Source: Pseudomonas chlororaphis subsp. piscium (GTDB lineage Bacteria > Pseudomonadota > Gammaproteobacteria > Pseudomonadales > Pseudomonadaceae). Taken from it: a DNA stretch of 64,000 nucleotides. The DNA is taken from assembly GCF_003850345.1 (NCBI RefSeq), contig NZ_CP027707.1, positions 1,240,001-1,304,000 of the forward strand, read 5' to 3'. Each line of letters starts with the position of its first letter. The first letter of the stretch is position 1. Positions 1 through 64,000 of the stretch are shown here, piece by piece. Below the pieces are notes generated by a model that saw only the letters and a program-made list of their open reading frames with translations, was not told where the DNA came from and did not search any database. The position numbers and the translations under genes were made by a program.

Positions 1-1354
1 CGGGGTTGCCGAAGTAGGTCGGCAGGCCGTCCATGCGCGCGGCACGGATGTTTTCCCAGCTCGAATCGGTCAGCAGCACGCGACTGCCCAGTTGTTGCAG
101 GGCCTTGCCGATGGTCCGCGCCGGAGCGTTCGCCCCGACGATCAGGAAGCCGCTCGGCGCCGGCTCCGCGACCTTCAGCAGGCGGGCCAGCGGCCGCGCG
201 GTGGCGCTTTGCAGCACCACGGTGCCGATGATCACGGCAAAGGTCAGCGGCACCAGCAACAGCGCGCCTTCATGGCCGGCCTGGTCCAGGCGAATGGCGA
301 AGATCGCCGAGACAGCCGCGGCAACTATGCCCCGCGGCGCGATCCAGGCCAGCAAGGCGCGCTCGCGCCAGCTCAGGTTGGAGCCGGCGGTGGACAGCAG
401 CACGTTCAAGGGCCGGGCGATGAACTGGATCACCAGCAGCAGAATCAACACCAGCGGCCCCAGAGCGATCAGGGCGTTGAGGTCGAGGCGCGCCGCCAGC
501 AGGATGAACAGCCCGGAAATCAGCAGCACGCTGAGGTTTTCCTTGAAGTGCAGGATGTGCCGGACGTCGACGTCCTTCATGTTGGCCATCCACATGCCCA
601 TCAGGGTCACGGCCAGCAGCCCGGACTCATGCATCACCTGGTTGGCGCCGATGAAGATGCCCAGCACCGCCGCGAGCGTGGCCAGGTTGTGCAGGTATTC
701 CGGCAGCCACTGGCGGCGCATGACGGTGCCCAGCACCCAACCGCCGACGATGCCGAACAGGCTGCCGCAGAGGATCACCCCGCCGAAGGTCATCAGGCTG
801 TGCTGCAGGCCCTGGCCCTCGGCGCTGGCGATGATGAAGCTGTAGACCACCACCGCCAGCAGGGCGCCGATCGGGTCGATGACGATACCTTCCCAGCGCA
901 GGATGTTGGCGATCGACGCCTTGGGCCGGACCACCCGCAGCATGGGCACGATCACGGTGGGCCCGGTGACCAGGGTCAAGGTGCCGAACAGCAGCGCCAG
1001 CAGCCAGTCGAAACCCAGCAGCCAGTGGGTGGCCAGGGTGATCACCGCCCAGGTCGAAAGGGCGCCGATGGTCACCAGCCGGTGCACCACCTTGCCGATC
1101 TCGCGCCATTCCGACAGGTGTAGGGTCAGGCTGCCTTCAAACAGGATCAAGGCCACCGCCAGCGACACCAGCGGCATCAGCAGCGGTCCGAACAACTCTT
1201 GTGGGTCGAGCCAGCCCAGGACCGGGCCGGCGAGAATGCCGCTCAACAGCAGGAACAGAATGGCTGGCAGTTTCAGGCGCCAGGCCAGCCATTGGCAGCC
1301 TACTGCCGCCACGCCTATGCCGCCAAAGGCCAACAGAATCTGTTGCTCGTTCAT
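1..1354 (-). CDS. cation/proton antiporter with C-terminal TrkA-N-like domain (3' end cut by window)
   Basis: The minus strand is open from an ATG at 1354 to the window edge, about 451 codons, so the C-terminus is missing. The first 380 or so residues are strongly hydrophobic, with repeated membrane helices typical of the CPA (Na+/H+ or K+/H+) exchanger family. After that comes a soluble part with a nucleotide-binding style segment (IVGANAPARTIG) that looks like the start of a TrkA-N/RCK domain. It is expected in the inner membrane, exchanging Na+ or K+ for protons. It is transcribed away from xerD. The ion is not decidable from sequence alone. Confidence 0.85.
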   Translation of the reverse strand, partial: MNEQQILLAFGGIGVAAVGCQWLAWRLKLPAILFLLLSGILAGPVLGWLDPQELFGPLLMPLVSLAVALILFEGSLTLHLSEWREIGKVVHRLVTIGALSTWAVITLATHWLLGFDWLLALLFGTLTLVTGPTVIVPMLRVVRPKASIANILRWEGIVIDPIGALLAVVVYSFIIASAEGQGLQHSLMTFGGVILCGSLFGIVGGWVLGTVMRRQWLPEYLHNLATLAAVLGIFIGANQVMHESGLLAVTLMGMWMANMKDVDVRHILHFKENLSVLLISGLFILLAARLDLNALIALGPLVLILLLVIQFIARPLNVLLSTAGSNLSWRERALLAWIAPRGIVAAAVSAIFAIRLDQAGHEGALLLVPLTFAVIIGTVVLQSATARPLARLLKVAEPAPSGFLIVGANAPARTIGKALQQLGSRVLLTDSSWENIRAARMDGLPTYFGNP

Positions 1355-1461
1355 TGAAGCTCCCTGTTCCTTGAAATAGCGGGCTATGAAAGACTAGCGA
1401 CCCTCTGCACAGTTCACTATTTATTTGCGCCCGGCCTCAAGCCCGCGCCTTTCGAGTATTT

Positions 1462-2358
1462 ATGCCCGCCATCGACCATCCCCTGATAGACCGTTTCCTC
1501 GATGCGCTATGGCTGGAAAAGGGCCTTTCGGACAACACCCGCGAGGCTTATCGCAGCGACCTGGCGTTGTTCAACGGTTGGCTGCAGGAAAAGGGGCTGG
1601 AGCTGGTGAGTGCCGGCCGCGAGCTGATTCTCGACCACCTCGCCTGGCGGGTAGAGCAAGCCTACAAGCCGCGTTCGACCGCGCGTTTTCTCTCCGGGGT
1701 GCGTGGCTTCTATCGTTACCTGCTGCGGGAAAAACTGATTGCCGTGGACCCCACGCTGCAAGTCGATATGCCGCAGCTGGGGCGGCCGTTGCCCAAGTCC
1801 CTGTCGGAGGCTGATGTCGAAGCCCTGCTGGCCGCTCCCGACCTCAGCGAGGCCATCGGCCAGCGCGATCGCGCCATGCTCGAAGTCCTGTATGCCTGTG
1901 GCCTGCGGGTGACCGAGCTGATCAGCCTGACCCTGGAGCAGGTCAACCTGCGACAGGGCGTGCTGCGGGTGATGGGCAAGGGCAGCAAGGAACGCCTGGT
2001 GCCGATGGGCGAGGAAGCGATTGTCTGGGTCGAGCGCTACATGCGCGATGCCCGTGGCGAGCTGCTCGGCGGGCGGCCCAGCGACGTGCTGTTCCCCAGC
2101 CTGCGCGGCGAGCAGATGACCCGGCAGACCTTCTGGCACCGGATCAAGCATCAGGCCAAGGTCGCCGGGATCGGCAAGTCGCTGTCGCCCCATACCTTGC
2201 GGCACGCCTTCGCCACCCATCTGCTCAACCACGGCGCGGACTTGCGGGTGGTGCAGATGCTGCTCGGCCACAGCGACCTGTCGACCACCCAGATCTACAC
2301 TCATGTCGCCCGGGCCCGTTTGCAGGACCTGCACGCCAAGCACCATCCCCGCGGTTGA
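1462..2358 (+). CDS. xerD: site-specific tyrosine recombinase XerD
   Basis: A 298-residue protein, the usual length for XerD. It resolves chromosome dimers at dif together with XerC, under FtsK control. The N-terminal SAM-like DNA-binding domain covers about residues 1-105. The catalytic domain shows the expected set: Arg in ACGLRVTEL, Lys in GKGSKERLVP, HTLRHAF, and the His and nucleophile Tyr in GHSDLSTTQIYTH. The gene precedes dsbC, as in P. aeruginosa. Distinguishing XerD from XerC rests mainly on this neighbourhood. Confidence 0.95.
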   Translation: MPAIDHPLIDRFLDALWLEKGLSDNTREAYRSDLALFNGWLQEKGLELVSAGRELILDHLAWRVEQAYKPRSTARFLSGVRGFYRYLLREKLIAVDPTLQVDMPQLGRPLPKSLSEADVEALLAAPDLSEAIGQRDRAMLEVLYACGLRVTELISLTLEQVNLRQGVLRVMGKGSKERLVPMGEEAIVWVERYMRDARGELLGGRPSDVLFPSLRGEQMTRQTFWHRIKHQAKVAGIGKSLSPHTLRHAFATHLLNHGADLRVVQMLLGHSDLSTTQIYTHVARARLQDLHAKHHPRG

Positions 2359-2546
2359 GTGAGGTGTCGGTCATGACCCGGCAGCGGCTCCGCGCCGATC
2401 GGCAAATGACCGGCTTGGCTCAGCGGGAGCCCGCCAGGCGGGCCTTATGTGGTAGGCTTTGCCGGTTTGCAAAGTGGGCCGTTATGACCCGGTGTTCCAG
2501 TACGGGCGTTCTGACCGTCCCATTTGTCCGCCTTCAGGAGTTCCCA

Positions 2547-3278
2547 ATGCGCGTGACCCAGATTATCGCCGCCGCAGCCGTTGCGTTGGCCAGTACCTTT
2601 GTTATGGCCGATGACGCCGCCGAAAAAGCGATTCGTAAAAGCCTCCAGGGCCTGCAACTCGAAGTCCCGGTAGAAAGCATCAGCGCCAGCCCGCTGCCCG
2701 GCCTCTATGAAGTCAAGCTCAAGGGCAGCCGAGTGCTGTACGCCAGCGCCGACGGCCAGTTCGTGATGCAGGGCTACCTGTTCCAGCTCAAGGACGGCAA
2801 GCCGGTCAACCTGACCGAAAAAACCGAGCGCCTGGGCGTGGCCAAGCTGATCAATGCCATTCCGGTCGCTGAAACCGTGGTCTACCCGGCCATCGGCGAA
2901 ACCAAGACCCACATCACCGTCTTCACCGACACCACCTGCCCGTACTGCCACAAGCTGCACGCCGAAGTGCCGGAGCTGAACAAGATGGGCGTGGAAGTGC
3001 GTTATGTCGCCTTCCCGCGCCAGGGCCTGGGTTCGCCGGGCGACGAGCAGTTGCAGGCGGTCTGGTGCTCGGCCGACAAGAAAGCGGCCATGGACAAGAT
3101 GGTCGATGGCAAGGAAATCAAGGCCGCCAAGTGCGCCAACCCGGTTTCCAAGCAATTCGCCCTGGGCCAGTCGATCGGTGTGAACGGTACGCCGGCCATC
3201 GTTTTGGCCGACGGCCAAGTGATTCCGGGCTACCAGCCTGCGCCACAAGTCGCCAAACTGGCGCTGGGCGCGAAATAA
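2547..3278 (+). CDS. dsbC: periplasmic thiol:disulfide isomerase DsbC
   Basis: A 243-residue protein with a Sec signal peptide (MRVTQIIAAAAVALASTFVMA, cleaved near residue 21), an N-terminal dimerisation domain and a C-terminal thioredoxin fold with the active-site motif CPYC (in TTCPYCHKLH) and a cis-Pro near GTPAIV. It shuffles wrong disulfides in the periplasm and is kept reduced by DsbD. The reading frame stays open upstream to 2355, but the ATG at 2547 is chosen because AGGAG lies at 2536-2540 and the signal peptide begins there. Confidence 0.95.
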   Translation: MRVTQIIAAAAVALASTFVMADDAAEKAIRKSLQGLQLEVPVESISASPLPGLYEVKLKGSRVLYASADGQFVMQGYLFQLKDGKPVNLTEKTERLGVAKLINAIPVAETVVYPAIGETKTHITVFTDTTCPYCHKLHAEVPELNKMGVEVRYVAFPRQGLGSPGDEQLQAVWCSADKKAAMDKMVDGKEIKAAKCANPVSKQFALGQSIGVNGTPAIVLADGQVIPGYQPAPQVAKLALGAK

Positions 3279-3369
3279 TCCTGCGTCGTCGAGCCTTTGA
3301 CGATCATGGCGCGGCGGTTGTGGCCGACGCGTCATTAATAGAGAGCCGTGTGGTTTGCGGCTGTTTTCC

Positions 3370-3392
3370 ACGGCCGACCTAGTGTCGGCCGT
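3370..3392 (+). terminator. hairpin between dsbC and hom
   Basis: A perfect 9-base-pair inverted repeat (ACGGCCGAC / GTCGGCCGT) with a 5-base loop. Only a short TTC follows, so this is a weak intrinsic terminator or an attenuating stem just ahead of the hom ribosome-binding site. Confidence 0.45.
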
Positions 3393-3409
3393 TTCATGGG
3401 GAGTTCAGA

Positions 3410-4714
3410 GTGAATCCGGTCAAAGTGGGCATCTGTGGGCTGGGTACCGTCGGTGGCGGTACCTTCAATGTACTTCAGCGCAACGCCGAGGAAATTGCTC
3501 GTCGTGCCGGGCGTGGAATCGAAGTGGCACAAATTGCCATGCGCACGCCAAAGCCTCAGTTCCAAACGACCGGTATTGCGATTACCAACGATGTGTTCGA
3601 AGTGGCCACGAACCCTGAGATCGACATCGTCATAGAGCTGATGGGCGGCTATACCGTTGCCCGCGAGCTGGTACTCAAGGCCATCGAGCATGGTAAACAT
3701 GTGGTCACCGCCAACAAGGCGCTTATCGCCGTACACGGTAACGAAATTTTCGCCAAGGCCCGTGAGAAGGGTGTGATCGTGGCGTTCGAAGCCGCCGTGG
3801 CGGGTGGTATTCCAGTCATCAAGGCGATCCGCGAAGGCCTGGCGGCCAACCGCATCAACTGGGTGGCCGGGATCATCAACGGCACTGGCAACTTCATCCT
3901 CACCGAAATGCGCGAGAAGGGTCGCACCTTCGAAGACGTGCTGGTCGAGGCCCAGGCCCTGGGTTACGCCGAAGCCGACCCGACCTTCGACGTCGAAGGC
4001 ATCGACGCTGCGCACAAGCTGACCATCCTGGCGTCCATCGCCTTTGGTATCCCGCTGCAGTTCGACAAGGCCTACACCGAAGGCATCACCAAGCTGACCA
4101 CCGCCGACGTGAACTACGCCGAGGCCCTGGGCTATCGCATCAAGCACCTGGGCGTGGCCCGCCGTACCGATGCCGGCATCGAGCTGCGCGTGCACCCGAC
4201 GCTGATCCCGGCCGATCGCCTGATCGCCAACGTCAATGGCGTGTTCAACGCGGTGATGGTCAACGGCGACGCCGTCGGCTCGACCTTGTACTACGGCGCC
4301 GGCGCCGGCATGGAGCCGACCGCTTCGTCGGTGATCGCCGACCTGGTGGACGTGGTTCGCGCCATGACCAGCGACCCGGAAAACCGTGTGCCGCACCTGG
4401 CCTTCCAGCCGGACTCACTGTCGGCGCACCCGATCCTGCCGATCGAGGCCTGCGAAAGTGCCTACTACCTGCGGATCCAGGCCAAGGATCACCCGGGCGT
4501 ACTGGCCCAGGTGGCGAGCATCCTGTCCGAGCGTGGCATCAACATCGAGTCGATCATGCAGAAAGAGGTCGAGGAACACGACGGCCTGGTGCCGATGATC
4601 CTGCTGACCCACCGTGTGGTGGAACAGCGCATCAACGATGCGATCACCGCGCTGGAGGCCCTGCAGGGCGTGGTCGGTCCGGTCGTACGGATCCGCGTCG
4701 AGCACCTGAACTAA
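3410..4714 (+). CDS. hom: homoserine dehydrogenase
   Basis: A 434-residue protein that reduces aspartate semialdehyde to homoserine with NAD(P)H, the branch point to threonine and methionine. The N-terminal Rossmann fold shows GLGTVGGG (residues about 10-17). The substrate region has the typical AAVAGGIPVI and NGTGNFIL motifs. The last 80 or so residues form an ACT domain (HPGVLAQVASILSERGINIES) that normally mediates threonine feedback. The start is GTG at 3410, preceded by GGGGAG. It is followed by thrC in the same direction, so both steps of threonine synthesis probably share a transcript. Confidence 0.96.
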   Translation: MNPVKVGICGLGTVGGGTFNVLQRNAEEIARRAGRGIEVAQIAMRTPKPQFQTTGIAITNDVFEVATNPEIDIVIELMGGYTVARELVLKAIEHGKHVVTANKALIAVHGNEIFAKAREKGVIVAFEAAVAGGIPVIKAIREGLAANRINWVAGIINGTGNFILTEMREKGRTFEDVLVEAQALGYAEADPTFDVEGIDAAHKLTILASIAFGIPLQFDKAYTEGITKLTTADVNYAEALGYRIKHLGVARRTDAGIELRVHPTLIPADRLIANVNGVFNAVMVNGDAVGSTLYYGAGAGMEPTASSVIADLVDVVRAMTSDPENRVPHLAFQPDSLSAHPILPIEACESAYYLRIQAKDHPGVLAQVASILSERGINIESIMQKEVEEHDGLVPMILLTHRVVEQRINDAITALEALQGVVGPVVRIRVEHLN

Positions 4715-4725
4715 TCCGCTTCGTT

Positions 4726-4748
4726 GCGGGAGCCCCGGCGGCTCCCGC
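4726..4748 (+). other. stem-loop between hom and thrC
   Basis: A 9-base-pair stem (GCGGGAGCC / GGCTCCCGC) with a 5-base loop and no run of T after it. It is more likely an mRNA-processing or stability element, or a partial attenuator, than a full terminator. Confidence 0.45.
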
Positions 4749-4776
4749 TTGAGAACTCTTTTTAGAGGAGCCAGTC

Positions 4777-6186
4777 ATGCGTTACATCAGCACCCGCGGC
4801 CAGGCACCGGCCCTGAATTTCGAAGACGTCCTGCTGGCCGGCCTGGCGAGCGACGGCGGCCTGTACGTACCGGAAAACCTGCCACGTTTCACCCAGGAGG
4901 AAATCGCTTCCTGGGCCGGCCTGCCGTATCACGAGCTGGCCTTCCGGGTGATGCGCCCATTCGTCACCGGCAGCATTCCGGATGCCGACTTCAAGAAAAT
5001 CCTCGAGGAAACCTACGGTGCGTTTTCCCACAACGCCATTGCCCCGCTGCGCCAGCTGAACGGCAACGAGTGGGTCCTGGAGCTGTTCCACGGCCCGACC
5101 CTGGCGTTCAAGGACTTCGCCCTGCAACTGTTGGGTCGCCTGTTGGACTACGTGCTGGAGAAGCGCGGCGAGCGCGTGGTGATCATCGGCGCCACGTCCG
5201 GCGATACCGGTTCGGCCGCCATCGAAGGCTGCAAGCGTTGCGACAACGTCGATATCTTCATCCTGCACCCGCACAACCGTGTGTCCGAAGTGCAGCGTCG
5301 GCAGATGACCACCATCTTCGGTGAGAACATCCACAACATCGCCATCGAAGGCAACTTCGACGACTGCCAGGAAATGGTCAAGGCCAGCTTCGCCGACCAG
5401 GGCTTCCTCAAAGGCACTCGCCTGGTGGCGGTGAACTCGATCAACTGGGCGCGGATCATGGCCCAGATCGTCTACTACTTCCACGCGGCCCTGCAGCTGG
5501 GCGGCCCGGCGCGTTCGGTGGCGTTCTCGGTACCGACCGGCAACTTCGGCGATATCTTCGCCGGTTACCTGGCCCGCAACATGGGCCTGCCGATCAACCA
5601 ACTGATCGTCGCCACCAACCGCAACGACATCCTGCACCGCTTCATGAGCGGCAACCAGTACGTCAAGGAAACCCTGCACGCCACCCTGTCGCCGTCGATG
5701 GACATCATGGTCTCGTCGAACTTCGAGCGCCTGCTGTTCGACCTGCACGGCCGCAACGGTGCCGCGCTGGCCGCGCTTATGGATTCCTTCAAGCAAGGTG
5801 GCGGTTTCAGCGTCGAGCAGGAGCGCTGGACCGAAGCCCGCAAGCTGTTCGATTCCCTGGCCGTGGACGACGCCCAGACCTGCGAGACCATCGCCGAAGT
5901 CTTCGCCCAGACCGGCGAAGTGCTCGACCCGCACACCGCGATCGGCGTCAAAGCCGCCCGTGAGTGCCGTCGCAGCCTGGACATCCCGATGGTGGTGCTG
6001 GGCACCGCGCATCCGGTGAAGTTCCCGGAAGCGGTGGAGCAGGCCGGGGTCGGCAAGGCCCTGGAGTTGCCGGCGCACCTGTCCGATCTGTTCCAGCGCG
6101 AAGAGCGTTGCACCGTCCTGGCCAACGACCTGAAGGCTGTCCAGGCCTTCGTCAGCCAGCACGGCAATCGCGGCAAACCGCTCTGA
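4777..6186 (+). CDS. thrC: threonine synthase
   Basis: A 469-residue PLP enzyme converting O-phosphohomoserine to threonine. The PLP lysine is in HGPTLAFKDFALQ (about residue 113). ATSGDTGSAA is the phosphate-binding loop, and the N-terminal MRYISTRGQAP with YVPENLP is typical of the family. The ATG at 4777 has AGGAG eight bases upstream. A strong terminator follows, closing the hom-thrC unit. Confidence 0.97.
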   Translation: MRYISTRGQAPALNFEDVLLAGLASDGGLYVPENLPRFTQEEIASWAGLPYHELAFRVMRPFVTGSIPDADFKKILEETYGAFSHNAIAPLRQLNGNEWVLELFHGPTLAFKDFALQLLGRLLDYVLEKRGERVVIIGATSGDTGSAAIEGCKRCDNVDIFILHPHNRVSEVQRRQMTTIFGENIHNIAIEGNFDDCQEMVKASFADQGFLKGTRLVAVNSINWARIMAQIVYYFHAALQLGGPARSVAFSVPTGNFGDIFAGYLARNMGLPINQLIVATNRNDILHRFMSGNQYVKETLHATLSPSMDIMVSSNFERLLFDLHGRNGAALAALMDSFKQGGGFSVEQERWTEARKLFDSLAVDDAQTCETIAEVFAQTGEVLDPHTAIGVKAARECRRSLDIPMVVLGTAHPVKFPEAVEQAGVGKALELPAHLSDLFQREERCTVLANDLKAVQAFVSQHGNRGKPL

Positions 6187-6206
6187 TCGAGTGGCATCGA
6201 TCGTCA

Positions 6207-6240
6207 ACAAGGCCCGTCTCTGACGGGCCTTGTCTTTTTA
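6207..6240 (+). terminator. Rho-independent terminator after thrC
   Basis: A 12-base-pair perfect stem (ACAAGGCCCGTC / GACGGGCCTTGT) with a 3-base loop, followed by CTTTTTA. Confidence 0.9.
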
Positions 6241-6335
6241 TACACAGGCTGTTTATCGCGGCGCGGCTTCTAAGGACGGGGCTCAAGGAAAGAGCACAAG
6301 GACAGAGCGACGCCGCGTCGAGGATCACTCACAGG

Positions 6336-9300
6336 ATGCTTATGTTGCTGCGCCCGGTTTTCCGCACATTGATGGTTTTGGCGATGCTGTCCCTGGCCCC
6401 GTGCCTGATGGCGGCGCAGAACCTGCCCTTCAAGCTGGTGCCGGCCTTCGTCGAGCTGCAGCCGCTCACCCTGGCACCGGCCGAACGGCAATGGCTGGCG
6501 GGCCATGGCACCTTGAAGGTGGGCATCTCGATCGACGACTATCAGCCGATCGACATCACCCGCGACCGCAACCGTTACCAGGGCATCAGCGCCGACTACC
6601 TGAGCCTGGTGGGCGAACGCCTGGGCGTGTCCCTGGAAGTCCTGGGGTTCTCCGAGCGCGAACAGGCGGTGGAAGCGTTGCGCACTGGGGCGATCGACAT
6701 CCTGACCAGCGCCAACGGCTACGAGCGTGGCGCCGCGGGGCTGCATTTTTCCAGTGACTACATGCCCGACCGCGCAGTCGTGGTGGTGCGCAGGGACGAG
6801 GCGGAAATGCCCGAAGACCTGGCCGGCAAGAAAGTGGTGCTGCTGGAGGGCTATGCGGACGCCAAGATCGCCCATGCCGCCTATCCCAACAGCCAGATCA
6901 TTCTTTCGCCCAATCTGTACAGCGGCCTGGAAGCCCTGAAACAGGGGGATGTCGATGCCTTTATCGGCAATGAAGTGATCGTCCGTGCCTACAAGGCGCT
7001 GCGCCCTTACCTGGGGTTGCAGGTCCGCACTGAAAGCCGGCTGCCGCCGATCGGCTTTGCCTTCGCCACGCGCCAGACCGACCCGCTGCTCGGCCGCCTG
7101 ATCGAACAGGCGCTACAGAGTATCGACGACTCCACGCGGCGGGAGATCCTGGCCCGCTGGACCACCGGGCTGGGCGCCAGCACCGGCGACGAGCGGATCA
7201 AACTGAGCAAGCAGGAGCGCGCCTGGCTGCTCGAACATCAGCATGTGGTGGTGGCGTCCCAGCAGTTTCCGCCCTACGTGTTCAAGGACAAGGACGGCCA
7301 GTGGGCCGGGTTGAACATCGACCTGCTCAGCCGGATTTCGCGCATGACCGGCCTGCAGTTCGTCCAGGAGGAAACCTTCTCCACGGCCCACACCCTGGAC
7401 CTGCTGCTCAAGGGCCGGGCGCAGATGAACACCACGCTGTCGGCCAACGATGAGCGCTGTGGCTTCCTCGACTTCACCCATGCCTTTGGCGGCTCGGCCT
7501 GGGTGTTCGTGGTCCGCGCCGACGACATCCAGCTCAATACCTTCAACCAATTGGCCGGCAAGGTGCTGGCGCTTCCGGCCAAGCATGCGCTGGAGAGTTA
7601 CGTCCGGCAGAACTACCCGAAGGTCCACCTGCGTCTGGTCGACACTTACCTGGATGCGCGGGCCCTGGTGGCCAGCGGCGAAGCCGACGCGACCATCCAG
7701 AACGAAGTCGAGGTGCAGGGCTACCCGGCGAACGGGCTGCGCATCGGTCGCAGCGTCGAGGGCAAGTGGTCGGCCGACGAGTTGTCGGTGCGCCGGGATC
7801 AGCCCGAGCTGCTGAGTATCCTGAACAAGGCCTTGGAAGCCTTCCCGGTGGCCGAGCTCAGCGCCATCCGCCTGAAATGGCTGGGGGTGACGCCGGTGCC
7901 GGTGCCCATGTGGCAGCGGGTGCCGGTGTGGATCTACTGGGTCACCTTCACCGCGATCCTGTTCGGTTTGCTGTCTTTGGCCTGGAACACCCGGCTCAAG
8001 GGGCAGATCCGCCAACGCCTGCAAGCCGAGCAGCGGCTCAACGACCAGCTGGCGTTCAAGCGCGCCTTGCTCGACGGCATCCCCAACCCGATCTTCGTCC
8101 GCGACCTGGCCGGGCGCCTGATCACCTGCAACAAAAGCTACGAAACCCAGACCGGCATGCACCTGGAGCAGATCAAGGGGCTGTGCCTGACCGAGCTGGA
8201 CGTGCTGCCCGAGGCCACGGCCCGACAGCTGCACTGCGAGTTCCTGGAGCAGTTGGAGTCCCAGGCGTCGGTGTTCGCCGACCGTCAGATCGAATCCAGG
8301 AACGGACCGGTGCAGGTCTATCAATGGACGGTGCCGTTCTACAGTGCCCAGGGCGAGTTGCAGGGTCTGCTGGGGGGCTGGATCGATATCACCGAGCGCA
8401 AGCGTCTCGAGGAGGAGCTGCTGGAGGCGCGTCGCGCGGCGGATCGGGCGAACTACGCCAAGAGCGCCTTTCTTTCGACCATGAGCCACGAAATTCGCAC
8501 GCCGATGAACGCGATCATCGGTTTGCTGGAGCTGGAAAAGGAACAGGCACGCCTGCGCGGCATGCCGTTTTCCGATGCCTTGCGCGTGGCTTATCAGTCG
8601 GCGCAGGAGCTGGTCGGCCTGATGGGCGACAACCTCGACCTGGCCAAGATCGAGGCCGGGCATATGCAGCTGGCGCCGCAGACCGTGGCCCTGCGAGGCT
8701 TCTTCGAAGACATACAGCAATTGTTCGAGGTCACCGCGCGCAACAAGGGGCTGCACCTGACGCTGGCCTTCGACAAGGCGGCGGACGGGTTCTACTGGCT
8801 CGACCCATTGCGCCTGCGCCAGGTGCTGCACAACCTGCTGAGCAACGCCCTGAAGTTCACCCAGGCCGGCGAGGTGCGGGTGTCCGTTGAGCGCCAGGCC
8901 GATGAACATGGCGCCGACCGCTTGTGCATCAGCGTGGCCGACACCGGGTCGGGTATCAGCCCGGAGAAGCAGGCGAGCCTGTTCGATCCGTTCATTCAGG
9001 CCCATGTGCAGACGACGCCGGAGCAGGGCGGAACCGGCCTGGGCCTGAGCATCTGCAAGCAACTGGTGGAACTGATGGGCGGCCGTATTCTGCTGCAAAG
9101 CCAACCCGGCATGGGGACCACCGTGACCCTCGAACTCTACCCGGAACAGGTGGTCGAGGCTTTCAGCCAGTCGCCCCAGGTGACCAGCGAACGCCCGCAG
9201 AGCCGTCGCATGTCGGTGCTGGTGGTCGACGACGTGCGGGCCAATCGCATGGTGCTCAGCCAGCAACTGATGTTCCTCGGGCACAAGGTGGTGGCGCTCG

Positions 9301-9917
9301 ACAGTGCCGAGGCGGCGCTGGCGCGCTGGCAGGGCGAGACGTTCGACCTGGTGATGACCGACTGCCACATGCCGGGCATGAGCGGTTATCAGCTGAGCGA
9401 AGCGATACGTGAGATCGAGGCCCGGGAAGGGCATGACGCCTGCCCGCTGATCGGCTGCACCGCCAATGCCTTCGAGGATGAACAACAGCGCTGCGAGCAG
9501 GCCGGCATGGATGAGCTGCTGGTCAAGCCGGTGACCCTGAACCGGCTGGCGCAGATGCTTGCGCGCTTCTTGCCGCCGCCATCCTTCGACATCCAGACCC
9601 TGCGCACCATGACCCAGGCCGACGAGCCGATCCTGCAACGCATGCTGCGCGAGCTGTGGAACAACCTGGGGCAGGAGCAGGCGGCCCTGGAGTCGGCGGT
9701 GCTGGAGCAGGACTGGGGGCGTATCGGCGCGTCCACGCACCGCCTCAAAGGTGTGTGCTGCCTGATCGACGCGCTGCCGCTGGCCCAGGTCTGCATCGAG
9801 CTGGAGGCCGTTGCCCGGGCCCGCTCGACGGCGGTGCTGGCGGAGCACTGGCTGCGTCTTAAGGAAGCCATCGGCTGCTTGCGCAGCGATATCGAGCCGC
9901 ACCTGGGTAGCGATTAA
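6336..9917 (+). CDS. BvgS/RocS-type hybrid sensor histidine kinase with two periplasmic binding domains
   Basis: About 1193 residues. The order is: signal/anchor (MLMLLRPVFRTLMVLAML), two tandem bacterial solute-binding type 3 domains (about 60-290 and 300-520), a membrane helix (about 531-551), a PAS domain (about 575-690), a HisKA domain with His718 in STMSHEIRTP, a HATPase domain (GTGLGLSICKQL), a receiver with Asp1009 in MTDCHMPG, and an HPt domain with His1135 in STHRLKG. This is the four-step phosphorelay layout of BvgS, EvgS and P. aeruginosa RocS1. It should sense a periplasmic ligand and pass phosphate to the neighbouring receivers. An alternative ATG lies at 6342. Confidence 0.92.
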   Translation: MLMLLRPVFRTLMVLAMLSLAPCLMAAQNLPFKLVPAFVELQPLTLAPAERQWLAGHGTLKVGISIDDYQPIDITRDRNRYQGISADYLSLVGERLGVSLEVLGFSEREQAVEALRTGAIDILTSANGYERGAAGLHFSSDYMPDRAVVVVRRDEAEMPEDLAGKKVVLLEGYADAKIAHAAYPNSQIILSPNLYSGLEALKQGDVDAFIGNEVIVRAYKALRPYLGLQVRTESRLPPIGFAFATRQTDPLLGRLIEQALQSIDDSTRREILARWTTGLGASTGDERIKLSKQERAWLLEHQHVVVASQQFPPYVFKDKDGQWAGLNIDLLSRISRMTGLQFVQEETFSTAHTLDLLLKGRAQMNTTLSANDERCGFLDFTHAFGGSAWVFVVRADDIQLNTFNQLAGKVLALPAKHALESYVRQNYPKVHLRLVDTYLDARALVASGEADATIQNEVEVQGYPANGLRIGRSVEGKWSADELSVRRDQPELLSILNKALEAFPVAELSAIRLKWLGVTPVPVPMWQRVPVWIYWVTFTAILFGLLSLAWNTRLKGQIRQRLQAEQRLNDQLAFKRALLDGIPNPIFVRDLAGRLITCNKSYETQTGMHLEQIKGLCLTELDVLPEATARQLHCEFLEQLESQASVFADRQIESRNGPVQVYQWTVPFYSAQGELQGLLGGWIDITERKRLEEELLEARRAADRANYAKSAFLSTMSHEIRTPMNAIIGLLELEKEQARLRGMPFSDALRVAYQSAQELVGLMGDNLDLAKIEAGHMQLAPQTVALRGFFEDIQQLFEVTARNKGLHLTLAFDKAADGFYWLDPLRLRQVLHNLLSNALKFTQAGEVRVSVERQADEHGADRLCISVADTGSGISPEKQASLFDPFIQAHVQTTPEQGGTGLGLSICKQLVELMGGRILLQSQPGMGTTVTLELYPEQVVEAFSQSPQVTSERPQSRRMSVLVVDDVRANRMVLSQQLMFLGHKVVALDSAEAALARWQGETFDLVMTDCHMPGMSGYQLSEAIREIEAREGHDACPLIGCTANAFEDEQQRCEQAGMDELLVKPVTLNRLAQMLARFLPPPSFDIQTLRTMTQADEPILQRMLRELWNNLGQEQAALESAVLEQDWGRIGASTHRLKGVCCLIDALPLAQVCIELEAVARARSTAVLAEHWLRLKEAIGCLRSDIEPHLGSD

Positions 9918-10007
9918 GACTTGTCTTATGGGGCGACCTGCCCTCTGCGATTAACGTACCGGCCCGCTGCGGATTCTCGCCGCTCTCGCCGTATCGGAGG
10001 TCGTTGC

Positions 10008-11252
10008 ATGCACTCGTTGAAAGTGCTCGTTCTTGAAGACAATTCGTTCCAGTTGATGGCCCTGCACCAGATGCTCAACGCCAACGGCGTGTTCAACGTG
10101 TTGAACGCCGAAAGCGTTGCCGCCGCCCGGCAATCCCTGGACAGCAAGGGGCCGGTGGACATCGCCATCTGCGATCTGTACCTGGAGCAGGCCGACGGGC
10201 TGGAACTGATTCGTTACCTGGCGGAGCAACAACGGGCGAAGGCGCTGATCATTCTCAGCGACGCGCAAGCGGATGTCCGCGAAGGCGCCGCGGCCATGGC
10301 CCGACAGCAGGGCCTGAATGTGCTGGGCTGCCTGCCCAAGCCGGCCTCGGTCACCCTGGTCAATGAACTGCTGAGCCTGTACCAGCAATGTTTCGAGCCG
10401 GGCCCGCAAGCCTTGTCTCTGGCCCAGGTGCGCGAAACCCTGGGGCTGGATGTATTCCAGCCTGAAGTGCCGACTGCCGAGGAAGGGCAGGCGGCGGTAC
10501 TGCGCCATGGGGTCGCGCACTTTCAGCCGGTGGTCAGCCAGGACGGCGAGGTCCAGGGCGTCGAGGCGCTGGCGCGCTGGCAGCACCCGGAGCATGGCCT
10601 GATGCTGCCCGCCGAGTTCCTGCCGGTGATCGAGTTCGCCGGGCTGGAGGAGGCCTTCACCTGGCTCATGCTGGAGCAGGCCATGCAGCTGTCGGCCGGG
10701 GTGCGCCTGGTCATGGGCCGTTCGCTGGCGATCTCGGTGAACATCCCGGTGGGCATGCTGGAACTGCCGAACTTCGCGCGCCAGCTGGAAGCCCTGCTGC
10801 GCCGTTTTGAAGTACCGGCACGGCTGCTGACCTTGGAAATCGTCGAGACCACCGAGCTGCAAACCGATACCGCCCATGTGGAGGCCTTGCTGCGACTGCG
10901 CATGATCGGCTGCAAGCTGTCGATTGGCGACTTCGGCACCGGCGGCACCAGCCTGCAGCGTCTGCTGGAGCTGCCGTTCACCGAGCTGAAGATCCCACCG
11001 GCCTTCGTCTGCGGGCTGGCGGCCGATGAGCGCAAGTCGGCGGTGGTGGCCGGCGCCATGAGCATGGCCCGGCGCATGTCGCTGGGCCTGGTGCTGGCCG
11101 GTATCGAGAGCGCCGCCGACTATGAGGCGGCGAAAAAGCTGGGGCAGGCGCGCCTGCAAGGCTGCTTCATCGCCGAACCCATGAGCGCGGTCGCCGTGCG
11201 CCAGTGGATCGCCCGGCGCTTGCGTGACGACCTCGACGAACTGGCTGGCTGA
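10008..11252 (+). CDS. receiver-EAL protein (RocR-like) with a degenerate EAL domain
   Basis: 414 residues. The receiver domain (1-120) has acidic residues in LEDN, phospho-acceptor Asp56 (CDLYL), Ser in ILSDA and Lys in LPKP, so it can probably be phosphorylated by the upstream kinase. The EAL domain (about 165-405) keeps E186 (EALARW), the Asn in SVNIP, E in LEIVET and K328. However, the first Asp of the usual DDFG is Gly307, the Asp after LKI is Pro330, and the Glu of the usual EGVE is Ala364. P. aeruginosa RocR has Asp, Asp and Glu at these places and hydrolyses c-di-GMP, so loss of catalysis is inferred here. The ATG at 10008 follows TCGGAGG. Confidence 0.9.
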   Translation: MHSLKVLVLEDNSFQLMALHQMLNANGVFNVLNAESVAAARQSLDSKGPVDIAICDLYLEQADGLELIRYLAEQQRAKALIILSDAQADVREGAAAMARQQGLNVLGCLPKPASVTLVNELLSLYQQCFEPGPQALSLAQVRETLGLDVFQPEVPTAEEGQAAVLRHGVAHFQPVVSQDGEVQGVEALARWQHPEHGLMLPAEFLPVIEFAGLEEAFTWLMLEQAMQLSAGVRLVMGRSLAISVNIPVGMLELPNFARQLEALLRRFEVPARLLTLEIVETTELQTDTAHVEALLRLRMIGCKLSIGDFGTGGTSLQRLLELPFTELKIPPAFVCGLAADERKSAVVAGAMSMARRMSLGLVLAGIESAADYEAAKKLGQARLQGCFIAEPMSAVAVRQWIARRLRDDLDELAG

Positions 11253-11260
11253 GCCCGTAC

Positions 11261-11923
11261 TCAGGCGAGCCCGTGTTCCTGCACGTAGATGTACAGCGCC
11301 GCGGCGCTGGACAGGCCGAGCTTGCGCATGGCGCTGACCTTCTGGGTGCTGACGGTCTTTTTGCTGCGGCTGAGCTTCGCGGCGATTTCCCCGACCGTCA
11401 TCCCGGCCGCCAGCAGGCGGATCACTTCGAGCTCGCGGGGCGACAGCTGTTCCCCGGACAACAAGCGGTCCGGCCCGACCTCGCCCGCCAGGCTGAGGAG
11501 TTGCTGGATGGCCTGGGCGACGAACACCTTGTCCCGGCGCACATGGCTGATCGCCGCCGGCAGTTCATCGGCCAGGCTGGCCTTGCTCAGCAGGCCCATG
11601 ACGCCCAGGTCGAGAATCGAGCGGAACAGCCCGGCATTGTTGAGCATGGTCACTACCACGATCGGCAGCTCGGGGTGATGCCGGCGCAGTTGCTCGATCA
11701 GGCGCAGGCCATCGTTCTGCTGTTCCCCCGGCATCATGAAGTCGGTGACCAGTACTTCGCAGGGACAGCTTTGCAGCAGTTCGATGAGGGCTGTCGGGGA
11801 GCTGGCTTCGCCGACGATCTCCAGGTTGTAGTCGCGCTCCAGGACGGCCCGCAGGCCGATGAGAAAAATCGGGTGGTCGTCGGCCAGGACGATCCGCAGT
11901 TTTTTATTGGATGTTTGATTCAA
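11261..11923 (-). CDS. NarL/LuxR-family response regulator (RocA1/BvgA/EvgA-like)
   Basis: 220 residues. The receiver domain has the acidic pair in LADDHP, Asp61 (VTDFMMPG), Thr in VVTML and Lys in LLSKAS. The C-terminal helix-turn-helix is LSPRELEVIRLLAAGMTVGEIAAKLSRSKKTVSTQ in character (residues about 153-190). The start is taken as TTG at 11923, because GGAG sits six bases upstream and no ATG exists before the receiver core. It converges on the EAL gene with only 8 bases between stop codons. It is probably the DNA-binding output of the hybrid kinase. Confidence 0.9.
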   Translation of the reverse strand: MNQTSNKKLRIVLADDHPIFLIGLRAVLERDYNLEIVGEASSPTALIELLQSCPCEVLVTDFMMPGEQQNDGLRLIEQLRRHHPELPIVVVTMLNNAGLFRSILDLGVMGLLSKASLADELPAAISHVRRDKVFVAQAIQQLLSLAGEVGPDRLLSGEQLSPRELEVIRLLAAGMTVGEIAAKLSRSKKTVSTQKVSAMRKLGLSSAAALYIYVQEHGLA

Positions 11924-12399
11924 GACTCGCTCCGGTGAGAAGGCAGCATTTCGGACAGGCCCTGCAGCCGGGCAACCGTCATCGCTGCGCCGCCGGGCTT
12001 TGCCAACCGCTTGAGGAGAGGGCCCCCATGGCCACACCCCCACCTGCCAGAAAGACCTGCACAAGGCCTGAAAATCCGCCCCGGGAGCAGGTTGCGATGC
12101 CGGTCCGGATCGACCCTCGGCGCTACTCTTGCCAACAGGCGGTATCGCGCTACAAGAAGGTCGAGGCGCTGATCGATCAGCCGGCACCCTCGCGTTCGTT
12201 TCTGGTTTGAAGTGCCGATTCTAGTCTGATATGGGCTGTTTTTTATCTGTCATGTTTTGCGGGCATGCTGGATCAACTCAGGTCGGCAACCCTCGGCGGT
12301 TGCGAACTTTCTTCTCTGGGCGATGGTCACTTGAATGCCAGAAAGCTACCGGCATTGGTGTATTCGAGCCTTAATTCCAGCTATTGAGTGGTGATCGAG
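11924..12399. other. 476-base intergenic region upstream of the response regulator
   Basis: It holds the promoter side of both the minus-strand regulator and the plus-strand DUF3509 gene. A 60-codon ORF (12028-12210, +) has a GAGGAGAG upstream but a proline- and arginine-rich composition with no recognisable domain, so it is not called. From 12211 the sequence turns AT-richer (TTTTTTATCTGTCATGTTTTGC), which fits a promoter region. No clear operator repeat was seen. Confidence 0.5.
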
Positions 12400-12684
12400 A
12401 TGGAAAGTATCAGCCTATTGTTGGGTGAAGCCTTGAGCCCGTATCAGGTAACTCTGACCCCCCGCGCGCAGGGGGAATGCCTGGTGACCCTGAAGAATGC
12501 CTTGGGGGCCATAGTGGTCGAGCGTGAATTCAGTCAGGCCCAGTTGACCGACAAGCGCCAGTTGACCGATGTCGTCGACGGCCTGCATCGCGACGTATTG
12601 ATCGCCGAAGGTCGCCTGGAACCCTGTGTCATCGCGGCCTTGCGCAATGTGGCCCAGGAGAAGGCGTTCGACAGCGCACGCTGA
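12400..12684 (+). CDS. DUF3509-type small protein
   Basis: 94 residues starting MESISLLLGEALSPYQVTL. Short proteins of this build, with a leading amphipathic segment, a beta-rich middle and a C-terminal helix ending in ALRNVAQEKAF, are common in Pseudomonas and are annotated as DUF3509, of unknown function. The ATG at 12400 is preferred over the GTG codons at 12388 and 12391, but no strong ribosome-binding site distinguishes them. A terminator follows at 12802. Confidence 0.7.
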   Translation: MESISLLLGEALSPYQVTLTPRAQGECLVTLKNALGAIVVEREFSQAQLTDKRQLTDVVDGLHRDVLIAEGRLEPCVIAALRNVAQEKAFDSAR

Positions 12685-12801
12685 TTGGAAATTTTCGGGA
12701 ACCTTCGCTTCAGCCCATCAGTCAGACCCTTGGCAACAGGATCGAGCATTGTGCTCCGGTGCTTGTCGCTTGTTGCACGGGTCTGGTTTCAGACCAGGTT
12801 T

Positions 12802-12840
12802 AACCCCGAGCCGTCTCCCCACTGCTCGGGGTTTCTTTTT
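12802..12840 (+). terminator. Rho-independent terminator
   Basis: A 9-base-pair stem (AACCCCGAG / CTCGGGGTT) with a 14-base loop, followed by TCTTTTT. It serves the DUF3509 gene, 118 bases downstream of its stop. Confidence 0.8.
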
Positions 12841-12851
12841 GCCCGGATTTT

Positions 12852-13745
12852 CTAGCGCTGCGGCGCGTCGTGGAAAAATGCCAGGGCATCGCTGCGGTAT
12901 TGCTCGCGCAGCGACGGTTCCAGCCATTGGGCATAAAGCTCCAGCAAAGTGTCCGGGCGCAGTTCGAGCAGCGCCCGGTTGATGCGCTCCACCGCCTGCC
13001 GGCCCTGCGGGGTGTTCGAGCAGCCGACGTTCACCGATTGATACTTGGGCATGCCCTGGATCGGGTAGAACTCCAGGTCATCGGGGTCGATGCCTTGCTG
13101 TCGTGCCTGGAAACGAATTTCCGTCTGGTAACCGATCAGGGCTTTCAGGCGCCCGTGGCGTTGCATCTGCAGCAGGTTGCCGATGGCGCTGTTGCCGTAG
13201 TGGGCGATCAGCGTGCCGAGCGGAGCCTGTTTGAGCAGGCTGTCGATCGGTTCGCCATAACTGCGTTCGGCCACCACGCCCACATTGTGCAGGGGGCTGA
13301 CCAGCAGCGCGCCCAGGTCGACCTGGCCGTCATGGATAAACGGCAGCAGGCCGGGACGATCCTGGCGGCGTACCGCCAGGCCGTTGCTGAACATGCGAAA
13401 AGTGGTGATGGAAAACGCCAGCCATTGCGCCCGCTGCGGGGTGAACAGCAGCGCCGGGTCGCAGACGAAGGGCAGCTCCCGGAGCATCTGCATGGCCCGG
13501 GCGCGGTTGACGTGCACGAACTGATGGTCGTACTCCGGCAGGCTGGCCAGCAGCGCGGGCAGGGCCTGGTCGATCACGCCCCGGCCTTTTTGCGGACCTT
13601 CGAAAATCGTCATCGGCGGCAGGTCGCGCAATACCCAGATCAGTGTGTCCCGGGCCTGGCTGGCCGGTGACCAGGCGCCGAGCACCAGCAGCATCGACAA
13701 CAGGCGTATGCCACGAATCATTCGCCTGCTACGGCATGGGGTCAT
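12852..13745 (-). CDS. periplasmic solute-binding-like protein (TIGR02285-like)
   Basis: 297 residues with a signal peptide (about 1-31, ending ASQA). The mature part begins TLIWVLRDLPPMTIFEG, the typical first strand of type 3 solute-binding folds. No transporter subunits are adjacent, so it may be a stand-alone binding protein. The overall features match a Pseudomonas family of unknown ligand. Two starts are possible: ATG at 13745 with AAGGA upstream, or ATG at 13721 (MIRGIRLLS) with AGCAGG upstream. Confidence 0.75.
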   Translation of the reverse strand: MTPCRSRRMIRGIRLLSMLLVLGAWSPASQARDTLIWVLRDLPPMTIFEGPQKGRGVIDQALPALLASLPEYDHQFVHVNRARAMQMLRELPFVCDPALLFTPQRAQWLAFSITTFRMFSNGLAVRRQDRPGLLPFIHDGQVDLGALLVSPLHNVGVVAERSYGEPIDSLLKQAPLGTLIAHYGNSAIGNLLQMQRHGRLKALIGYQTEIRFQARQQGIDPDDLEFYPIQGMPKYQSVNVGCSNTPQGRQAVERINRALLELRPDTLLELYAQWLEPSLREQYRSDALAFFHDAPQR

Positions 13746-13787
13746 CAGGCTGCTGATCCTTGTCGGTAAAAAGCATCGTTTTCAAAA

Positions 13788-14987
13788 CTAGATCGCGCCG
13801 TTGTCACGCAGGCCTTTGATCTGTTGCTCGTCGTAGCCCAGGGCGCCCAGCACCTGGGCATTGTGTTCGCCGAGCGCTGGGCCGACCCATTCGGACGAGC
13901 CCGGGGTGTCCGAGAGTTTCGGCACTATGCCGGGCATCTTGAATGCCTTGCCGTCCGGCAGCTTGGCCTGGAGGAACATTTCCCGGGCGAGAAATTGCGG
14001 ATCGCTGAACATGTCCTCGGCGCTGAAGATACGGCTGGCGGGGACTTCCGCCTGGTTCAGCAATTCGATCACGCGCTCCAGCGGCAGCGAATTGACCCAG
14101 CGATCGATGACCCCGTACAGCTCGTCGCGACGGCTGTCGCGGCCGTCGTTGCTGGCCAGGGCCGGATCGTTGGCCAGGTCGTCGCGGCCGACTACCTGCA
14201 TGAAGCGTTTGAAGATCGCATCGCCGTTGGCGCCGATCTGCACGTGCTTGCCATCGGCGCTGGTGTGAATGGAGGAGGGCGTGATGCCGGGCATGATGTT
14301 GCCGGTGCGTTCGCGGATGAAACCGAAGACGTCGAACTCCGGGACCATGCTTTCCATCATGGCGAAGATCGCTTCGTACAACGCCACGTCCACCACCTGG
14401 CCCTGGCCACCGTTGACCTCACGGTGCCGCAGGGCCATCAGCGCGCCGATCACGCCCCACAGGGCGGCAATCGAATCGCCGATGGAAATGCCGGTGCGCA
14501 CCGGCGGACGGTCCTCGAAACCGGTGATGTAGCGCAGCCCGCCCATGGACTCGCCAACCGCGCCGAACCCGGGTTGGTCCTTCATCGGCCCGGTCTGGCC
14601 GAAGCCGGACAGGCGCACCATCACCAGCTTGGGATTGAGCGCGTGCAGGGTGTCCCAGCCCAGGCCGAGTTTCTCCAGGACCCCGGGGCGGAAGTTCTCG
14701 ATCAGGATGTCGGCTTCCGCCAACAGCTTCTTCAGCACCTCCAGGCCGTCCGGGTGCTTGAGGTTCAGGGTCAGGGACTTTTTGTTGCGCGCCTGGACGA
14801 ACCACCACAGCGAAGTGCCTTCATACAGCTTGCGCCACTTGCGCAGCGGGTCGCCGCCATCGGGCGATTCGACCTTGATCACCTCGGCGCCGAATTCGGC
14901 GCAGATGCGCGAGGCGAACGGGCCGGCGATCAGGGTACCGAGTTCGACGATTTTCAGGCCGGCAAGGGGTTTGGCGGTAAGCGGCAT
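13788..14987 (-). CDS. class III (CaiB/BaiF) CoA-transferase
   Basis: 399 residues, the usual size. The N-terminus has LKIVELGTLIAGPFASRICAE and the family segment GFGAVGESMGG followed by RTGISIGDSIAALWG. The Asp in that segment matches the catalytic Asp of formyl-CoA transferase. It should move CoA between carboxylic acids. The acid cannot be told from sequence, and nothing adjacent shows the pathway. It may be co-transcribed with the binding protein, whose start lies 42 bases downstream. Confidence 0.9.
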   Translation of the reverse strand: MPLTAKPLAGLKIVELGTLIAGPFASRICAEFGAEVIKVESPDGGDPLRKWRKLYEGTSLWWFVQARNKKSLTLNLKHPDGLEVLKKLLAEADILIENFRPGVLEKLGLGWDTLHALNPKLVMVRLSGFGQTGPMKDQPGFGAVGESMGGLRYITGFEDRPPVRTGISIGDSIAALWGVIGALMALRHREVNGGQGQVVDVALYEAIFAMMESMVPEFDVFGFIRERTGNIMPGITPSSIHTSADGKHVQIGANGDAIFKRFMQVVGRDDLANDPALASNDGRDSRRDELYGVIDRWVNSLPLERVIELLNQAEVPASRIFSAEDMFSDPQFLAREMFLQAKLPDGKAFKMPGIVPKLSDTPGSSEWVGPALGEHNAQVLGALGYDEQQIKGLRDNGAI

Positions 14988-15136
14988 GGAAGATCCTTGT
15001 AGGACAAAGATTGGACGGTAGAGCGTTTTAACATAGCCCGGCGCTCCCTCGCCAAAGGATGATGGTGCGCGATTCGTGGATTGGCTCGTGCATCGGTTAG
15101 ACTTGCCGCCTTTCCTCGTATCAAGAAGCCCCGTCC

Positions 15137-15676
15137 ATGGCCCAGCCGTCTACCACCTACAAGTTTGAATTGAACCTGACTGACCTCGATCGCGGGGTGT
15201 ACGAAAGCGTCAAGCAAACCATCGCCCGCCATCCGTCGGAAACCGAAGAGCGCATGACCGTGCGTCTGCTGGCCTACGCCCTTTGGTACAACGAACACCT
15301 GTCGTTCGGTCGTGGCCTGTCGGAAGTGGATGAGCCGGCCCTGTGGGAAAAAAGCCTGGACGACCGTGTGCTGCACTGGATCGAAGTCGGCCAGCCGGAC
15401 GCCGAGCGCCTGACCTGGTGCTCGCGCCGTACCGAGCGCACCAGCCTGCTGGCTTACGGCAGCCTGCGCGTGTGGCAGACCCGGGTGGTGGACGCGGTGA
15501 AGAACCTGAAGAACCTCAATATCGCCGGCGTGCCCCAGGACGTCCTGGAAGTCCTGGCCAAGGACATGCCACGCGTTATCAAGTGGGACGTGATGATCAG
15601 CGAAGGCACGATCTTCGTCACCGACGATCGTGGCCAGCACGAAGTCCAGCTGGAATGGCTGTTGGGCGAGCGCTGA
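15137..15676 (+). CDS. yaeQ: YaeQ family protein
   Basis: 179 residues starting MAQPSTTYKFELNLTDLDRGVY, with IARHPSETEERMTVRLLAYAL and WIEVGQPD..RLTWCSRR, the well-conserved YaeQ signature. Known structures put YaeQ in the PD-(D/E)XK nuclease-like fold, but its function is unsettled. It lies upstream of recJ, as in P. aeruginosa. Confidence 0.93.
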   Translation: MAQPSTTYKFELNLTDLDRGVYESVKQTIARHPSETEERMTVRLLAYALWYNEHLSFGRGLSEVDEPALWEKSLDDRVLHWIEVGQPDAERLTWCSRRTERTSLLAYGSLRVWQTRVVDAVKNLKNLNIAGVPQDVLEVLAKDMPRVIKWDVMISEGTIFVTDDRGQHEVQLEWLLGER

Positions 15677-15739
15677 GTTCGCCACGCCGCGCGCTGTTTC
15701 GCTGTATCCCTTGTATCGAAGAGAAGCTTCTGTCACCCC

Positions 15740-17449
15740 ATGCGTATCGAACCTCGTGAGTTGCCCGCCACCCTGCCGTTTCTCGGTGATCTGCCGCCGT
15801 TGCTGACCCGCCTGTACGCCGCCCGTGGCGTGCAGTCCGAGGCCGAGCTGGACAAGAGCCTGGCGCGGTTGATCCCGTTCCAGCAGCTCAAGGGCATCGA
15901 GGCGGCAGTGGATCTGCTGGTGACGGCGCTGGAGCAGCGCGAACGCATCCTGATCGTCGGCGACTTCGATGCCGACGGCGCCACCGCCAGTACCGTGGGC
16001 ATGCTCGGCCTGCGCCTGCTGGGCGCGGCCCATGTCGATTACCTGGTGCCGAACCGTTTCGAATACGGCTACGGCCTGACCCCGGAAATCGTCGCGGTGG
16101 CCCTGGAGCGCCAGCCCCAGCTGCTGATCACCGTGGACAACGGCATCTCCAGTGTCGAGGGCGTGGCGGCGGCCAAGGCGGCCGGGCTGAAAGTGCTGGT
16201 CACCGACCACCACTTGCCAGGCCACGAGTTGCCGGCGGCCGATGCCATCGTCAACCCGAACCAGCCCGGCTGCGAGTTTCCGAGCAAGGCCCTGGCCGGT
16301 GTCGGGGTGATCTTCTATGTGCTGATGGCGCTGCGGGCCCGCCTGCGCAGCTTTGGCTGGTACGAAACCAAGCCGCAGCCGAACATCGGCGAGCTACTGG
16401 ATCTGGTGGCGCTGGGCAGCGTCGCCGACGTGGTGCCGCTGGATGCCAACAACCGCATCCTGGTGCACCAGGGGTTGGAGCGGATTCGTGCCGGGCGCGC
16501 GCGGCCGGGGATCAAGGCGATCCTCGAAGTGGCCAAGCGCGAGGCGTCGCGCATCACCTCCACCGACCTGGGCTTCATCCTTGGCCCGCGGCTGAATGCC
16601 GCCGGGCGCCTGGACGATATGAGCCTGGGCATCGAATGCCTGCTCAGCCATGACATGGCCCTGGCGCGGGAAATGGCCAGCCAGCTGGACGAGTTGAACC
16701 AGGATCGCAAGTCCATCGAGCAGGGCATGCAGCGCGAAGCCCTGGCCCAGCTCAAGGACTTGCCGGTGGAGTCGATGCCGTTCGGCCTGTGCCTGTTCGA
16801 GCCCGACTGGCACCAGGGGGTGATCGGGATTCTCGCTTCGCGGTTGAAAGAGCGTTATCACCGGCCGACCATCGCCTTTGCCGACGCCGGCGAAGGCATG
16901 CTCAAAGGTTCGGCGCGCTCAGTGCCGGGCTTTCATATCCGCGATGCCCTGGACGCGGTAGCGGCCAAGCATCCGGACCTGATCAGCAAGTTCGGCGGCC
17001 ACGCCATGGCGGCCGGCCTGTCGCTGCCGGAGCAGAACTTCCCGGCCTTCGCCGAGGCCTTCGATACCGAGGTGCGCCGCCAGCTGCGCGAGGAAGACCT
17101 GACCGGGCGCCTGCTGTCGGACGGTACCCTGGCGGTGGAAGAGTTCCACCTCGAACTGGCCCGCGCCCTGCGTCATGCCGGGCCCTGGGGCCAGCACTTT
17201 CCCGAGCCGCTGTTCCATGGCGTGTTCCAGTTGGTGGAACAGCGGGTCGTCGGCGAGCGCCACCTCAAGGTGGTGCTGCGCAGCGAATGCGGCTCGGTGA
17301 AGCTCGACGGCATCGCCTTCGGCATCGACCGCGATATCTGGCCGAACCCGACCATCCGTTGGGTGGAACTGGCCTACAAGCTGGACCTCAACGAGTTCCG
17401 CGGCCAGGAAACGGTGCAACTGATGATCGCCCATATCGAACCGCGTTGA
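15740..17449 (+). CDS. recJ: single-stranded-DNA-specific exonuclease RecJ
   Basis: 569 residues. This is the 5'-3' single-strand exonuclease used in RecF-pathway recombination and mismatch repair. The DHH-family metal motifs are all present: DFDADGATAS, the segment ITVDNGISS, DHHLPGHE and NPNQPGCEFPSKALAG. Further on, GFILGPRLNAAGRLDD and the DHHA1 region with GGHAMAAGLSL are seen, then a C-terminal OB-like domain. A weak ribosome-binding site precedes the ATG. Confidence 0.97.
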   Translation: MRIEPRELPATLPFLGDLPPLLTRLYAARGVQSEAELDKSLARLIPFQQLKGIEAAVDLLVTALEQRERILIVGDFDADGATASTVGMLGLRLLGAAHVDYLVPNRFEYGYGLTPEIVAVALERQPQLLITVDNGISSVEGVAAAKAAGLKVLVTDHHLPGHELPAADAIVNPNQPGCEFPSKALAGVGVIFYVLMALRARLRSFGWYETKPQPNIGELLDLVALGSVADVVPLDANNRILVHQGLERIRAGRARPGIKAILEVAKREASRITSTDLGFILGPRLNAAGRLDDMSLGIECLLSHDMALAREMASQLDELNQDRKSIEQGMQREALAQLKDLPVESMPFGLCLFEPDWHQGVIGILASRLKERYHRPTIAFADAGEGMLKGSARSVPGFHIRDALDAVAAKHPDLISKFGGHAMAAGLSLPEQNFPAFAEAFDTEVRRQLREEDLTGRLLSDGTLAVEEFHLELARALRHAGPWGQHFPEPLFHGVFQLVEQRVVGERHLKVVLRSECGSVKLDGIAFGIDRDIWPNPTIRWVELAYKLDLNEFRGQETVQLMIAHIEPR

Positions 17450-17470
17450 TGGCCCGCGGCGCCCCCTGGC

Positions 17471-17640
17471 TTCTGTAGGAGCCAGGCTTGCCGGTGATGC
17501 AGGCACCGCGATGCGTCAGGACTGACTCCATCGCGGGCAAGTCGGATCGCCGCCCGCTCGCTCCTACAGGTCCATGGCGATCCTGCTTCTGCTTCTGTAG
17601 GAGCCAGGCTTGCCGGCGATGCAGGCATCGCGGTGCTTCA
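17471..17640. repeat. cluster of three REP elements in a 397-base gap
   Basis: An inverted pair (CTGTAGGAGCCAGGCTTGCC at 17473 and a reverse copy ending CTCCTACAG at 17569) and a third direct copy from 17594. These are diverged REP/BIME palindromes. The rest of the gap between recJ and the flavin oxidoreductase (17641-17846) shows no gene. Confidence 0.85.
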
Positions 17641-17846
17641 GGAACCACTCCAAGGCGGGCAGGGCCTGATCCGGGCACAGGAACCTGCTTCCTTCCCCAT
17701 TGTCGACTAGTCTCTAAACACTGCTTGATTGGCCTTGTGACGTTTTGTCCTTTTTCTCCCGCGGGGGCGGGCGCTGTTCCTTTCCAGTCACTCGTCGACT
17801 TTTCAAACAGAACCCTGGAGCCTGACCACTGATCGAGAGGTGCCCC

Positions 17847-18953
17847 ATGAGTCTGCTGCTTGAACCCTATACCCTTCGTCAACTGACCTTACTCAACCGC
17901 ATCGCGGTATCGCCCATGTGCCAGTACTCCAGCGTAGATGGACTGGCCAATGACTGGCACCTGGTGCACCTCGGCAGTCGTGCCGTGGGCGGCGCCGGAC
18001 TGATTTTCACCGAGGCCACGGCGGTCACCGCCGACGGGCGCATCACCGCCCAGGACCTCGGCCTGTGGAACGACGAACAGATCGCACCCTTACAACGCAT
18101 CACCCGGTTCATCACCGCCCAGGGCGCGGTCGCCGGCATCCAGCTGGCCCACGCCGGGCGCAAGGCCAGCACCCATCGGCCATGGCTGGGCAAGCATGGC
18201 AGCGTCAAGCCGGCGGAGGGCGGTTGGGTGCCGGTGGGCCCTTCGCCGATTGCCTTCGACCCGCAACATACGCCACCGACCCAGCTCGACGAGACGCAGA
18301 TCGCCGCGATCGTCCAGGCTTTCGTCGACTCGGCCAAACGCGCCCTGGTCGCCGGTTTCAAGGTGGTCGAGGTGCATGCCGCCCATGGCTACCTGCTGCA
18401 TCAATTCCTCTCGCCCCTGAGCAATCAGCGCCGCGACCAGTACGGTGGCTCCTTCGATAACCGCATTCGCCTGGTCTTGCAGGTGTGTGAGGCGGTGCGG
18501 GCGGTCTGGCCGCAAGAGTTGCCGCTGTTCGTCCGGGTTTCGGCCACCGACTGGGTGGAGGACGGCTGGAACCCGGACGAAACCGTCGAGCTGGCCTGCC
18601 GCCTGAAGACCTTGGGAGTGGACCTGATCGACGTCTCGTCGGGCGGTACCGCGGTCAATGCCGAGATCCCCACCGGCCCGGGCTACCAGACCCGTTTCGC
18701 CGAGCGGGTGCGCAAAGAGTCGGGGATCGCCACCGGTACCGTGGGCATGATCACCGAGCCGGCCCAGGCCGAGCACATTTTGCGCACCTGTCAGGCCGAT
18801 ATCATCTTCCTTGCCCGGGAGCTGCTGCGCGACCCGTACTGGCCGCTGCACGCCGACGACGACCTGAGCGGACACAAGGCGATCTGGCCGGCGCAATACC
18901 AGCGCGCGACCCATCGCGACCAGCCGATCCACGAGTCGGATCTGCGTGAGTGA
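17847..18953 (+). CDS. NADH:flavin oxidoreductase, old yellow enzyme (YqjM/XenA class)
   Basis: 368 residues forming one FMN TIM barrel. SPMCQYSS near residue 25 carries the Cys and Tyr that mark the YqjM/XenA class. IQLAHAGRKAS, VEVHAAHGYLLHQFLSPLSNQRRDQYGGS and the C-terminal phosphate-binding part (GTVGMITEPAQAEHIL) follow the family. It should reduce activated C=C bonds of enones, quinones or nitro compounds with NAD(P)H. The physiological substrate is unknown. It follows recJ, as in P. aeruginosa. Confidence 0.93.
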   Translation: MSLLLEPYTLRQLTLLNRIAVSPMCQYSSVDGLANDWHLVHLGSRAVGGAGLIFTEATAVTADGRITAQDLGLWNDEQIAPLQRITRFITAQGAVAGIQLAHAGRKASTHRPWLGKHGSVKPAEGGWVPVGPSPIAFDPQHTPPTQLDETQIAAIVQAFVDSAKRALVAGFKVVEVHAAHGYLLHQFLSPLSNQRRDQYGGSFDNRIRLVLQVCEAVRAVWPQELPLFVRVSATDWVEDGWNPDETVELACRLKTLGVDLIDVSSGGTAVNAEIPTGPGYQTRFAERVRKESGIATGTVGMITEPAQAEHILRTCQADIIFLARELLRDPYWPLHADDDLSGHKAIWPAQYQRATHRDQPIHESDLRE

Positions 18954-18967
18954 GGTGAGCGAGGCAT

Positions 18968-18999
18968 AAAAAAACCGGCCTGTGAGGGCCGGTTTTTTT
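18968..18999. terminator. bidirectional terminator
   Basis: AAAAAAACCGGCC / GGCCGGTTTTTTT with a 5-base loop, between the convergent flavin oxidoreductase and opgD. It has T runs on both strands, so it can stop both transcripts. Confidence 0.92.
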
Positions 19000-19039
19000 G
19001 TGTCTGGATTCGGGAGCTGTGTTGGCTATGACGACGTCA

Positions 19040-19109
19040 TCGCGGGCAAGCCTCGCTCCTACAGAAACATTGATCGCATGCTTCTGTAGGAGCGAGGCTT
19101 GCCCGCGAT
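19040..19109. repeat. BIME: inverted pair of REP elements
   Basis: TCGCGGGCAAGCCTCGCTCC with CTACAG, then a short spacer, then the exact reverse from 19082 (TTCTGTAGGAGCGAGGCTTG...). It can fold into a long hairpin just past the 3' end of opgD. Confidence 0.9.
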
Positions 19110-19138
19110 AGCGATCGATCAAACGCCAATTATCCTCG

Positions 19139-20758
19139 TCAAGGGTACTTGCGCTTGTCCGGTGCCGGCGGGAAGTACTGGTACAGCCAGGTTTCGCTCA
19201 GGGTGCGATCGTTGGTGCGGATAAACAGCCGCAGCTCCACCGGATCGACGCTGTCGTTGGTCGGGTACCAGTCGAAGAGCACGCGATAACCCTGGATCTC
19301 GTCCAGCTTCAGCACATGGAAATCCTTGACCTGGCCGTTCGACGCGGTGACCACCGGTTCGATGCCGGTGCCCTCCGGCAGCCGGTCCAGGCCGCCGCCA
19401 TTGAAGTCCACGGCGAAGCGCCGGGCCCAGACCGGCGGGTAATGCTCGCCCGGGGCCCAGCCTTCGACGAAGCCACCCATGCCCGAACGGGTGGCGTTGA
19501 CCCGCGCCAGCGGCGTGCCCACCGGTGGCAGGGCGCTCCAGTACAGCTTGTAGCCGTAGTTCAGCGAGTCCCCGGCGGCCAGCGGCTTTTTCGGGGTCCA
19601 GAAGGCCACGATGTTGTCCAGGGTCTCGCCGGTGGTGGGGATCTCCAGCAGGTCGACCGAGCCTTCGCCCCAGGCGGTGGTCGGCTCGACCCACAGGCTC
19701 GGGCGCCGGCTGTACCAGTCCACGGTGTCCTGGTAGTTGGCGAACTCATGGTCGGTCTGCACCAGGCCGAAGCCCTTCGGGTCCTTGTCGGCGAAGGCGT
19801 TGAACTGCAGGGTCGCCGGGTTGTTCAGCGGGCGGCAGATCCATTCGCCATTGCCGCGCCACATGGCCAGGCGGTCCGAGTCGTGGATCTGTGGATGGAT
19901 GGTGTCGCACATGCGCCGCTCATGGGTGCCGCAACTGAACATGCTGGTCATCGGCGCGATGCCCAGCTGTTCGATGGCGGTACGGGCGTTGACGTGCGCG
20001 TCGACATCCATCACCACGCGCTCGGCCTGGCAGTCGATGTCGAAGCGGTAGGCGCCGGTGGCGCTGGGCGAGTCGAGCAGGGCATAGACCACGAAGCGGG
20101 TGCTGTCCTTGTCCGGGGTCTCGAACCAGAACTTGGTGAAGTCGGGAAACTCTTCACGTTTCTTGGCGTAGGTATCGATCGCCAGGCCGCGGGCCGAGAG
20201 GCCGTACTGGCCGGTCTTGTCCACCGCGCGGAAATAGCTGGCGCCGAGGAAGGACACCACGTCGTGCCTGTCCAGTTCCGGGGCCTTGAACAGCTTGAAG
20301 CCGGCAAAACCCAGGTCGCCCTTGAGCTGCGCGGTGTCGACGCTGGTGTTCTGGTAGTTGAACAGCGACGGGCGGAAATGCACTTCCCGCGCCTGACGGC
20401 TCTTGGCGTCGACGCTGTACATGCGCACCGGCTGCTTGAAGCCCATGCCGACGTGGAAGAACTGCACGTCCAGCTGGCCGTTCAGCTCCTTCCACAGCGA
20501 GTGGTTGCCGTCGTACTGGATAGCGTTGAAGTTCTGCGGGGTCATGGTCGCCAGGGTCGGCGGCAGCACCTGCTTGGTGTCCACGTAGGGCTTGGCGGCC
20601 AATTGCTTGGCCTGGGCCTTGAGAATCTCGAAATCGAAGGCCTGTGCTTCGCCGTCGGCGGCGCCGGCCCAGGCCCGGGTGGCCAACAGACCCGTGGCCG
20701 ACAGGCCGGTGTAGGCTGCCAGCGCCATGGATGCTTTCAGAAGATGCCTGCGATGCAT
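19139..20758 (-). CDS. opgD: periplasmic glucan protein OpgD
   Basis: 539 residues with a Tat-type signal ([20 protein letters not shown], twin Arg at 3-4, cleaved near ATRAWA). The mature part has the OpgG/OpgD features: [32 protein letters not shown]-type pocket residues around WICRPLNNP and [20 protein letters not shown]. coli OpgD acts on osmoregulated periplasmic glucans and was shown to be a beta-1,2-glucanase (family GH186). Tat export separates it from Sec-exported OpgG. Confidence 0.94.
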
Positions 20759-20946
20759 AAGTGAACCTTGTCAGGAGATCCCGAGCCCTTCCTGGCTGCA
20801 CTGGATCGGAAATGGAGGTTCGGTCATGCCTTCGGCCAAACTCAACGGACTTTTAACAGCGGGCGGATAGAATGATCGGTTCGCCCGAGGCAAAAAATGC
20901 CCAGCTATCGATACATAAAACCACGGACGGCTTCAGGACAACCGAC

Positions 20947-21480
20947 ATGCTGAACGAGCGCCTTTTGACCGCGCAGGACATCCCCCTGTTCAAACTCATC
21001 GACCGCGCGGAACTGATCGAAGCGTTCTACCGCCTGCAGGACGGGCAATTGCTGTGTTATCTCCAGCGCGAAGTGGTGAGCGGCTGGCCGCCCGGCGAGG
21101 CCGAGCATGACGCGCTGGTCTTGCAGGCGTGTGACCAGCGCGGGGGCTGGCTGTATGGGGTATTCGACGAGCAGCGGCTGGTGGCCGCGGCGGTGGTCGA
21201 TTGCCTGGTTATCCACAACGCCGGCTTGCAACTGCGGCAGTTGAAGTTCCTGCATGTCAGCCAGGCTTATCGCGGGCGCGGCCTGGGCCAGCGGCTGTTC
21301 GGCCTGGCCACCGAGCAGGCGCGGCGCATGGGCGGCGAAGGGCTGTATGTCTCGGCCACGCCGTCACGCAATACCGTGGATTTCTACCGCCGCCTGGGTT
21401 GCGAGCTGTTGTCGGCCCCCGATCCAGAGCTGCATCGCCTGGAGCCCGAGGACATCCATCTGTACCTCAGGCTGGCCTGA
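20947..21480 (+). CDS. GNAT-family N-acetyltransferase
   Basis: 177 residues. The acetyl-CoA loop is YRGRGLGQRLFGLATEQARRMG (about residues 108-129), followed by LYVSATPSRNTVDFYRRLGCE, the typical final strand-helix part. The substrate is unknown. The frame is open upstream to 20872, but the ATG at 20947, with CAGGA eight bases before it, gives the normal GNAT length. It converges on the DUF418 gene, 3 bases apart. Confidence 0.88.
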   Translation: MLNERLLTAQDIPLFKLIDRAELIEAFYRLQDGQLLCYLQREVVSGWPPGEAEHDALVLQACDQRGGWLYGVFDEQRLVAAAVVDCLVIHNAGLQLRQLKFLHVSQAYRGRGLGQRLFGLATEQARRMGGEGLYVSATPSRNTVDFYRRLGCELLSAPDPELHRLEPEDIHLYLRLA

Positions 21481-21483
21481 TCT

Positions 21484-22689
21484 TCAGCGGGTTTTGCACC
21501 AGGCCGGCCAGGCGAGGATGGTTACGGCCCGCAACAGCCATTCGCAAGGGCCATATTGATGGCTGCGCATCCACAGGGTGCTGAGCCACAGTTGCAGCGC
21601 GTAGAGAGCGATCACGATCAGCAGGATCCAGGCCGAGTCCAGCTGGTTGATCAGGCCCAGGCCGTAGCCGGTGAATATCAGGCTCAGGAGCAAGGATTGC
21701 AGCAGGTAGTTGCTCAGCGACATGCGTCCCATGGGGGCCAGCAACCTGCACACGCGTTCGCCCAGGGGCGAGTTGAACGCGCCAAGGAGCAGCAGCACGT
21801 AGCTTGTGCTGAGCAGGGGCGCGGTCAACTGGCCTATGCCGTATCCCAGGGCTTCCAGGCCGGCGCCGGGGGCATAGGCGGCGGTATAGCCATAGATGAG
21901 CGCGCCGCCGAGGCCGATGGGCAGCATCAGGCTCAATAACCTGTCCTTCCAGGCGTCGAAGACGTAGGGCGCCACCAGCCAGCTGCGGCGTCCGGCCACA
22001 TAGCCGAACAGGAACATCGCCAAGGTACTGGGGCCCTGCAACAGCCATAACGCCAGGATGGTCTCTGGCAGGTGACTGAGGTTGAAGCTCAAGGTGCCCA
22101 AGGCGCTCGAACCGAGCAGGAAGGCCTTGTCCACGGGTTCCCATTCCATGCTGCCGACGTAATTGCCTTCGGCCAGTTGCAGCAGGCCCAGCGTCATGAA
22201 AATCAGCGCCGAGCACACCAGCAGTCCCACCGCCAGCTTGAGCGCGCGTCGCGGGCAAAGGTTGCGCAGCCCCAGCAATACCAGGCCGAGCACCGCGTAG
22301 AGAGACAGGATCTCACCGTAGAACAGCACGGCGCCGTGGATCAGCCCGATCGCCAGCAGCGCCAGTTGCTTGCGCACCATGCGCGGCACAAAGGCGTTCT
22401 GCGAGCGCTGCGCCGAGGCCAGTTGCAGGGTGAAGCTGTAGCCGAAAAGAAAGGAGAACAGCAGGTAGAACTTGGTTTCGAACAGTGTCGAGATCAGGAA
22501 GCGGATGGCGTGATCGATGGCGGCGGGGTAGGCCGGATTGCTCACCGAGGCGCCGTAGTAAGGGTCGGTGAACACCCAGATGTTCACCGCCAGGATGCCC
22601 AGCAAGGCGAACCCGCGCAGGGCATCGATATGCAGCAGGCGAGTGGTTGATGTGATTTTCTCGGGGCCGGGGCGAGCGGGGCTGTTCAT
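21484..22689 (-). CDS. DUF418 (YeiB-like) membrane protein
   Basis: 401 residues starting with a short soluble head and then IDALRGFALLGILAVNIW, the family signature, with about ten membrane helices and a C-terminal DUF418 block (SNYLLQSLLLSLIF...GYGLG). The function is unknown. It is placed near acyltransferase-3-like membrane proteins by its RGFALLGI motif. The start lies 5 bases after the stop of the TetR gene, so the two form an operon and the protein is probably under that regulator. Confidence 0.9.
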   Translation of the reverse strand: MNSPARPGPEKITSTTRLLHIDALRGFALLGILAVNIWVFTDPYYGASVSNPAYPAAIDHAIRFLISTLFETKFYLLFSFLFGYSFTLQLASAQRSQNAFVPRMVRKQLALLAIGLIHGAVLFYGEILSLYAVLGLVLLGLRNLCPRRALKLAVGLLVCSALIFMTLGLLQLAEGNYVGSMEWEPVDKAFLLGSSALGTLSFNLSHLPETILALWLLQGPSTLAMFLFGYVAGRRSWLVAPYVFDAWKDRLLSLMLPIGLGGALIYGYTAAYAPGAGLEALGYGIGQLTAPLLSTSYVLLLLGAFNSPLGERVCRLLAPMGRMSLSNYLLQSLLLSLIFTGYGLGLINQLDSAWILLIVIALYALQLWLSTLWMRSHQYGPCEWLLRAVTILAWPAWCKTR

Positions 22690-22694
22690 CTGGG

Positions 22695-23291
22695 TCAGCG
22701 TCCTTGCAGCAGGTGGGCCACCAGTTGTTGCAGCACCTGGGATTGGTCTTGCGGGTTGAACAGCGGGTCGGCGGCGACCCGGGCGAACAGGCCGTCGATC
22801 AGGGCGGCCAGCCAGGTGGCGGCCTGCTCGGGGCTCAGGTTGGTGTGCAATTGCCCGGCTCGGCCTGCGGCGTCCACCAGGGCGGCGAGCCCTTCGCGCA
22901 ACACCAGGTCGTTGGCCTTGACCAGGTGCGCCACGGCTTCGTCGCGGTGGCCGAGGGCGGAAATCTCCAGGGCCAGGCCGGCGTAATGGCGGTCGCTGGC
23001 CAGTTGGCAGACGTGATCGAGGAAGCCCGATAGCGCCGCCATCGGGTCTTCAGCCGCGACCAGTGCCGCCATCGCGGCGGCGGTCTCTTCGCCTTCCCGG
23101 GCGATCAGCGCCAACAGCAGTTCGTGCTTGCTGCTGAAGTAATGGAACAGATTGCCGGAACTCATGCCCGCGGTGCTGCAAATGTCAGCGGTGCGGGTGG
23201 CGACAAAACCGGCTTCGGCAAAACACTGGGCAGCGGCATCCAGCAGGGCGGTTCGCTTGGCTTCGCGTTGCAGGGGATTGGCAGGGCGCAT
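22695..23291 (-). CDS. TetR/AcrR-family transcriptional regulator
   Basis: 198 residues. The N-terminal helix-turn-helix (residues about 10-60) reads LLDAAAQCFAEAGFVATRTADICSTAGMSSGNLFHYFSSK. The C-terminal half is a helical ligand-binding domain. It probably represses itself and the downstream DUF418 gene through the palindrome at 23305-23328, which lies 14 bases before the start codon. Confidence 0.92.
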   Translation of the reverse strand: MRPANPLQREAKRTALLDAAAQCFAEAGFVATRTADICSTAGMSSGNLFHYFSSKHELLLALIAREGEETAAAMAALVAAEDPMAALSGFLDHVCQLASDRHYAGLALEISALGHRDEAVAHLVKANDLVLREGLAALVDAAGRAGQLHTNLSPEQAATWLAALIDGLFARVAADPLFNPQDQSQVLQQLVAHLLQGR

Positions 23292-23304
23292 GTGGGCTCA
23301 TTAG

Positions 23305-23328
23305 TTAATTGACTGGCCACTCAATTAA
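23305..23328. promoter_or_regulatory. 24-base palindromic operator of the TetR-DUF418 operon
   Basis: Arms TTAATTGA and TCAATTAA are perfect inverted copies around a centre C-TGGCCA-C. All but one symmetric pair (C against C) match. Position and symmetry fit a TetR-family operator covering the promoter. Confidence 0.8.
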
Positions 23329-23459
23329 AGGATGAACCTGAATGCTTGGCAAGCCTTGGCTGCAAAAAAAACAGTCGACGGGATGACTTCCGTCACGTGT
23401 TCCCAGGTCTATCGCTGGCCGAGCAGGAGGATCGACAAGGCACCCGTGAGTCCGGTGAT

Positions 23460-23765
23460 TCATAGGCCGCTGCCTGCCAACGGCATGAACCGCGGCACGG
23501 CATACAGCACCAGCACGCAACCCAGCCACAGGCCTAGCCAGCGATAGTGGGCAGGCATGCCGCAGGCGTGCCAGCCTTTGGCGGCGGCATACACCAGGGT
23601 GATCTGGATCAGCACCAGGGACAGGACCCCGGTGGGAATCGCCAGGGCCGAGACAAAGGGCGCGGCGACGGCGCGGGTCAATACCAGGCCCAGTTGCAGG
23701 GCGGCGAACGGCAGCACCAGCCAGACGGCCACTTGCAGCATCAGGCTGACGATTCGCGAGGGCAT
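23460..23765 (-). CDS. small membrane protein of unknown function
   Basis: 101 residues, three predicted membrane helices (about 8-28, 35-60 and 72-95) with a short Cys/His-containing loop (KGWHACGMPAHYR). The ATG at 23765 has AAGGA eight bases upstream. I do not recognise the family. It stands alone, upstream of the TetR gene on the same strand with a 168-base gap holding the operator. Confidence 0.65.
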   Translation of the reverse strand: MPSRIVSLMLQVAVWLVLPFAALQLGLVLTRAVAAPFVSALAIPTGVLSLVLIQITLVYAAAKGWHACGMPAHYRWLGLWLGCVLVLYAVPRFMPLAGSGL

Positions 23766-23902
23766 GGGCGCATCCTTGCTGCCGAAGAAGTTTCAGCGCC
23801 GCGGGCTGGGCAGCCGGGGGCTTTCTGGCGGCGGATGGTGCCGCAACTTGATCGGCTTGGCCAGACCTCGTTCAATAGCCGCCTTTCAAGGAGATCAGGC
23901 AA

Positions 23903-23935
23903 ATGAATTGCGGTTTTTCGGTGCGCGCACGATGA
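23903..23935 (+). other. 10-codon ORF overlapping the next gene by ATGA
   Basis: ATG with AAGGAGA (23888-23894) eight bases upstream encodes MNCGFSVRAR and stops at TGA in the ATGA shared with the next start at 23932. The good ribosome-binding site belongs to this ORF, so it may couple translation of the downstream gene. A TTG at 23908 in the downstream frame is an alternative explanation. Confidence 0.4.
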
Positions 23936-24360
23936 AGTACAAGAAGACCCTGGCGGTCGTGGGAGGCCTGCTGGGGGCCTGTGCGCTGGTGTTCATCAGC
24001 GCACTTTACACAATGCTCGAACGCGAGCCCTATTCGGCGACCAGCCCCTCCGGTCGTTACTTGCTGCAGCATGCCTCGGCCGGGGGGCTGCTGGTGCCTT
24101 TCGGCGGTAAGGGCTATTTGCAGGTCATCGACCTCGAGGACCCGCAGCGGGTCTATCGCACGCCCTTGATCCGGGACTGGTCGCTGGACCTGCGGATGTA
24201 CGAGGACGACAAAAGCATCAGCATCTTTGGCCTGGAATTCATCAAGGCCACCAAGACCTACATCATTCAGTGGCCGGATTGGCAACACCACTGGCTCGAC
24301 TGGTTCATCAGCAACACGCCCTACGAGTTTTGCCAGGAAACCGACGGCAACTGTTTCTAG
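23932..24360 (+). CDS. membrane-anchored protein of unknown function
   Basis: 142 residues. One N-terminal membrane segment (AVVGGLLGACALVFISALYT, about 8-27), then a periplasmic part of about 115 residues rich in Trp and Tyr (IIQWPDWQHHWLDWF) ending in a two-Cys tail (FCQETDGNCF). There is no signal for a lipoprotein. The family is not recognised. The start is ATG 23932 or TTG 23908. Confidence 0.7.
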   Translation: MKYKKTLAVVGGLLGACALVFISALYTMLEREPYSATSPSGRYLLQHASAGGLLVPFGGKGYLQVIDLEDPQRVYRTPLIRDWSLDLRMYEDDKSISIFGLEFIKATKTYIIQWPDWQHHWLDWFISNTPYEFCQETDGNCF

Positions 24361-24407
24361 CAGGGCAGGCGGCCTTGCCACATCGTTCTTTGATTAGTGT
24401 CGCGACC

Positions 24408-24475
24408 ATCGCGGGCATGTCGGATCGCCGCCCGCTCGCTCCTACGGGCTAGGGCTATCCGTAGGAGCGATGCCT
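24408..24475. repeat. REP inverted pair
   Basis: CATCGCGGGCATGTCGGATC...GCTCGCTCCTACGG followed by CCGTAGGAGCGATGCC. It lies between two convergent genes (unknown protein and aldehyde dehydrogenase) and may protect both 3' ends. Confidence 0.8.
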
Positions 24476-24479
24476 TGGA

Positions 24480-25904
24480 TCAGTGCTTGAACATCACATG
24501 GCGCACGATGCTGTAGTCCTCCAGCCCGTACAGGGACAGGTCCTTGCCGTAGCCGGAGAGCTTCTGCCCGCCGTGGGGCATTTCACTGACCAGCATGAAG
24601 TGGGTGTTGACCCAGGTGCAGCCGTATTGCAGGCGCGCCGAGAGGCGGTGGGCGCGGCCGACATCGGCGGTCCACACCGAGGATGCCAGGCCGTAGTCCG
24701 AGTCGTTGGCCCAGCCCAGGACCTGGGCTTCGTCGGCGAAGCGGGTGACCGAGACCACCGGCCCGAACACTTCGCGGCGGACGATTTCGTCGTCCTGCTG
24801 GGCGTCGGCCAGCACCGTCGGTTCGAAAAAGAAGCCGTTGCCGTCCACCGTCTTGCCACCCGTGACCAGGCGGATATGCGGTTGGGCGATGGCACGCTCG
24901 ACGAACCCGGCCACCCGGTCGCGGTGCTGGGCGCTGATCAGCGGGCCCAGCTCGGTGTCCGGGTCGCCCTGCAGGCCGTACTTGATGCTGGCGACCGCCG
25001 CGCCGAGCTTCTCGACGAAGCGTTCGTAGATGCCCTCCTGCGCGTAGATGCGGCAGGCGGCGGTGCAGTCCTGGCCGGCGTTGTAGAAGCCGAAGGTGCG
25101 GATGCCTTCCACGGCGGCGTCGATGTCGGCGTCGTCGAAGATGATCACTGGCGCCTTGCCGCCCAGTTCCATGTGCATGCGTTTGACACTGTCGGCGGTG
25201 CTGGAAATGATGTTCGAGCCGGTGGCGATGGAGCCGGTGAGCGACACCATGCGCACCTTCGGATGGGTTACCAGCGGCTGGCCCACAGTGGCGCCACGGC
25301 CGAATACCAGGTTCAGCACGCCGGCGGGAAGGATCCCGGCTGCCAGTTCGGCCAGGCGCAGGGCGGTCAGCGGGGTCTGCTCCGAGGGCTTGAGTACCAC
25401 GGTGTTGCCGGCGGCCAGGGCCGGGGCGATTTTCCAGGCGACCATCATCAGCGGGTAGTTCCACGGCGCGATGGAGGCGATCACCCCCACCGGGTCGCGA
25501 CGGATCATCGAGGTGTGGCCCGGCAGGTATTCGCCGCCGGCCGAACCGTTGAGGCAACGGCTGGCGCCGGCGAAGAAGCGGAACACGTCGGCAATCGCCG
25601 GGATCTCGTCGTTCAAGGCCGCGCTCAGCGGCTTGCCGCAGTTGTCCGACTCCAGCCGGGCCAGCTCTTCGCCGTGGGCTTCGATGCTGTCGGCCAGCTT
25701 GAGCAACAGCAGCGAACGTTCTTTCGGCACGGTTTGCGACCAGCTATGGAATGCCGCGTCGGCGGCGCGCACCGCGGCATCGACCTGGGCTTCGCTGGCC
25801 TCGTTGATTTCCACCAGCACCTTGCCCAGCGCGGGGTTGAATACCGGCTGGGCAGGGCCTTCGCCGCTGACCAGTTGGCCGTTGATCAAGAGTTTGGTTT
25901 GCAT
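24480..25904 (-). CDS. gamma-aminobutyraldehyde dehydrogenase-type aldehyde dehydrogenase (copy 1)
   Basis: 474 residues, close in length to E. coli PatD/YdcW. The active-site Cys is in [11 protein letters not shown], the general-base Glu in [11 protein letters not shown], and the cofactor loop in SLTGSIATG. It should oxidise 4-aminobutanal to GABA in putrescine breakdown. It is the last gene of a minus-strand cluster, after a BIME and the ABC permease genes, and has a paralogue at 30353-31843. Confidence 0.9.
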
Positions 25905-25950
25905 GTTCGTGTCCTCTTCGAAGCTATTGTTTTTCTATGGAAACGAGCCT

Positions 25951-26044
25951 CTGTAGGAGCGAGGCTTGCCCGCGAAAACGCGTTACCAGTCAACATCGAT
26001 GTCGAATGTGCAGGCCTCTTCGCGGGCAAGCCTCGCTCCTACAG
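25951..26044. repeat. BIME between the ABC operon and aldehyde dehydrogenase
   Basis: CTGTAGGAGCGAGGCTTGCC and its exact reverse 94 bases apart, ending CTCCTACAG. It can form a very stable hairpin, 20 bases past the permease stop. Confidence 0.92.
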
Positions 26045-26064
26045 ACCTGGCTTCCAAGCTGGGG

Positions 26065-26892
26065 TTATTTGCCGCCGCTGCCCGCCACGCTCTCGCCGCC
26101 GCGGGTCAGGTAATAGGCGCCGAGGATCGGCAGCATGGTCACCAGCATCACCAGCATGGCGACGACGTTGGTCACCGGTACGTCCCGCGGCCGGCTGAGC
26201 TGGTTGAGCAGCCACAGCGGCAGGGTACGTTCATGGCCGGCGGTGAAGGTGGTGACGATGATTTCGTCGAACGACAGGGCGAACGCCAGCATGCCGCCGG
26301 CCAGCAACGCCGAGCCGAGGTTGGGCAGGATGATGTAGCGGAAGGTCTGCCAACCGTCGGCGCCCAGGTCCATCGAGGCTTCGATCAGGCTGTGGGAGGT
26401 GCGGCGCAGACGGGCGATCACATTGTTGTAGACAATCACCACGCAGAAGGTCGCGTGGCCGACGATGATGGTGAACACCCCCGGTTCGATCCCCAGAGTC
26501 TTGAAGGTCGCCAGCAGGGCGATACCGGTGATGATCCCCGGCAGGGCGATGGGCAGGATCAGCATCAGCGATATCCCCTGTTTGCCGAAGAAGTCCCGGC
26601 GGTACAGTGCCGCCGAGGCCAGGGTGCCAAGGACCAGGGCGATCAGGGTGGCGATGGCGGCGATCTGCAGCGACAGCTTGATGGCGTCCAGCACGTCGGG
26701 GCGAGCGAAGGCCACGCTGAGCCACTTCAGGGTGAAGCCCTGGGGCGGAAAGCTGAAGGCCGCGTCTTCGGTGTTGAAGGCGTAGAGGAAGATGATCAGG
26801 ATCGGGAAATGCAGGAACAGCAGCCCGCCCCACGCGGCGATGCGCAGGCCCAACGAGGCTTGTTCTCCGTGCTTGGCTGAATCAGAGCGCAT
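26065..26892 (-). CDS. ABC transporter permease (YdcV/PotC-like)
   Basis: 275 residues, six membrane helices. The ATPase-contact motif is [20 protein letters not shown] (about residues 168-187). It overlaps the preceding permease gene by 11 bases. With the neighbouring permease, ATPase and binding protein it forms an importer of the polyamine/opine type. Confidence 0.93.
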
Positions 26893-27829
26893 CGAAGGCC
26901 CCCAGGCGTTTGACGATGGACAGATAAATGGCGATCAACACGATCGGCACCAGGGTGAAGGCGGCGGCCATCGGCATGTTGCCGATCGCCCCTTGCTGGG
27001 CGTAGACCATGCTGCCGACGAAGTAGCCGGGCGGGCCCACCAGCTGCGGCACGATGAAGTCGCCCAGGGTCAGGGAGAAGGTGAAGATCGAGCCGGCGGC
27101 GATGCCCGGCACCGACAGCGGCAGGATCACCTGCATGAAGGTCTGGTGCGGCTTGGCGCCGAGGTCGGCGGAGGCTTGCAGCAAGGACGGCGGCAGGCGT
27201 TCCAGGGAGGCCTGGATCGGCAGGATCATGAACGGCAGCCAGATGTAGACGAACACCATGAAACGCCCCAGGTGCGAGGTCGACAGGGTGCTGCCGCCGA
27301 CCCCGGGAATCCCCAGGATGAACTGCAGCAACGGCTCCAGCCCCAGGTGCTGGACAAACCACTGGGCCACGCCGCCCTTGGCCAGCAGCAGGGTCCAGGC
27401 GTAGGCCTTGACGATATAGCTGGCCCACATCGGCAGCATCACCGCGATATAGAAGAACGCCTTGGTCTTGCCGCTGGTGTAGCGCGCCATGTAGTAGGCG
27501 ATGGGGAAGGCGACCACGGCGCTGGCGAGCGAGACGGCGATGGCCATGCTCAGGGTGCGCAGGATGATGTCGAAGTTCGATGGCTGGAACAGTGCGGCGA
27601 AGTTGGCCAGGGTCAGGTCCGGGGTGACCGCCATGGTGAAGTCGTCGAAGGTGTAGAAGCCTTGCCAGAGCAGGATCAGCAAGGAGCCCAGGTAGATCGC
27701 GCCGAACCAGATCAGCGGCGGTACCAGCAGCAGCGCCAGGTACAGGTTCGGCCGCCGGTACAGCAGGTTGGAAAAGCGCCGCAACAGCGAGCCGCCGGGG
27801 CTTTGGGGAGTGATCGCCAGGGTGTTCAT
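26882..27829 (-). CDS. ABC transporter permease (YdcU/PotB-like)
   Basis: 315 residues with six helices and the coupling motif [21 protein letters not shown] short soluble N-terminal extension precedes helix 1. It begins one base after the ATPase stop codon, showing tight co-translation. It pairs with the second permease to form the membrane channel of the importer. Confidence 0.93.
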
Positions 27830-27830
27830 G

Positions 27831-28868
27831 TCATACCCCGCTCGCCAGGGTATCGGTCAGCGGGATCATCGCCTCGCGGGCCCAGCGCGCGCTGAGGCGT
27901 TGCCCGGTCTGGTGCTGGGCGCTGCTGTCCAGCCATTGGTCGTTGGCCTGGCTGATGCTGAGGGTCTGGCCGTTGTCCAGTTGCAGTTCGTAGCGGGTGG
28001 CGCTGCCCTGGTACTGGATATCGTGCAGTAGGCCGCTGATTTCGATCTCGTGGCTGCTCAACGGGCCTTCGGCGAAACGCACGTGTTCCGGGCGAATCGA
28101 GAAGGGCTTCTGGCTGCCGCTCAGGCGTTCGGCCAGTTCGCCGCGAATCACATTGGAGGTGCCGACGAACTCGGCGACGAAGGTGGTGGCCGGTTTCATG
28201 TACAGGTTGCGCGGGCTGTCGACCTGCTCGATGCGGCCCTTGTTGAACACCGCCACGCGGTCGGACATCGACAGGGCTTCGGTCTGGTCGTGGGTGACGA
28301 AAATGAAGGTGATGCCGAGCTGGCGTTGCAGCTTCTTCAGTTCGCCCTGCATCTGTTCGCGCAGCTTCAGGTCCAGCGCCCCCAGGGGTTCGTCCAGCAG
28401 CAGGACCCGCGGCCGATTGACCAGCGCCCGGGCCAGGGCCACGCGCTGGCGCTGGCCGCCGGACAGCTGCACCGGCTTGCGCTCGCCGTAGCCTTCCAGG
28501 GCGACCATGGCCAGGGCTTCTTCGGTGCGTTTGAGGCGCTCGGCCTTGCCGACGCCTTTGACTTTCAGGCCGTAGGCCACGTTGTCGCGCACGTTCATAT
28601 GGGGGAACAGCGCGTAATCCTGGAACACGGTGTTGACGTCGCGCTGGTAGGGCGGCAACCCAGTGGCTTCGGCCCCGTGGATGTGGATCGAGCCGGCGCT
28701 CGGCTGTTCGAAACCGGCGATCAGGCGCAGGCAGGTGGTCTTGCCCGAGCCGGAAGGGCCGAGCATGGAAAAGAACTCGCCGTCCTGGATATCGATGGAA
28801 ACCCGGTCAACGGCCTTCACCTCGCCGAACTGCCGGGAAACGTTGGTGAACTGGACTGCAAGCGTCAT
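27831..28868 (-). CDS. ABC transporter ATP-binding protein (YdcT/PotA-like)
   Basis: 345 residues. The Walker A is GPSGSGKTT, the Q-loop is in VFQDYALFPHM, the signature LSGGQRQRVALARAL, the Walker B RVLLLDEPLGALD and the switch His in VTHDQTEAL. A C-terminal TOBE domain (about 280-345) is typical of the spermidine/putrescine branch. It powers the two permeases downstream. Confidence 0.95.
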   Translation of the reverse strand: MTLAVQFTNVSRQFGEVKAVDRVSIDIQDGEFFSMLGPSGSGKTTCLRLIAGFEQPSAGSIHIHGAEATGLPPYQRDVNTVFQDYALFPHMNVRDNVAYGLKVKGVGKAERLKRTEEALAMVALEGYGERKPVQLSGGQRQRVALARALVNRPRVLLLDEPLGALDLKLREQMQGELKKLQRQLGITFIFVTHDQTEALSMSDRVAVFNKGRIEQVDSPRNLYMKPATTFVAEFVGTSNVIRGELAERLSGSQKPFSIRPEHVRFAEGPLSSHEIEISGLLHDIQYQGSATRYELQLDNGQTLSISQANDQWLDSSAQHQTGQRLSARWAREAMIPLTDTLASGV

Positions 28869-28961
28869 GGTGCGGTGCTCCGGGAAAGCGCGCTGTCGAA
28901 ATAAGCGGGATCAGGTCTGGCGGCGAAGGCCGCTCCTGCTGGAGCTGGCCTGGCGCAGGAG

Positions 28962-29066
28962 CCTGTAGCCGCTGCCGAAGGCTGCGATCGCCCCGCAGGG
29001 GCGCGGCGATCCTGGGGGGGCAGAAGGTTCTGCGGACCTTGCGCAGCCTGCGGCAGCGGCTACAGG
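28962..29066. repeat. second-type REP inverted pair
   Basis: CCTGTAGCCGCTGCC(GAAGGCTGCG) and its reverse (CGCAGCCTGCGGCAGCGGCTACAGG) 105 bases apart. This core (GTAGCCGCTGCCG) differs from the GTAGGAGCGAGGC family seen elsewhere in the window. It lies between the binding-protein gene and the ATPase gene, where it may set the excess of binding protein mRNA. Confidence 0.85.
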
Positions 29067-29067
29067 G

Positions 29068-30219
29068 TTATCGTCCGCCCATGATCGCGATGTAGTCCTG
29101 AGTCCAGCGGCTGTACGGCACGAACTTGCCGCCCTCGGCCTGCGGAGTTTTCCAGAAGGCGATCTTGTCGAACTGGTCGAAGCCGTTGGTCTTGCAGCCC
29201 TCGGCGCCCAGCAGCTCGCTTTCCTTGCAGGCCGCCGGCACCGCTGGCAGCGAGCCGAACCAGGCGGCGACGTCGCCCTGGACTTTCGGTGTGAGCGACC
29301 AGTCCATCCACTTGTAGGCGCAGTTGGGGTGCTTGGCCTCGCTGTGCAGCATGGTGGTATCGGCCCAGCCAGTGGCCCCTTCCTTGGGAATGGTCGAGGC
29401 GATCGGCTGTTTCTCGTTGATCAGGCCGTTGACCTGATACGGCCAGGAGCTGGCGGCGACCACGCCTTCGTTCTTGAAGTCGCTCATCTGTACCGTGGTG
29501 TCGTGCCAGTAGCGGTGGATCAGCGGCTGCTGGGCGCGCAGCAACTCGAGCACCGCCTTGTACTGGGCTTCGGTGAGTTCGTAGGGGTTCTGGATCCCCA
29601 GTTCCGGTTTCGTGCTCTTGAGGTACAGCGCGGCGTCGGCGATGTAGATCGGCCCGTCATAGGCCTGCACGCGGCCCTTGTTGGGCTTGCCGTCCGGCAG
29701 GTTCTGCGCGTCGAACAGCACGCTCCAGCTGGTCGGTGCCTGCTTGAAGACCTTGGTGTTGTACATCAGCACGTTCGGGCCCCACTGGTAGGGGGTGCCG
29801 TAGGTCTGCTTGTTGACCACGTACCAGGGCGCGTCCTTGAGGCGTGGGTCGAGGTTTTTCCAGTTGGGAATCAGCGCGGTGTTGATCGGCTGCACGCGCT
29901 TGCCGACGATCAGTCGCAGGGAGGCGTCGCCGGACGCGGTGACCAGGTCGTAGCCGCCCTTGGCCATCAGGCTGACCATCTCATCGGAGGTGCCCGCGGT
30001 CTTGACGTTGACCTTGCAACCGGTCTCCTTCTCGAAGCCGGTGACCCAGTCGTAGTTCTTGTCGCTTTCGCCACGTTCGATGTAGCCGGGCCAGGCCACG
30101 ATATCCAGCTGACCTTCGCCGGCACCGACGGCCTTGAGCGGTTCGGCGGCCTGGAGGCTGGCGCTGGCCAGCAGGGCGGTGGTGATTGCACTGAGCAGTG
30201 CGGTCTTGTGCACGAACAT
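29068..30219 (-). CDS. extracellular amine-binding protein (YdcS/PotD-like)
   Basis: 383 residues with a Sec signal (ending SASLQAAEP). The mature start, LDIVAWPGYIERGESD, and the later WYVVNKQTYGTPYQWGPNVLMYNT are typical of PotD/PotF/YdcS binding proteins. Spacing to the ATPase gene is 199 bases and holds a REP pair. It is probably the ligand-capture component for putrescine or a related amine. The exact ligand is inferred from the neighbouring aldehyde dehydrogenases. Confidence 0.92.
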   Translation of the reverse strand: MFVHKTALLSAITTALLASASLQAAEPLKAVGAGEGQLDIVAWPGYIERGESDKNYDWVTGFEKETGCKVNVKTAGTSDEMVSLMAKGGYDLVTASGDASLRLIVGKRVQPINTALIPNWKNLDPRLKDAPWYVVNKQTYGTPYQWGPNVLMYNTKVFKQAPTSWSVLFDAQNLPDGKPNKGRVQAYDGPIYIADAALYLKSTKPELGIQNPYELTEAQYKAVLELLRAQQPLIHRYWHDTTVQMSDFKNEGVVAASSWPYQVNGLINEKQPIASTIPKEGATGWADTTMLHSEAKHPNCAYKWMDWSLTPKVQGDVAAWFGSLPAVPAACKESELLGAEGCKTNGFDQFDKIAFWKTPQAEGGKFVPYSRWTQDYIAIMGGR

Positions 30220-30299
30220 GGGAAAACCCTCTTTTTCAAATTATGGTCGGGGCAGTTGTGAACACGGTGGAACGCGCCGTGATGGCTTGTTATTAGCTT

Positions 30300-30346
30300 A
30301 GGCGCTGTACGAAAAGTGGCTGGCGCCGGCTTTGCGTACAGCGCCT
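30300..30346. other. 11-base-pair stem-loop between aldehyde dehydrogenase copy 2 and the ABC operon
   Basis: AGGCGCTGTAC (30300-30310) pairs with GTACAGCGCCT (30336-30346), and GCTGGCGCCGGC in the loop can also self-pair. There is no T run on the minus strand. It begins 6 bases after the dehydrogenase stop codon. It could be an attenuator, a processing site or an operator. Confidence 0.5.
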
Positions 30347-30352
30347 TGTGCG

Positions 30353-31843
30353 TTATTTCAGGTCATTGCCGTGGCGCGCCATGATGTGCCGCACCACGCT
30401 GTAGTCCTGCAGCGAATCGCTGGACAGGTCCTTGCCGTAGCCGGAGCGCTTCAAGCCGCCGTGGGGCATTTCGCTGGCCAGCATGAAATGGCTGTTGATC
30501 CAGGTGCAGCCGTATTGCAGGCGGGCCGCCACCTGCATGGCCTTGTCCAGGCTCTGGGTCCAGACCGACGAGGCCAGGCCGTATTCCGAGTCGTTGGCCC
30601 AGTCCACTGCCTGCGCCAGTTCGTCAAAGCGAGTGACGGTGACCACCGGGCCGAACACTTCGCGCTGGACGATTTCATCGTTTTGCCGGCAGCCGGCCAG
30701 CAGGGTCGGCTGGTAATAGAAGCCGGCGCCCGAATGCACCGCGGCGCCGGTCACCCGTTCGATGTGCGGCTGGCCCAAGGCGCGTTCGACGAAACTGGCC
30801 ACGCGGTCGCGCTGGCGGGGGCTGATCAGCGGGCCGATCTCGTTGTCGGCATCGCGCTTGCCGGCGAACCGCAGGCTGCTGACGGCGGCGCCCAGCTCGG
30901 CCACCAGACGATCGTGGATCCCGGCCTGGGCGTAGATCCGGCAAGCCGCGGTGCAGTCCTGCCCGGCGTTGTAATAGCCGTAGTTGCGCACGCCTTCGAC
31001 CACGGCCTGCAGATCGGCATCGTTGCAGACGATCACCGGGGCCTTGCCGCCCAGTTCCAGGTGCGTGCGTTTCAAGGTTTTCGAGGCGGCCTGGAGGATC
31101 TTCTGCCCGGTGACGATATCGCCGGTCAGCGACACCATGCGCACTTTGGGGTGGCTGACCAGGTGGCTGCCCACGCCTTCGCCACCGCCGCAGACAATGT
31201 TCAGCACACCGTGCGGCAGCAGTTCGGCCAGGGTTGGCGCCAGGGCCAGGATCGACAGTGGGGTGTGCTCCGACGGCTTGAATACCAGGGTGTTGCCGGC
31301 GGCCAGGGCCGGGGCGATCTTCCAGGCGGCCATCATGATCGGGTAGTTCCATGGCGCGATGGACGCCACCACGCCAATGGGGTCGCGCCGCACCATGCTG
31401 GTGTAGCCCGGCAGGTACTCGCCGGCCAGCTGGCCGGTCTGGCAGCGCACGGCGCCGGCAAAAAAACGGAACACGTCGACGGTGGCGCCGAGATCATCCT
31501 GGCGCGCCAGGTGCAGCGGTTTGCCGCAATTCAGCGATTCCAGGCGAGCCAGGTGGTCGGCCTGCTTTTCCACGGCATCGGCAATCGCCAGGAGGATGTT
31601 CGAGCGTTGCTGAGGCGTGGTTCGCGACCAGTCGGCAAAGGCGCGATGGGCGGCGAGGATCGCGCCTTCCACCTGTTCGGTGCTGGCTTCGGCGATCTGG
31701 GTCAGTACTTCGCCGGTGGCCGGGTTGAGGATCGGCTCGACAAGACCCTGGCCGGCGACCAATTCGCCATCGATCAACAAAGCGGTGGACAACGGAGTCT
31801 GCGCGCCAGCCATTTTCCGGGTTCTCTTTTCTTGTATGGCCAT
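30353..31843 (-). CDS. gamma-aminobutyraldehyde dehydrogenase-type aldehyde dehydrogenase (copy 2)
   Basis: 496 residues, paralogous to copy 1 over its whole length. The same motifs are present: [31 protein letters not shown], and the shared C-terminus [22 protein letters not shown]. It has a longer N-terminus. The ATG at 31843 has GGGGAG four bases upstream. It follows the LysR regulator on the same strand. It probably acts on another amino aldehyde, or is a regulated duplicate for putrescine use. Confidence 0.9.
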   Translation of the reverse strand: MAIQEKRTRKMAGAQTPLSTALLIDGELVAGQGLVEPILNPATGEVLTQIAEASTEQVEGAILAAHRAFADWSRTTPQQRSNILLAIADAVEKQADHLARLESLNCGKPLHLARQDDLGATVDVFRFFAGAVRCQTGQLAGEYLPGYTSMVRRDPIGVVASIAPWNYPIMMAAWKIAPALAAGNTLVFKPSEHTPLSILALAPTLAELLPHGVLNIVCGGGEGVGSHLVSHPKVRMVSLTGDIVTGQKILQAASKTLKRTHLELGGKAPVIVCNDADLQAVVEGVRNYGYYNAGQDCTAACRIYAQAGIHDRLVAELGAAVSSLRFAGKRDADNEIGPLISPRQRDRVASFVERALGQPHIERVTGAAVHSGAGFYYQPTLLAGCRQNDEIVQREVFGPVVTVTRFDELAQAVDWANDSEYGLASSVWTQSLDKAMQVAARLQYGCTWINSHFMLASEMPHGGLKRSGYGKDLSSDSLQDYSVVRHIMARHGNDLK

Positions 31844-31947
31844 GGTGCTCCCCAGTGACGGAGGGCCGGCCCTCTCTGGACGGATGATCAGAGACTAGTG
31901 GCGGGGCCTGTGCTCGACAAATACTAAATACTGAATGCGGCGTTCGA

Positions 31948-32862
31948 TTAAATAGATGGCTTGCGCCCGCCGTGGGGCTGTTCGCGGGCCACGGTCAGGA
32001 ACGGGTCCACCAGCGCCGGGCGCGCCGTGCCGCGACGCCAGGCCAGGCCGACGTCGAGGGTCTGGCTGAGGTCGGCGATGGGCCGGGCTTCGATGATGTC
32101 GCCTTCCAGCGACCAGGGGCGATAGGTCATGTCCGGCTGGATCGACACCCCGAGCCCGGCCGCCACCAGGCTGCGCACCGCTTCGGTGGAGGCGGTGCGC
32201 AAGGTGACGCGCGGTTGTAGGCCGGCGCCGGACCACAGGCGCTGGGCATTGCGGTCCATTTCATCGACGTTGAGCTGGATCAGCGGCTCGCGGGCGACAT
32301 CCGCCAGGTTGATGCTGTCGTGTTCCAGCAACGGGTGCTGGGCGGGCAGCCACAGGCGGTGGGGGGAGTGAGTCAGCACTTCGGTCTGCAGGGCGTGGCG
32401 GTCCTCGAGGTTGGAGAGGATCAGCACCCCGACGTCGATCTCGCCGCTGACCAGCAAGTGTTCGATGTACGGGCGTTCATCTTCCATCACGCGGATTTCC
32501 ACATTGGGGTAGGCGCGCTGGAAACGTGTGAGCAAGTCCGCCAGGTAGTAACCGGCGACCAGGCTGGTCACGCCGACGATCAATTGGCCGGCCACCTGGT
32601 CGGTGCTCTGCTGCAGGCTGCGCTTGGCGTTGTCCACCGTGGCCAGGATCAGGTGCGCCTGGCGCAGGAACTGGTGGCCCTGGTGGGTCAGGGTCATGCC
32701 CTTGGCATGGCGGTTGAACAGGCTGACGCCGATTTCCTGTTCGAGCTGCTGGATCGCCAGGGTCAGGGTCGACTGGGAAATGAACACGGCCTGGGCGGCG
32801 GACGAAATCGAGCCGGTCTCGGCCACGGCGATGAAGTGACGGATCTGGCGCAAGGTCATCAT
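31948..32862 (-). CDS. LysR-family transcriptional regulator
   Basis: 304 residues from the ATG at 32862. The TTG at 32868 and the ATG at 32859 are near alternatives. The N-terminal winged helix (TLRQIRHFIAVAETGSISSA...SQSTLTLAIQQLEQEIGVSLFNRH) is clear, followed by an effector domain (about 90-295). It lies upstream of the aldehyde dehydrogenase/ABC cluster in the same direction, so it probably controls that cluster. No obvious T-N11-A site was picked. Confidence 0.9.
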   Translation of the reverse strand: MMTLRQIRHFIAVAETGSISSAAQAVFISQSTLTLAIQQLEQEIGVSLFNRHAKGMTLTHQGHQFLRQAHLILATVDNAKRSLQQSTDQVAGQLIVGVTSLVAGYYLADLLTRFQRAYPNVEIRVMEDERPYIEHLLVSGEIDVGVLILSNLEDRHALQTEVLTHSPHRLWLPAQHPLLEHDSINLADVAREPLIQLNVDEMDRNAQRLWSGAGLQPRVTLRTASTEAVRSLVAAGLGVSIQPDMTYRPWSLEGDIIEARPIADLSQTLDVGLAWRRGTARPALVDPFLTVAREQPHGGRKPSI

Positions 32863-33052
32863 GGGCAATCACCGGTTAGGCGGTTTTGTCGATTTTTTCG
32901 AGTGTATATCTTTTTAATCGAAGGACCGCCCGGGCGTATGGCCGGCCCCGGCGAAGCAACATCTGGAAGCACACTCGAGCCCAGGATCGGGGCACTTCGA
33001 TCTAGGCTGATGGCCTTATTGATTCGATCAACTCAAGTTGCTGGAGGTTTGG

Positions 33053-33778
33053 ATGAACACCCGTGGATTGCTCGATCAATTGCTCAAGTCTGGCCAGGAA
33101 CTGTTGCAGAACAAGGCCGGGGCGCAGCAGAACAAGGCATCCGGCGCCGACAAGGGCGCGCTGGGCGGGTTACTGGGCGGTGGCTCCGGGGCTCTGGGTA
33201 GCCTGCTGTCCGGCGCCGGAGGCGGCGCGCTGGCAGCCGGCGCCATGGGCTTGCTGCTGGGCAATAAAAAGGCCCGCAAGTTCGGCGGCAAGGCGCTGAC
33301 CTATGGCGGCCTGGCGGCGTTGGGCGTGATCGCCTACAAGGCCTACGGCAACTGGCAGGCGCAGCAGGCCGGTGCGCCGAAAGGCGAGCCGCAGACCCTC
33401 GACCGCCTGCCCGCGCAGCAGGTCGAGCAACACAGCCAGGCGATCCTCAAGGCGCTGGTGGCCGCGGCCAAGGCCGATGGCCATATCGATGAGCGCGAGC
33501 GCGCCCTGATCGAAGGCGAGTTCACCAGGCTGGACAACGACCAGGAGCTGCAACACTGGTTGCACGCCGAACTCAACAAACCCCTGGACCCGGCGGATGT
33601 GGCGCGGGCCGCCGGCACGCCGGAAATGGCCGCGGAAATGTACGTCGCCAGCGTGATGCTGGTGGATGAGGAAAACTTCATGGAGAAGGCGTATCTGGAT
33701 GAGCTGTCGCGTCAGCTCAAGCTGGAACCGGGGTTGAAACTCGAACTGGAAAAGCAGGTTCGCCAGGCCAGTTTTTGA
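33053..33778 (+). CDS. DUF533 / TerB-like membrane protein
   Basis: 241 residues. The N-terminal half is Gly/Ala rich with a membrane-inserting stretch (LGSLLSGAGGGALAAGAMGLLLG). The C-terminal half is the TerB-like helical domain (AILKALVAAAKADGHIDERERALIEGEF, about 135-162). E. coli YebE is the closest named relative. The function is unknown. The ATG at 33053 has CTGGAGG upstream. A terminator follows. Confidence 0.88.
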   Translation: MNTRGLLDQLLKSGQELLQNKAGAQQNKASGADKGALGGLLGGGSGALGSLLSGAGGGALAAGAMGLLLGNKKARKFGGKALTYGGLAALGVIAYKAYGNWQAQQAGAPKGEPQTLDRLPAQQVEQHSQAILKALVAAAKADGHIDERERALIEGEFTRLDNDQELQHWLHAELNKPLDPADVARAAGTPEMAAEMYVASVMLVDEENFMEKAYLDELSRQLKLEPGLKLELEKQVRQASF

Positions 33779-33786
33779 CGCCAATC

Positions 33787-33822
33787 GGGCGTGCGCTGGA
33801 GAAAGCTCCGCACGCCCTTTCT
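33787..33822 (+). terminator. Rho-independent terminator after DUF533 gene
   Basis: GGGCGTGCG pairs with CGCACGCCC, with an inner GGAG/CTCC stem, followed by TTTCT. Confidence 0.8.
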
Positions 33823-34010
33823 GATGGCTGAAATGCCCTCTGCTTGTGCCGGATCGTCACTGGCGGCGCTCGAGTCATCTGGCGGAAAGTAGCCCTCCAG
33901 AGCGGCCCCTGCCTTTCGCTCTGAGTGAGACGTGGTGCGCAATACGCTGATAAATGATGGCACGCCCTCGGCTATACTCCCCACCATTTGAATGGCCCCG
34001 AGGACTGACT

Positions 34011-35633
34011 GTGAAGAACTGGACGTTGCGCCAACGCATTTTGGCGAGCTTTGCGGTGATTATCACCATCATGCTGCTGATGGTCATAGCCTCGTACTCC
34101 CGCTTGTTGAAGATCGAGGCCGGCGAAGACCGCATGCGCTCCGATGCCATTCCCGGGGTCTATTTCAGTTCGATGATTCGTGGTTCGTGGGTCGACAGTT
34201 TCCTGCACACCCAGGAAATCATCGGCCTCAACGAAGGCAAGGGCGTCAGTGCCAAGGATGAGGCCGATTTCAAGAGCTTCGAGCAACGCCTGCAGAAACA
34301 CATGGCCAGCTACAAGGACACGCTTCGCGGTGGTAGCGACCTGCAGGAGTTCGAAGAGTTTGAAAAACACCATCAGGAATTTCTCAAGATCCAGGCTACG
34401 GTCCTGGATCTGCATCGGCGTAATCAGGAAGCCGAGGCTGTCCGCGTGTTCCATGACCAGTTGACGCCCACCTGGATCGCCGGTCGGATGAAACTCAACG
34501 ACATCATCGACGAGAACAAAGGGGTCGCCGATTCGGCCGCCTTGCAGATCGACGATGCGGTGGCCGCGGCCAAAGTCACCATGGGCGTTTCCCTACTGGT
34601 GGCGGTGCTGGCGGCGGGCCTGTGCGGCCTGCTGCTGATGCGCGCGATCATGGCGCCGATGAACCGTATCGTGAAGATCCTCGACGTCATGCGCACGGGC
34701 GATCTGACCAGCCGCCTGAACCTGGAGCGCAAGGACGAATTCGGTGCAGTGGAAACCGGCTTCAACGACATGATGACCGAGCTCAACTCCCTGGTGTCCC
34801 AGGCGCAGCGCTCTTCGGTCCAGGTCACCACCTCGGTCACCGAGATCGCCGCCACCTCCAAGCAGCAACAGGCGACCGCCACCGAGACCGCGGCGACCAC
34901 CACCGAAATCGGCGCGACTTCCCGGGAGATCGCGGCCACTTCGCGCGATCTGGTACGCACCATGACCGAAGTCTCCACCGCCGCCGACCAGGCGTCGGTA
35001 TTGGCCGGTTCCGGCCAGCAAGGCCTGGCGCGGATGGAAGAAACCATGCATTCGGTGATGGGTGCGGCCGACCTGGTCAACGCCAAGCTGGCGATCCTCA
35101 ATGAGAAGGCCGGTAACATCAACCAGGTGGTGGTGACCATCGTCAAGGTCGCCGACCAGACCAACCTGCTGTCGCTCAACGCCGCGATCGAAGCCGAGAA
35201 AGCCGGCGAGTACGGTCGCGGCTTTTCCGTGGTGGCCACTGAAGTGCGGCGCCTGGCGGACCAGACCGCGGTCGCTACCTACGACATCGAGCAAATGGTC
35301 CGGGAGATCCAGTCGGCGGTTTCGGCGGGGGTCATGGGCATGGACAAGTTCTCCGAAGAAGTGCGCCGCGGCATGGCCGAGGTGCAGCAGGTCGGCGAGC
35401 AGCTGTCGCAGATCATCCATCAGGTCCAGGCCCTGGCGCCGCGGGTGTTGATGGTCAACGAAGGCATGCAGGCCCAGGCCACCGGTGCCGAGCAGATCAA
35501 CCACGCCCTGGTGCAACTGGGCGACGCCAGCAGCCAGACCGTCGAGTCGCTGCGCCAGGCCAGTTTCGCCATCGATGAACTGAGCCAGGTGGCGGTGGGG
35601 CTGCGTAGCGGCGTCTCGCGTTTCAAAGTCTGA
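34011..35633 (+). CDS. wspA: WspA surface-sensing methyl-accepting chemotaxis protein
   Basis: 540 residues from a GTG start. TM1 is at about 12-32, then a periplasmic four-helix sensor region to about 185, TM2 (about 187-210), a HAMP domain, and a signalling domain with the hairpin tip NLLSLNAAIEAEKAGEYGRGFSVVA. It clusters along the membrane and senses surface contact in P. aeruginosa. It activates WspE through WspB and WspD. A TATACT hexamer at 33973 may be the -10 box. The stop overlaps the wspB start by one base. Confidence 0.95.
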   Translation: MKNWTLRQRILASFAVIITIMLLMVIASYSRLLKIEAGEDRMRSDAIPGVYFSSMIRGSWVDSFLHTQEIIGLNEGKGVSAKDEADFKSFEQRLQKHMASYKDTLRGGSDLQEFEEFEKHHQEFLKIQATVLDLHRRNQEAEAVRVFHDQLTPTWIAGRMKLNDIIDENKGVADSAALQIDDAVAAAKVTMGVSLLVAVLAAGLCGLLLMRAIMAPMNRIVKILDVMRTGDLTSRLNLERKDEFGAVETGFNDMMTELNSLVSQAQRSSVQVTTSVTEIAATSKQQQATATETAATTTEIGATSREIAATSRDLVRTMTEVSTAADQASVLAGSGQQGLARMEETMHSVMGAADLVNAKLAILNEKAGNINQVVVTIVKVADQTNLLSLNAAIEAEKAGEYGRGFSVVATEVRRLADQTAVATYDIEQMVREIQSAVSAGVMGMDKFSEEVRRGMAEVQQVGEQLSQIIHQVQALAPRVLMVNEGMQAQATGAEQINHALVQLGDASSQTVESLRQASFAIDELSQVAVGLRSGVSRFKV

Positions 35634-36169
35634 TGAACGAGCTCGCAGCGAAAAGCGGCGCAGGGACGGCGGCCAAAGACGCGCTGTTCCTGGTGTTCCG
35701 CATCGGCACCGAACGTTACGCCTTGCAGGCCGTCGAGGTGGTCGAGGTATTGCCGCGCCTGCAGCTCAAGCCGATTCCCCAGGCGCCGTCCTGGGTCGCC
35801 GGGGTCTTTGCCCATCGCGGTACGGTGGTGCCGGTGCTCGACCTGAGTGCCCTGACCTTTGGCGAGCCGGCGCAGGAGCGCACCAGCACCCGCCTGGTGC
35901 TGGTGCACTACCGCCCGCAGGCGGCAGAGCCTGCGCGGTTGCTGGGGCTGATCCTCGAGCAGGCCACCGATACCCTGCGTTGCAACCCGCAGGACTTCAA
36001 GGCCTACGGCCTGGATAACCGCAGTGCGCCGTACCTGGGGCCGGTCTATGAAGACGCCCAGGGCCTGCTGCAATGGGTGCGGGTCGACGACCTGCTGGAT
36101 GCCGAGGTGCGCGCGCTGCTGTTTCCTTCTCCGCCACTGGACCTGGCGCTGCTCGGGGAGTCGTCATGA
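35633..36169 (+). CDS. wspB: WspB, CheW-type coupling protein
   Basis: 178 residues, a single CheW domain. LFLVFRIGTERYALQAVEVVEVLPRL and WVAGVFAHRGTVVPVLDLS are the CheW strands. It links WspA to the kinase WspE. It overlaps wspA by one base and wspC by four (ATGA). Confidence 0.95.
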   Translation: MNELAAKSGAGTAAKDALFLVFRIGTERYALQAVEVVEVLPRLQLKPIPQAPSWVAGVFAHRGTVVPVLDLSALTFGEPAQERTSTRLVLVHYRPQAAEPARLLGLILEQATDTLRCNPQDFKAYGLDNRSAPYLGPVYEDAQGLLQWVRVDDLLDAEVRALLFPSPPLDLALLGESS

Positions 36170-37437
36170 GCAGCGACCAGCGATTTTTCGATTTTCTCAA
36201 GGAGCGCATCGGCCTCGATGTGGCCTCGGTGGGGCCGGCGATCATCGAGCGCGCGGTGCGCCAGCGCAGCATCGCCCAGCAGGCGCCCAGCACCGACCAT
36301 TACTGGCAGACCCTGCAAGGCTCGCGGGATGAACAGCAGGCCCTGATCGAGGCGGTGATCGTTCCGGAGACCTGGTTTTTCCGTTACCCGGAGTCCTTCG
36401 CGACCCTGGCCAAACTCGCCCTCTCGCGCCTTGCCGAACTCAAGGGCATGCGCGCATTGCGCATCCTCAGCCTGCCGTGCTCCACCGGCGAAGAGCCGTA
36501 CTCGATTGCCATGGCGCTGTTCGATGCCGGGCTCGCGCCCCATCAATTCAAGGTCGATGGCTTCGATGTCAGCCCGCTGTCGGTCGAGCGGGCCAGGCAG
36601 GCGGTGTACGGCAAGAACTCCTTTCGCGGCCAGCACAGCGATTTTCGCGAGCGGCATTTCACCGCCGAGGATGAGCGCTACAGCCTCAGCGAGCGGGTGC
36701 GCGAGCAGGTGCGCCTGCAGGTCGGCAACCTGCTGGACCCGACCTTGCTGGCCAATGAGCCGCCCTACGATTTTGTCTTCTGTCGCAACCTGCTGATCTA
36801 TTTCGATCAGCCGACCCAGCGCCAGGTGTGCGAAGTGCTCAAGCGCCTGACTCACGTTGAAGGCGTGCTGTTCATCGGCCCGGCCGAAGGCAGCCTGCTG
36901 GGCCGCCTGGGCATGCGCTCGATCGGCATTGCCCAGTCCTTTGCCTTCAGCCGGCATACCGAACCTGAGCCCGAGCCCGCACCGGTCTTCGTACCGAGCA
37001 CATTGCCGGTGCGCCAACCGGTGCGCAGCATCGCGCCGCCTGTGCGCAGCCGGCCGTTTGCCAGTGCGGCGCCGAGCCCAAGTCCTGCGCCGACCAGGCC
37101 GGCCAACGACGCCACGACCCTGCTGGCCAGCATCGCGGCCCTGGCCAACGAAGGCAAAAGCGCCGAGGCCCGGGTGGCGTGCGAGCATTATCTGGACACC
37201 CACGAACCGGTGGCGCAGGTGTTCTATTGGCTGGGGCTGCTCAGCGATGTGGCGGGCAGCGCCCTGGAAGCCCAGGGTTTCTATCGCAAGGCCCTGTACC
37301 TGGACCCGCAGCACGCCGAGGCGCTGGTGCACCTGGCTGCTTTACTGGCCTCCCAGGGAGACGTGGCCGGGGCCCGTCGATTGCAGGAGCGTGCGGCCCG
37401 CAGCGGCCGTGCAGCAGACAGTGAGCGTAAATCATGA
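36166..37437 (+). CDS. wspC: WspC, CheR-type methyltransferase with TPR tail
   Basis: 423 residues. The CheR domain (about 1-270) has the SAM motif ILSLPCSTGEEPYSIAM and CRNLLIYFDQPTQRQV. A Pro/Ala-rich linker follows (about 268-315). The C-terminal part has TPR-like helices (AQVFYWLGLLSDVAGSALEAQGFYRKALYLDPQHAEAL). It methylates WspA glutamates, opposing WspF. The start is at ATGA overlapping wspB, and it overlaps wspD by four bases. Confidence 0.95.
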   Translation: MSSDQRFFDFLKERIGLDVASVGPAIIERAVRQRSIAQQAPSTDHYWQTLQGSRDEQQALIEAVIVPETWFFRYPESFATLAKLALSRLAELKGMRALRILSLPCSTGEEPYSIAMALFDAGLAPHQFKVDGFDVSPLSVERARQAVYGKNSFRGQHSDFRERHFTAEDERYSLSERVREQVRLQVGNLLDPTLLANEPPYDFVFCRNLLIYFDQPTQRQVCEVLKRLTHVEGVLFIGPAEGSLLGRLGMRSIGIAQSFAFSRHTEPEPEPAPVFVPSTLPVRQPVRSIAPPVRSRPFASAAPSPSPAPTRPANDATTLLASIAALANEGKSAEARVACEHYLDTHEPVAQVFYWLGLLSDVAGSALEAQGFYRKALYLDPQHAEALVHLAALLASQGDVAGARRLQERAARSGRAADSERKS

Positions 37438-38114
37438 GCGGCTCTGTTTCGTTGAACGTGACCCATGAAGATGCGCAGGCCATCGACGACTGCTGGAACC
37501 GCATCGGTATCCATGGCGACAAGAGTTGCCCGTTGCTGGCCGGGCATGTGCATTGCCGCAACTGCTCGGTGTATTCCGCCGCGGCCACCCGTCTGCTCGA
37601 CCGCTATGCGTTGCAGCAGGAGCGCCATGAGCAATCGGTCGAGGCCGATACGGATGTCGTCACCCGTTCGTTACTGATGTTTCGCCTGGGCGAGGAATGG
37701 TTGGGCATTGCCACCCGCTGCCTGGTGGAAGTGGCGCCGCTGCAGCCGATCCATTCCTTGCCGCACCAGCGCTCGCGGGCCTTGCTGGGCGTGGCGAATG
37801 TGCGTGGCGCGCTGGTGGCGTGCCTGTCGTTGGTGGAACTGCTGGGGCTGGACGCTACCGGCACGGTCGCCCCGGGTGCGCGGGTCATTCCGCGAATGTT
37901 GATCATCGCCGCCCAGGGCGGCCCGGTGGTGGTGCCGGTGGACGAGGTGGAGGGCATCCATGCCATCGACGAGCGCACCCTGAATGCCGCCGCGGTTTCC
38001 GGCCAGCAGGCCAGTGCCAAGTACACCCGTGGCGTCCTGCAATGGAAGGGCCGCAGCCTGCGTTGGCTGGATGAAGAGCAGTTGTTGTCCGCCGTGACCC
38101 GGAGCCTGACATGA
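37434..38114 (+). CDS. wspD: WspD, CheW-type coupling protein
   Basis: 226 residues. An N-terminal part of about 60 residues with Cys residues (SCPLLAGHVHCRNCS) precedes a CheW domain (about 78-220: MFRLGEEWLGIATRCLVEVAPL). It is the second coupling protein of the Wsp complex. The Cys-rich head is distinctive and could bind a metal or form a disulfide. It overlaps wspC and wspE by four bases each. Confidence 0.94.
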   Translation: MSGSVSLNVTHEDAQAIDDCWNRIGIHGDKSCPLLAGHVHCRNCSVYSAAATRLLDRYALQQERHEQSVEADTDVVTRSLLMFRLGEEWLGIATRCLVEVAPLQPIHSLPHQRSRALLGVANVRGALVACLSLVELLGLDATGTVAPGARVIPRMLIIAAQGGPVVVPVDEVEGIHAIDERTLNAAAVSGQQASAKYTRGVLQWKGRSLRWLDEEQLLSAVTRSLT

Positions 38115-40447
38115 CCCCCGATCAAATGCGCGACGCCTCGCTGCTCGAACTCTTCAGCCTGGAAGCCGAAGCCCAGACCCAGGTGCTCAGTGCCGGCCTG
38201 CTGGCGCTGGAGCGCAATCCGACCCAGGCCGACCAGTTGGAAGCCTGCATGCGCGCCGCTCACTCGCTCAAGGGCGCGGCGCGGATCGTCGGGGTCGACG
38301 CCGGGGTCAGCGTGGCCCACGTAATGGAAGATTGCCTGGTCAGCGCCCAGGAAGGGCGGCTGTACCTGCGTCCCGAACATATCGATGCGCTGTTGCAGGG
38401 CACCGATTTGTTGATGCGCATCGCCACGCCGGGCAGCAGCCAGGTGGGTGAGCAGGACATTGCTGGCTACGTGGCGCTCATGGAGCAGTTGATCGGCTCG
38501 CCGGGCGCGGCGGCGGGCGTTGGCCTGCCCAGGGTCGAGCCGAGCCTGCCGCCCATGGCCGAGCTGCAGCTGCAAGCTCCGCGGGTCGAGCCCGAACCGC
38601 AGGTCCCGCCGTTCGAGCTGCCGCTGGAGCCCCTGCAGGAGACGCCGCTAGAGGCATCCGTGGCGACTCCGCAGAAGGGTAAGAAGCTCGCCGAGGGTGG
38701 TGAACGGGTATTGCGGGTCACGGCCGAACGCCTGAACAGCCTGCTGGATCTGTCGAGCAAGTCGCTGGTGGAAACCCAGCGCCTGAAGCCTTACCTGGCG
38801 GCCCTGCAGCGCCTCAAGCGCATGCAGAGCAACGGGCTGCGAGCATTGGAAAACCTCAATGGGCATCTCAAGGAGCAGGTGCTGGGCCTGGAGGCCCTCG
38901 AAGCCCTGGAAGATGCGCGGCGCCTGCTGGCGGAGTCCCAGCAGTTGCTGATCGAGAAAACCGCCGAGCTGGATGAGTTCGGCTGGCAGGCCAGCCAGCG
39001 TGCCCAGGTGCTCTACGACACCGCGTTGGCCTGTCGCATGCGGCCGTTCGCCGATGTGCTGGTGGGCCAGGTGCGGATGGTCCGCGACCTGGGGCGCAGC
39101 CTGGGCAAGCAGGTGCGCCTGGAAGTCGAGGGCGAGAAGACCCAGGTCGATCGCGACGTGCTGGAAAAACTCGAAGCGCCACTGACCCACCTGTTGCGCA
39201 ATGCAGTCGATCACGGCATCGAAACGCCCGAGCAGCGGCTGCTGGCGGGCAAGCCGGCCGAGGGCCTGATTCGCCTGCGCGCTTCGCACCAGGCCGGTCT
39301 GCTGGTGCTGGAACTCAGCGACGACGGCAACGGCGTCGACCTGGAGCGGGTGCGCCAGAGCATCGTCGAGCGCCAGCTGTCCCCGGCCGAGACCGCTGCC
39401 CAGTTGAGCGAAGAAGAACTGTTGACCTTCCTGTTCCTGCCGGGCTTCAGCCTGCGGGACAAGGTCACCGAGGTCTCCGGGCGCGGGGTCGGCCTGGACG
39501 CGGTGCAGCACATGGTGCGCCAGCTACGCGGCGCGGTGCAGCTGGAGCAGGTGGCGGGGCAGGGCAGTCGTTTCCACCTCGAAGTGCCGCTGACCCTGTC
39601 GGTGGTGCGCAGCCTGGTGGTGGAGGTCGGCGAAGAGGCCTACGCCTTCCCGCTGGCGCATATCGAACGCATGTGCGACCTGGAGCCCGACGATATTGTC
39701 CAGTTGGAAGGGCGCCAGCATTTCTGGCACGAAGGCCGCCATGTCGGCCTGGTCGCGGCCAGCCAGTTGCTGCAACGCCCGGCGGGGCAGAACAATGAAT
39801 CCACACTCAAGGTGGTGGTGATTCGCGAGCGCGACGCGGTCTATGGCGTGGCGGTCGAGCGTTTCATCGGCGAGCGGACCCTGGTGGTGCTGCCGCTGGA
39901 CGATCGCCTGGGCAAGGTCCAGGACATTTCCGCCGGGGCCTTGCTCGATGATGGCTCCGTGGTGCTGATCGTCGATGTCGAGGACATGCTGCGTTCGGTG
40001 GACAAGCTGCTCAATACCGGCCGCCTGGAGCGCATCGCCCGCCACAACCGCCATCAGGCCGAGACGGCGCGCAAGCGCATCCTGGTGGTCGACGACTCGC
40101 TCACCGTGCGTGAGCTGCAACGCAAGCTTTTGCTCAACCGTGGTTATGACGTAGCGGTCGCCGTCGACGGCATGGATGGCTGGAACGCCCTGCGTTCGGA
40201 AGACTTCGACCTGCTGATCACCGACATCGATATGCCCCGAATGGATGGGATTGAATTGGTCACACTCCTGCGCCGTGACAATCGCCTGCAGTCGTTGCCG
40301 GTGATGGTGGTTTCCTACAAGGATCGCGAAGAGGACCGGCGCCGTGGACTGGATGCCGGAGCCGACTATTATCTAGCCAAAGCCAGTTTCCATGATGACG
40401 CCCTGCTGGATGCGGTGGTGGAGCTGATTGGAGGAGCGCGGGCATGA
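38111..40447 (+). CDS. wspE: WspE, CheA-type histidine kinase with C-terminal receiver
   Basis: 778 residues. The HPt domain has the phosphorylatable His in AAHSLKGAARIVG (about residue 52). A linker, a dimerisation and HATPase domain (LLRNAVDHGIE, GRGVGLDAV), a CheW-like domain (about 500-630) and a receiver (VVDDSLTVRELQ, phospho-Asp in LITDIDMPRMDG) follow. It passes phosphate to WspR and WspF. It overlaps wspF by four bases. Confidence 0.96.
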   Translation: MTPDQMRDASLLELFSLEAEAQTQVLSAGLLALERNPTQADQLEACMRAAHSLKGAARIVGVDAGVSVAHVMEDCLVSAQEGRLYLRPEHIDALLQGTDLLMRIATPGSSQVGEQDIAGYVALMEQLIGSPGAAAGVGLPRVEPSLPPMAELQLQAPRVEPEPQVPPFELPLEPLQETPLEASVATPQKGKKLAEGGERVLRVTAERLNSLLDLSSKSLVETQRLKPYLAALQRLKRMQSNGLRALENLNGHLKEQVLGLEALEALEDARRLLAESQQLLIEKTAELDEFGWQASQRAQVLYDTALACRMRPFADVLVGQVRMVRDLGRSLGKQVRLEVEGEKTQVDRDVLEKLEAPLTHLLRNAVDHGIETPEQRLLAGKPAEGLIRLRASHQAGLLVLELSDDGNGVDLERVRQSIVERQLSPAETAAQLSEEELLTFLFLPGFSLRDKVTEVSGRGVGLDAVQHMVRQLRGAVQLEQVAGQGSRFHLEVPLTLSVVRSLVVEVGEEAYAFPLAHIERMCDLEPDDIVQLEGRQHFWHEGRHVGLVAASQLLQRPAGQNNESTLKVVVIRERDAVYGVAVERFIGERTLVVLPLDDRLGKVQDISAGALLDDGSVVLIVDVEDMLRSVDKLLNTGRLERIARHNRHQAETARKRILVVDDSLTVRELQRKLLLNRGYDVAVAVDGMDGWNALRSEDFDLLITDIDMPRMDGIELVTLLRRDNRLQSLPVMVVSYKDREEDRRRGLDAGADYYLAKASFHDDALLDAVVELIGGARA

Positions 40448-41457
40448 AAATCGCGATCGTCAATGACATGCCCATGGCCGTGGAGGCCCTGCGCCGGGCC
40501 CTGGCCTTCGAGCCCGCGCACGAAGTGGTGTGGGTCGCGACCAATGGCGCCGAGGCGGTCGAGTACTGCGCGAAGCTGACGCCCGACCTGATCCTGATGG
40601 ACCTGATCATGCCGGTGATGGACGGCGTGGAAGCGACCCGCCGGATCATGGCCGAAACCCCTTGCGCCATCGTGATCGTCACGGTGGACCGCCAGCAGAA
40701 CGTGCATCGGGTGTTCGAGGCCATGGGCCATGGCGCGCTGGACGTGGTCGACACACCGGCCCTGGGTGCCGGCAATGCGCAGGAAGCGGCGGCGCCCTTA
40801 TTGCGCAAGATCCTCAACATCGGCTGGCTGATCGGCCAGCAGCGCGGCAGCCACGTGCGTTCGGCGCCGGTGCCGATGCGCACCATGGCGCAACGCCAGG
40901 GCCTGGTGGCGATCGGTTCGTCCGCCGGTGGCCCGGCGGCGCTGGAAGTGCTGCTCAAGGGGTTGCCTGCCGATTTTCCGGCCGCCATCGTGCTGGTGCA
41001 GCACGTCGACCAGGTGTTTGCCGCGGGTATGGCTGAGTGGCTCAGCAGTGCTTCCGGGCTGAAGGTGCGCCTGGCCCGCGAAGGCGAGCCACCGCAGAGC
41101 GGTACGGTGCTGCTGGCCGGGACCAACCACCATATCCGGCTGTTGAAGAACGGCGCCCTGGCCTACACCGCCGAGCCGGTAAACGAGATCTATCGGCCAT
41201 CGATCGATGTGTTTTTTGAAAGCGTCGCCAGTTACTGGAATGGCGATGCGGTCGGCGTACTGCTGACCGGCATGGGCCGCGACGGCGCCCAGGGCCTGAA
41301 ACTGATGCGCGACCAAGGTTATCTGACCATCGCTCAGGACCAGAATAGTAGTGCGGTGTATGGCATGCCCAAGGCGGCCGCTGCCATCGACGCTGCCACA
41401 GAGATTCGCCCACTGGACAAGATCGCTCCACGATTGCTGGAGATATTTGCCAAATGA
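40444..41457 (+). CDS. wspF: WspF, CheB-type methylesterase
   Basis: 337 residues. The receiver (1-120) has its phospho-Asp in LILMDLIMPVMDG. The CheB esterase domain carries the catalytic Ser in IGSSAGGPAAL, His in VQHVDQVF and Asp in LTGMGRDGAQG. It removes methyl groups from WspA and damps the signal. Loss-of-function wspF mutants in other Pseudomonas form wrinkly high-c-di-GMP colonies. This copy looks intact. Confidence 0.96.
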   Translation: MKIAIVNDMPMAVEALRRALAFEPAHEVVWVATNGAEAVEYCAKLTPDLILMDLIMPVMDGVEATRRIMAETPCAIVIVTVDRQQNVHRVFEAMGHGALDVVDTPALGAGNAQEAAAPLLRKILNIGWLIGQQRGSHVRSAPVPMRTMAQRQGLVAIGSSAGGPAALEVLLKGLPADFPAAIVLVQHVDQVFAAGMAEWLSSASGLKVRLAREGEPPQSGTVLLAGTNHHIRLLKNGALAYTAEPVNEIYRPSIDVFFESVASYWNGDAVGVLLTGMGRDGAQGLKLMRDQGYLTIAQDQNSSAVYGMPKAAAAIDAATEIRPLDKIAPRLLEIFAK

Positions 41458-41505
41458 CCGACAAACGCAGCTGTCCTGGCCAGGTAGCAACTCAGGTGAC
41501 AACCC

Positions 41506-42507
41506 ATGAATGATTTACAGCTCGACGATTTTAAAACCGATGAAAATGCTGCGATGGTGCTGCTGGTCGACGACCAGGCAATGATCGGTGAGGCTGTGCG
41601 GCGTGGGTTGGCGAATGAAGAAAACATCGACTTCCACTTTTGTGCCGACCCGCACCAGGCCATTGCCCAGGCGATCCGCATCAAGCCGACGGTGATCCTG
41701 CAGGACCTGGTGATGCCGGGCCTGGACGGGTTGACGCTGGTGCGCGAGTACCGCAACCACCCGGCTACCCAGAACATTCCGATCATCGTGCTTTCGACCA
41801 AGGAAGACCCGCTGATCAAGAGTGCGGCCTTCGCGGCCGGGGCCAACGATTACCTGGTCAAGCTGCCGGACAACATCGAGCTGGTGGCGCGCATTCGCTA
41901 CCATTCGCGCTCCTACATGACCCTGTTGCAGCGGGATGCGGCCTATCGCGCGCTGCGGGTCAGCCAGCAGCAGCTGCTCGATACCAACCTGGTACTGCAG
42001 CGCCTGATGAACTCCGATGGCCTGACCGGCCTGTCCAACCGCCGGCATTTCGACGAGTACCTGGAGCTGGAGTGGCGCCGGGCAATGCGTGACCAGACCC
42101 AGTTGTCGCTGCTGATGATCGATGTCGATTACTTCAAGTCCTACAACGACAATTTCGGTCATCTGGAAGGCGATGAAGCCCTGCGCAAGGTGGCGACGGC
42201 GATCCGCGAGGCCAGCAGCCGACCGTCGGATTTACCGGCGCGTTATGGCGGGGAGGAGTTCGCCCTGGTACTGCCGAACACCTCGCCCGGCGGGGCGCGG
42301 CTGGTGGCCGAGAAACTGCGCCAGACCGTGGCCGCCCTGAAGATTCCGCATATCGCGCCGACCGAAGGGGCCAGCCTGACCATCAGCATCGGCCTGTCCA
42401 CCATGACGCCGCAGCCGAGCACCAGTTGCCGGCAATTGATCTCGGCCGCCGACAAAGGCCTGTATCTGGCCAAGCACAATGGTCGCAATCAGGTGGGGAT
42501 CGAGTGA
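41506..42507 (+). CDS. wspR: WspR, response regulator diguanylate cyclase
   Basis: 333 residues. The receiver has acidic residues in VDDQAM, Asp in [11 protein letters not shown] and Lys in LVKLPDN. A coiled helix links it to the GGDEF domain, with active-site GGEEF in [12 protein letters not shown] and the inhibitory RxxD (RPSD) five residues before it, so product feedback should operate. Phosphorylated WspR makes c-di-GMP. It lies 48 bases after wspF and is the last gene of the operon. Confidence 0.96.
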
Positions 42508-42615
42508 AAAAAACCACCACCGCGGGGGCCTAAAGCCGCCAGGCGGGCTGCCGCGCCAGCTTGATTACGTTATACTCGCCGGCTTTCAAAAGTTCGCCAA
42601 CGAGTGCTGCCTGCC

Positions 42616-43711
42616 ATGGAAATCAACCCGATCCTTAACACTATCAAGGACCTGTCCGAGCGCTCCGAAACTATTCGGGGGTATCTTTGACTACGATCAA
42701 AAGCATGAGCGTCTGACCGAAGTCAATCGCGAGCTTGAAGATCCGAACGTCTGGAACAAACCTGAATACGCCCAGGAACTGGGCCGCGAACGTGCTGCGC
42801 TGGCGCAGATCGTCGAGACCCTGGACGAGTTGTCCGGTGGCCTGGCCGATTGCCGCGATCTGCTGGACATGGCCGTCGAAGAGAACGATGAAGGCACAGT
42901 GGGCGATGTGGTCGCCGAACTGACCCGTCTCGACGAAGCCCTGGCCAAGCTGGAATTCCGTCGCATGTTCAGCGGCGAGATGGACATGAACAACGCCTAC
43001 CTGGACATCCAGGCCGGCTCCGGCGGCACCGAAGCCCAGGACTGGGCCAACATCCTGCTGCGCATGTACCTGCGCTGGGCCTCCAAGCGTGGCTTCGACG
43101 CCACCATCATGGAGCTGTCCGAAGGCGAAGTCGCCGGCATCAAGGGCGCCACCGTGCACATCAAGGGCGAGTACGCCTTTGGCTGGCTGCGCACCGAGAT
43201 CGGCGTGCACCGCCTGGTGCGCAAGAGCCCGTTCGACTCCGGCGCCCGCCGCCACACCTCGTTCTCGGCCGTGTTCGTGTCGCCCGAGATCGACGACAAG
43301 GTGGAAATCGAGATCAACCCGGCCGACCTGCGGATCGACACCTACCGTTCCTCCGGTGCCGGTGGTCAGCACGTAAACACCACCGACTCGGCTGTACGTA
43401 TCACCCACGTACCGACCAACACCGTGGTCAGCTGCCAGAACGAACGATCCCAGCACGCCAACAAGGACACCGCCATGAAGATGCTGCGGGCCCGGTTGTA
43501 CGAGCAGGAGATCCAGAAGCGCAACGCCGCTTCCCAGGCGCTGGAGGACAGCAAGTCCGACATCGGCTGGGGTCACCAGATCCGCTCCTACGTGCTCGAT
43601 GCCTCGCGGATCAAGGATCTGCGTACCAACATCGAACGCAGTGACTGCGACAAGGTGCTCGACGGCGACATCGACGAATACCTGGTGGCCAGCCTGAAAT
43701 CGGGGCTGTAA
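42616..43711 (+). CDS. prfB: peptide chain release factor 2, made by programmed +1 frameshift
   Basis: The ATG at 42616 reads 24 codons to CTT, then an in-frame TGA at 42688-42690. Skipping base 42688 restores the frame (GAC TAC GAT) and gives a 364-residue RF2. The slippery site CGG-GGG-TAT-CTT-TGA-C matches the known autoregulatory shift. The catalytic GGQ is in [10 protein letters not shown], and the stop-recognition SPF in [10 protein letters not shown]2 reads TGA and TAA, so low RF2 favours the shift and more RF2. It is not a pseudogene. Confidence 0.97.
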
Positions 43712-43743
43712 GCCGCGACACCCATGCCGCGGGCACGGCGCGC

Positions 43744-43771
43744 TTCTGTAGGAGCGAGGCTGGCCCGCGAT
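43744..43771. repeat. single REP element between prfB and lysS
   Basis: TTCTGTAGGAGCGAGGCTGG followed by CCCGCGA, one half of the usual pair. It lies 32 bases after the prfB stop. Confidence 0.75.
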
Positions 43772-43821
43772 CCCTTGCCACAGGCAAGGGGCAACGAACC
43801 TGTGATGGAAATTTTAAAGAC

Positions 43822-45321
43822 ATGAGCGACCTACAACTCGACCAGGCCCTGCAACAGGAAGAAAACACCCTGATCGCCCTGCGCAAGGAAAAGCTTGCTG
43901 CCGAGCGCGCCAAGGGTCAGGCTTTCCCCAACGACTTCCGCCGCGACAACTACTGCAACGACCTGCAGAAACAGTACGCGGACAAGACCAAGGAAGAGCT
44001 GGCCGAGGCGGCGATTCCGGTCAAGGTTGCCGGTCGCATCATGCTCAACCGTGGTTCGTTCATGGTGATCCAGGACATGACCGGGCGTATCCAGGTCTAC
44101 GTCAACCGCAAGACCCTGCCGGAAGAGACCCTGAACGCGGTCAAGACCTGGGACCTGGGCGACATCATCGCCGCCGAAGGCACCCTGGCCCGTTCCGGCA
44201 AGGGCGACCTGTACGTCGAAATGACTAACGTGCGCCTGCTGACCAAGTCGCTGCGCCCGCTGCCGGACAAGCATCACGGCCTGACCGACACCGAGCAGCG
44301 CTATCGCCAGCGCTACGTCGACCTGATCGTCAACGAAGACGTACGCGAAACCTTCCGCGTGCGTTCCCAGGTCATCGCCCACATCCGCAGCTTCCTGATG
44401 AAGCGTGACTTCCTGGAAGTGGAAACGCCGATGCTGCAGACCATTCCTGGCGGCGCGGCGGCCAAGCCGTTCGAGACCCACCACAACGCCCTGGACATGG
44501 AAATGTTCCTGCGTATCGCCCCGGAGCTGTATCTGAAACGTCTGGTGGTCGGTGGTTTCGAGAAAGTGTTCGAGATCAACCGCAACTTCCGTAACGAAGG
44601 CGTTTCGACCCGGCACAACCCTGAATTCACCATGTTGGAGTTCTACCAGGCCTACGCCGACTACGAAGACAACATGGACCTGACCGAAGAACTGTTCCGC
44701 GAACTGGCGCAACTGGTCCTGGGCAGCACCGACGTGCCGTACGGCGACAAGGTGTTCCACTTCGGCGAGCCGTTCGTGCGCCTGTCGGTGTTCGATTCGA
44801 TCCTCAAGTACAACCCCGAGCTGACCGCCGATGACCTGAACGACATCGACAAGGCTCGCGCCATCGCCAAGAAAGCCGGTGCCAAGGTGCTCGGCTTCGA
44901 AGGCCTGGGCAAGCTGCAGGTGATGATTTTCGAAGAGCTGGTCGAGCATAAGCTGGAGCAGCCGCACTTCATTACCCAGTACCCGTTCGAAGTCTCGCCG
45001 CTGGCCCGTCGCAACGACGAGAACCCGAACGTGACCGACCGTTTCGAGCTGTTCATCGGTGGTCGTGAAATCGCCAACGCCTACTCTGAGTTGAACGACG
45101 CGGAAGACCAGGCCGAGCGTTTCATGGCCCAGGTGGCCGACAAGGACGCCGGTGACGACGAAGCCATGCACTACGATGCCGACTTCGTTCGCGCCCTGGA
45201 GTACGGCATGCCGCCGACCGCCGGTGAAGGTATCGGCATCGACCGCCTGGTGATGCTGCTGACCAACTCCCCGTCGATCCGCGACGTGATCCTGTTCCCG
45301 CACATGCGGCCGCAAGCGTAA
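43822..45321 (+). CDS. lysS: lysyl-tRNA synthetase (class II)
   Basis: 499 residues. The N-terminal OB-fold anticodon-binding domain (about 60-170) is followed by the class II core. Motif 1 lies near [19 protein letters not shown], motif 2 near [20 protein letters not shown], and motif 3 is [20 protein letters not shown]. It charges tRNA-Lys. It follows prfB, as in many proteobacteria. A terminator follows. Confidence 0.97.
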
Positions 45322-45332
45322 ATATGTTGAAT

Positions 45333-45362
45333 AAAAAGCCGCCGCTAACAGGCGGCTTTTTA
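45333..45362 (+). terminator. Rho-independent terminator after lysS
   Basis: AAAAAGCCGCC / GGCGGCTTTTT with a short loop (GCTAACA). Confidence 0.93.
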
Positions 45363-45421
45363 TTGTCTGTGTGGCACTGACGTACTGCTTTTTTCATTTT
45401 TATGTGAGAGGAATACCTGTC

Positions 45422-46138
45422 GTGAACCGTGCAATTGCTCAAGAAGGTGCAGCTGGCATCGCCACTGCGGTCGCTGAAAGTGTTCAGTACCAGGGTCGCA
45501 AGGCCAGCCGACAGGGCAGTGAGCAACGTCGCCAGGATATTCTCGACGCGGCCATGCGCATTGTCGTGCGCGATGGCGTGCGGGCTGTGCGCCATCGCGC
45601 GGTAGCCGCCGAAGCCGGTGTGCCGCTGTCGGCCACCACCTACTACTTCAAGGATATCGATGACCTGCTCACCGATACCTTCGCCCAATACGTCGAGCGC
45701 AGCGCCGCCTTCATGGCCAAGCTCTGGGCCAACAACGAGGGCTTGCTGCGGGAAATGGTCGCCTATGGCGATGGCAGCCCGGAATCCCGTGCGCAACTGG
45801 CCGATGACATTGCCCGCCTGACCGCCGACTACGTGCAGCGCCAACTGCACAACCGCCGCGAGCATCTGATGGCCGAACAGGCGTTTCGCCAGGAAGCGCT
45901 GCTCAACCCGCGCCTGGCGCTGCTGGTGCGTTCCCACCAGCAGATCCTGCTGCACGGTACTTGCCAGTTTTTCCAGGTATTGGGTTCCCGCGAGCCGCAA
46001 CAGGATGCCAAAGTGTTGACGTCTATAATCGGACGGATGGAATATCAGGGCCTGCTCAACGGGGCAGAGCCTCAGGCCGACGAAGACATGCTGGGCATTC
46101 TTACTCGGTACATGCACCTGGTTCTGGCCTCGGTGTGA
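45422..46138 (+). CDS. TetR-family transcriptional regulator
   Basis: 238 residues from a GTG at 45422 with AGAGGA upstream. The helix-turn-helix (about 40-85) reads ILDAAMRIVVRDGVRAVRHRAVAAEAGVPLSATTYYFKD. A regulator lies at this place next to lysS in P. aeruginosa as well. The C-terminal domain gives no hint of ligand. The downstream gene lies 63 bases away in the same direction. Confidence 0.88.
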   Translation: MNRAIAQEGAAGIATAVAESVQYQGRKASRQGSEQRRQDILDAAMRIVVRDGVRAVRHRAVAAEAGVPLSATTYYFKDIDDLLTDTFAQYVERSAAFMAKLWANNEGLLREMVAYGDGSPESRAQLADDIARLTADYVQRQLHNRREHLMAEQAFRQEALLNPRLALLVRSHQQILLHGTCQFFQVLGSREPQQDAKVLTSIIGRMEYQGLLNGAEPQADEDMLGILTRYMHLVLASV

Positions 46139-46201
46139 TCCGCCTGCCCGAACGCAGGCTTCGCCAGCGGTTACCGGTCGACTGCTGATAGGGAGTGTTG
46201 A

Positions 46202-46747
46202 ATGAAAGCCTGGCGTGTTGTGATCGCCTTGTCGTTCCTGCTGCTCAGTGGCTGCCTGGTGTCCTTCAAGGAACCCTTGCCGGCCGATCAGGCAGCGCCC
46301 GCGGCGTTGCTGGGCAAATGGACCAGCAAGAATGCCTGGGGCGAACCGCTCACCCTGCAGCTGAGCCGCACCGGCAACAACCGCTACAAGGCCGTCACTT
46401 CCGTCAAGGCCAGGCCGCAACAGCACGATACTTACGAATTTACCGTGTCCCGCCATGGCAGCCGCTGGTATCTCTCGGCGGCTGTGCCCCAGGCGCTCGG
46501 TGGGCACTTCACCATCGCCGGTTTCGAGTTGACCGACGAACACGAACTGGTGCTCTACCAGCTCGATCTCGAGCAGATCAATCAGGCCCGCGGGCAGAAC
46601 GCCCTGCGGGGCGAGCCGTTCGACACCAAGGACGGCGAGGGCGTGCTGATCGACAGCGCGCTGCCACAGGTTTTCGCCTATCTGGACGACCCCGCCAACT
46701 CCGACGTGTTCGTCGAGGCGGCGCGCTTCCAGCGGGCGGGCAAGTAA
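46202..46747 (+). CDS. putative lipoprotein of unknown function
   Basis: 181 residues. The lipobox is LLLSGC (Cys at about 17), then a small beta-rich domain (LLGKWTSKNAWGEPLTLQLSRTGNNRYKAV, resembling lipocalin-like sheets). It is probably in the outer or inner membrane facing the periplasm. It precedes the QEGLA gene by 32 bases, so the two are likely cotranscribed. Confidence 0.8.
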   Translation: MKAWRVVIALSFLLLSGCLVSFKEPLPADQAAPAALLGKWTSKNAWGEPLTLQLSRTGNNRYKAVTSVKARPQQHDTYEFTVSRHGSRWYLSAAVPQALGGHFTIAGFELTDEHELVLYQLDLEQINQARGQNALRGEPFDTKDGEGVLIDSALPQVFAYLDDPANSDVFVEAARFQRAGK

Positions 46748-46779
46748 ACGCAGTACAGACGTTTTAACAGGAGTTTGTG

Positions 46780-48057
46780 GTGGACGATTACCAGCAGACG
46801 ATACGCACCTTGTCCGATCGCATTGTGCTGGCACAGACGCCGATCCGCGTACTGGATGCGGTGAAATGGGATGACAACATCCGCAAAGGTTTCCTCAAGG
46901 CCAAGGGCAAGGAAATGCCGGCGGTGGACCGCGCCTATTACGAAGGCCGGGCGCTGTCTTTCGATTCCAGCGCGGTGAAGCTGGAGTTCCAGAACATCGA
47001 GCGTGACATCACCCGGCAACTGGGCCAGTTCAACCCGGTGGGGCAGATCATGCGGCGCATGTGCAAGGAGTACCGCATGGTGGTGCGGATGCTCGAGGCC
47101 CGTGGCACCGAGGATTTCGGGCTGATTTCCCAGGAACTCTACGGCGCGGCCTCCGACGCCTTTCATGCCGGCGACCCGACCCTGGCCGACCTGGGCCTGA
47201 TGCTCTCGGATTACCTGAACAACATCGACGGCCGTGGCGACCTCAAGGACGAACCCAAGACCCTGAGCGCCAAGGAAGCCGTCAACCTGCTGCAAAGCCG
47301 GCTGAACAAGGTGTTCGGCGAGGCCGAGGAAACCATCCGGGTCTTCGAGTCCGACGGCATAGTCGCGGACGCGGCGGCCGGCGCCGACTACATCAAGATC
47401 CGCGCCGACGCCATGTTCAACGAGCGCGATGTGCGGGCCCTGGAAGTCCATGAAGGCCTGGTGCACGTGGGCACCACCCTCAACGGCCTGAACCAGCCGA
47501 TCTGCACCTTCCTGTCCAAGGGCCCGCCCTCGTCGACCGTGACCCAGGAAGGCCTAGCGATCCTGATGGAGATCATCACCTTTGCCTCCTACCCGAGCCG
47601 TCTGCGCAAGCTGACCAACCGCACCCGCGCCATTCACATGGTGGAAGAGGGCGCGGACTTCATGCAGGTGTTCGAGTTCTTCCGCGAGCAGGGTTTCGAA
47701 ATGGCCGAAAGCTATGGCAACGCCAGCCGGGTGTTCCGCGGTTCGGTGCCGACGGGCCTGCCATTCACCAAAGACTTGTCCTACCTCAAGGGCTTCATCA
47801 TGGTTTACAACTACATTCAGTTGGCCGTGCGCAAGGGCAAGCTCGAGCAGGTGCCTTTGCTGTTCTGCGGCAAGACCACCCTGGAGGACATGCGTACCCT
47901 ACGGCAGTTGGTGGACGAAGGCCTGGTGGTGCCGCCCAAGTACCTGCCGGACCAGTTCCGCGACATGAACGCGCTGTCGGCCTGGATGTGCTTCTCCAAC
48001 TTCCTCAATCACCTGAGCCTGGACCGGATCGAGGCGGATTACTCCAACATCCTTTGA
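46780..48057 (+). CDS. QEGLA/DUF1704 family protein, putative zinc peptidase
   Basis: 425 residues from the GTG at 46780 (a second GTG is at 46777; AGGAG ends at 46773). It contains VHEGLVHVGTTLNGL, an HExxxH-type motif, and TQEGLAILMEI, the motif that names the family, about 30 residues later. In the animal relatives (MATCAP type) these two motifs give the zinc ligands and catalytic Glu. Bacterial members are labelled flavohemoglobin expression-modulating, which is only loosely supported. No signal peptide. Confidence 0.85.
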   Translation: MDDYQQTIRTLSDRIVLAQTPIRVLDAVKWDDNIRKGFLKAKGKEMPAVDRAYYEGRALSFDSSAVKLEFQNIERDITRQLGQFNPVGQIMRRMCKEYRMVVRMLEARGTEDFGLISQELYGAASDAFHAGDPTLADLGLMLSDYLNNIDGRGDLKDEPKTLSAKEAVNLLQSRLNKVFGEAEETIRVFESDGIVADAAAGADYIKIRADAMFNERDVRALEVHEGLVHVGTTLNGLNQPICTFLSKGPPSSTVTQEGLAILMEIITFASYPSRLRKLTNRTRAIHMVEEGADFMQVFEFFREQGFEMAESYGNASRVFRGSVPTGLPFTKDLSYLKGFIMVYNYIQLAVRKGKLEQVPLLFCGKTTLEDMRTLRQLVDEGLVVPPKYLPDQFRDMNALSAWMCFSNFLNHLSLDRIEADYSNIL

Positions 48058-48063
48058 CGCATA

Positions 48064-48173
48064 CCTGTAGGAGCGGCCGGTCGACGTTCGATTGCCCGCG
48101 ATAAAGGCGCCGCGGTTTTTCTGCATCACCGCATCGTTGGTTATCGCGGGCAAGCCTCGCTCCTGCAGCAGTA
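48064..48173. repeat. BIME with one diverged arm
   Basis: CCTGTAGGAGCGGCCGGTCG (with CGACGTTCGATTGCCCGCGAT) and a reverse copy ATCGCGGGCAAGCCTCGCTC with CTGCAG, in the gap between the QEGLA gene and the hydrolase gene. The first arm has an insertion of about 12 bases. Confidence 0.8.
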
Positions 48174-48207
48174 TCCTTTTCACCCCCTGTCGCGAGGCTT
48201 CAAACGG

Positions 48208-49125
48208 ATGCGAGTCCTCAGCATTGTCTGCCTGCTACTGACCTTGAGCGGTTGCAGCTCGCTGCTGTTCTATCCCGAGCGCGGCTTGCCGTTCACCCCG
48301 GACAAGGCCCGGCTCGATTACCGCGACGTCACACTGACCGCCGCCGACGGTACGCGCCTGCACGGCTGGTGGCTGCCGGCCAAGGCCGGGGTGCCGGTCA
48401 AGGGCACGGTGCTGCACCTGCACGGCAATGGCGGCAACCTGTCCGGGCACCTCGGCGGCAGTTGGTGGTTGCCGGAGCAGGGCTACCAGGTGCTGCTGGT
48501 GGACTACCGTGGCTACGGGGTGTCGCAAGGCGAACCGAGCCTGCCGGCGATCTACCAGGACGTCGACGCGGCCTTCCAGTGGCTGGACCGGGCGCCCGAA
48601 GTCCAGGGCAAGCCGCTGATCGTCCTGGGCCAGAGCCTGGGCGGCGCCCTGGCCATCCACTATCTGGTGGAGCAGCATCCGGAACGCCAGCGCCAGCTCA
48701 AGGCCATCGTCTTCGACGGCGTGCCGGCCAGTTACCGCGAGGTGGGCCGTTTTGCCCTGAGCACGTCCTGGATGACCTGGCCGTTCCAGGTGCCGCTGTC
48801 CTGGCTGGTGCCGGATGGCGACAGTGCAATCAAGGCCATGGCGCGCCTGGATGGTGTGCCCAAGCTGATCTACCACAGCATCGACGATTCCCTCGTACCG
48901 CTTTCCAACGGCATCCGTCTGTATCAAGCTGCGCCCCCGCCCAGGGTGCTGCAGCTGACCCGTGGCGGGCATGTGCAGACCTTCGCCGACCCGGTCTGGC
49001 GCCAGGTGATGCTGCGTTACCTTGAAGATCCGCAGCATTTCAACGGCTTGCGCCGCCTGGGCGAAATCCCGAATTACCCCGCACCTTTGAATCCAGTCGT
49101 AGAACCTCCAGAGAGTCCGCAATGA
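48208..49125 (+). CDS. alpha/beta hydrolase lipoprotein
   Basis: 305 residues. The lipobox is LTLSGC (Cys at about 16) followed by SS. The hydrolase fold shows LHLHGNGGNLSGH (oxyanion side), the nucleophile in VLGQSLGGALA, Asp in SIDDSLVP and His in RGGHVQTF. It is similar to the BEM46/YfhR hydrolases. The substrate is unknown, but anchoring suggests an envelope role. It overlaps the next small gene by four bases. Confidence 0.88.
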   Translation: MRVLSIVCLLLTLSGCSSLLFYPERGLPFTPDKARLDYRDVTLTAADGTRLHGWWLPAKAGVPVKGTVLHLHGNGGNLSGHLGGSWWLPEQGYQVLLVDYRGYGVSQGEPSLPAIYQDVDAAFQWLDRAPEVQGKPLIVLGQSLGGALAIHYLVEQHPERQRQLKAIVFDGVPASYREVGRFALSTSWMTWPFQVPLSWLVPDGDSAIKAMARLDGVPKLIYHSIDDSLVPLSNGIRLYQAAPPPRVLQLTRGGHVQTFADPVWRQVMLRYLEDPQHFNGLRRLGEIPNYPAPLNPVVEPPESPQ

Positions 49126-49448
49126 GCGAAGAACGTAACGCCATCCCCATGATCATCACCGGTATCTGCAGCATCCTCGGCACCGTGGCGTGCCTGTGGT
49201 ACTACGGCTACCTGCATTTCGCCAAACCGGAGGATGCGTTGCTGCTCAACGATTTCACCATGCTCAAGACCGTGCCCGGCGAGGACTACAAGGTCTCCCT
49301 GGAGCCGGCGGCCGAGGTGGCGCAGTGCGTCGATGGCGTGCTGGTGCTGTTCGACACCGAGCAGAAGGGGCTGACCGGCGTGCTGGTCAACAACAAGAAG
49401 CGCGCCGTGCGCTGCATGGGCCAGGAAACACCGAAGCTGGAGCAGTGA
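49122..49448 (+). CDS. small membrane protein of unknown function
   Basis: 108 residues with one membrane segment (MIITGICSILGTVACLWYYGYL, about 10-31), then an acidic/neutral soluble part with two Cys (AQCVDG, VRCMGQE). The start ATGA overlaps the hydrolase stop, so translation is coupled. The family is not recognised, but the pairing with a lipoprotein hydrolase is the same as in P. aeruginosa. Confidence 0.75.
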   Translation: MSEERNAIPMIITGICSILGTVACLWYYGYLHFAKPEDALLLNDFTMLKTVPGEDYKVSLEPAAEVAQCVDGVLVLFDTEQKGLTGVLVNNKKRAVRCMGQETPKLEQ

Positions 49449-49491
49449 TCGAACGACTTGCCAGCGCAAGCCGTGATCCGTTTGCCGCAAT

Positions 49492-49526
49492 AAAAAAGCC
49501 CCGCCGATCAAGGCGGGGCTTTTTAT
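49492..49526. terminator. bidirectional terminator
   Basis: AAAAAAGCCCCGCC / GGCGGGGCTTTTTA with loop GATCAA. It lies between the convergent small membrane gene and the OmpA-type gene. Confidence 0.93.
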
Positions 49527-49557
49527 TGGGTGCACGGTTTATCGCGCGGGGCCGGCC

Positions 49558-50346
49558 TCAGTTGGCGCTGATGGCCGAACGTGGCGCGACCGGCTGGTTG
49601 TCGTTGGAAATGGTGACTTCCACGCGACGGTTCATGGCGCGCCCGGAAACGCTGCCGTTGTCGGCAACCGGGTATTGCTTGCCGTAACCCTGGGCAACGA
49701 TGCGTGCCGGATCGACACCCATCTTGATCAGGGCGACCTGCACCGAAGTGGCGCGACGCTCGGACAGCGACTGGTTGTAGGCCGCGCTGCCGGTGCTGTC
49801 GGTGTAGCCCTCGACAATCACTTTGCGGTCAGGGTTGTCGCGCAGGAACTGCGCCAGCTTGTTGATGTTGACCAGGCCGTTGGACTTCAGGTCGGCCTTG
49901 TTGGTGGCGAACAGCACGTCACCGAAGGTCACCAGGGTACCGCGGTCGGTCTGCTTGGCGTTGAGGCTCGATTGCAGTTGCTTGATCTGCGCGTCACGGG
50001 CATCGAGAAGCGCCTTGGCGCGCTGGTCGCCGGCGTCCTTGAGCTGGGTTTCCGCGGTGCGCAGAGCGATGGTCTGCTTGGCCACTTCAATCCGCTGGTT
50101 GGTCAGGTAGGCCAGTTGGTCGACCTTCTTTTCGTCCTCCTTGTTCAGGTAGGCCTTGTCGGCTTTGTCCAGCCATTCGCTGGCGTCCTTGGTTTCCAGG
50201 GCCGCCACCTTGGTGGCCTGCGGATTGGCCTGCAGGGCGGAGTAGTTGGTCCGGGCGTTTTCCAGGTTGGCGTTAGGCGGGGTGGAGCATGCCGCCAGCG
50301 CCACGCTCAGGGCCAACAGGGCAGGGATCATCAGTTGTTTACGCAT
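49558..50346 (-). CDS. OmpA-family outer membrane lipoprotein (LptF/PA3692-like)
   Basis: 262 residues. The lipobox is LAACS (Cys at 20). A DUF4398-like helical region follows (about 25-130). The C-terminal OmpA domain (about 140-245: LFATNKADLKSNG, VEGYTDSTGS, NQSLSERRATSV, NRRVEV) binds peptidoglycan. In P. aeruginosa the similar protein is called lipotoxin F. It follows the DUF4398 gene on the same strand after 53 bases, forming a probable operon. Confidence 0.9.
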   Translation of the reverse strand: MRKQLMIPALLALSVALAACSTPPNANLENARTNYSALQANPQATKVAALETKDASEWLDKADKAYLNKEDEKKVDQLAYLTNQRIEVAKQTIALRTAETQLKDAGDQRAKALLDARDAQIKQLQSSLNAKQTDRGTLVTFGDVLFATNKADLKSNGLVNINKLAQFLRDNPDRKVIVEGYTDSTGSAAYNQSLSERRATSVQVALIKMGVDPARIVAQGYGKQYPVADNGSVSGRAMNRRVEVTISNDNQPVAPRSAISAN

Positions 50347-50399
50347 AATGGGTTCGTCCTTTTATCGATGGCGAATACGTGGGAATTGGCGCCCGTGGC

Positions 50400-50813
50400 T
50401 CATTGCACGCTGCGCATGCCTTCCTGGCGCAGTTCCTGAACGCCTTTCTGAGAGTCCTTCAATGCCTGTTCGGCCTTGGCGGCCTGGGCCTTGCGCTCGG
50501 CGACGCGGGCGTCCCATTCGGCCTGTTCGGCCAGGCGCCGGGCTTCGTCGTAGTTCTTGTCGTGCATGGCGAGCTCGGCTTGTTTGAGCTTGTCCTGAGC
50601 CGACTTCATTTCCACGGCGGCAAACTCGGTACCGCCCGCGCTGACTGCGCTGTTGACCGCAGATTGCGTCACCGCGTATTGCTCGCTCGGCGGATTACCG
50701 GCGCAACCGGCCAGGACCAGGCTGCTACCGAGAGCCAGCGCGGCCAGCTTCAGCCCGCGCAGAGGGTTTGACGAGGATTTGGCAGTGCTGATCTTCATGG
50801 TCTTCAACTCCAT
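50400..50813 (-). CDS. DUF4398 lipoprotein
   Basis: 137 residues. The lipobox LVLAGCAG places the Cys near residue 37. The mature part is a helical hairpin (SAQDKLKQAELAMHDKNYDEARRLAEQAEWDARVAERKAQAAKAEQA). The ATG at 50813 has CAGGAG seven bases upstream; the ATG at 50798 is also possible. It shares its helical region with the N-terminal part of the next OmpA-type lipoprotein, suggesting one system. Confidence 0.85.
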   Translation of the reverse strand: MELKTMKISTAKSSSNPLRGLKLAALALGSSLVLAGCAGNPPSEQYAVTQSAVNSAVSAGGTEFAAVEMKSAQDKLKQAELAMHDKNYDEARRLAEQAEWDARVAERKAQAAKAEQALKDSQKGVQELRQEGMRSVQ

Positions 50814-51097
50814 TGGATAACTCCTGAAAAACATCAAAACCATCCCGGTTCCGCTGCCGTAACGCTGAGTGACGGTGTTGCCGAGGGTGCTGAATTGAAA
50901 CGGCCGTTCCAGTGATGGTTACTGGGTGTGACCGGAAGCTTTTTTGAATAGTTCAGAGAATATGGCCAGTCGCCGAGAAACTTTCTGACCGGGAAGACAA
51001 GGCTCTAAATCGGGAACTTTTGCCATGCGCAGGGGTACTCCTGACCCGATTCGGGGTCAGGAATAACGCTTTTATCGGTGAGAAATGCGGGAGTGGA

Positions 51098-51442
51098 TCA
51101 GTGTTTCTGTTCTTCGGCCTGAGCCGACATATCGTGCAGATAACGCCGCGACAGGGCGAGAAAACGCGGGGTAGGACCGATGTCCTCGTAGAGCGGATCG
51201 CCTTCTTCGTCGGTGGCGACCACATGCTGGCCCTGGACATAAGGGAAACTGGTTTCGAGTTCCTCCAGGGCAGCCCCGATCAGTTCGCCGAGCAGTTCCT
51301 CGGTCTGGCGTTTGGGGTACATCTCGGAAATCGCCGCCAGGCGTGCTGCGGCTTCGACGTCCAGATAGATCGTGTAGCCGGTCTTGGTCAGGCGACCCTT
51401 GGCGTTTTCTTCCCAGTGTTGCGCGAGCTCACGGATTTTCAT
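51098..51442 (-). CDS. small protein with a ribbon-helix-helix-like segment
   Basis: 114 residues. The central segment (GYTIYLDVEAAARLAAISEM...LLGELIGAALEELE) has the strand-helix-helix pattern of Arc/MetJ-type DNA binders, and the acidic tail is VVATDEEGDPLYEDIGPTP. Some database entries call such proteins pilus-related, which nothing here supports. TTGAGG lies six bases before the ATG. It stands alone, divergent from ppc, and 50814-51097 upstream of the lipoprotein gene holds no other gene. Confidence 0.75.
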   Translation of the reverse strand: MKIRELAQHWEENAKGRLTKTGYTIYLDVEAAARLAAISEMYPKRQTEELLGELIGAALEELETSFPYVQGQHVVATDEEGDPLYEDIGPTPRFLALSRRYLHDMSAQAEEQKH

Positions 51443-51682
51443 GGCAACCTCAATGAACGCCTGCTTGTGGCAGGGCCTGGTGAGTGACCGGCCTGTGCCG
51501 GCGCTAAGCCGTTGTGCGGCTTACTCTTGAGACTAGCTCCATCACGCAAGGTTTAAAGGCGCTTCGTCGTGCGCCGGCCTTGCCCGGACCCGTTCGCGTC
51601 AAGACCGCCCTTGCTAATAGCCATGTGCTGGCGGCACTCTTGGGGCTTACTAGGAGCCCCAAGTCCGCTGGAGAACAGGTAG

Positions 51683-54313
51683 ATGACCGATATTGATGCG
51701 CGCTTGCGCGAAGATGTTCACCTGCTGGGTGAGCTGTTGGGCAACACCATTCGTGAACAGTATGGCGAGGGTTTCCTCGACAAGATCGAACAGATTCGCA
51801 AGGGCGCCAAGGCCGACCGGCGCGGTTCGCTGGATGCCGAGCTCAGCGCCAGCCTCAACCAGCTCAGCGAGGACGAACTGCTGCCGGTGGCGCGGGCGTT
51901 CAACCAGTTCCTCAACCTGGCCAACATCGCCGAGCAGTACCAGTTGATTCACCGTCGCGAAGAGTCGCAGCCGGCGCCGTTCGAGTCGCGGGTGCTGCCG
52001 GAACTGCTGGCGCGCCTGCGGGCCGAAGGCCATGGCGCCGAGGCGCTGGCCCGGCAGCTGGGGCGGCTGGAGATCGAGCTGGTGCTGACCGCCCACCCCA
52101 CGGAAGTCGCCCGCCGCACGCTGATCCAGAAATACGATGCCATCGCCGCGCAACTGGCCGCCCAGGACCATCGCGACCTGACCTCGGCCGAGCGCGCGCA
52201 GATCCAGACCCGCCTGCAGCGCCTGATCGCCGAGGCCTGGCACACCGAAGAAATCCGCCGAACCCGGCCAACCCCGGTGGACGAAGCCAAGTGGGGCTTC
52301 GCAGTGATCGAACACTCGCTGTGGCAGGCCATCCCCAACTATCTGCGCAAGGCCGACCAGGCCCTGCATGCGGCCACCGGCATGCACTTGCCCCTGGAGG
52401 CGGCGCCGATCCGCTTCGCTTCGTGGATGGGCGGCGACCGGGACGGCAACCCCAATGTCACCGCGGCGGTGACCCGCGAGGTGCTGTTGCTGGCGCGCTG
52501 GATGGCCGCCGACCTGTACCTGCGCGATGTCGATCAACTGGCTGCCGACCTGTCCATGCAGCAGGCCAACGCGGCGCTGCGGACCCTGGCCGGCGACAGC
52601 GCCGAACCCTATCGCGCGGTGCTCAAGCAGTTGCGCGAGCGCCTGCGGGCCACCCGCAACTGGGCCCAGGCCTCGTTGAGCGGTAGCGTGCCAGCAACTG
52701 CCCAGGTGTTGCAGAACAACCGCGAGCTGCTGGACCCGCTGGAGCTCTGCTATCAGTCCCTGCATGAATGCGGCATGGGGGTAATCGCCGACGGTCCGCT
52801 GCTCGACTGCCTGCGCCGCGCGGTGACCTTCGGCCTGTTCCTGGTGCGCCTGGATGTGCGTCAGGACTCCTCGCGGCACACCGCGGCCATGACCGAAATC
52901 ACCGACTACCTGGGCCTGGGACGCTACGGCGACTGGAGCGAGGAGCAGCGCATCGATTTCCTGATGCGCGAACTGGGCAGCCGTCGTCCACTGCTGCCCG
53001 GTTACTTCAAGCCATCGGCCGATACCGCCGAAGTGCTGGCGACTTGCCGGGAAGTCGCCGCGGCCCCGGCGGCGTCGCTGGGCTCCTATGTCATCTCCAT
53101 GGCCGGCGCCGCTTCCGATGTGCTCGCCGTGCAACTGCTGCTCAAGGAAGCCGGTGTGCTGCGGCCGATGCGCGTGGTGCCGCTGTTCGAAACCCTGGCC
53201 GACCTGGACAACGCCGGCCCGGTGATCGAGCAGTTGCTGCTTCTGCCGGGCTATCGCTCGCGCTTGCAGGGGCCGCAGGAAGTGATGATCGGTTATTCCG
53301 ACTCGGCCAAGGATGCCGGCACCACCGCGGCCGCCTGGGCGCAGTACCGGGCCCAGGAAAAACTGGTGGATATCTGCCGCGAGCAGCAGGTCGAGCTGCT
53401 GCTGTTCCACGGTCGCGGTGGCACCGTGGGGCGTGGCGGCGGCCCGGCCCACGCGGCGATCCTGTCGCAGCCGCCGGGATCGGTGGCGGGGCGCTTCCGC
53501 ACCACCGAGCAAGGGGAAATGATTCGTTTCAAATTCGGCCTGCCGGACATCGCCGAGCAGAATCTCAATCTCTACCTGGCGGCGGTGCTGGAAGCGACCT
53601 TGCTGCCACCGCCCCTGCCGCAGCCGGCATGGCGCGACCTGATGGACGAGCTGGCCGCCGATGGGGTGAAGGCCTATCGCGCGGTGGTGCGGGAGAACCC
53701 GCAGTTCGTCGAGTATTTCCGCCAGTCCACGCCGGAGCAGGAGCTGGGGCGCCTGCCATTGGGCAGTCGGCCGGCCAAGCGTCGCGCCGGCGGCATCGAA
53801 AGCCTGCGGGCCATTCCGTGGATTTTCGGCTGGACCCAGACGCGCCTGATGTTGCCGGCCTGGCTGGGCTGGGAAACCGCCTTGAGCAAGGCCCTGGAAC
53901 GCGGGGAAGGCGAGTTGCTGGGGCAGATGCGCGAACAGTGGCCGTTTTTCCGTACGCGCATCGACATGCTGGAGATGGTGCTGGCCAAGGCCGACGCGGA
54001 TATCGCCCGTTCCTACGACGAGCGATTGGTCGAACCGGCGCTGCTGCCATTGGGTGCGCATTTACGCGACTTATTGTCGCAGGCGTGTTCGGTGGTCTTG
54101 GGGCTGACCGGTCAGTCGCAGTTACTGGCACATAGCCCTGACACCCTGGAGTTCATTCGCCTGCGCAACACCTACCTGGACCCGCTGCATCTATTGCAGG
54201 CCGAACTGCTGGCCCGCTCGCGACGCCAGGACGGCGCCCAGGACAGCCCGGTGGAACAGGCGCTGCTGGTGTCTGTGGCGGGGATTGCCGCCGGTTTGCG
54301 TAATACCGGCTAA
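51683..54313 (+). CDS. ppc: phosphoenolpyruvate carboxylase
   Basis: 876 residues, typical length. Catalytic His in [13 protein letters not shown] (about 140), [11 protein letters not shown], Lys in [10 protein letters not shown], and the glycine loop [14 protein letters not shown] are all present. The C-terminus ends in RNTG, as in the family. It fixes bicarbonate onto PEP to give oxaloacetate, refilling the citrate cycle. GGAG and AGG precede the ATG. Nothing suggests truncation. Confidence 0.97.
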
Positions 54314-54503
54314 GGTAATTGCCGGGGTTTTCAGTGGCTTGGCACGGTACTTCGAGCGCTGGCCCGAAAGGGCTGGCGACCGTTGCCAGGCGACACTTTG
54401 TTATGGGGTTGCGACCAGCAATACCCTGTCGCCAGGGCATAAAGGCAGCGGGTTGCTCCGACTTTCGGCTGCTTGTGTGCGCTGTGTCGGCTGTGTATCT
54501 TGA

Positions 54504-55250
<747 letters not shown>

Positions 55251-55273
55251 TCAGTCGGATTTGCTTCATCTTC

Positions 55274-55302
55274 AACGGCCCGCTTGCGGGCCGTTGCTGT
55301 TT
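55274..55302 (+). terminator. Rho-independent terminator after adk
   Basis: AACGGCCCGC / GCGGGCCGTT stem (10 pairs) followed by GCTGTTT. Confidence 0.8.
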
Positions 55303-55348
55303 ATAATGCGTCACTTTTTTCAACTCCCTCTGCCTTATGGAAACATCG

Positions 55349-56023
55349 ATGAGCACCTTGCTGGCCCTGGACACCGCGACTGAAGCCTGCTCGGTCGCCT
55401 TGCTGCACGACGGCAAGGTGACGAGCCACTACGAGGTGATCCCGCGCCTGCATGCACAGAAGCTGCTGCCGATGATCCAGAAACTGCTGGCCGATGCCGG
55501 CACCAGCCTGCAGGCCGTCGATGCCATTGCCTTCGGTCGCGGGCCGGGGGCCTTTACCGGTGTGCGGATCGCCATCGGCGTGGTGCAGGGCCTGGCCTTC
55601 GCCCTGGAGCGCCCGGTGCTGCCGGTGTCGAACCTGGCGGTGCTGGCGCAGCGGGCGTTGCGCGAACACGGCGCGACCCAGGTGGCTGCTGCCATCGATG
55701 CGCGGATGGATGAGGTCTACTGGGGTTGCTATCGCGAAGTGGCCGGCGAGATGCGCCTGGCAGGGGCCGAAGCGGTGTTGCCGCCAGAAGCCGCCGCGTT
55801 GCCGGCGGACGCCAGCGGCGACTGGTTCGGCGCGGGCACCGGCTGGGGCTACGCCGAGCGTATCGGGGTCAATCTCAGCGGCCAGGACGCGGGCATGCTG
55901 CCCCACGCCGAAGATTTGCTGAGCCTGGCGCGTTTCGCCTGGGAGCGCGGCGAGGCGATCCCGGCGGACGAGGCGCAACCGGTGTACCTGCGGGACAAGG
56001 TGGCGACGCCGAAGGCGCGCTGA
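55349..56023 (+). CDS. tsaB: tRNA threonylcarbamoyladenosine biosynthesis protein TsaB
   Basis: 224 residues starting STLLALDTATEACSVALLHDG, with the typical GRGPGAFTGVRIAIGVVQGLA motif. It partners TsaD and TsaE in t6A37 formation on ANN-decoding tRNAs. The ATG at 55349 is chosen over 55337 because it starts the conserved first strand. Confidence 0.95.
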   Translation: MSTLLALDTATEACSVALLHDGKVTSHYEVIPRLHAQKLLPMIQKLLADAGTSLQAVDAIAFGRGPGAFTGVRIAIGVVQGLAFALERPVLPVSNLAVLAQRALREHGATQVAAAIDARMDEVYWGCYREVAGEMRLAGAEAVLPPEAAALPADASGDWFGAGTGWGYAERIGVNLSGQDAGMLPHAEDLLSLARFAWERGEAIPADEAQPVYLRDKVATPKAR

Positions 56024-56207
56024 CCGCGCTACAGGGCCATCTGCCAGCACGAATCCGTGCGATGAGCGTGCCAATCGTCAGGTTTTCGTGGCCGTTTCCG
56101 GCGGCTTTTAAACCTTTTGCATTTTCTGTGTTCTAGTTATCACTCGGGCATTTGCGTAGTCGGCTAGGTGCCGCTAAATTGCCATCATTGATATCGAGCA
56201 TGTGATT

Positions 56208-56507
56208 ATGCGCATAGACGGCATTTCCTCTCAGTCCTACCCCATCAAGCGCAAGCCTCGCAAAGGCGGCGTGCTGCTGGACGACTCGCTGGAGGACGCA
56301 GATGCCGTCGAAGTCCAACCCGAGACTCCTGCCCAGGCGCGTTCCCAGTCCGCTGGGAGCACCAGCAATCTTCCCGCCCGTCCGCAGGACATGATCTTCC
56401 ATCGCGCCATGAAAAGAAGCGTGGCCAATGCCCTGGCCAGCTACCTGACCACCGCCGGTTTCGTCGATTGGGATATGGAAGTGGTGGGTCTCGACCTGCA
56501 TATCTGA
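56208..56507 (+). CDS. small protein of unknown function
   Basis: 99 residues. A basic N-terminus (MRIDGISSQSYPIKRKPRKGG) and an acidic, Pro/Ser-rich middle precede a C-terminal helix (DMIFHRAMKRSVANALASYLTTAGFVDW). I do not recognise the family. The stop overlaps the next start (TGATG), so it is coupled to the DUF72 gene. GTG at 56202 is an alternative start. Confidence 0.7.
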   Translation: MRIDGISSQSYPIKRKPRKGGVLLDDSLEDADAVEVQPETPAQARSQSAGSTSNLPARPQDMIFHRAMKRSVANALASYLTTAGFVDWDMEVVGLDLHI

Positions 56508-57367
56508 TGTTGCTGCCTTATTACCTCGGTTGTCCTTCCTGGAGCGAAAACGCCTGGCGTGAGTACCTGTATCCGGAAAGCGCGCGCCCGACGGATTTTC
56601 TCGGCCTGTATTGCCAGGTCTTCAATGCCGTGGAAGGCAATACCACCTTCTACGCGCGCCCCGCCGAGGCCACGGTGCAGCGCTGGGCACTGACCATGCC
56701 CGAGCATTTTCGCTTCACCGCCAAGTTTCCCGGCGATATCAGCCATGGTGGCGATCTGCGCGAGCAGCTGGGCGCGGCCGAGAGCTTCCTGCAGTTGCTC
56801 AGCCCGCTGGGCGAGCGTGTTTCGCCGCTGTGGCTTCAACTGCCCGCGAGCTTCACACCACAACGCCTGGCCGAGCTGGCGGGCTTTATCGATGGCCTGG
56901 AGCGGCCGTTGGCGGTGGAAGTCCGGCATCGGGACTTTTTCGCCAAGGGCGATGCCGAGCGCATGCTCAATCGCCTGTTGCTGGATCGCGGCGTGGAGCG
57001 TATCTGCCTCGACCCGCGCGCCTTGTTCAGTTGCACTTCCAGCGAGCCGTCCGTGCTCCATGCGCAATCGAAGAAACCCAAGGTGCCGCCGCGCCCGGCC
57101 GCCTTCACCCAGTTTCCCCAGGTACGTTTTATCGGCCATCCGGAGCTCGAGGCCAACGATCCGTTCCTGGTGCCCTGGATCGACAAGGTTGCCGGCTGGA
57201 TCGAGGAAGGGCGAACCCCCTACATCTTCCTGCACACCGCCGATAACCGCCTGGCCGCCGAGCTGGCGCGGCGTTTCCACGCGCGCCTGATGGAGCGCCT
57301 GCCTGGATTGCCGGCCTTGCCTGAGCTATACAGAGAGCCCGCCGCGGAGCAACTCGGCTTGCTCTGA
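56507..57367 (+). CDS. DUF72 (YecE-like) protein
   Basis: 286 residues of a TIM-barrel-like family. LPYYLGCPSWSENAWREYLYP and the central FNAVEGNTTFYARP, FRFTAKFPGDISH, LAVEVRHRDFF and PYIFLHTADN segments are typical. The function is unknown. It is translationally coupled to the unknown gene before it. Confidence 0.9.
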   Translation: MLLPYYLGCPSWSENAWREYLYPESARPTDFLGLYCQVFNAVEGNTTFYARPAEATVQRWALTMPEHFRFTAKFPGDISHGGDLREQLGAAESFLQLLSPLGERVSPLWLQLPASFTPQRLAELAGFIDGLERPLAVEVRHRDFFAKGDAERMLNRLLLDRGVERICLDPRALFSCTSSEPSVLHAQSKKPKVPPRPAAFTQFPQVRFIGHPELEANDPFLVPWIDKVAGWIEEGRTPYIFLHTADNRLAAELARRFHARLMERLPGLPALPELYREPAAEQLGLL

Positions 57368-57400
57368 GGCGGAATCATTTTCCTGCCCAGGAGTCCGCCA

Positions 57401-58228
57401 ATGGATGCGCAAACCCTCCGTGCCCAAACCTTCAAGGCCCTGCATGAGCGTGATCGGGCGTTCGTGATTCCCAACCCCTGGGACGCGGGTTCCGCCAAGA
57501 TGCTGGCCAGCCTCGGCTTCGAGGCCCTGGCGACCACCAGCGCCGGTTTCGCGTTCTCCCTGGGCCGCCCCGACGCTGAAGGCGCCTTGTCCCTGGAGGA
57601 CACCCTGGGCAACGTTCGCGCCATAGTCGGGGCCAGCAGCCTGCCGGTGGCGGTGGACCTGGAAAACGGTTTTTCCGACAGTCCCGAAGGCTGTGCCCGG
57701 ACCCTGCGCCAAGCGGCCGCCAGCGGGGCGGTGGGCGGCTCCATCGAAGACGCCACGGGGCGGGCCAATGATCCGATCTATGACTTCAAGCTGGCGGTCG
57801 AGCGTATCGAGGCCTCGGTCGCCGCGGTGCGGCAATTGCCTTTTCCCTTTGTGCTCACGGCGCGGGCGGAGAACCTGCTGCATGGCCGGCAGGACCTGCC
57901 GGACACCATTCGCCGCCTGCAAGCCTACGCCGAGGCCGGCGCCGATGTGCTGTATGCACTTGGGCTGAGCTCGGCGGAGGAAATCATTGCGGTGGTCCGG
58001 GCGGTGGCGCCGAAGCCGGTCAACGTGCTGATGTCGGGCGGCCTGAAATTGACCCAGGCGCAGTTGAGCGAGCTGGGGGTGAAGCGGATCAGCGTCGGTT
58101 CGGCCCTGGCGCGGGCCGCCTATGGCGCCTTCTACCAGGCGGCGCAGGAAATTCGCGACCACGGCAGCTTCGACTTCGCCGACCGGGCCATACCGTTCGG
58201 GCAGATCAACCAGTTGTTCAAGGGCTGA
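57401..58228 (+). CDS. isocitrate lyase/PEP mutase superfamily enzyme
   Basis: 275 residues. FVIPNPWDAGSAKMLASLGFEALATTSAG, VDLENGFSD, SIEDATG and VLTARAEN are the superfamily metal- and substrate-binding parts. It lacks the KKCGH of true isocitrate lyase, so oxaloacetate decarboxylase- or phosphonomutase-like activity is more likely. CAGGAG precedes the ATG. It lies 33 bases after the DUF72 gene in the same direction. Confidence 0.88.
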   Translation: MDAQTLRAQTFKALHERDRAFVIPNPWDAGSAKMLASLGFEALATTSAGFAFSLGRPDAEGALSLEDTLGNVRAIVGASSLPVAVDLENGFSDSPEGCARTLRQAAASGAVGGSIEDATGRANDPIYDFKLAVERIEASVAAVRQLPFPFVLTARAENLLHGRQDLPDTIRRLQAYAEAGADVLYALGLSSAEEIIAVVRAVAPKPVNVLMSGGLKLTQAQLSELGVKRISVGSALARAAYGAFYQAAQEIRDHGSFDFADRAIPFGQINQLFKG

Positions 58229-58276
58229 GCGGCCAGGCTGTCGCTGGGCGCCATTGAGGTAGTGGCAGCTTGAGGT

Positions 58277-58897
58277 TTAGGCGGCGATCCGCAGGTTCTG
58301 CAGGATCAGCGGACGCGCCCAGCCGGTATCGAAATCGAACTGTTTCTGTTGCTCGATGAGCTCTTCCGGCGGGAAGGGCGGAAAGGGTTTGTCCAGCAGG
58401 TCCATTTCGAATTCGGCAATCGGCAGGTGCAACGGCCGTGGTTGCGGCGCCGGGCTCGGCTCAGGCGCAGGCTGGCCGGCATTGAGGACGATAGGGCGTA
58501 CCCAGCCGCTTTCGAAGTTTTGCTGGTGTTGCTGGGCGACGATTTCTTCAGGCGGGAAGGGCGGGAAGGGTTTGTCCAGCAGCTCGGTCTCGAACTCGGC
58601 GATCGGCAGGAACAGCGGCTCCGGTGGGCGGATCTCGGTGTCCTGGACGTCGCAATGACGCTGGGTAACGATTTGCGTCAGCAGGTCGCTGCCGCCATGG
58701 GGTTCGGTCGGGCCGTCCACCGCCACCAGAGAATTGTCGTCAGTGACCTTCGTGCCATCGCCGCGTTGCTCGGCCAACGCCTGGGCAAAAAAATCCTGCC
58801 ACAGATGGCTGACGCCGCTCAGTGCCTGGGAGTTTTTGAGGCCGTAATCGCCGTGGGGCGATATGACGCCAATGGATAGGCTTCGAATGTCTGACAT
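58277..58897 (-). CDS. unknown protein with a duplicated 46-residue unit
   Basis: 206 residues, from the ATG at 58897 with GAGAGAA upstream (TTG at 58927 is an alternative). After a 93-residue N-terminal part, residues 94-139 and 155-200 are tandem copies. They share LPIAEFE, LLDKPFPPFPPEE, GW-RP and about 31 of 46 positions, and are separated by a Pro/Ala-rich linker. No signal peptide or membrane segment. I do not recognise the family. Confidence 0.8.
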   Translation of the reverse strand: MSDIRSLSIGVISPHGDYGLKNSQALSGVSHLWQDFFAQALAEQRGDGTKVTDDNSLVAVDGPTEPHGGSDLLTQIVTQRHCDVQDTEIRPPEPLFLPIAEFETELLDKPFPPFPPEEIVAQQHQQNFESGWVRPIVLNAGQPAPEPSPAPQPRPLHLPIAEFEMDLLDKPFPPFPPEELIEQQKQFDFDTGWARPLILQNLRIAA

Positions 58898-58991
58898 TTC
58901 TCTCGGGTCGACGCTCAGCTCTGGCAAAATGCCGGATAGTTCTTTTATCGGCAGTTTTTGCCGATCATTAATTTTTTGAGCGTGTTTTCAG

Positions 58992-59774
58992 ATGAGTGAG
59001 CAACCAGCGGCCTGCCGCATCAAAGTCGAGGCCTTGGCCGAGGCATTCCAGCCGCAGGCGGCGCATTGGGCCGAGCGACTGGGGCTGCCGTTGCAGATCG
59101 ACGAGGCGGAGTTCGCCCTCCAGGTCGGCGAGCAGGGTTTGCAGCTGCAGCAGCTCGGGGCCGACGCGCCAGGGCCGGTGCGCGTGGACTTTGTCGAAGG
59201 CGGCGCGGCGCACCGACGTCTGTACGGTGGTGGCAGCGGGCAGATGATCGCCAAGGCGGTGGGGATCGCCCAGGGCGTGCGTCCGCGGATCCTGGATGCC
59301 ACGGCGGGGCTAGGCAAGGATGCGTTCGTCCTGGCCAGCCTGGGCTGCGAGATGAGCCTGATCGAGCGCCAGCCATTGATCGGCGCCTTGCTGGAAGACG
59401 GCCTGGCCCGGGCGGGAGAGGATTTCGAGGTGGCGCCGATCGTGGCCCGCATGCGCCTGCTCAAGGGCAACTCGATCGAGGTGATGCGCAACTGGGAGGG
59501 CGAGCCGCCCCAGGTGATCTACCTGGACCCGATGTTCCCGCATCGGGAAAAGACCGCACTGGTGAAAAAGGAAATGCGCCTGTTCCGCCCGCTGGTCGGG
59601 GACGACCCGGATGCCCCGGCGCTGCTGGAGGCCGCCCTGGCCCTGGCCAGCCACCGGGTGGTGGTCAAGCGCCCGCGCAAGGCACCGTGCATCGCCGGCC
59701 CCAAGCCGAGCCATGCGCTGGACGGCAAATCCAGCCGCTACGATATCTATCCGAAGAAGGCGCTCAAGGCCTGA
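58992..59774 (+). CDS. rsmJ: 16S rRNA (guanine-1516-N2)-methyltransferase
   Basis: 260 residues. The SAM motif is [19 protein letters not shown] and the catalytic-side motif YLDPMFPHR, then [12 protein letters not shown], all as in RsmJ (YhiQ). It methylates G1516 in helix 45 region of 16S rRNA. It is divergent from the duplicated-repeat gene, 94 bases apart. Confidence 0.95.
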
Positions 59775-59802
59775 TCTTCATCAGGGCTTTCGGGCCTTTA
59801 TA

Positions 59803-59830
59803 GCGAGCAGGGATCTGGCGTCCTGCTCGC
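59803..59830. terminator. hairpin between convergent rsmJ and tetR
   Basis: Nine paired bases, GCGAGCAGG / CCTGCTCGC, with a 10-base loop. There is no good T run on either side, so termination is only a possibility. Confidence 0.4.
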
Positions 59831-59847
59831 TGCGTCGTCACCCAACC

Positions 59848-60492
59848 TCAGGCCGACTCCGGCCGATACGCCCGCATGAACAACCCCACCACTTCCCGCA
59901 CATGCTCCTCGGCGGCTTTGTCGCTCAGTGGCTCGCCGCAGCCGAAGAGCAGGCGAAAGTTCGCCGCACCCTTGAGCAGGCAGAAGAAATGCTCGGCGGC
60001 ATTGCGCGGTTTGTCGATGCTCAGGGCGCCGCACTGGTCGATCCGGACCAACAGCCGTTCCATGCCTTGCAGCATGCGCTGGGGGCCGGCCTCGAAGAAG
60101 ATCTGCGAGAGCTTGGGGTCCTGGCTGCCGAGGGCCAGGATCAGGCGATGCAGGTTCAAGGATTCTTCGCTGTTGATCAGCAGGTGAAAGCCCCGGGCGA
60201 TGTTGAGCAACACGCTTTCGATCGGCATGCCGGCAGGCAGCTCGAAGATCAGCGTCGGCAACTGCTCCTCGCACTTGGCCATCACCGCGGCGGAGAACAG
60301 GGTCTCCTTGTCGTTGAAATGGCTGTACACCGTCAGCTTGGAAACACCGGCTTCAGCCGCCACCGCGTCCATGCTGGTGCTGGCGTAGCCATTGCTGAGG
60401 AACAGCGTTTTCGCGGCTTCGAGGATGGCCTGGCGTTTTGCCAGATCCTTGGGGCGGCCGGGGCCGTTTGGGGTAGAAAGATTGTCGGACAT
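59848..60492 (-). CDS. TetR-family regulator of the adjacent RND pump
   Basis: 214 residues. The HTH region is ILEAAKTLFLSNGYASTSMDAVAAEAGVSKLTVYSHFND (about 23-62). The rest is a helical ligand domain. It is divergent from the RND genes, and the 93-base gap has a symmetric site over the pump promoter, so local repression is likely. Confidence 0.9.
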   Translation of the reverse strand: MSDNLSTPNGPGRPKDLAKRQAILEAAKTLFLSNGYASTSMDAVAAEAGVSKLTVYSHFNDKETLFSAAVMAKCEEQLPTLIFELPAGMPIESVLLNIARGFHLLINSEESLNLHRLILALGSQDPKLSQIFFEAGPQRMLQGMERLLVRIDQCGALSIDKPRNAAEHFFCLLKGAANFRLLFGCGEPLSDKAAEEHVREVVGLFMRAYRPESA

Positions 60493-60520
60493 TCTTCGCT
60501 TTAATACTGGACTGGTGAGT

Positions 60521-60551
60521 TTGCTATTAATAACATACCCGTCAGTATAAT
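60521..60551 (+). promoter_or_regulatory. promoter and operator of the RND operon
   Basis: TTGCTA at 60521 and TATAAT at 60546 (19 bases between) suggest a sigma-70 promoter. Overlapping the -10 is ATAC-N6-GTAT (60535-60548), and a reverse CAGTATTAA-like half site lies at 60502-60511 near the tetR side. It is a plausible TetR-binding site. Confidence 0.5.
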
Positions 60552-60585
60552 TATTCGAAGCACCCTTAGCGAAAGGTCCCTCACC

Positions 60586-61686
60586 ATGTTCCGCTATGCC
60601 TTATCCCTCGCGTTGCCAGTCAGCCTGGCCGTTCTGCTGTCCGCGTGCGGCCATGAAGAAACGGCGCAAACCACCGTTCGCCCGGCCATGGTGGTGCAAC
60701 CAGAGCCCGCGGCGCAGGCCATGGACAGCTATCCCGGCGAGGTCCGCGCGCGTTACGAACCGGACCTGGCGTTCCGGATCGGGGGCAAGGTCAGCCGACG
60801 ACTGGTCGATGAGGGGCAGCGGGTGAAGGCCGACCAGCCATTGGCCGAGCTCGATCCGCAGGACGTGCGGCTGCAACTGGAAGCCACCCGGGCCCAGGTG
60901 GCGGCGGCCGAAGCCAACCTGAACCTGGTGCGCTCCGAGCGCGACCGCTACAAGACCTTGATGGATCGGCAACTGGTCAGCCGTTCCCAGTACGACAACG
61001 CCGAGAATCTGTATCGCTCCGGCCTGGCCCGGCTCAAGCAGATCAAGGCCGAGTTCGACGTGGCCAGCAACCAGGCCGGTTACGCCGTGCTGCGCGCCCC
61101 CCAGGATGGCGTCGTGGCCCGGCGTACGGTCGAGGTCGGCCAAGTAGTCGCCGCCGGCCAGACCGTCTTTACCCTCGCCACCGACGGCGAGCGAGAAGTG
61201 CTGATCAGCCTGCCGGAGCAGGGTTTCGGCCGTTTCCACATCGGCCAGCCGGTATCGGTGGAGCTGTGGAGCCAGCCCGACCAGCGCTTCGCCGGGCAGA
61301 TCCGCGAGCTGTCGCCGGCCGCCGACCCACGCTCCCGTACCTTCGCCGCCCGCATCGCCTTTACCGCTGGCAAGGTCCCGGCCGAACTGGGGCAGAGCGC
61401 CCGGGTGTTCATCCAGGCCGCGGCCAGTGTGCCCTTGTCGGTGCCGTTGTCGGCGGTGACCGCGGAAAACGGTGCCGCCTACGTCTGGCGGGTCGACGCC
61501 AACAACACCCTGAAAAAGACCCCGGTACGTCTCGGCGCCTTCGGCGAGAAGAGCGTGCCGGTACTCGAAGGCCTCGGGGTCAACGACTGGGTGGTGGCGG
61601 CGGGTGTGCATGTGCTCCATGAGGGGCAGCAGGTACGCCCGGTGGATCGCTCCAACCGCGTGGTCAATCTGGCGGCCAAGGAGTAA
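60586..61686 (+). CDS. RND efflux periplasmic adaptor (membrane fusion protein)
   Basis: 366 residues. The lipobox is LLSACG (Cys at about 21). The order is barrel, lipoyl half, helical hairpin (about 95-160: LEATRAQVAAAEANLNLVRSERDRYKTLM), lipoyl half, beta-barrel and C-terminal domain. It bridges the inner membrane pump to an outer membrane channel. AAAGG precedes the ATG. The pump gene follows 6 bases later. No outer membrane channel gene is in the window. Confidence 0.94.
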   Translation: MFRYALSLALPVSLAVLLSACGHEETAQTTVRPAMVVQPEPAAQAMDSYPGEVRARYEPDLAFRIGGKVSRRLVDEGQRVKADQPLAELDPQDVRLQLEATRAQVAAAEANLNLVRSERDRYKTLMDRQLVSRSQYDNAENLYRSGLARLKQIKAEFDVASNQAGYAVLRAPQDGVVARRTVEVGQVVAAGQTVFTLATDGEREVLISLPEQGFGRFHIGQPVSVELWSQPDQRFAGQIRELSPAADPRSRTFAARIAFTAGKVPAELGQSARVFIQAAASVPLSVPLSAVTAENGAAYVWRVDANNTLKKTPVRLGAFGEKSVPVLEGLGVNDWVVAAGVHVLHEGQQVRPVDRSNRVVNLAAKE

Positions 61687-61692
61687 TCCCCG

Positions 61693-64000
61693 ATGGGTTT
61701 CAATCTTTCCGAATGGGCGTTGCGTAACCGCCAGATCGTGCTGTTCCTGATGCTGTTGCTGGCCATTGTCGGGGCGTTGTCCTACACCAAGCTGGGCCAG
61801 AGCGAAGACCCGCCCTTCACCTTCAAGGCCATGGTGATCCGCACCAACTGGCCGGGCGCCACGGCCCAGGAGGTTTCCCGGCAGGTCACCGAGCGCATTG
61901 AAAAGAAGCTGATGGAAACCGGCGAGTACGAGCGCATCGTCTCGTTTTCCCGCCCGGGCGAGTCCCAGGTGACCTTCATGGCGCGCGACTCGATGCACTC
62001 GAACCAGATCCCCGAGCTCTGGTATCAGGTGCGCAAGAAGATCAGCGATATCCGCCATACCTTGCCGCCGGGTATCCAGGGCCCGTTCTTCAACGACGAG
62101 TTCGGCACCACCTTCGGCAATATCTATGCGCTGACCGGCGACGGTTTCGACTACGCGGTGCTCAAGGATTACGCCGACCGCATCCAGATCCAGCTGCAGC
62201 GGGTCAAGGACGTGGGCAAGGTCGACCTGCTGGGCCTGCAGGACGAGAAGGTCTGGATCGAGCTGTCGAACGTCAAGCTGGCGACCCTCGGTCTGCCCCT
62301 GGCGGCGGTGCAGCAGGCCCTGGAGGAGCAGAACGCGGTGTCCACCGCCGGTTTCTTCGAGACCAGCAGCGAGCGCCTGCAACTGCGAGTGTCCGGTAAT
62401 TTCCAGAGCGTCGAGCAGATCAGCAATTTCCCGATCCGGGTGGCCGACCGTACCTTCCGTATCGGCGATGTGGCGAACGTGCGTCGCGGTTTCAATGATC
62501 CACCGGCACCGCGCATGCGCTTCATGGGCCAGGACGCGATCGGCCTGGCGGTGGCGATGAAGGACGGCGGCGACATTCTGGTGCTGGGCAAGGCGCTGGA
62601 ACTGGAGTTCGCCCGGATCCAGAAAAACCTTCCCGCTGGCATGGAGTTGCGCAAGGTCTCCGACCAGCCGGCCGCGGTGAAGACCGGCGTCGGCGAGTTC
62701 GTCCAGGTGCTGGTGGAAGCCCTGGCGATCGTGCTGCTGGTGAGCTTCTTCTCCCTCGGTGTGCGCACCGGCATGGTGGTGGCCCTGGCGATTCCGCTGG
62801 TGCTGGCGATGACCTTCGCCACTATGTATTACCTGGGGATCGGCCTGCACAAGATCTCCCTCGGCGCGCTGGTATTGGCCCTGGGCCTGCTGGTGGACGA
62901 CGCGATCATCGCGGTGGAGATGATGGCGATCAAGATGGAGCAGGGCTACGACCGGCTCAAGGCCGCCAGCTATGCCTGGACCAGCACCGCGTTCCCGATG
63001 CTCACCGGTACCCTGATCACCGCCGCGGGCTTCCTGCCGATCGCCACGGCGCAGTCCGGCACCGGCGAATACACCCGTTCGATCTTCCAGGTGGTGACCA
63101 TCGCCCTGCTGGCTTCGTGGATCGCCGCGGTGGTGTTCGTGCCCTATCTGGGCGAGAAGCTGCTGCCGGACCTGGCCAAGCTGCACGCGGCCAAGCACGG
63201 CAATGGCGACGGCCAGCCTGATCCGTACGGCACGCCGTTCTATCAGCGGGTGCGGCGGATGGTGGAGTGGTGCGTGCGCCGGCGCAAGACCGTGATTGCC
63301 CTGACCGTGCTGCTGTTCATCGCCTCGGTGATGCTGTTCCGCTTCGTGCCGCAGCAGTTCTTCCCGGCTTCCGGGCGACTGGAGCTGATGGTCGACCTGA
63401 AGCTGGCCGAGGGTGCGTCCCTGAGCAACACGGCCGATCAGGTCAAGCGCCTGGAGGCGATGCTCAAGGATCACGCGGGCATCGATAACTACGTGGCCTA
63501 CGTTGGCACCGGCTCGCCACGTTTCTACCTGCCCCTGGACCAGCAACTGCCGGCGGCGAGCTTCGCCCAATTCGTGGTGCTGGCCAAGACCATCGAGGAG
63601 CGGGAAAGCCTGCGCAGCTGGCTGATCGAAACCCTTAACGAACAGTTCCCGGCCCTGCGTTCACGGGTCACTCGCCTGGAGAACGGCCCGCCCGTGGGTT
63701 ACCCGGTGCAGTTCCGCGTCACCGGCGAGCACATCGAAGAAGTGCGGGCCCTGGCGCGCAAGGTGGCGGCCAAGGTGCGTGAGAACCCCCATGTGACCAA
63801 CGTGCACCTGGATTGGGAAGAACCGAGCAAGGTGGTCTACCTCAATATCGATCAGGACCGTGCGCGGGCCCTGGGCGTGAGCACGGCCAACCTGGCGAAG
63901 TTCCTGCAAAGCTCGCTGACCGGCTCCAGCGTCAGCCAGTACCGCGAAGACAACGAGTTGATCGAGATCCTGCTGCGCGGGACCTTGCATGAACGTACCG
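61693..64000 (+). CDS. RND efflux pump, inner membrane subunit (3' end cut by window)
   Basis: The ATG at 61693 opens a frame that runs off the window, about 769 codons visible. It starts MGFNLSEWALRNRQIVLFLM, then LGQSEDPPF, the porter domain, and the membrane block with LALGLLVDDAIIAVEMM and TAAGFLPIATAQSGTGEYT, typical of HAE-1 RND pumps. The start resembles that of TriC-type pumps. A single adaptor, not two, precedes it. The substrate cannot be told. Confidence 0.94.
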   Translation, partial: MGFNLSEWALRNRQIVLFLMLLLAIVGALSYTKLGQSEDPPFTFKAMVIRTNWPGATAQEVSRQVTERIEKKLMETGEYERIVSFSRPGESQVTFMARDSMHSNQIPELWYQVRKKISDIRHTLPPGIQGPFFNDEFGTTFGNIYALTGDGFDYAVLKDYADRIQIQLQRVKDVGKVDLLGLQDEKVWIELSNVKLATLGLPLAAVQQALEEQNAVSTAGFFETSSERLQLRVSGNFQSVEQISNFPIRVADRTFRIGDVANVRRGFNDPPAPRMRFMGQDAIGLAVAMKDGGDILVLGKALELEFARIQKNLPAGMELRKVSDQPAAVKTGVGEFVQVLVEALAIVLLVSFFSLGVRTGMVVALAIPLVLAMTFATMYYLGIGLHKISLGALVLALGLLVDDAIIAVEMMAIKMEQGYDRLKAASYAWTSTAFPMLTGTLITAAGFLPIATAQSGTGEYTRSIFQVVTIALLASWIAAVVFVPYLGEKLLPDLAKLHAAKHGNGDGQPDPYGTPFYQRVRRMVEWCVRRRKTVIALTVLLFIASVMLFRFVPQQFFPASGRLELMVDLKLAEGASLSNTADQVKRLEAMLKDHAGIDNYVAYVGTGSPRFYLPLDQQLPAASFAQFVVLAKTIEERESLRSWLIETLNEQFPALRSRVTRLENGPPVGYPVQFRVTGEHIEEVRALARKVAAKVRENPHVTNVHLDWEEPSKVVYLNIDQDRARALGVSTANLAKFLQSSLTGSSVSQYREDNELIEILLRGTLHERT

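What the first reader, a model, noticed from the sequence alone, without database searches (positions are those of the whole stretch)
10008..11252. RocR-like protein whose EAL domain has lost key catalytic residues
Seen directly: the residues that in P. aeruginosa RocR are the first Asp of DDFG, the Asp after LKL/LKI and the Glu of EGVE are here Gly307, Pro330 and Ala364, while E186, the Asn, the LEI-x-E Glu and K328 remain. The receiver domain is intact. Metal coordination should be damaged, so I infer a non-hydrolytic c-di-GMP sensor, or a scaffold competing with the regulator for phosphate.
Basis: partly seen in the sequence, partly recalled or inferred. Interest (0 to 1): 0.72.

Follow-up and report, generated by a model that had tools for sequence, protein, structure and literature searches.

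The report
c-di-GMP enzyme turned probable sensor
A Pseudomonas signalling protein built like an enzyme that destroys the messenger c-di-GMP has lost key metal-holding residues in an orderly way across many species while keeping its messenger-binding residues, so it most likely now senses the messenger instead of destroying it.

Summary
The REC-EAL protein at 10008-11252 (+) has G307, P330 and A364 where RocR has D295, D318 and E352; its receiver is intact. It is no private mutation: of 102 distinct orthologue rows, 100 beside thrC or recJ in Pseudomonas, none keeps D318, about half have also lost D295 and E352, and a gingeri/fuscovaginae branch erodes further. A published EAL structure places the three residues at metal site M2, D295 also bridging to M1 (PMC5301497). 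The other M1 ligands are invariant in the window's clade, and c-di-GMP contacts Q161 and R179 (ExLxR) are kept almost everywhere, unlike in RflP and BluF. The EAL domain is under purifying selection (median dN/dS about 0.2). Best reading: a non-hydrolytic, phosphorylation- and c-di-GMP-responsive regulator in an EvgS-like phosphorelay with an RcsB-like partner. Inactive EAL receptors (LapD, FimX) and a RocR relative lacking the E352 position (RocR3) are known, so this is a new variant of a known kind with unusually clear intermediates. Binding, loss of hydrolysis and phosphotransfer are inferred, not measured.

The parts
10008..11252 (+). REC-EAL response regulator, 414 aa
   Evidence: Open frame, Pfam REC and EAL; orthologues at one locus
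10023..10346 (+). Receiver (REC) domain, residues 6-113; phospho-acceptor D56 at 10173-10175
   Evidence: Pfam; D56, S84, K111 in 102 of 102 orthologue rows
10506..11180 (+). EAL domain, residues 167-391
   Evidence: Pfam; AlphaFold2 model, best PDB match RocR 3sy8 E 4.9e-33
10563..10577 (+). Retained ExLxR motif E186-A-L188-A-R190 (metal-site Glu and c-di-GMP-contact Arg)
10926..10931 (+). G307-D308, where RocR has D295-D296 (DDFG): first Asp lost
10995..10997 (+). P330, where RocR has D318 (LKID-type Asp): absent in all 102 orthologue rows
11097..11099 (+). A364, where RocR has E352 (first Glu of EGVE)
6336..9917 (+). EvgS-like hybrid kinase: two SBP_bac_3 stretches, PAS, HisKA, HATPase, REC, Hpt; first ATG at 6336 (open frame begins at 5964, true start not determined)
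   Evidence: Pfam, NCBIfam nearest EvgS, below its cut-off, His/Asp/His motifs found
11261..12187 (-). RcsB-like LuxR-type response regulator, convergent, its stop 8 bases from the EAL stop; true start uncertain (open frame given)
   Evidence: Pfam, NCBIfam nearest RcsB, below its cut-off

Best explanation
It is the non-DNA-binding second output of an EvgS-like phosphorelay. The kinase (6336-9917) would phosphorylate both the RcsB-like regulator (11261-12187) and D56 of this protein. Its EAL domain descends from a RocR-type phosphodiesterase but has lost the residues around metal site M2 (D295, D318, E352) while keeping three ligands of M1 and the dinucleotide contacts. It should therefore hold c-di-GMP without cutting it, and report phosphorylation plus c-di-GMP through protein contacts, most likely to the kinase or the RcsB-like partner. 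Shown here: the substitutions, their order on the tree, purifying selection, retained ligand residues and linkage to kinase and regulator. Inferred: no hydrolysis (about 0.9 likely), c-di-GMP binding (about 0.65), phosphotransfer, and the target of the output (about 0.4).
For: Residue states in 102 orthologue rows: Q161 102, R179 102, Q372 102, E175 100, K316 100, E265 98, D296 98, N233 94, D295 53, E352 53, D318 0. In the window's clade E175, N233 and E265 are unchanged in 36 of 36 rows and D295, D318, E352 lost in 36 of 36. M2 of PA3825 is held by Asp161 and Asp183 (Mg form) or Asp160 and Glu217 (Ca form), matching RocR D296, D318, D295 and E352 by spacing (PMC5301497, passages). Mutating the first Glu of ExxE abolishes PDE activity in TBD1265 (PMC12943098, passage). 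Inactive EALs with ExLxR can bind c-di-GMP (PMC10333796, passages). Controls: E. coli BluF and RflP have lost Q161 and R179, the genome's own LapD keeps them. EAL dN/dS median about 0.2. Kinase loss goes with ExLxR damage: 4 of 8 rows without the orthologous kinase against 1 of 98 with it, Fisher P 7e-5, not corrected for kinship (the 98 hold one repeat, L206 = L102).
Against: No binding, hydrolysis or phosphotransfer was measured. D295 also bridges to M1, so M1 is weakened too. The ExLxR rule comes from a review, and Q161/R179 could be kept for folding. Five kinase-containing rows of the gingeri branch (L133, L136, L139, L140, L168) keep ExLxR while losing N233, so an intact M1 is not always needed. 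At two thrC-recJ loci (L169, L170) the protein keeps ExLxR and its group's other ligands although kinase and partner regulator are gone, so it is not tied only to this module. One copy of the window's type has lost R179 (L205). The kinase-ExLxR association rests on few, partly sister, rows. The model says nothing on bound ligand (pTM 0.65).
Confidence: 0.55

Rival explanations
1. Ligand-independent antagonist: like BluF or RflP/YdiV, the EAL fold binds a partner protein (the RcsB-like regulator or the kinase) and c-di-GMP plays no part.
For: BluF is an inactive EAL protein that antagonises the regulator encoded beside it (PMC3509220, passages). RocR3, a RocR relative lacking the E352-position Glu, still lowers cupB and cupC expression by an undetermined mechanism (PMC12051241). 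Loop 6 departs from DFG(T/A)GYSS in the orthologues tabulated.
Against: BluF and RflP have lost Q161 and R179; in this family Q161 is in 102 of 102 rows and R179 in 102 of 102, with one later exception, L205.
Confidence: 0.17
2. Phosphate sink: only the receiver matters, and competes with the RcsB-like regulator for phosphoryl groups; the EAL domain is passive.
For: D56, S84 and K111 in 102 of 102 rows; D11 in 101, six of them read upstream of a start that my script had placed too late (Asn in L042); REC dN/dS (0.131 in the window's clade) is lower than that of EAL (0.206). Kinase, protein and regulator are linked.
Against: The EAL domain is full length and under purifying selection, with 37% of its columns invariant in the window's clade and most pocket residues among them; a passive domain should erode.
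Confidence: 0.12
3. Weak or differently metallated phosphodiesterase: what is left of M1 supports slow hydrolysis.
For: E175, N233, E265, K316 and D296 remain in the window; single-metal mechanisms were once proposed for RocR (PMC5301497, passage); about half of the family (53 rows) lacks only D318 of the three.
Against: D295 and E352 are listed metal ligands (PMC7911125, passage) and the corresponding Glu mutation abolished activity in TBD1265 (PMC12943098, passage). More plausible for the D318-only relatives than for the window protein.
Confidence: 0.11
4. Decaying enzyme without a function, on its way to loss.
For: Truncation in L059, an in-frame TAG reported in G235, and kinase deletions in a few genomes.
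Against: dN/dS about 0.2 over 412 pairs in the window's clade; the new residues at G307, G313, T314 and P330 are themselves fixed in its 36 rows.
Confidence: 0.05

Closest known systems
RocR of P. aeruginosa (3sy8) and the Roc system
   Same: REC-EAL architecture over the whole length (E 1.2e-50); RocS1-type kinase with SBP_bac_3, PAS, HisKA, REC, Hpt and a LuxR-type regulator in the same locus (PMC12051241)
   Different: RocR keeps all the catalytic residues tabulated; about 31% identical in the structural match. Here the kinase gene is upstream and the regulator convergent, between thrC and recJ; the paper describes rocA and rocR as divergent genes
RocR3 of P. paraeruginosa (PMC12051241, abstract, passages, sections 2.4 and 3 read)
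   Same: RocR relative lacking the E352-position Glu (their E357T; the +5 shift in numbering is my reckoning from their loop 6 numbers) and with loop 6 changes; still antagonises partner outputs when overproduced
   Different: RocR3 is 49% identical to RocR with one of seven essential residues changed and no intact kinase gene beside it; here D295 and D318 are lost too and a kinase is present. RocR3 was not aligned here
LapD and FimX, inactive EAL c-di-GMP receptors
   Same: Catalytically dead EAL that binds c-di-GMP (PMC3032553, passages and section 8; PMC3527489, passages and section 13); the genome's own LapD keeps Q161 and R179
   Different: That LapD has lost E175, N233, D295 and D296 but keeps D318 and E352, a different set; it carries a GGDEF domain and no receiver. 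FimX was not aligned here
BvgR of Bordetella (PMC12805831, passages)
   Different: From recall, BvgR has no receiver domain; not aligned here
PvrR (NCBIfam NF052596)
   Same: Best NCBIfam match, residues 1-400, 213.6 bits
   Different: Far below the family's cut-off of 580 bits

Membership tests
EAL c-di-GMP phosphodiesterases (RocR/PvrR type) | Metal-ligand residues E175, N233, E265, D295, D296, E352 all present (list from PMC7911125) | tested here: not met
   D295 is Gly and E352 is Ala; D318 is also lost, to Pro
EAL c-di-GMP phosphodiesterases (RocR/PvrR type) | Loop 6 motif DFG(T/A)GYSS (from PMC12943098) | tested here: not met
   DFGTGGTS
EAL c-di-GMP phosphodiesterases (RocR/PvrR type) | Hydrolysis of c-di-GMP to pGpG | not testable with these tools
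   Needs an enzyme assay
PvrR equivalog (NF052596) | Score above curated cut-off (580 bits) | tested here: not met
   213.6 bits
Non-catalytic EAL c-di-GMP receptors | EAL fold with essential catalytic residues missing | tested here: met
Non-catalytic EAL c-di-GMP receptors | ExLxR and substrate-contact residues kept | tested here: met
   E186, L188, R190, Q173
Non-catalytic EAL c-di-GMP receptors | Measured c-di-GMP binding | not testable with these tools
   Needs ITC or DRaCALA
Response regulators of a hybrid-kinase phosphorelay | Intact receiver (acidic pair, phospho-Asp, Ser/Thr, Lys) | tested here: met
   E10, D11, D56, S84, K111 in the window
Response regulators of a hybrid-kinase phosphorelay | Phosphotransfer from the neighbouring kinase | not testable with these tools
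   Linkage only
BluF/RflP-type antagonists that do not bind c-di-GMP | Loss of the dinucleotide-contact residues Q161 and R179 | tested here: not met
   Both kept in the window; lost in E. coli BluF and RflP. BluF non-binding from PMC3509220, RflP/YdiV non-binding from recall

The most novel reading that the evidence does not exclude
A REC-EAL coincidence detector: a family in which selection removed the M2 side of the metal centre stepwise (D318 first, then D295 with E352) to turn a phosphorylation-controlled phosphodiesterase into a phosphorylation-gated c-di-GMP receptor with at most one metal, which feeds back on its own phosphorelay, so that the kinase's second arm changed from erasing the messenger to reading it.
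Probability: 0.35. Interest if true: 0.75.

Novelty: new variant of a known kind. Interest (0 to 1): 0.52.

Why it matters
How an enzyme of second-messenger turnover becomes a receptor is usually judged from isolated end points such as LapD or FimX. Here one mostly syntenic family in Pseudomonas holds intermediates in living species: only D318 of the three lost (syringae and putida relatives), all three lost (chlororaphis, protegens, fluorescens), and further erosion of M1 (gingeri and relatives). It makes the order and the consequence of ligand loss directly measurable, and offers an explanation to test for RocR3 and BvgR, whose mechanisms the cited papers call unresolved. It also warns against annotating every REC-EAL regulator as a phosphodiesterase.

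Tried and rejected
Sequencing error or private mutation: rejected, the states recur in many separate assemblies. Relaxed decay: not supported by dN/dS (Nei-Gojobori, only pairs with EAL dS 0.15-1.2 and REC dS 0.1-1.5 were kept; pairs are not independent and dS is high). Opposite strand of 10008-11252: an open frame exists (9951-11159, 402 aa from TTG); long antisense frames are common in such G+C-rich coding sequence (recall) and it was not pursued. Promoter and terminator scan 9700-12500: 0 promoter-like sites (0.3 expected) and 3 terminator-like (1.8 expected). Inverted repeats near the gene ends: nothing notable. Literature: in the listings of searches (open-licence PMC only; listings are capped) I saw no paper on this gene; (chlororaphis, RocR, EAL domain) gave 0 papers; passages of the P. 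protegens Pf-5 swimming study that I saw name other c-di-GMP genes (PMC11004494). Rao 2008 on RocR mutants is not held, so residue roles come from later papers. A single origin of the D295 loss is favoured but not proven: the D295G group needs one change on the tree, with support 63, in a quick tree with long branches. The order of D295 against E352 is not resolved.

Full report
OBSERVATION. The frame 10008-11252 (+) encodes 414 aa with a receiver domain (6-113) and an EAL domain (167-391). The best solved relative by sequence is RocR, 3sy8, over nearly the full length (E 1.2e-50). Aligned to RocR, the three named positions are G307 (D295), P330 (D318) and A364 (E352); E186, N245, E277, D308, K328, E367 and Q384 are kept.

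WHAT THE RESIDUES DO. One paper lists E175, N233, E265, D295, D296 and E352 of RocR as metal ligands and Q161 and R179 as substrate contacts (PMC7911125, passage). In the PA3825 EAL structures, metal M2 is held by Asp161 and Asp183 in the Mg form and by Asp160 and Glu217 in the Ca form, where Asp160 bridges M1 and M2 (PMC5301497, passages). The spacings (22 from Asp161 to Asp183, 56 to Glu217) equal those from RocR D296 to D318 and E352; this mapping is mine. The three lost residues thus lie on the M2 side, D295 being shared with M1; E175, N233 and E265 are the rest of the list and I take them as M1. In BlrP1 the equivalent of D318 (Asp325) sits on an element that projects into the active site without touching c-di-GMP (PMC3989770, passages). 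Changing the first Glu of ExxE abolished activity in TBD1265, changing the second did not (PMC12943098, passage).

SURROUNDINGS. Upstream lies a hybrid kinase with two SBP_bac_3 stretches, PAS, HisKA, HATPase, REC and Hpt, nearest in NCBIfam to EvgS but below the cut-off (402 of 1995 bits); downstream and convergent lies a LuxR-type regulator nearest to RcsB, also below the cut-off (171.9 of 235). The kinase's His, Asp and Hpt His motifs and the regulator's Asp motif are present. The genome is 7.07 Mb with 33 EAL matches; the closest database protein is 98% identical, from P. chlororaphis.

ORTHOLOGUES. 54 of 298 genomes drawn from the genus match at E 1e-60 or better; one of these 54, G286, is a paralogue by residues and context. 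In a draw of 298 from the family, orthologues have 42% identity or more and other matches 38% or less; by score only G092 (L062, eroded) lies near the second group. Twelve of those places were fetched: five orthologues (L197, L198, L205, L206, L207; L197 and L206 repeat L169 and L102) all lack D318, and seven matches at 38% or less (L199-L204, L208) have all 14 tabulated residues as in RocR, D318 included. The best 80 of 170 relatives came with names from genome contigs (pattern-based, so divergent ones may be missed): P. chlororaphis, protegens, fluorescens, lactis, gingeri, fuscovaginae, syringae, viridiflava, putida strains and others. Of the 102 distinct rows scored for context (window not counted, truncated L059 counted), 100 lie beside thrC, recJ or a gene between them.

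GRADED LOSS. Of 144 proteins (RocR and window included) 113 were distinct. Dropping the truncated L059 and LapD (L072), and setting apart RocR and eight paralogue rows, leaves 102 orthologue rows including the window. States: D318 in 0, D295 in 53, E352 in 53; N233 94, E265 98, D296 98, E175 100, K316 100, E355 96; Q161, P162, R179 and Q372 102 of 102. The window's clade (36 rows) has G295, P318 and T or A at 352 throughout, and invariant E175, N233, E265, D296, K316, E355. A branch of 11 rows (gingeri, fuscovaginae, agarici and relatives) keeps G295 but has A, T or S at 318 and T, G, S or C at 352, and has lost N233 in 6 of 11. On a tree built without the catalytic columns, the D295G group needs one change (support 63), and the nine outgroup rows, which hold all three residues, are split off (support 96); two of these nine have other changes (L066, L065_1). 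With that outgroup, D318 went first, at the base, then D295 with E352.

SELECTION. Median dN/dS of the EAL domain is 0.211 (189 pairs, D318-only group), 0.206 (412 pairs, window's clade) and 0.251 (47 pairs, gingeri branch); REC gives 0.165, 0.131 and 0.113 (filtered pairs, see Tried and rejected). The altered residues are themselves fixed: G307 and G313 in 47 of 47 rows of both branches, T314 and S315 in 36 of 36 of the window's clade.

LIGAND BINDING. A review states that an inactive EAL can still bind c-di-GMP, with ExLxR determinative, listing FimX, LapD and Erwinia CsrD under EXLXR and E. coli CsrD as ExMxR without binding (PMC10333796, passages). FimX-EAL has 4 of 10 catalytic residues, and FimX binds with Kd about 120 nM (PMC3527489, section 13). 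The window protein keeps ExLxR. As controls, E. coli BluF, reported not to bind or cut c-di-GMP (PMC3509220, passages), has His and Gln at 161 and 179; RflP (YdiV; non-binding from recall) has Leu and His; the genome's own LapD (1065 bits, cut-off 1020) keeps Gln and Arg. Among the 33 EAL domains of this genome only the window's has Pro at 318. Against a strict reading, Gln and Arg at these places are also the rule in intact EAL domains, so their retention may partly be shared ancestry; the point is that they outlast the metal ligands.

LINK TO THE KINASE. Kinase and regulator flank the gene in 36 of 36 loci of the window's clade scored, 11 of 11 of the gingeri branch, and 45 of 53 of the D318-only group. 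One further locus of the window's type (L205) has no detectable kinase between thrC and the EAL gene, and alone of the rows examined has lost R179, to Cys. Overall ExLxR is damaged in 4 of 8 rows without the orthologous kinase (same orientation, 40% identity or more) and in 1 of 98 with it (P 7e-5). The 98 include the window and one repeat (L206 is the contig of L102); kinship is not corrected and L060 and L061 are sisters. Against a strict link, L169 and L170 have lost kinase and regulator but keep ExLxR and the other ligands of their group, and L042 and L143, away from the locus, keep ExLxR too.

STRUCTURE. AlphaFold2 on 67 aligned sequences: mean pLDDT 84.1, pTM 0.65. Foldseek puts RocR first (E 4.9e-33), and the MucR EAL with c-di-GMP bound aligns at 2.3 A over 238 columns. 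The large RocR rmsd (14 A or more) means the domain arrangement is not settled.

COMPARISON. RocR3 of P. paraeruginosa lacks the Glu that I equate with E352 (their E357T; their loop numbers A304 and Y306 show the same +5 shift) yet lowers cupB and cupC when overproduced, mechanism to be determined (PMC12051241, sections 2.4 and 3). [quoted passage not shown] The window protein works, on this reading, like these and like LapD and FimX, but this genome's LapD has lost a different set (E175, N233, D295, D296) and keeps D318 and E352. It is not a member of the PvrR family by score, nor a canonical phosphodiesterase by residues.

VERDICT. Real, conserved, probably functional, and a new variant of a known kind. 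Loss of hydrolysis is likely; c-di-GMP sensing is the favoured but unmeasured function.

Noticed in passing
L187 (own genome C1:2112864-2113571, +): Another EAL domain with GDFG (first Asp lost) but LKID-type Asp and the first Glu of EGLE intact.
   Followed up: no
L188 (own genome C1:4468080-4468757, +): EAL domain with AAQ in place of EAL and other losses, next to an intact EAL at 4469981.
   Followed up: no
L205: No kinase detected between thrC and the EAL gene, regulator kept, and R179 of the EAL is Cys.
   Followed up: partly
L060, L061, L062, L169, L170: Kinase and regulator both undetected at thrC-recJ while the EAL gene remains; L060-L062 have further eroded EAL sites.
   Followed up: partly
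L198; L143, L042: Orthologues outside the thrC-recJ locus; L198 keeps the kinase > EAL < regulator order.
   Followed up: no
window 12852-13745 (-): TIGR02285-family protein (240.8 bits, cut-off 143.3), found near the module in most loci.
   Followed up: no
L059 and G235 (L048): Damaged copies: L059 lacks the receiver, G235 has one in-frame TAG reported.
   Followed up: no
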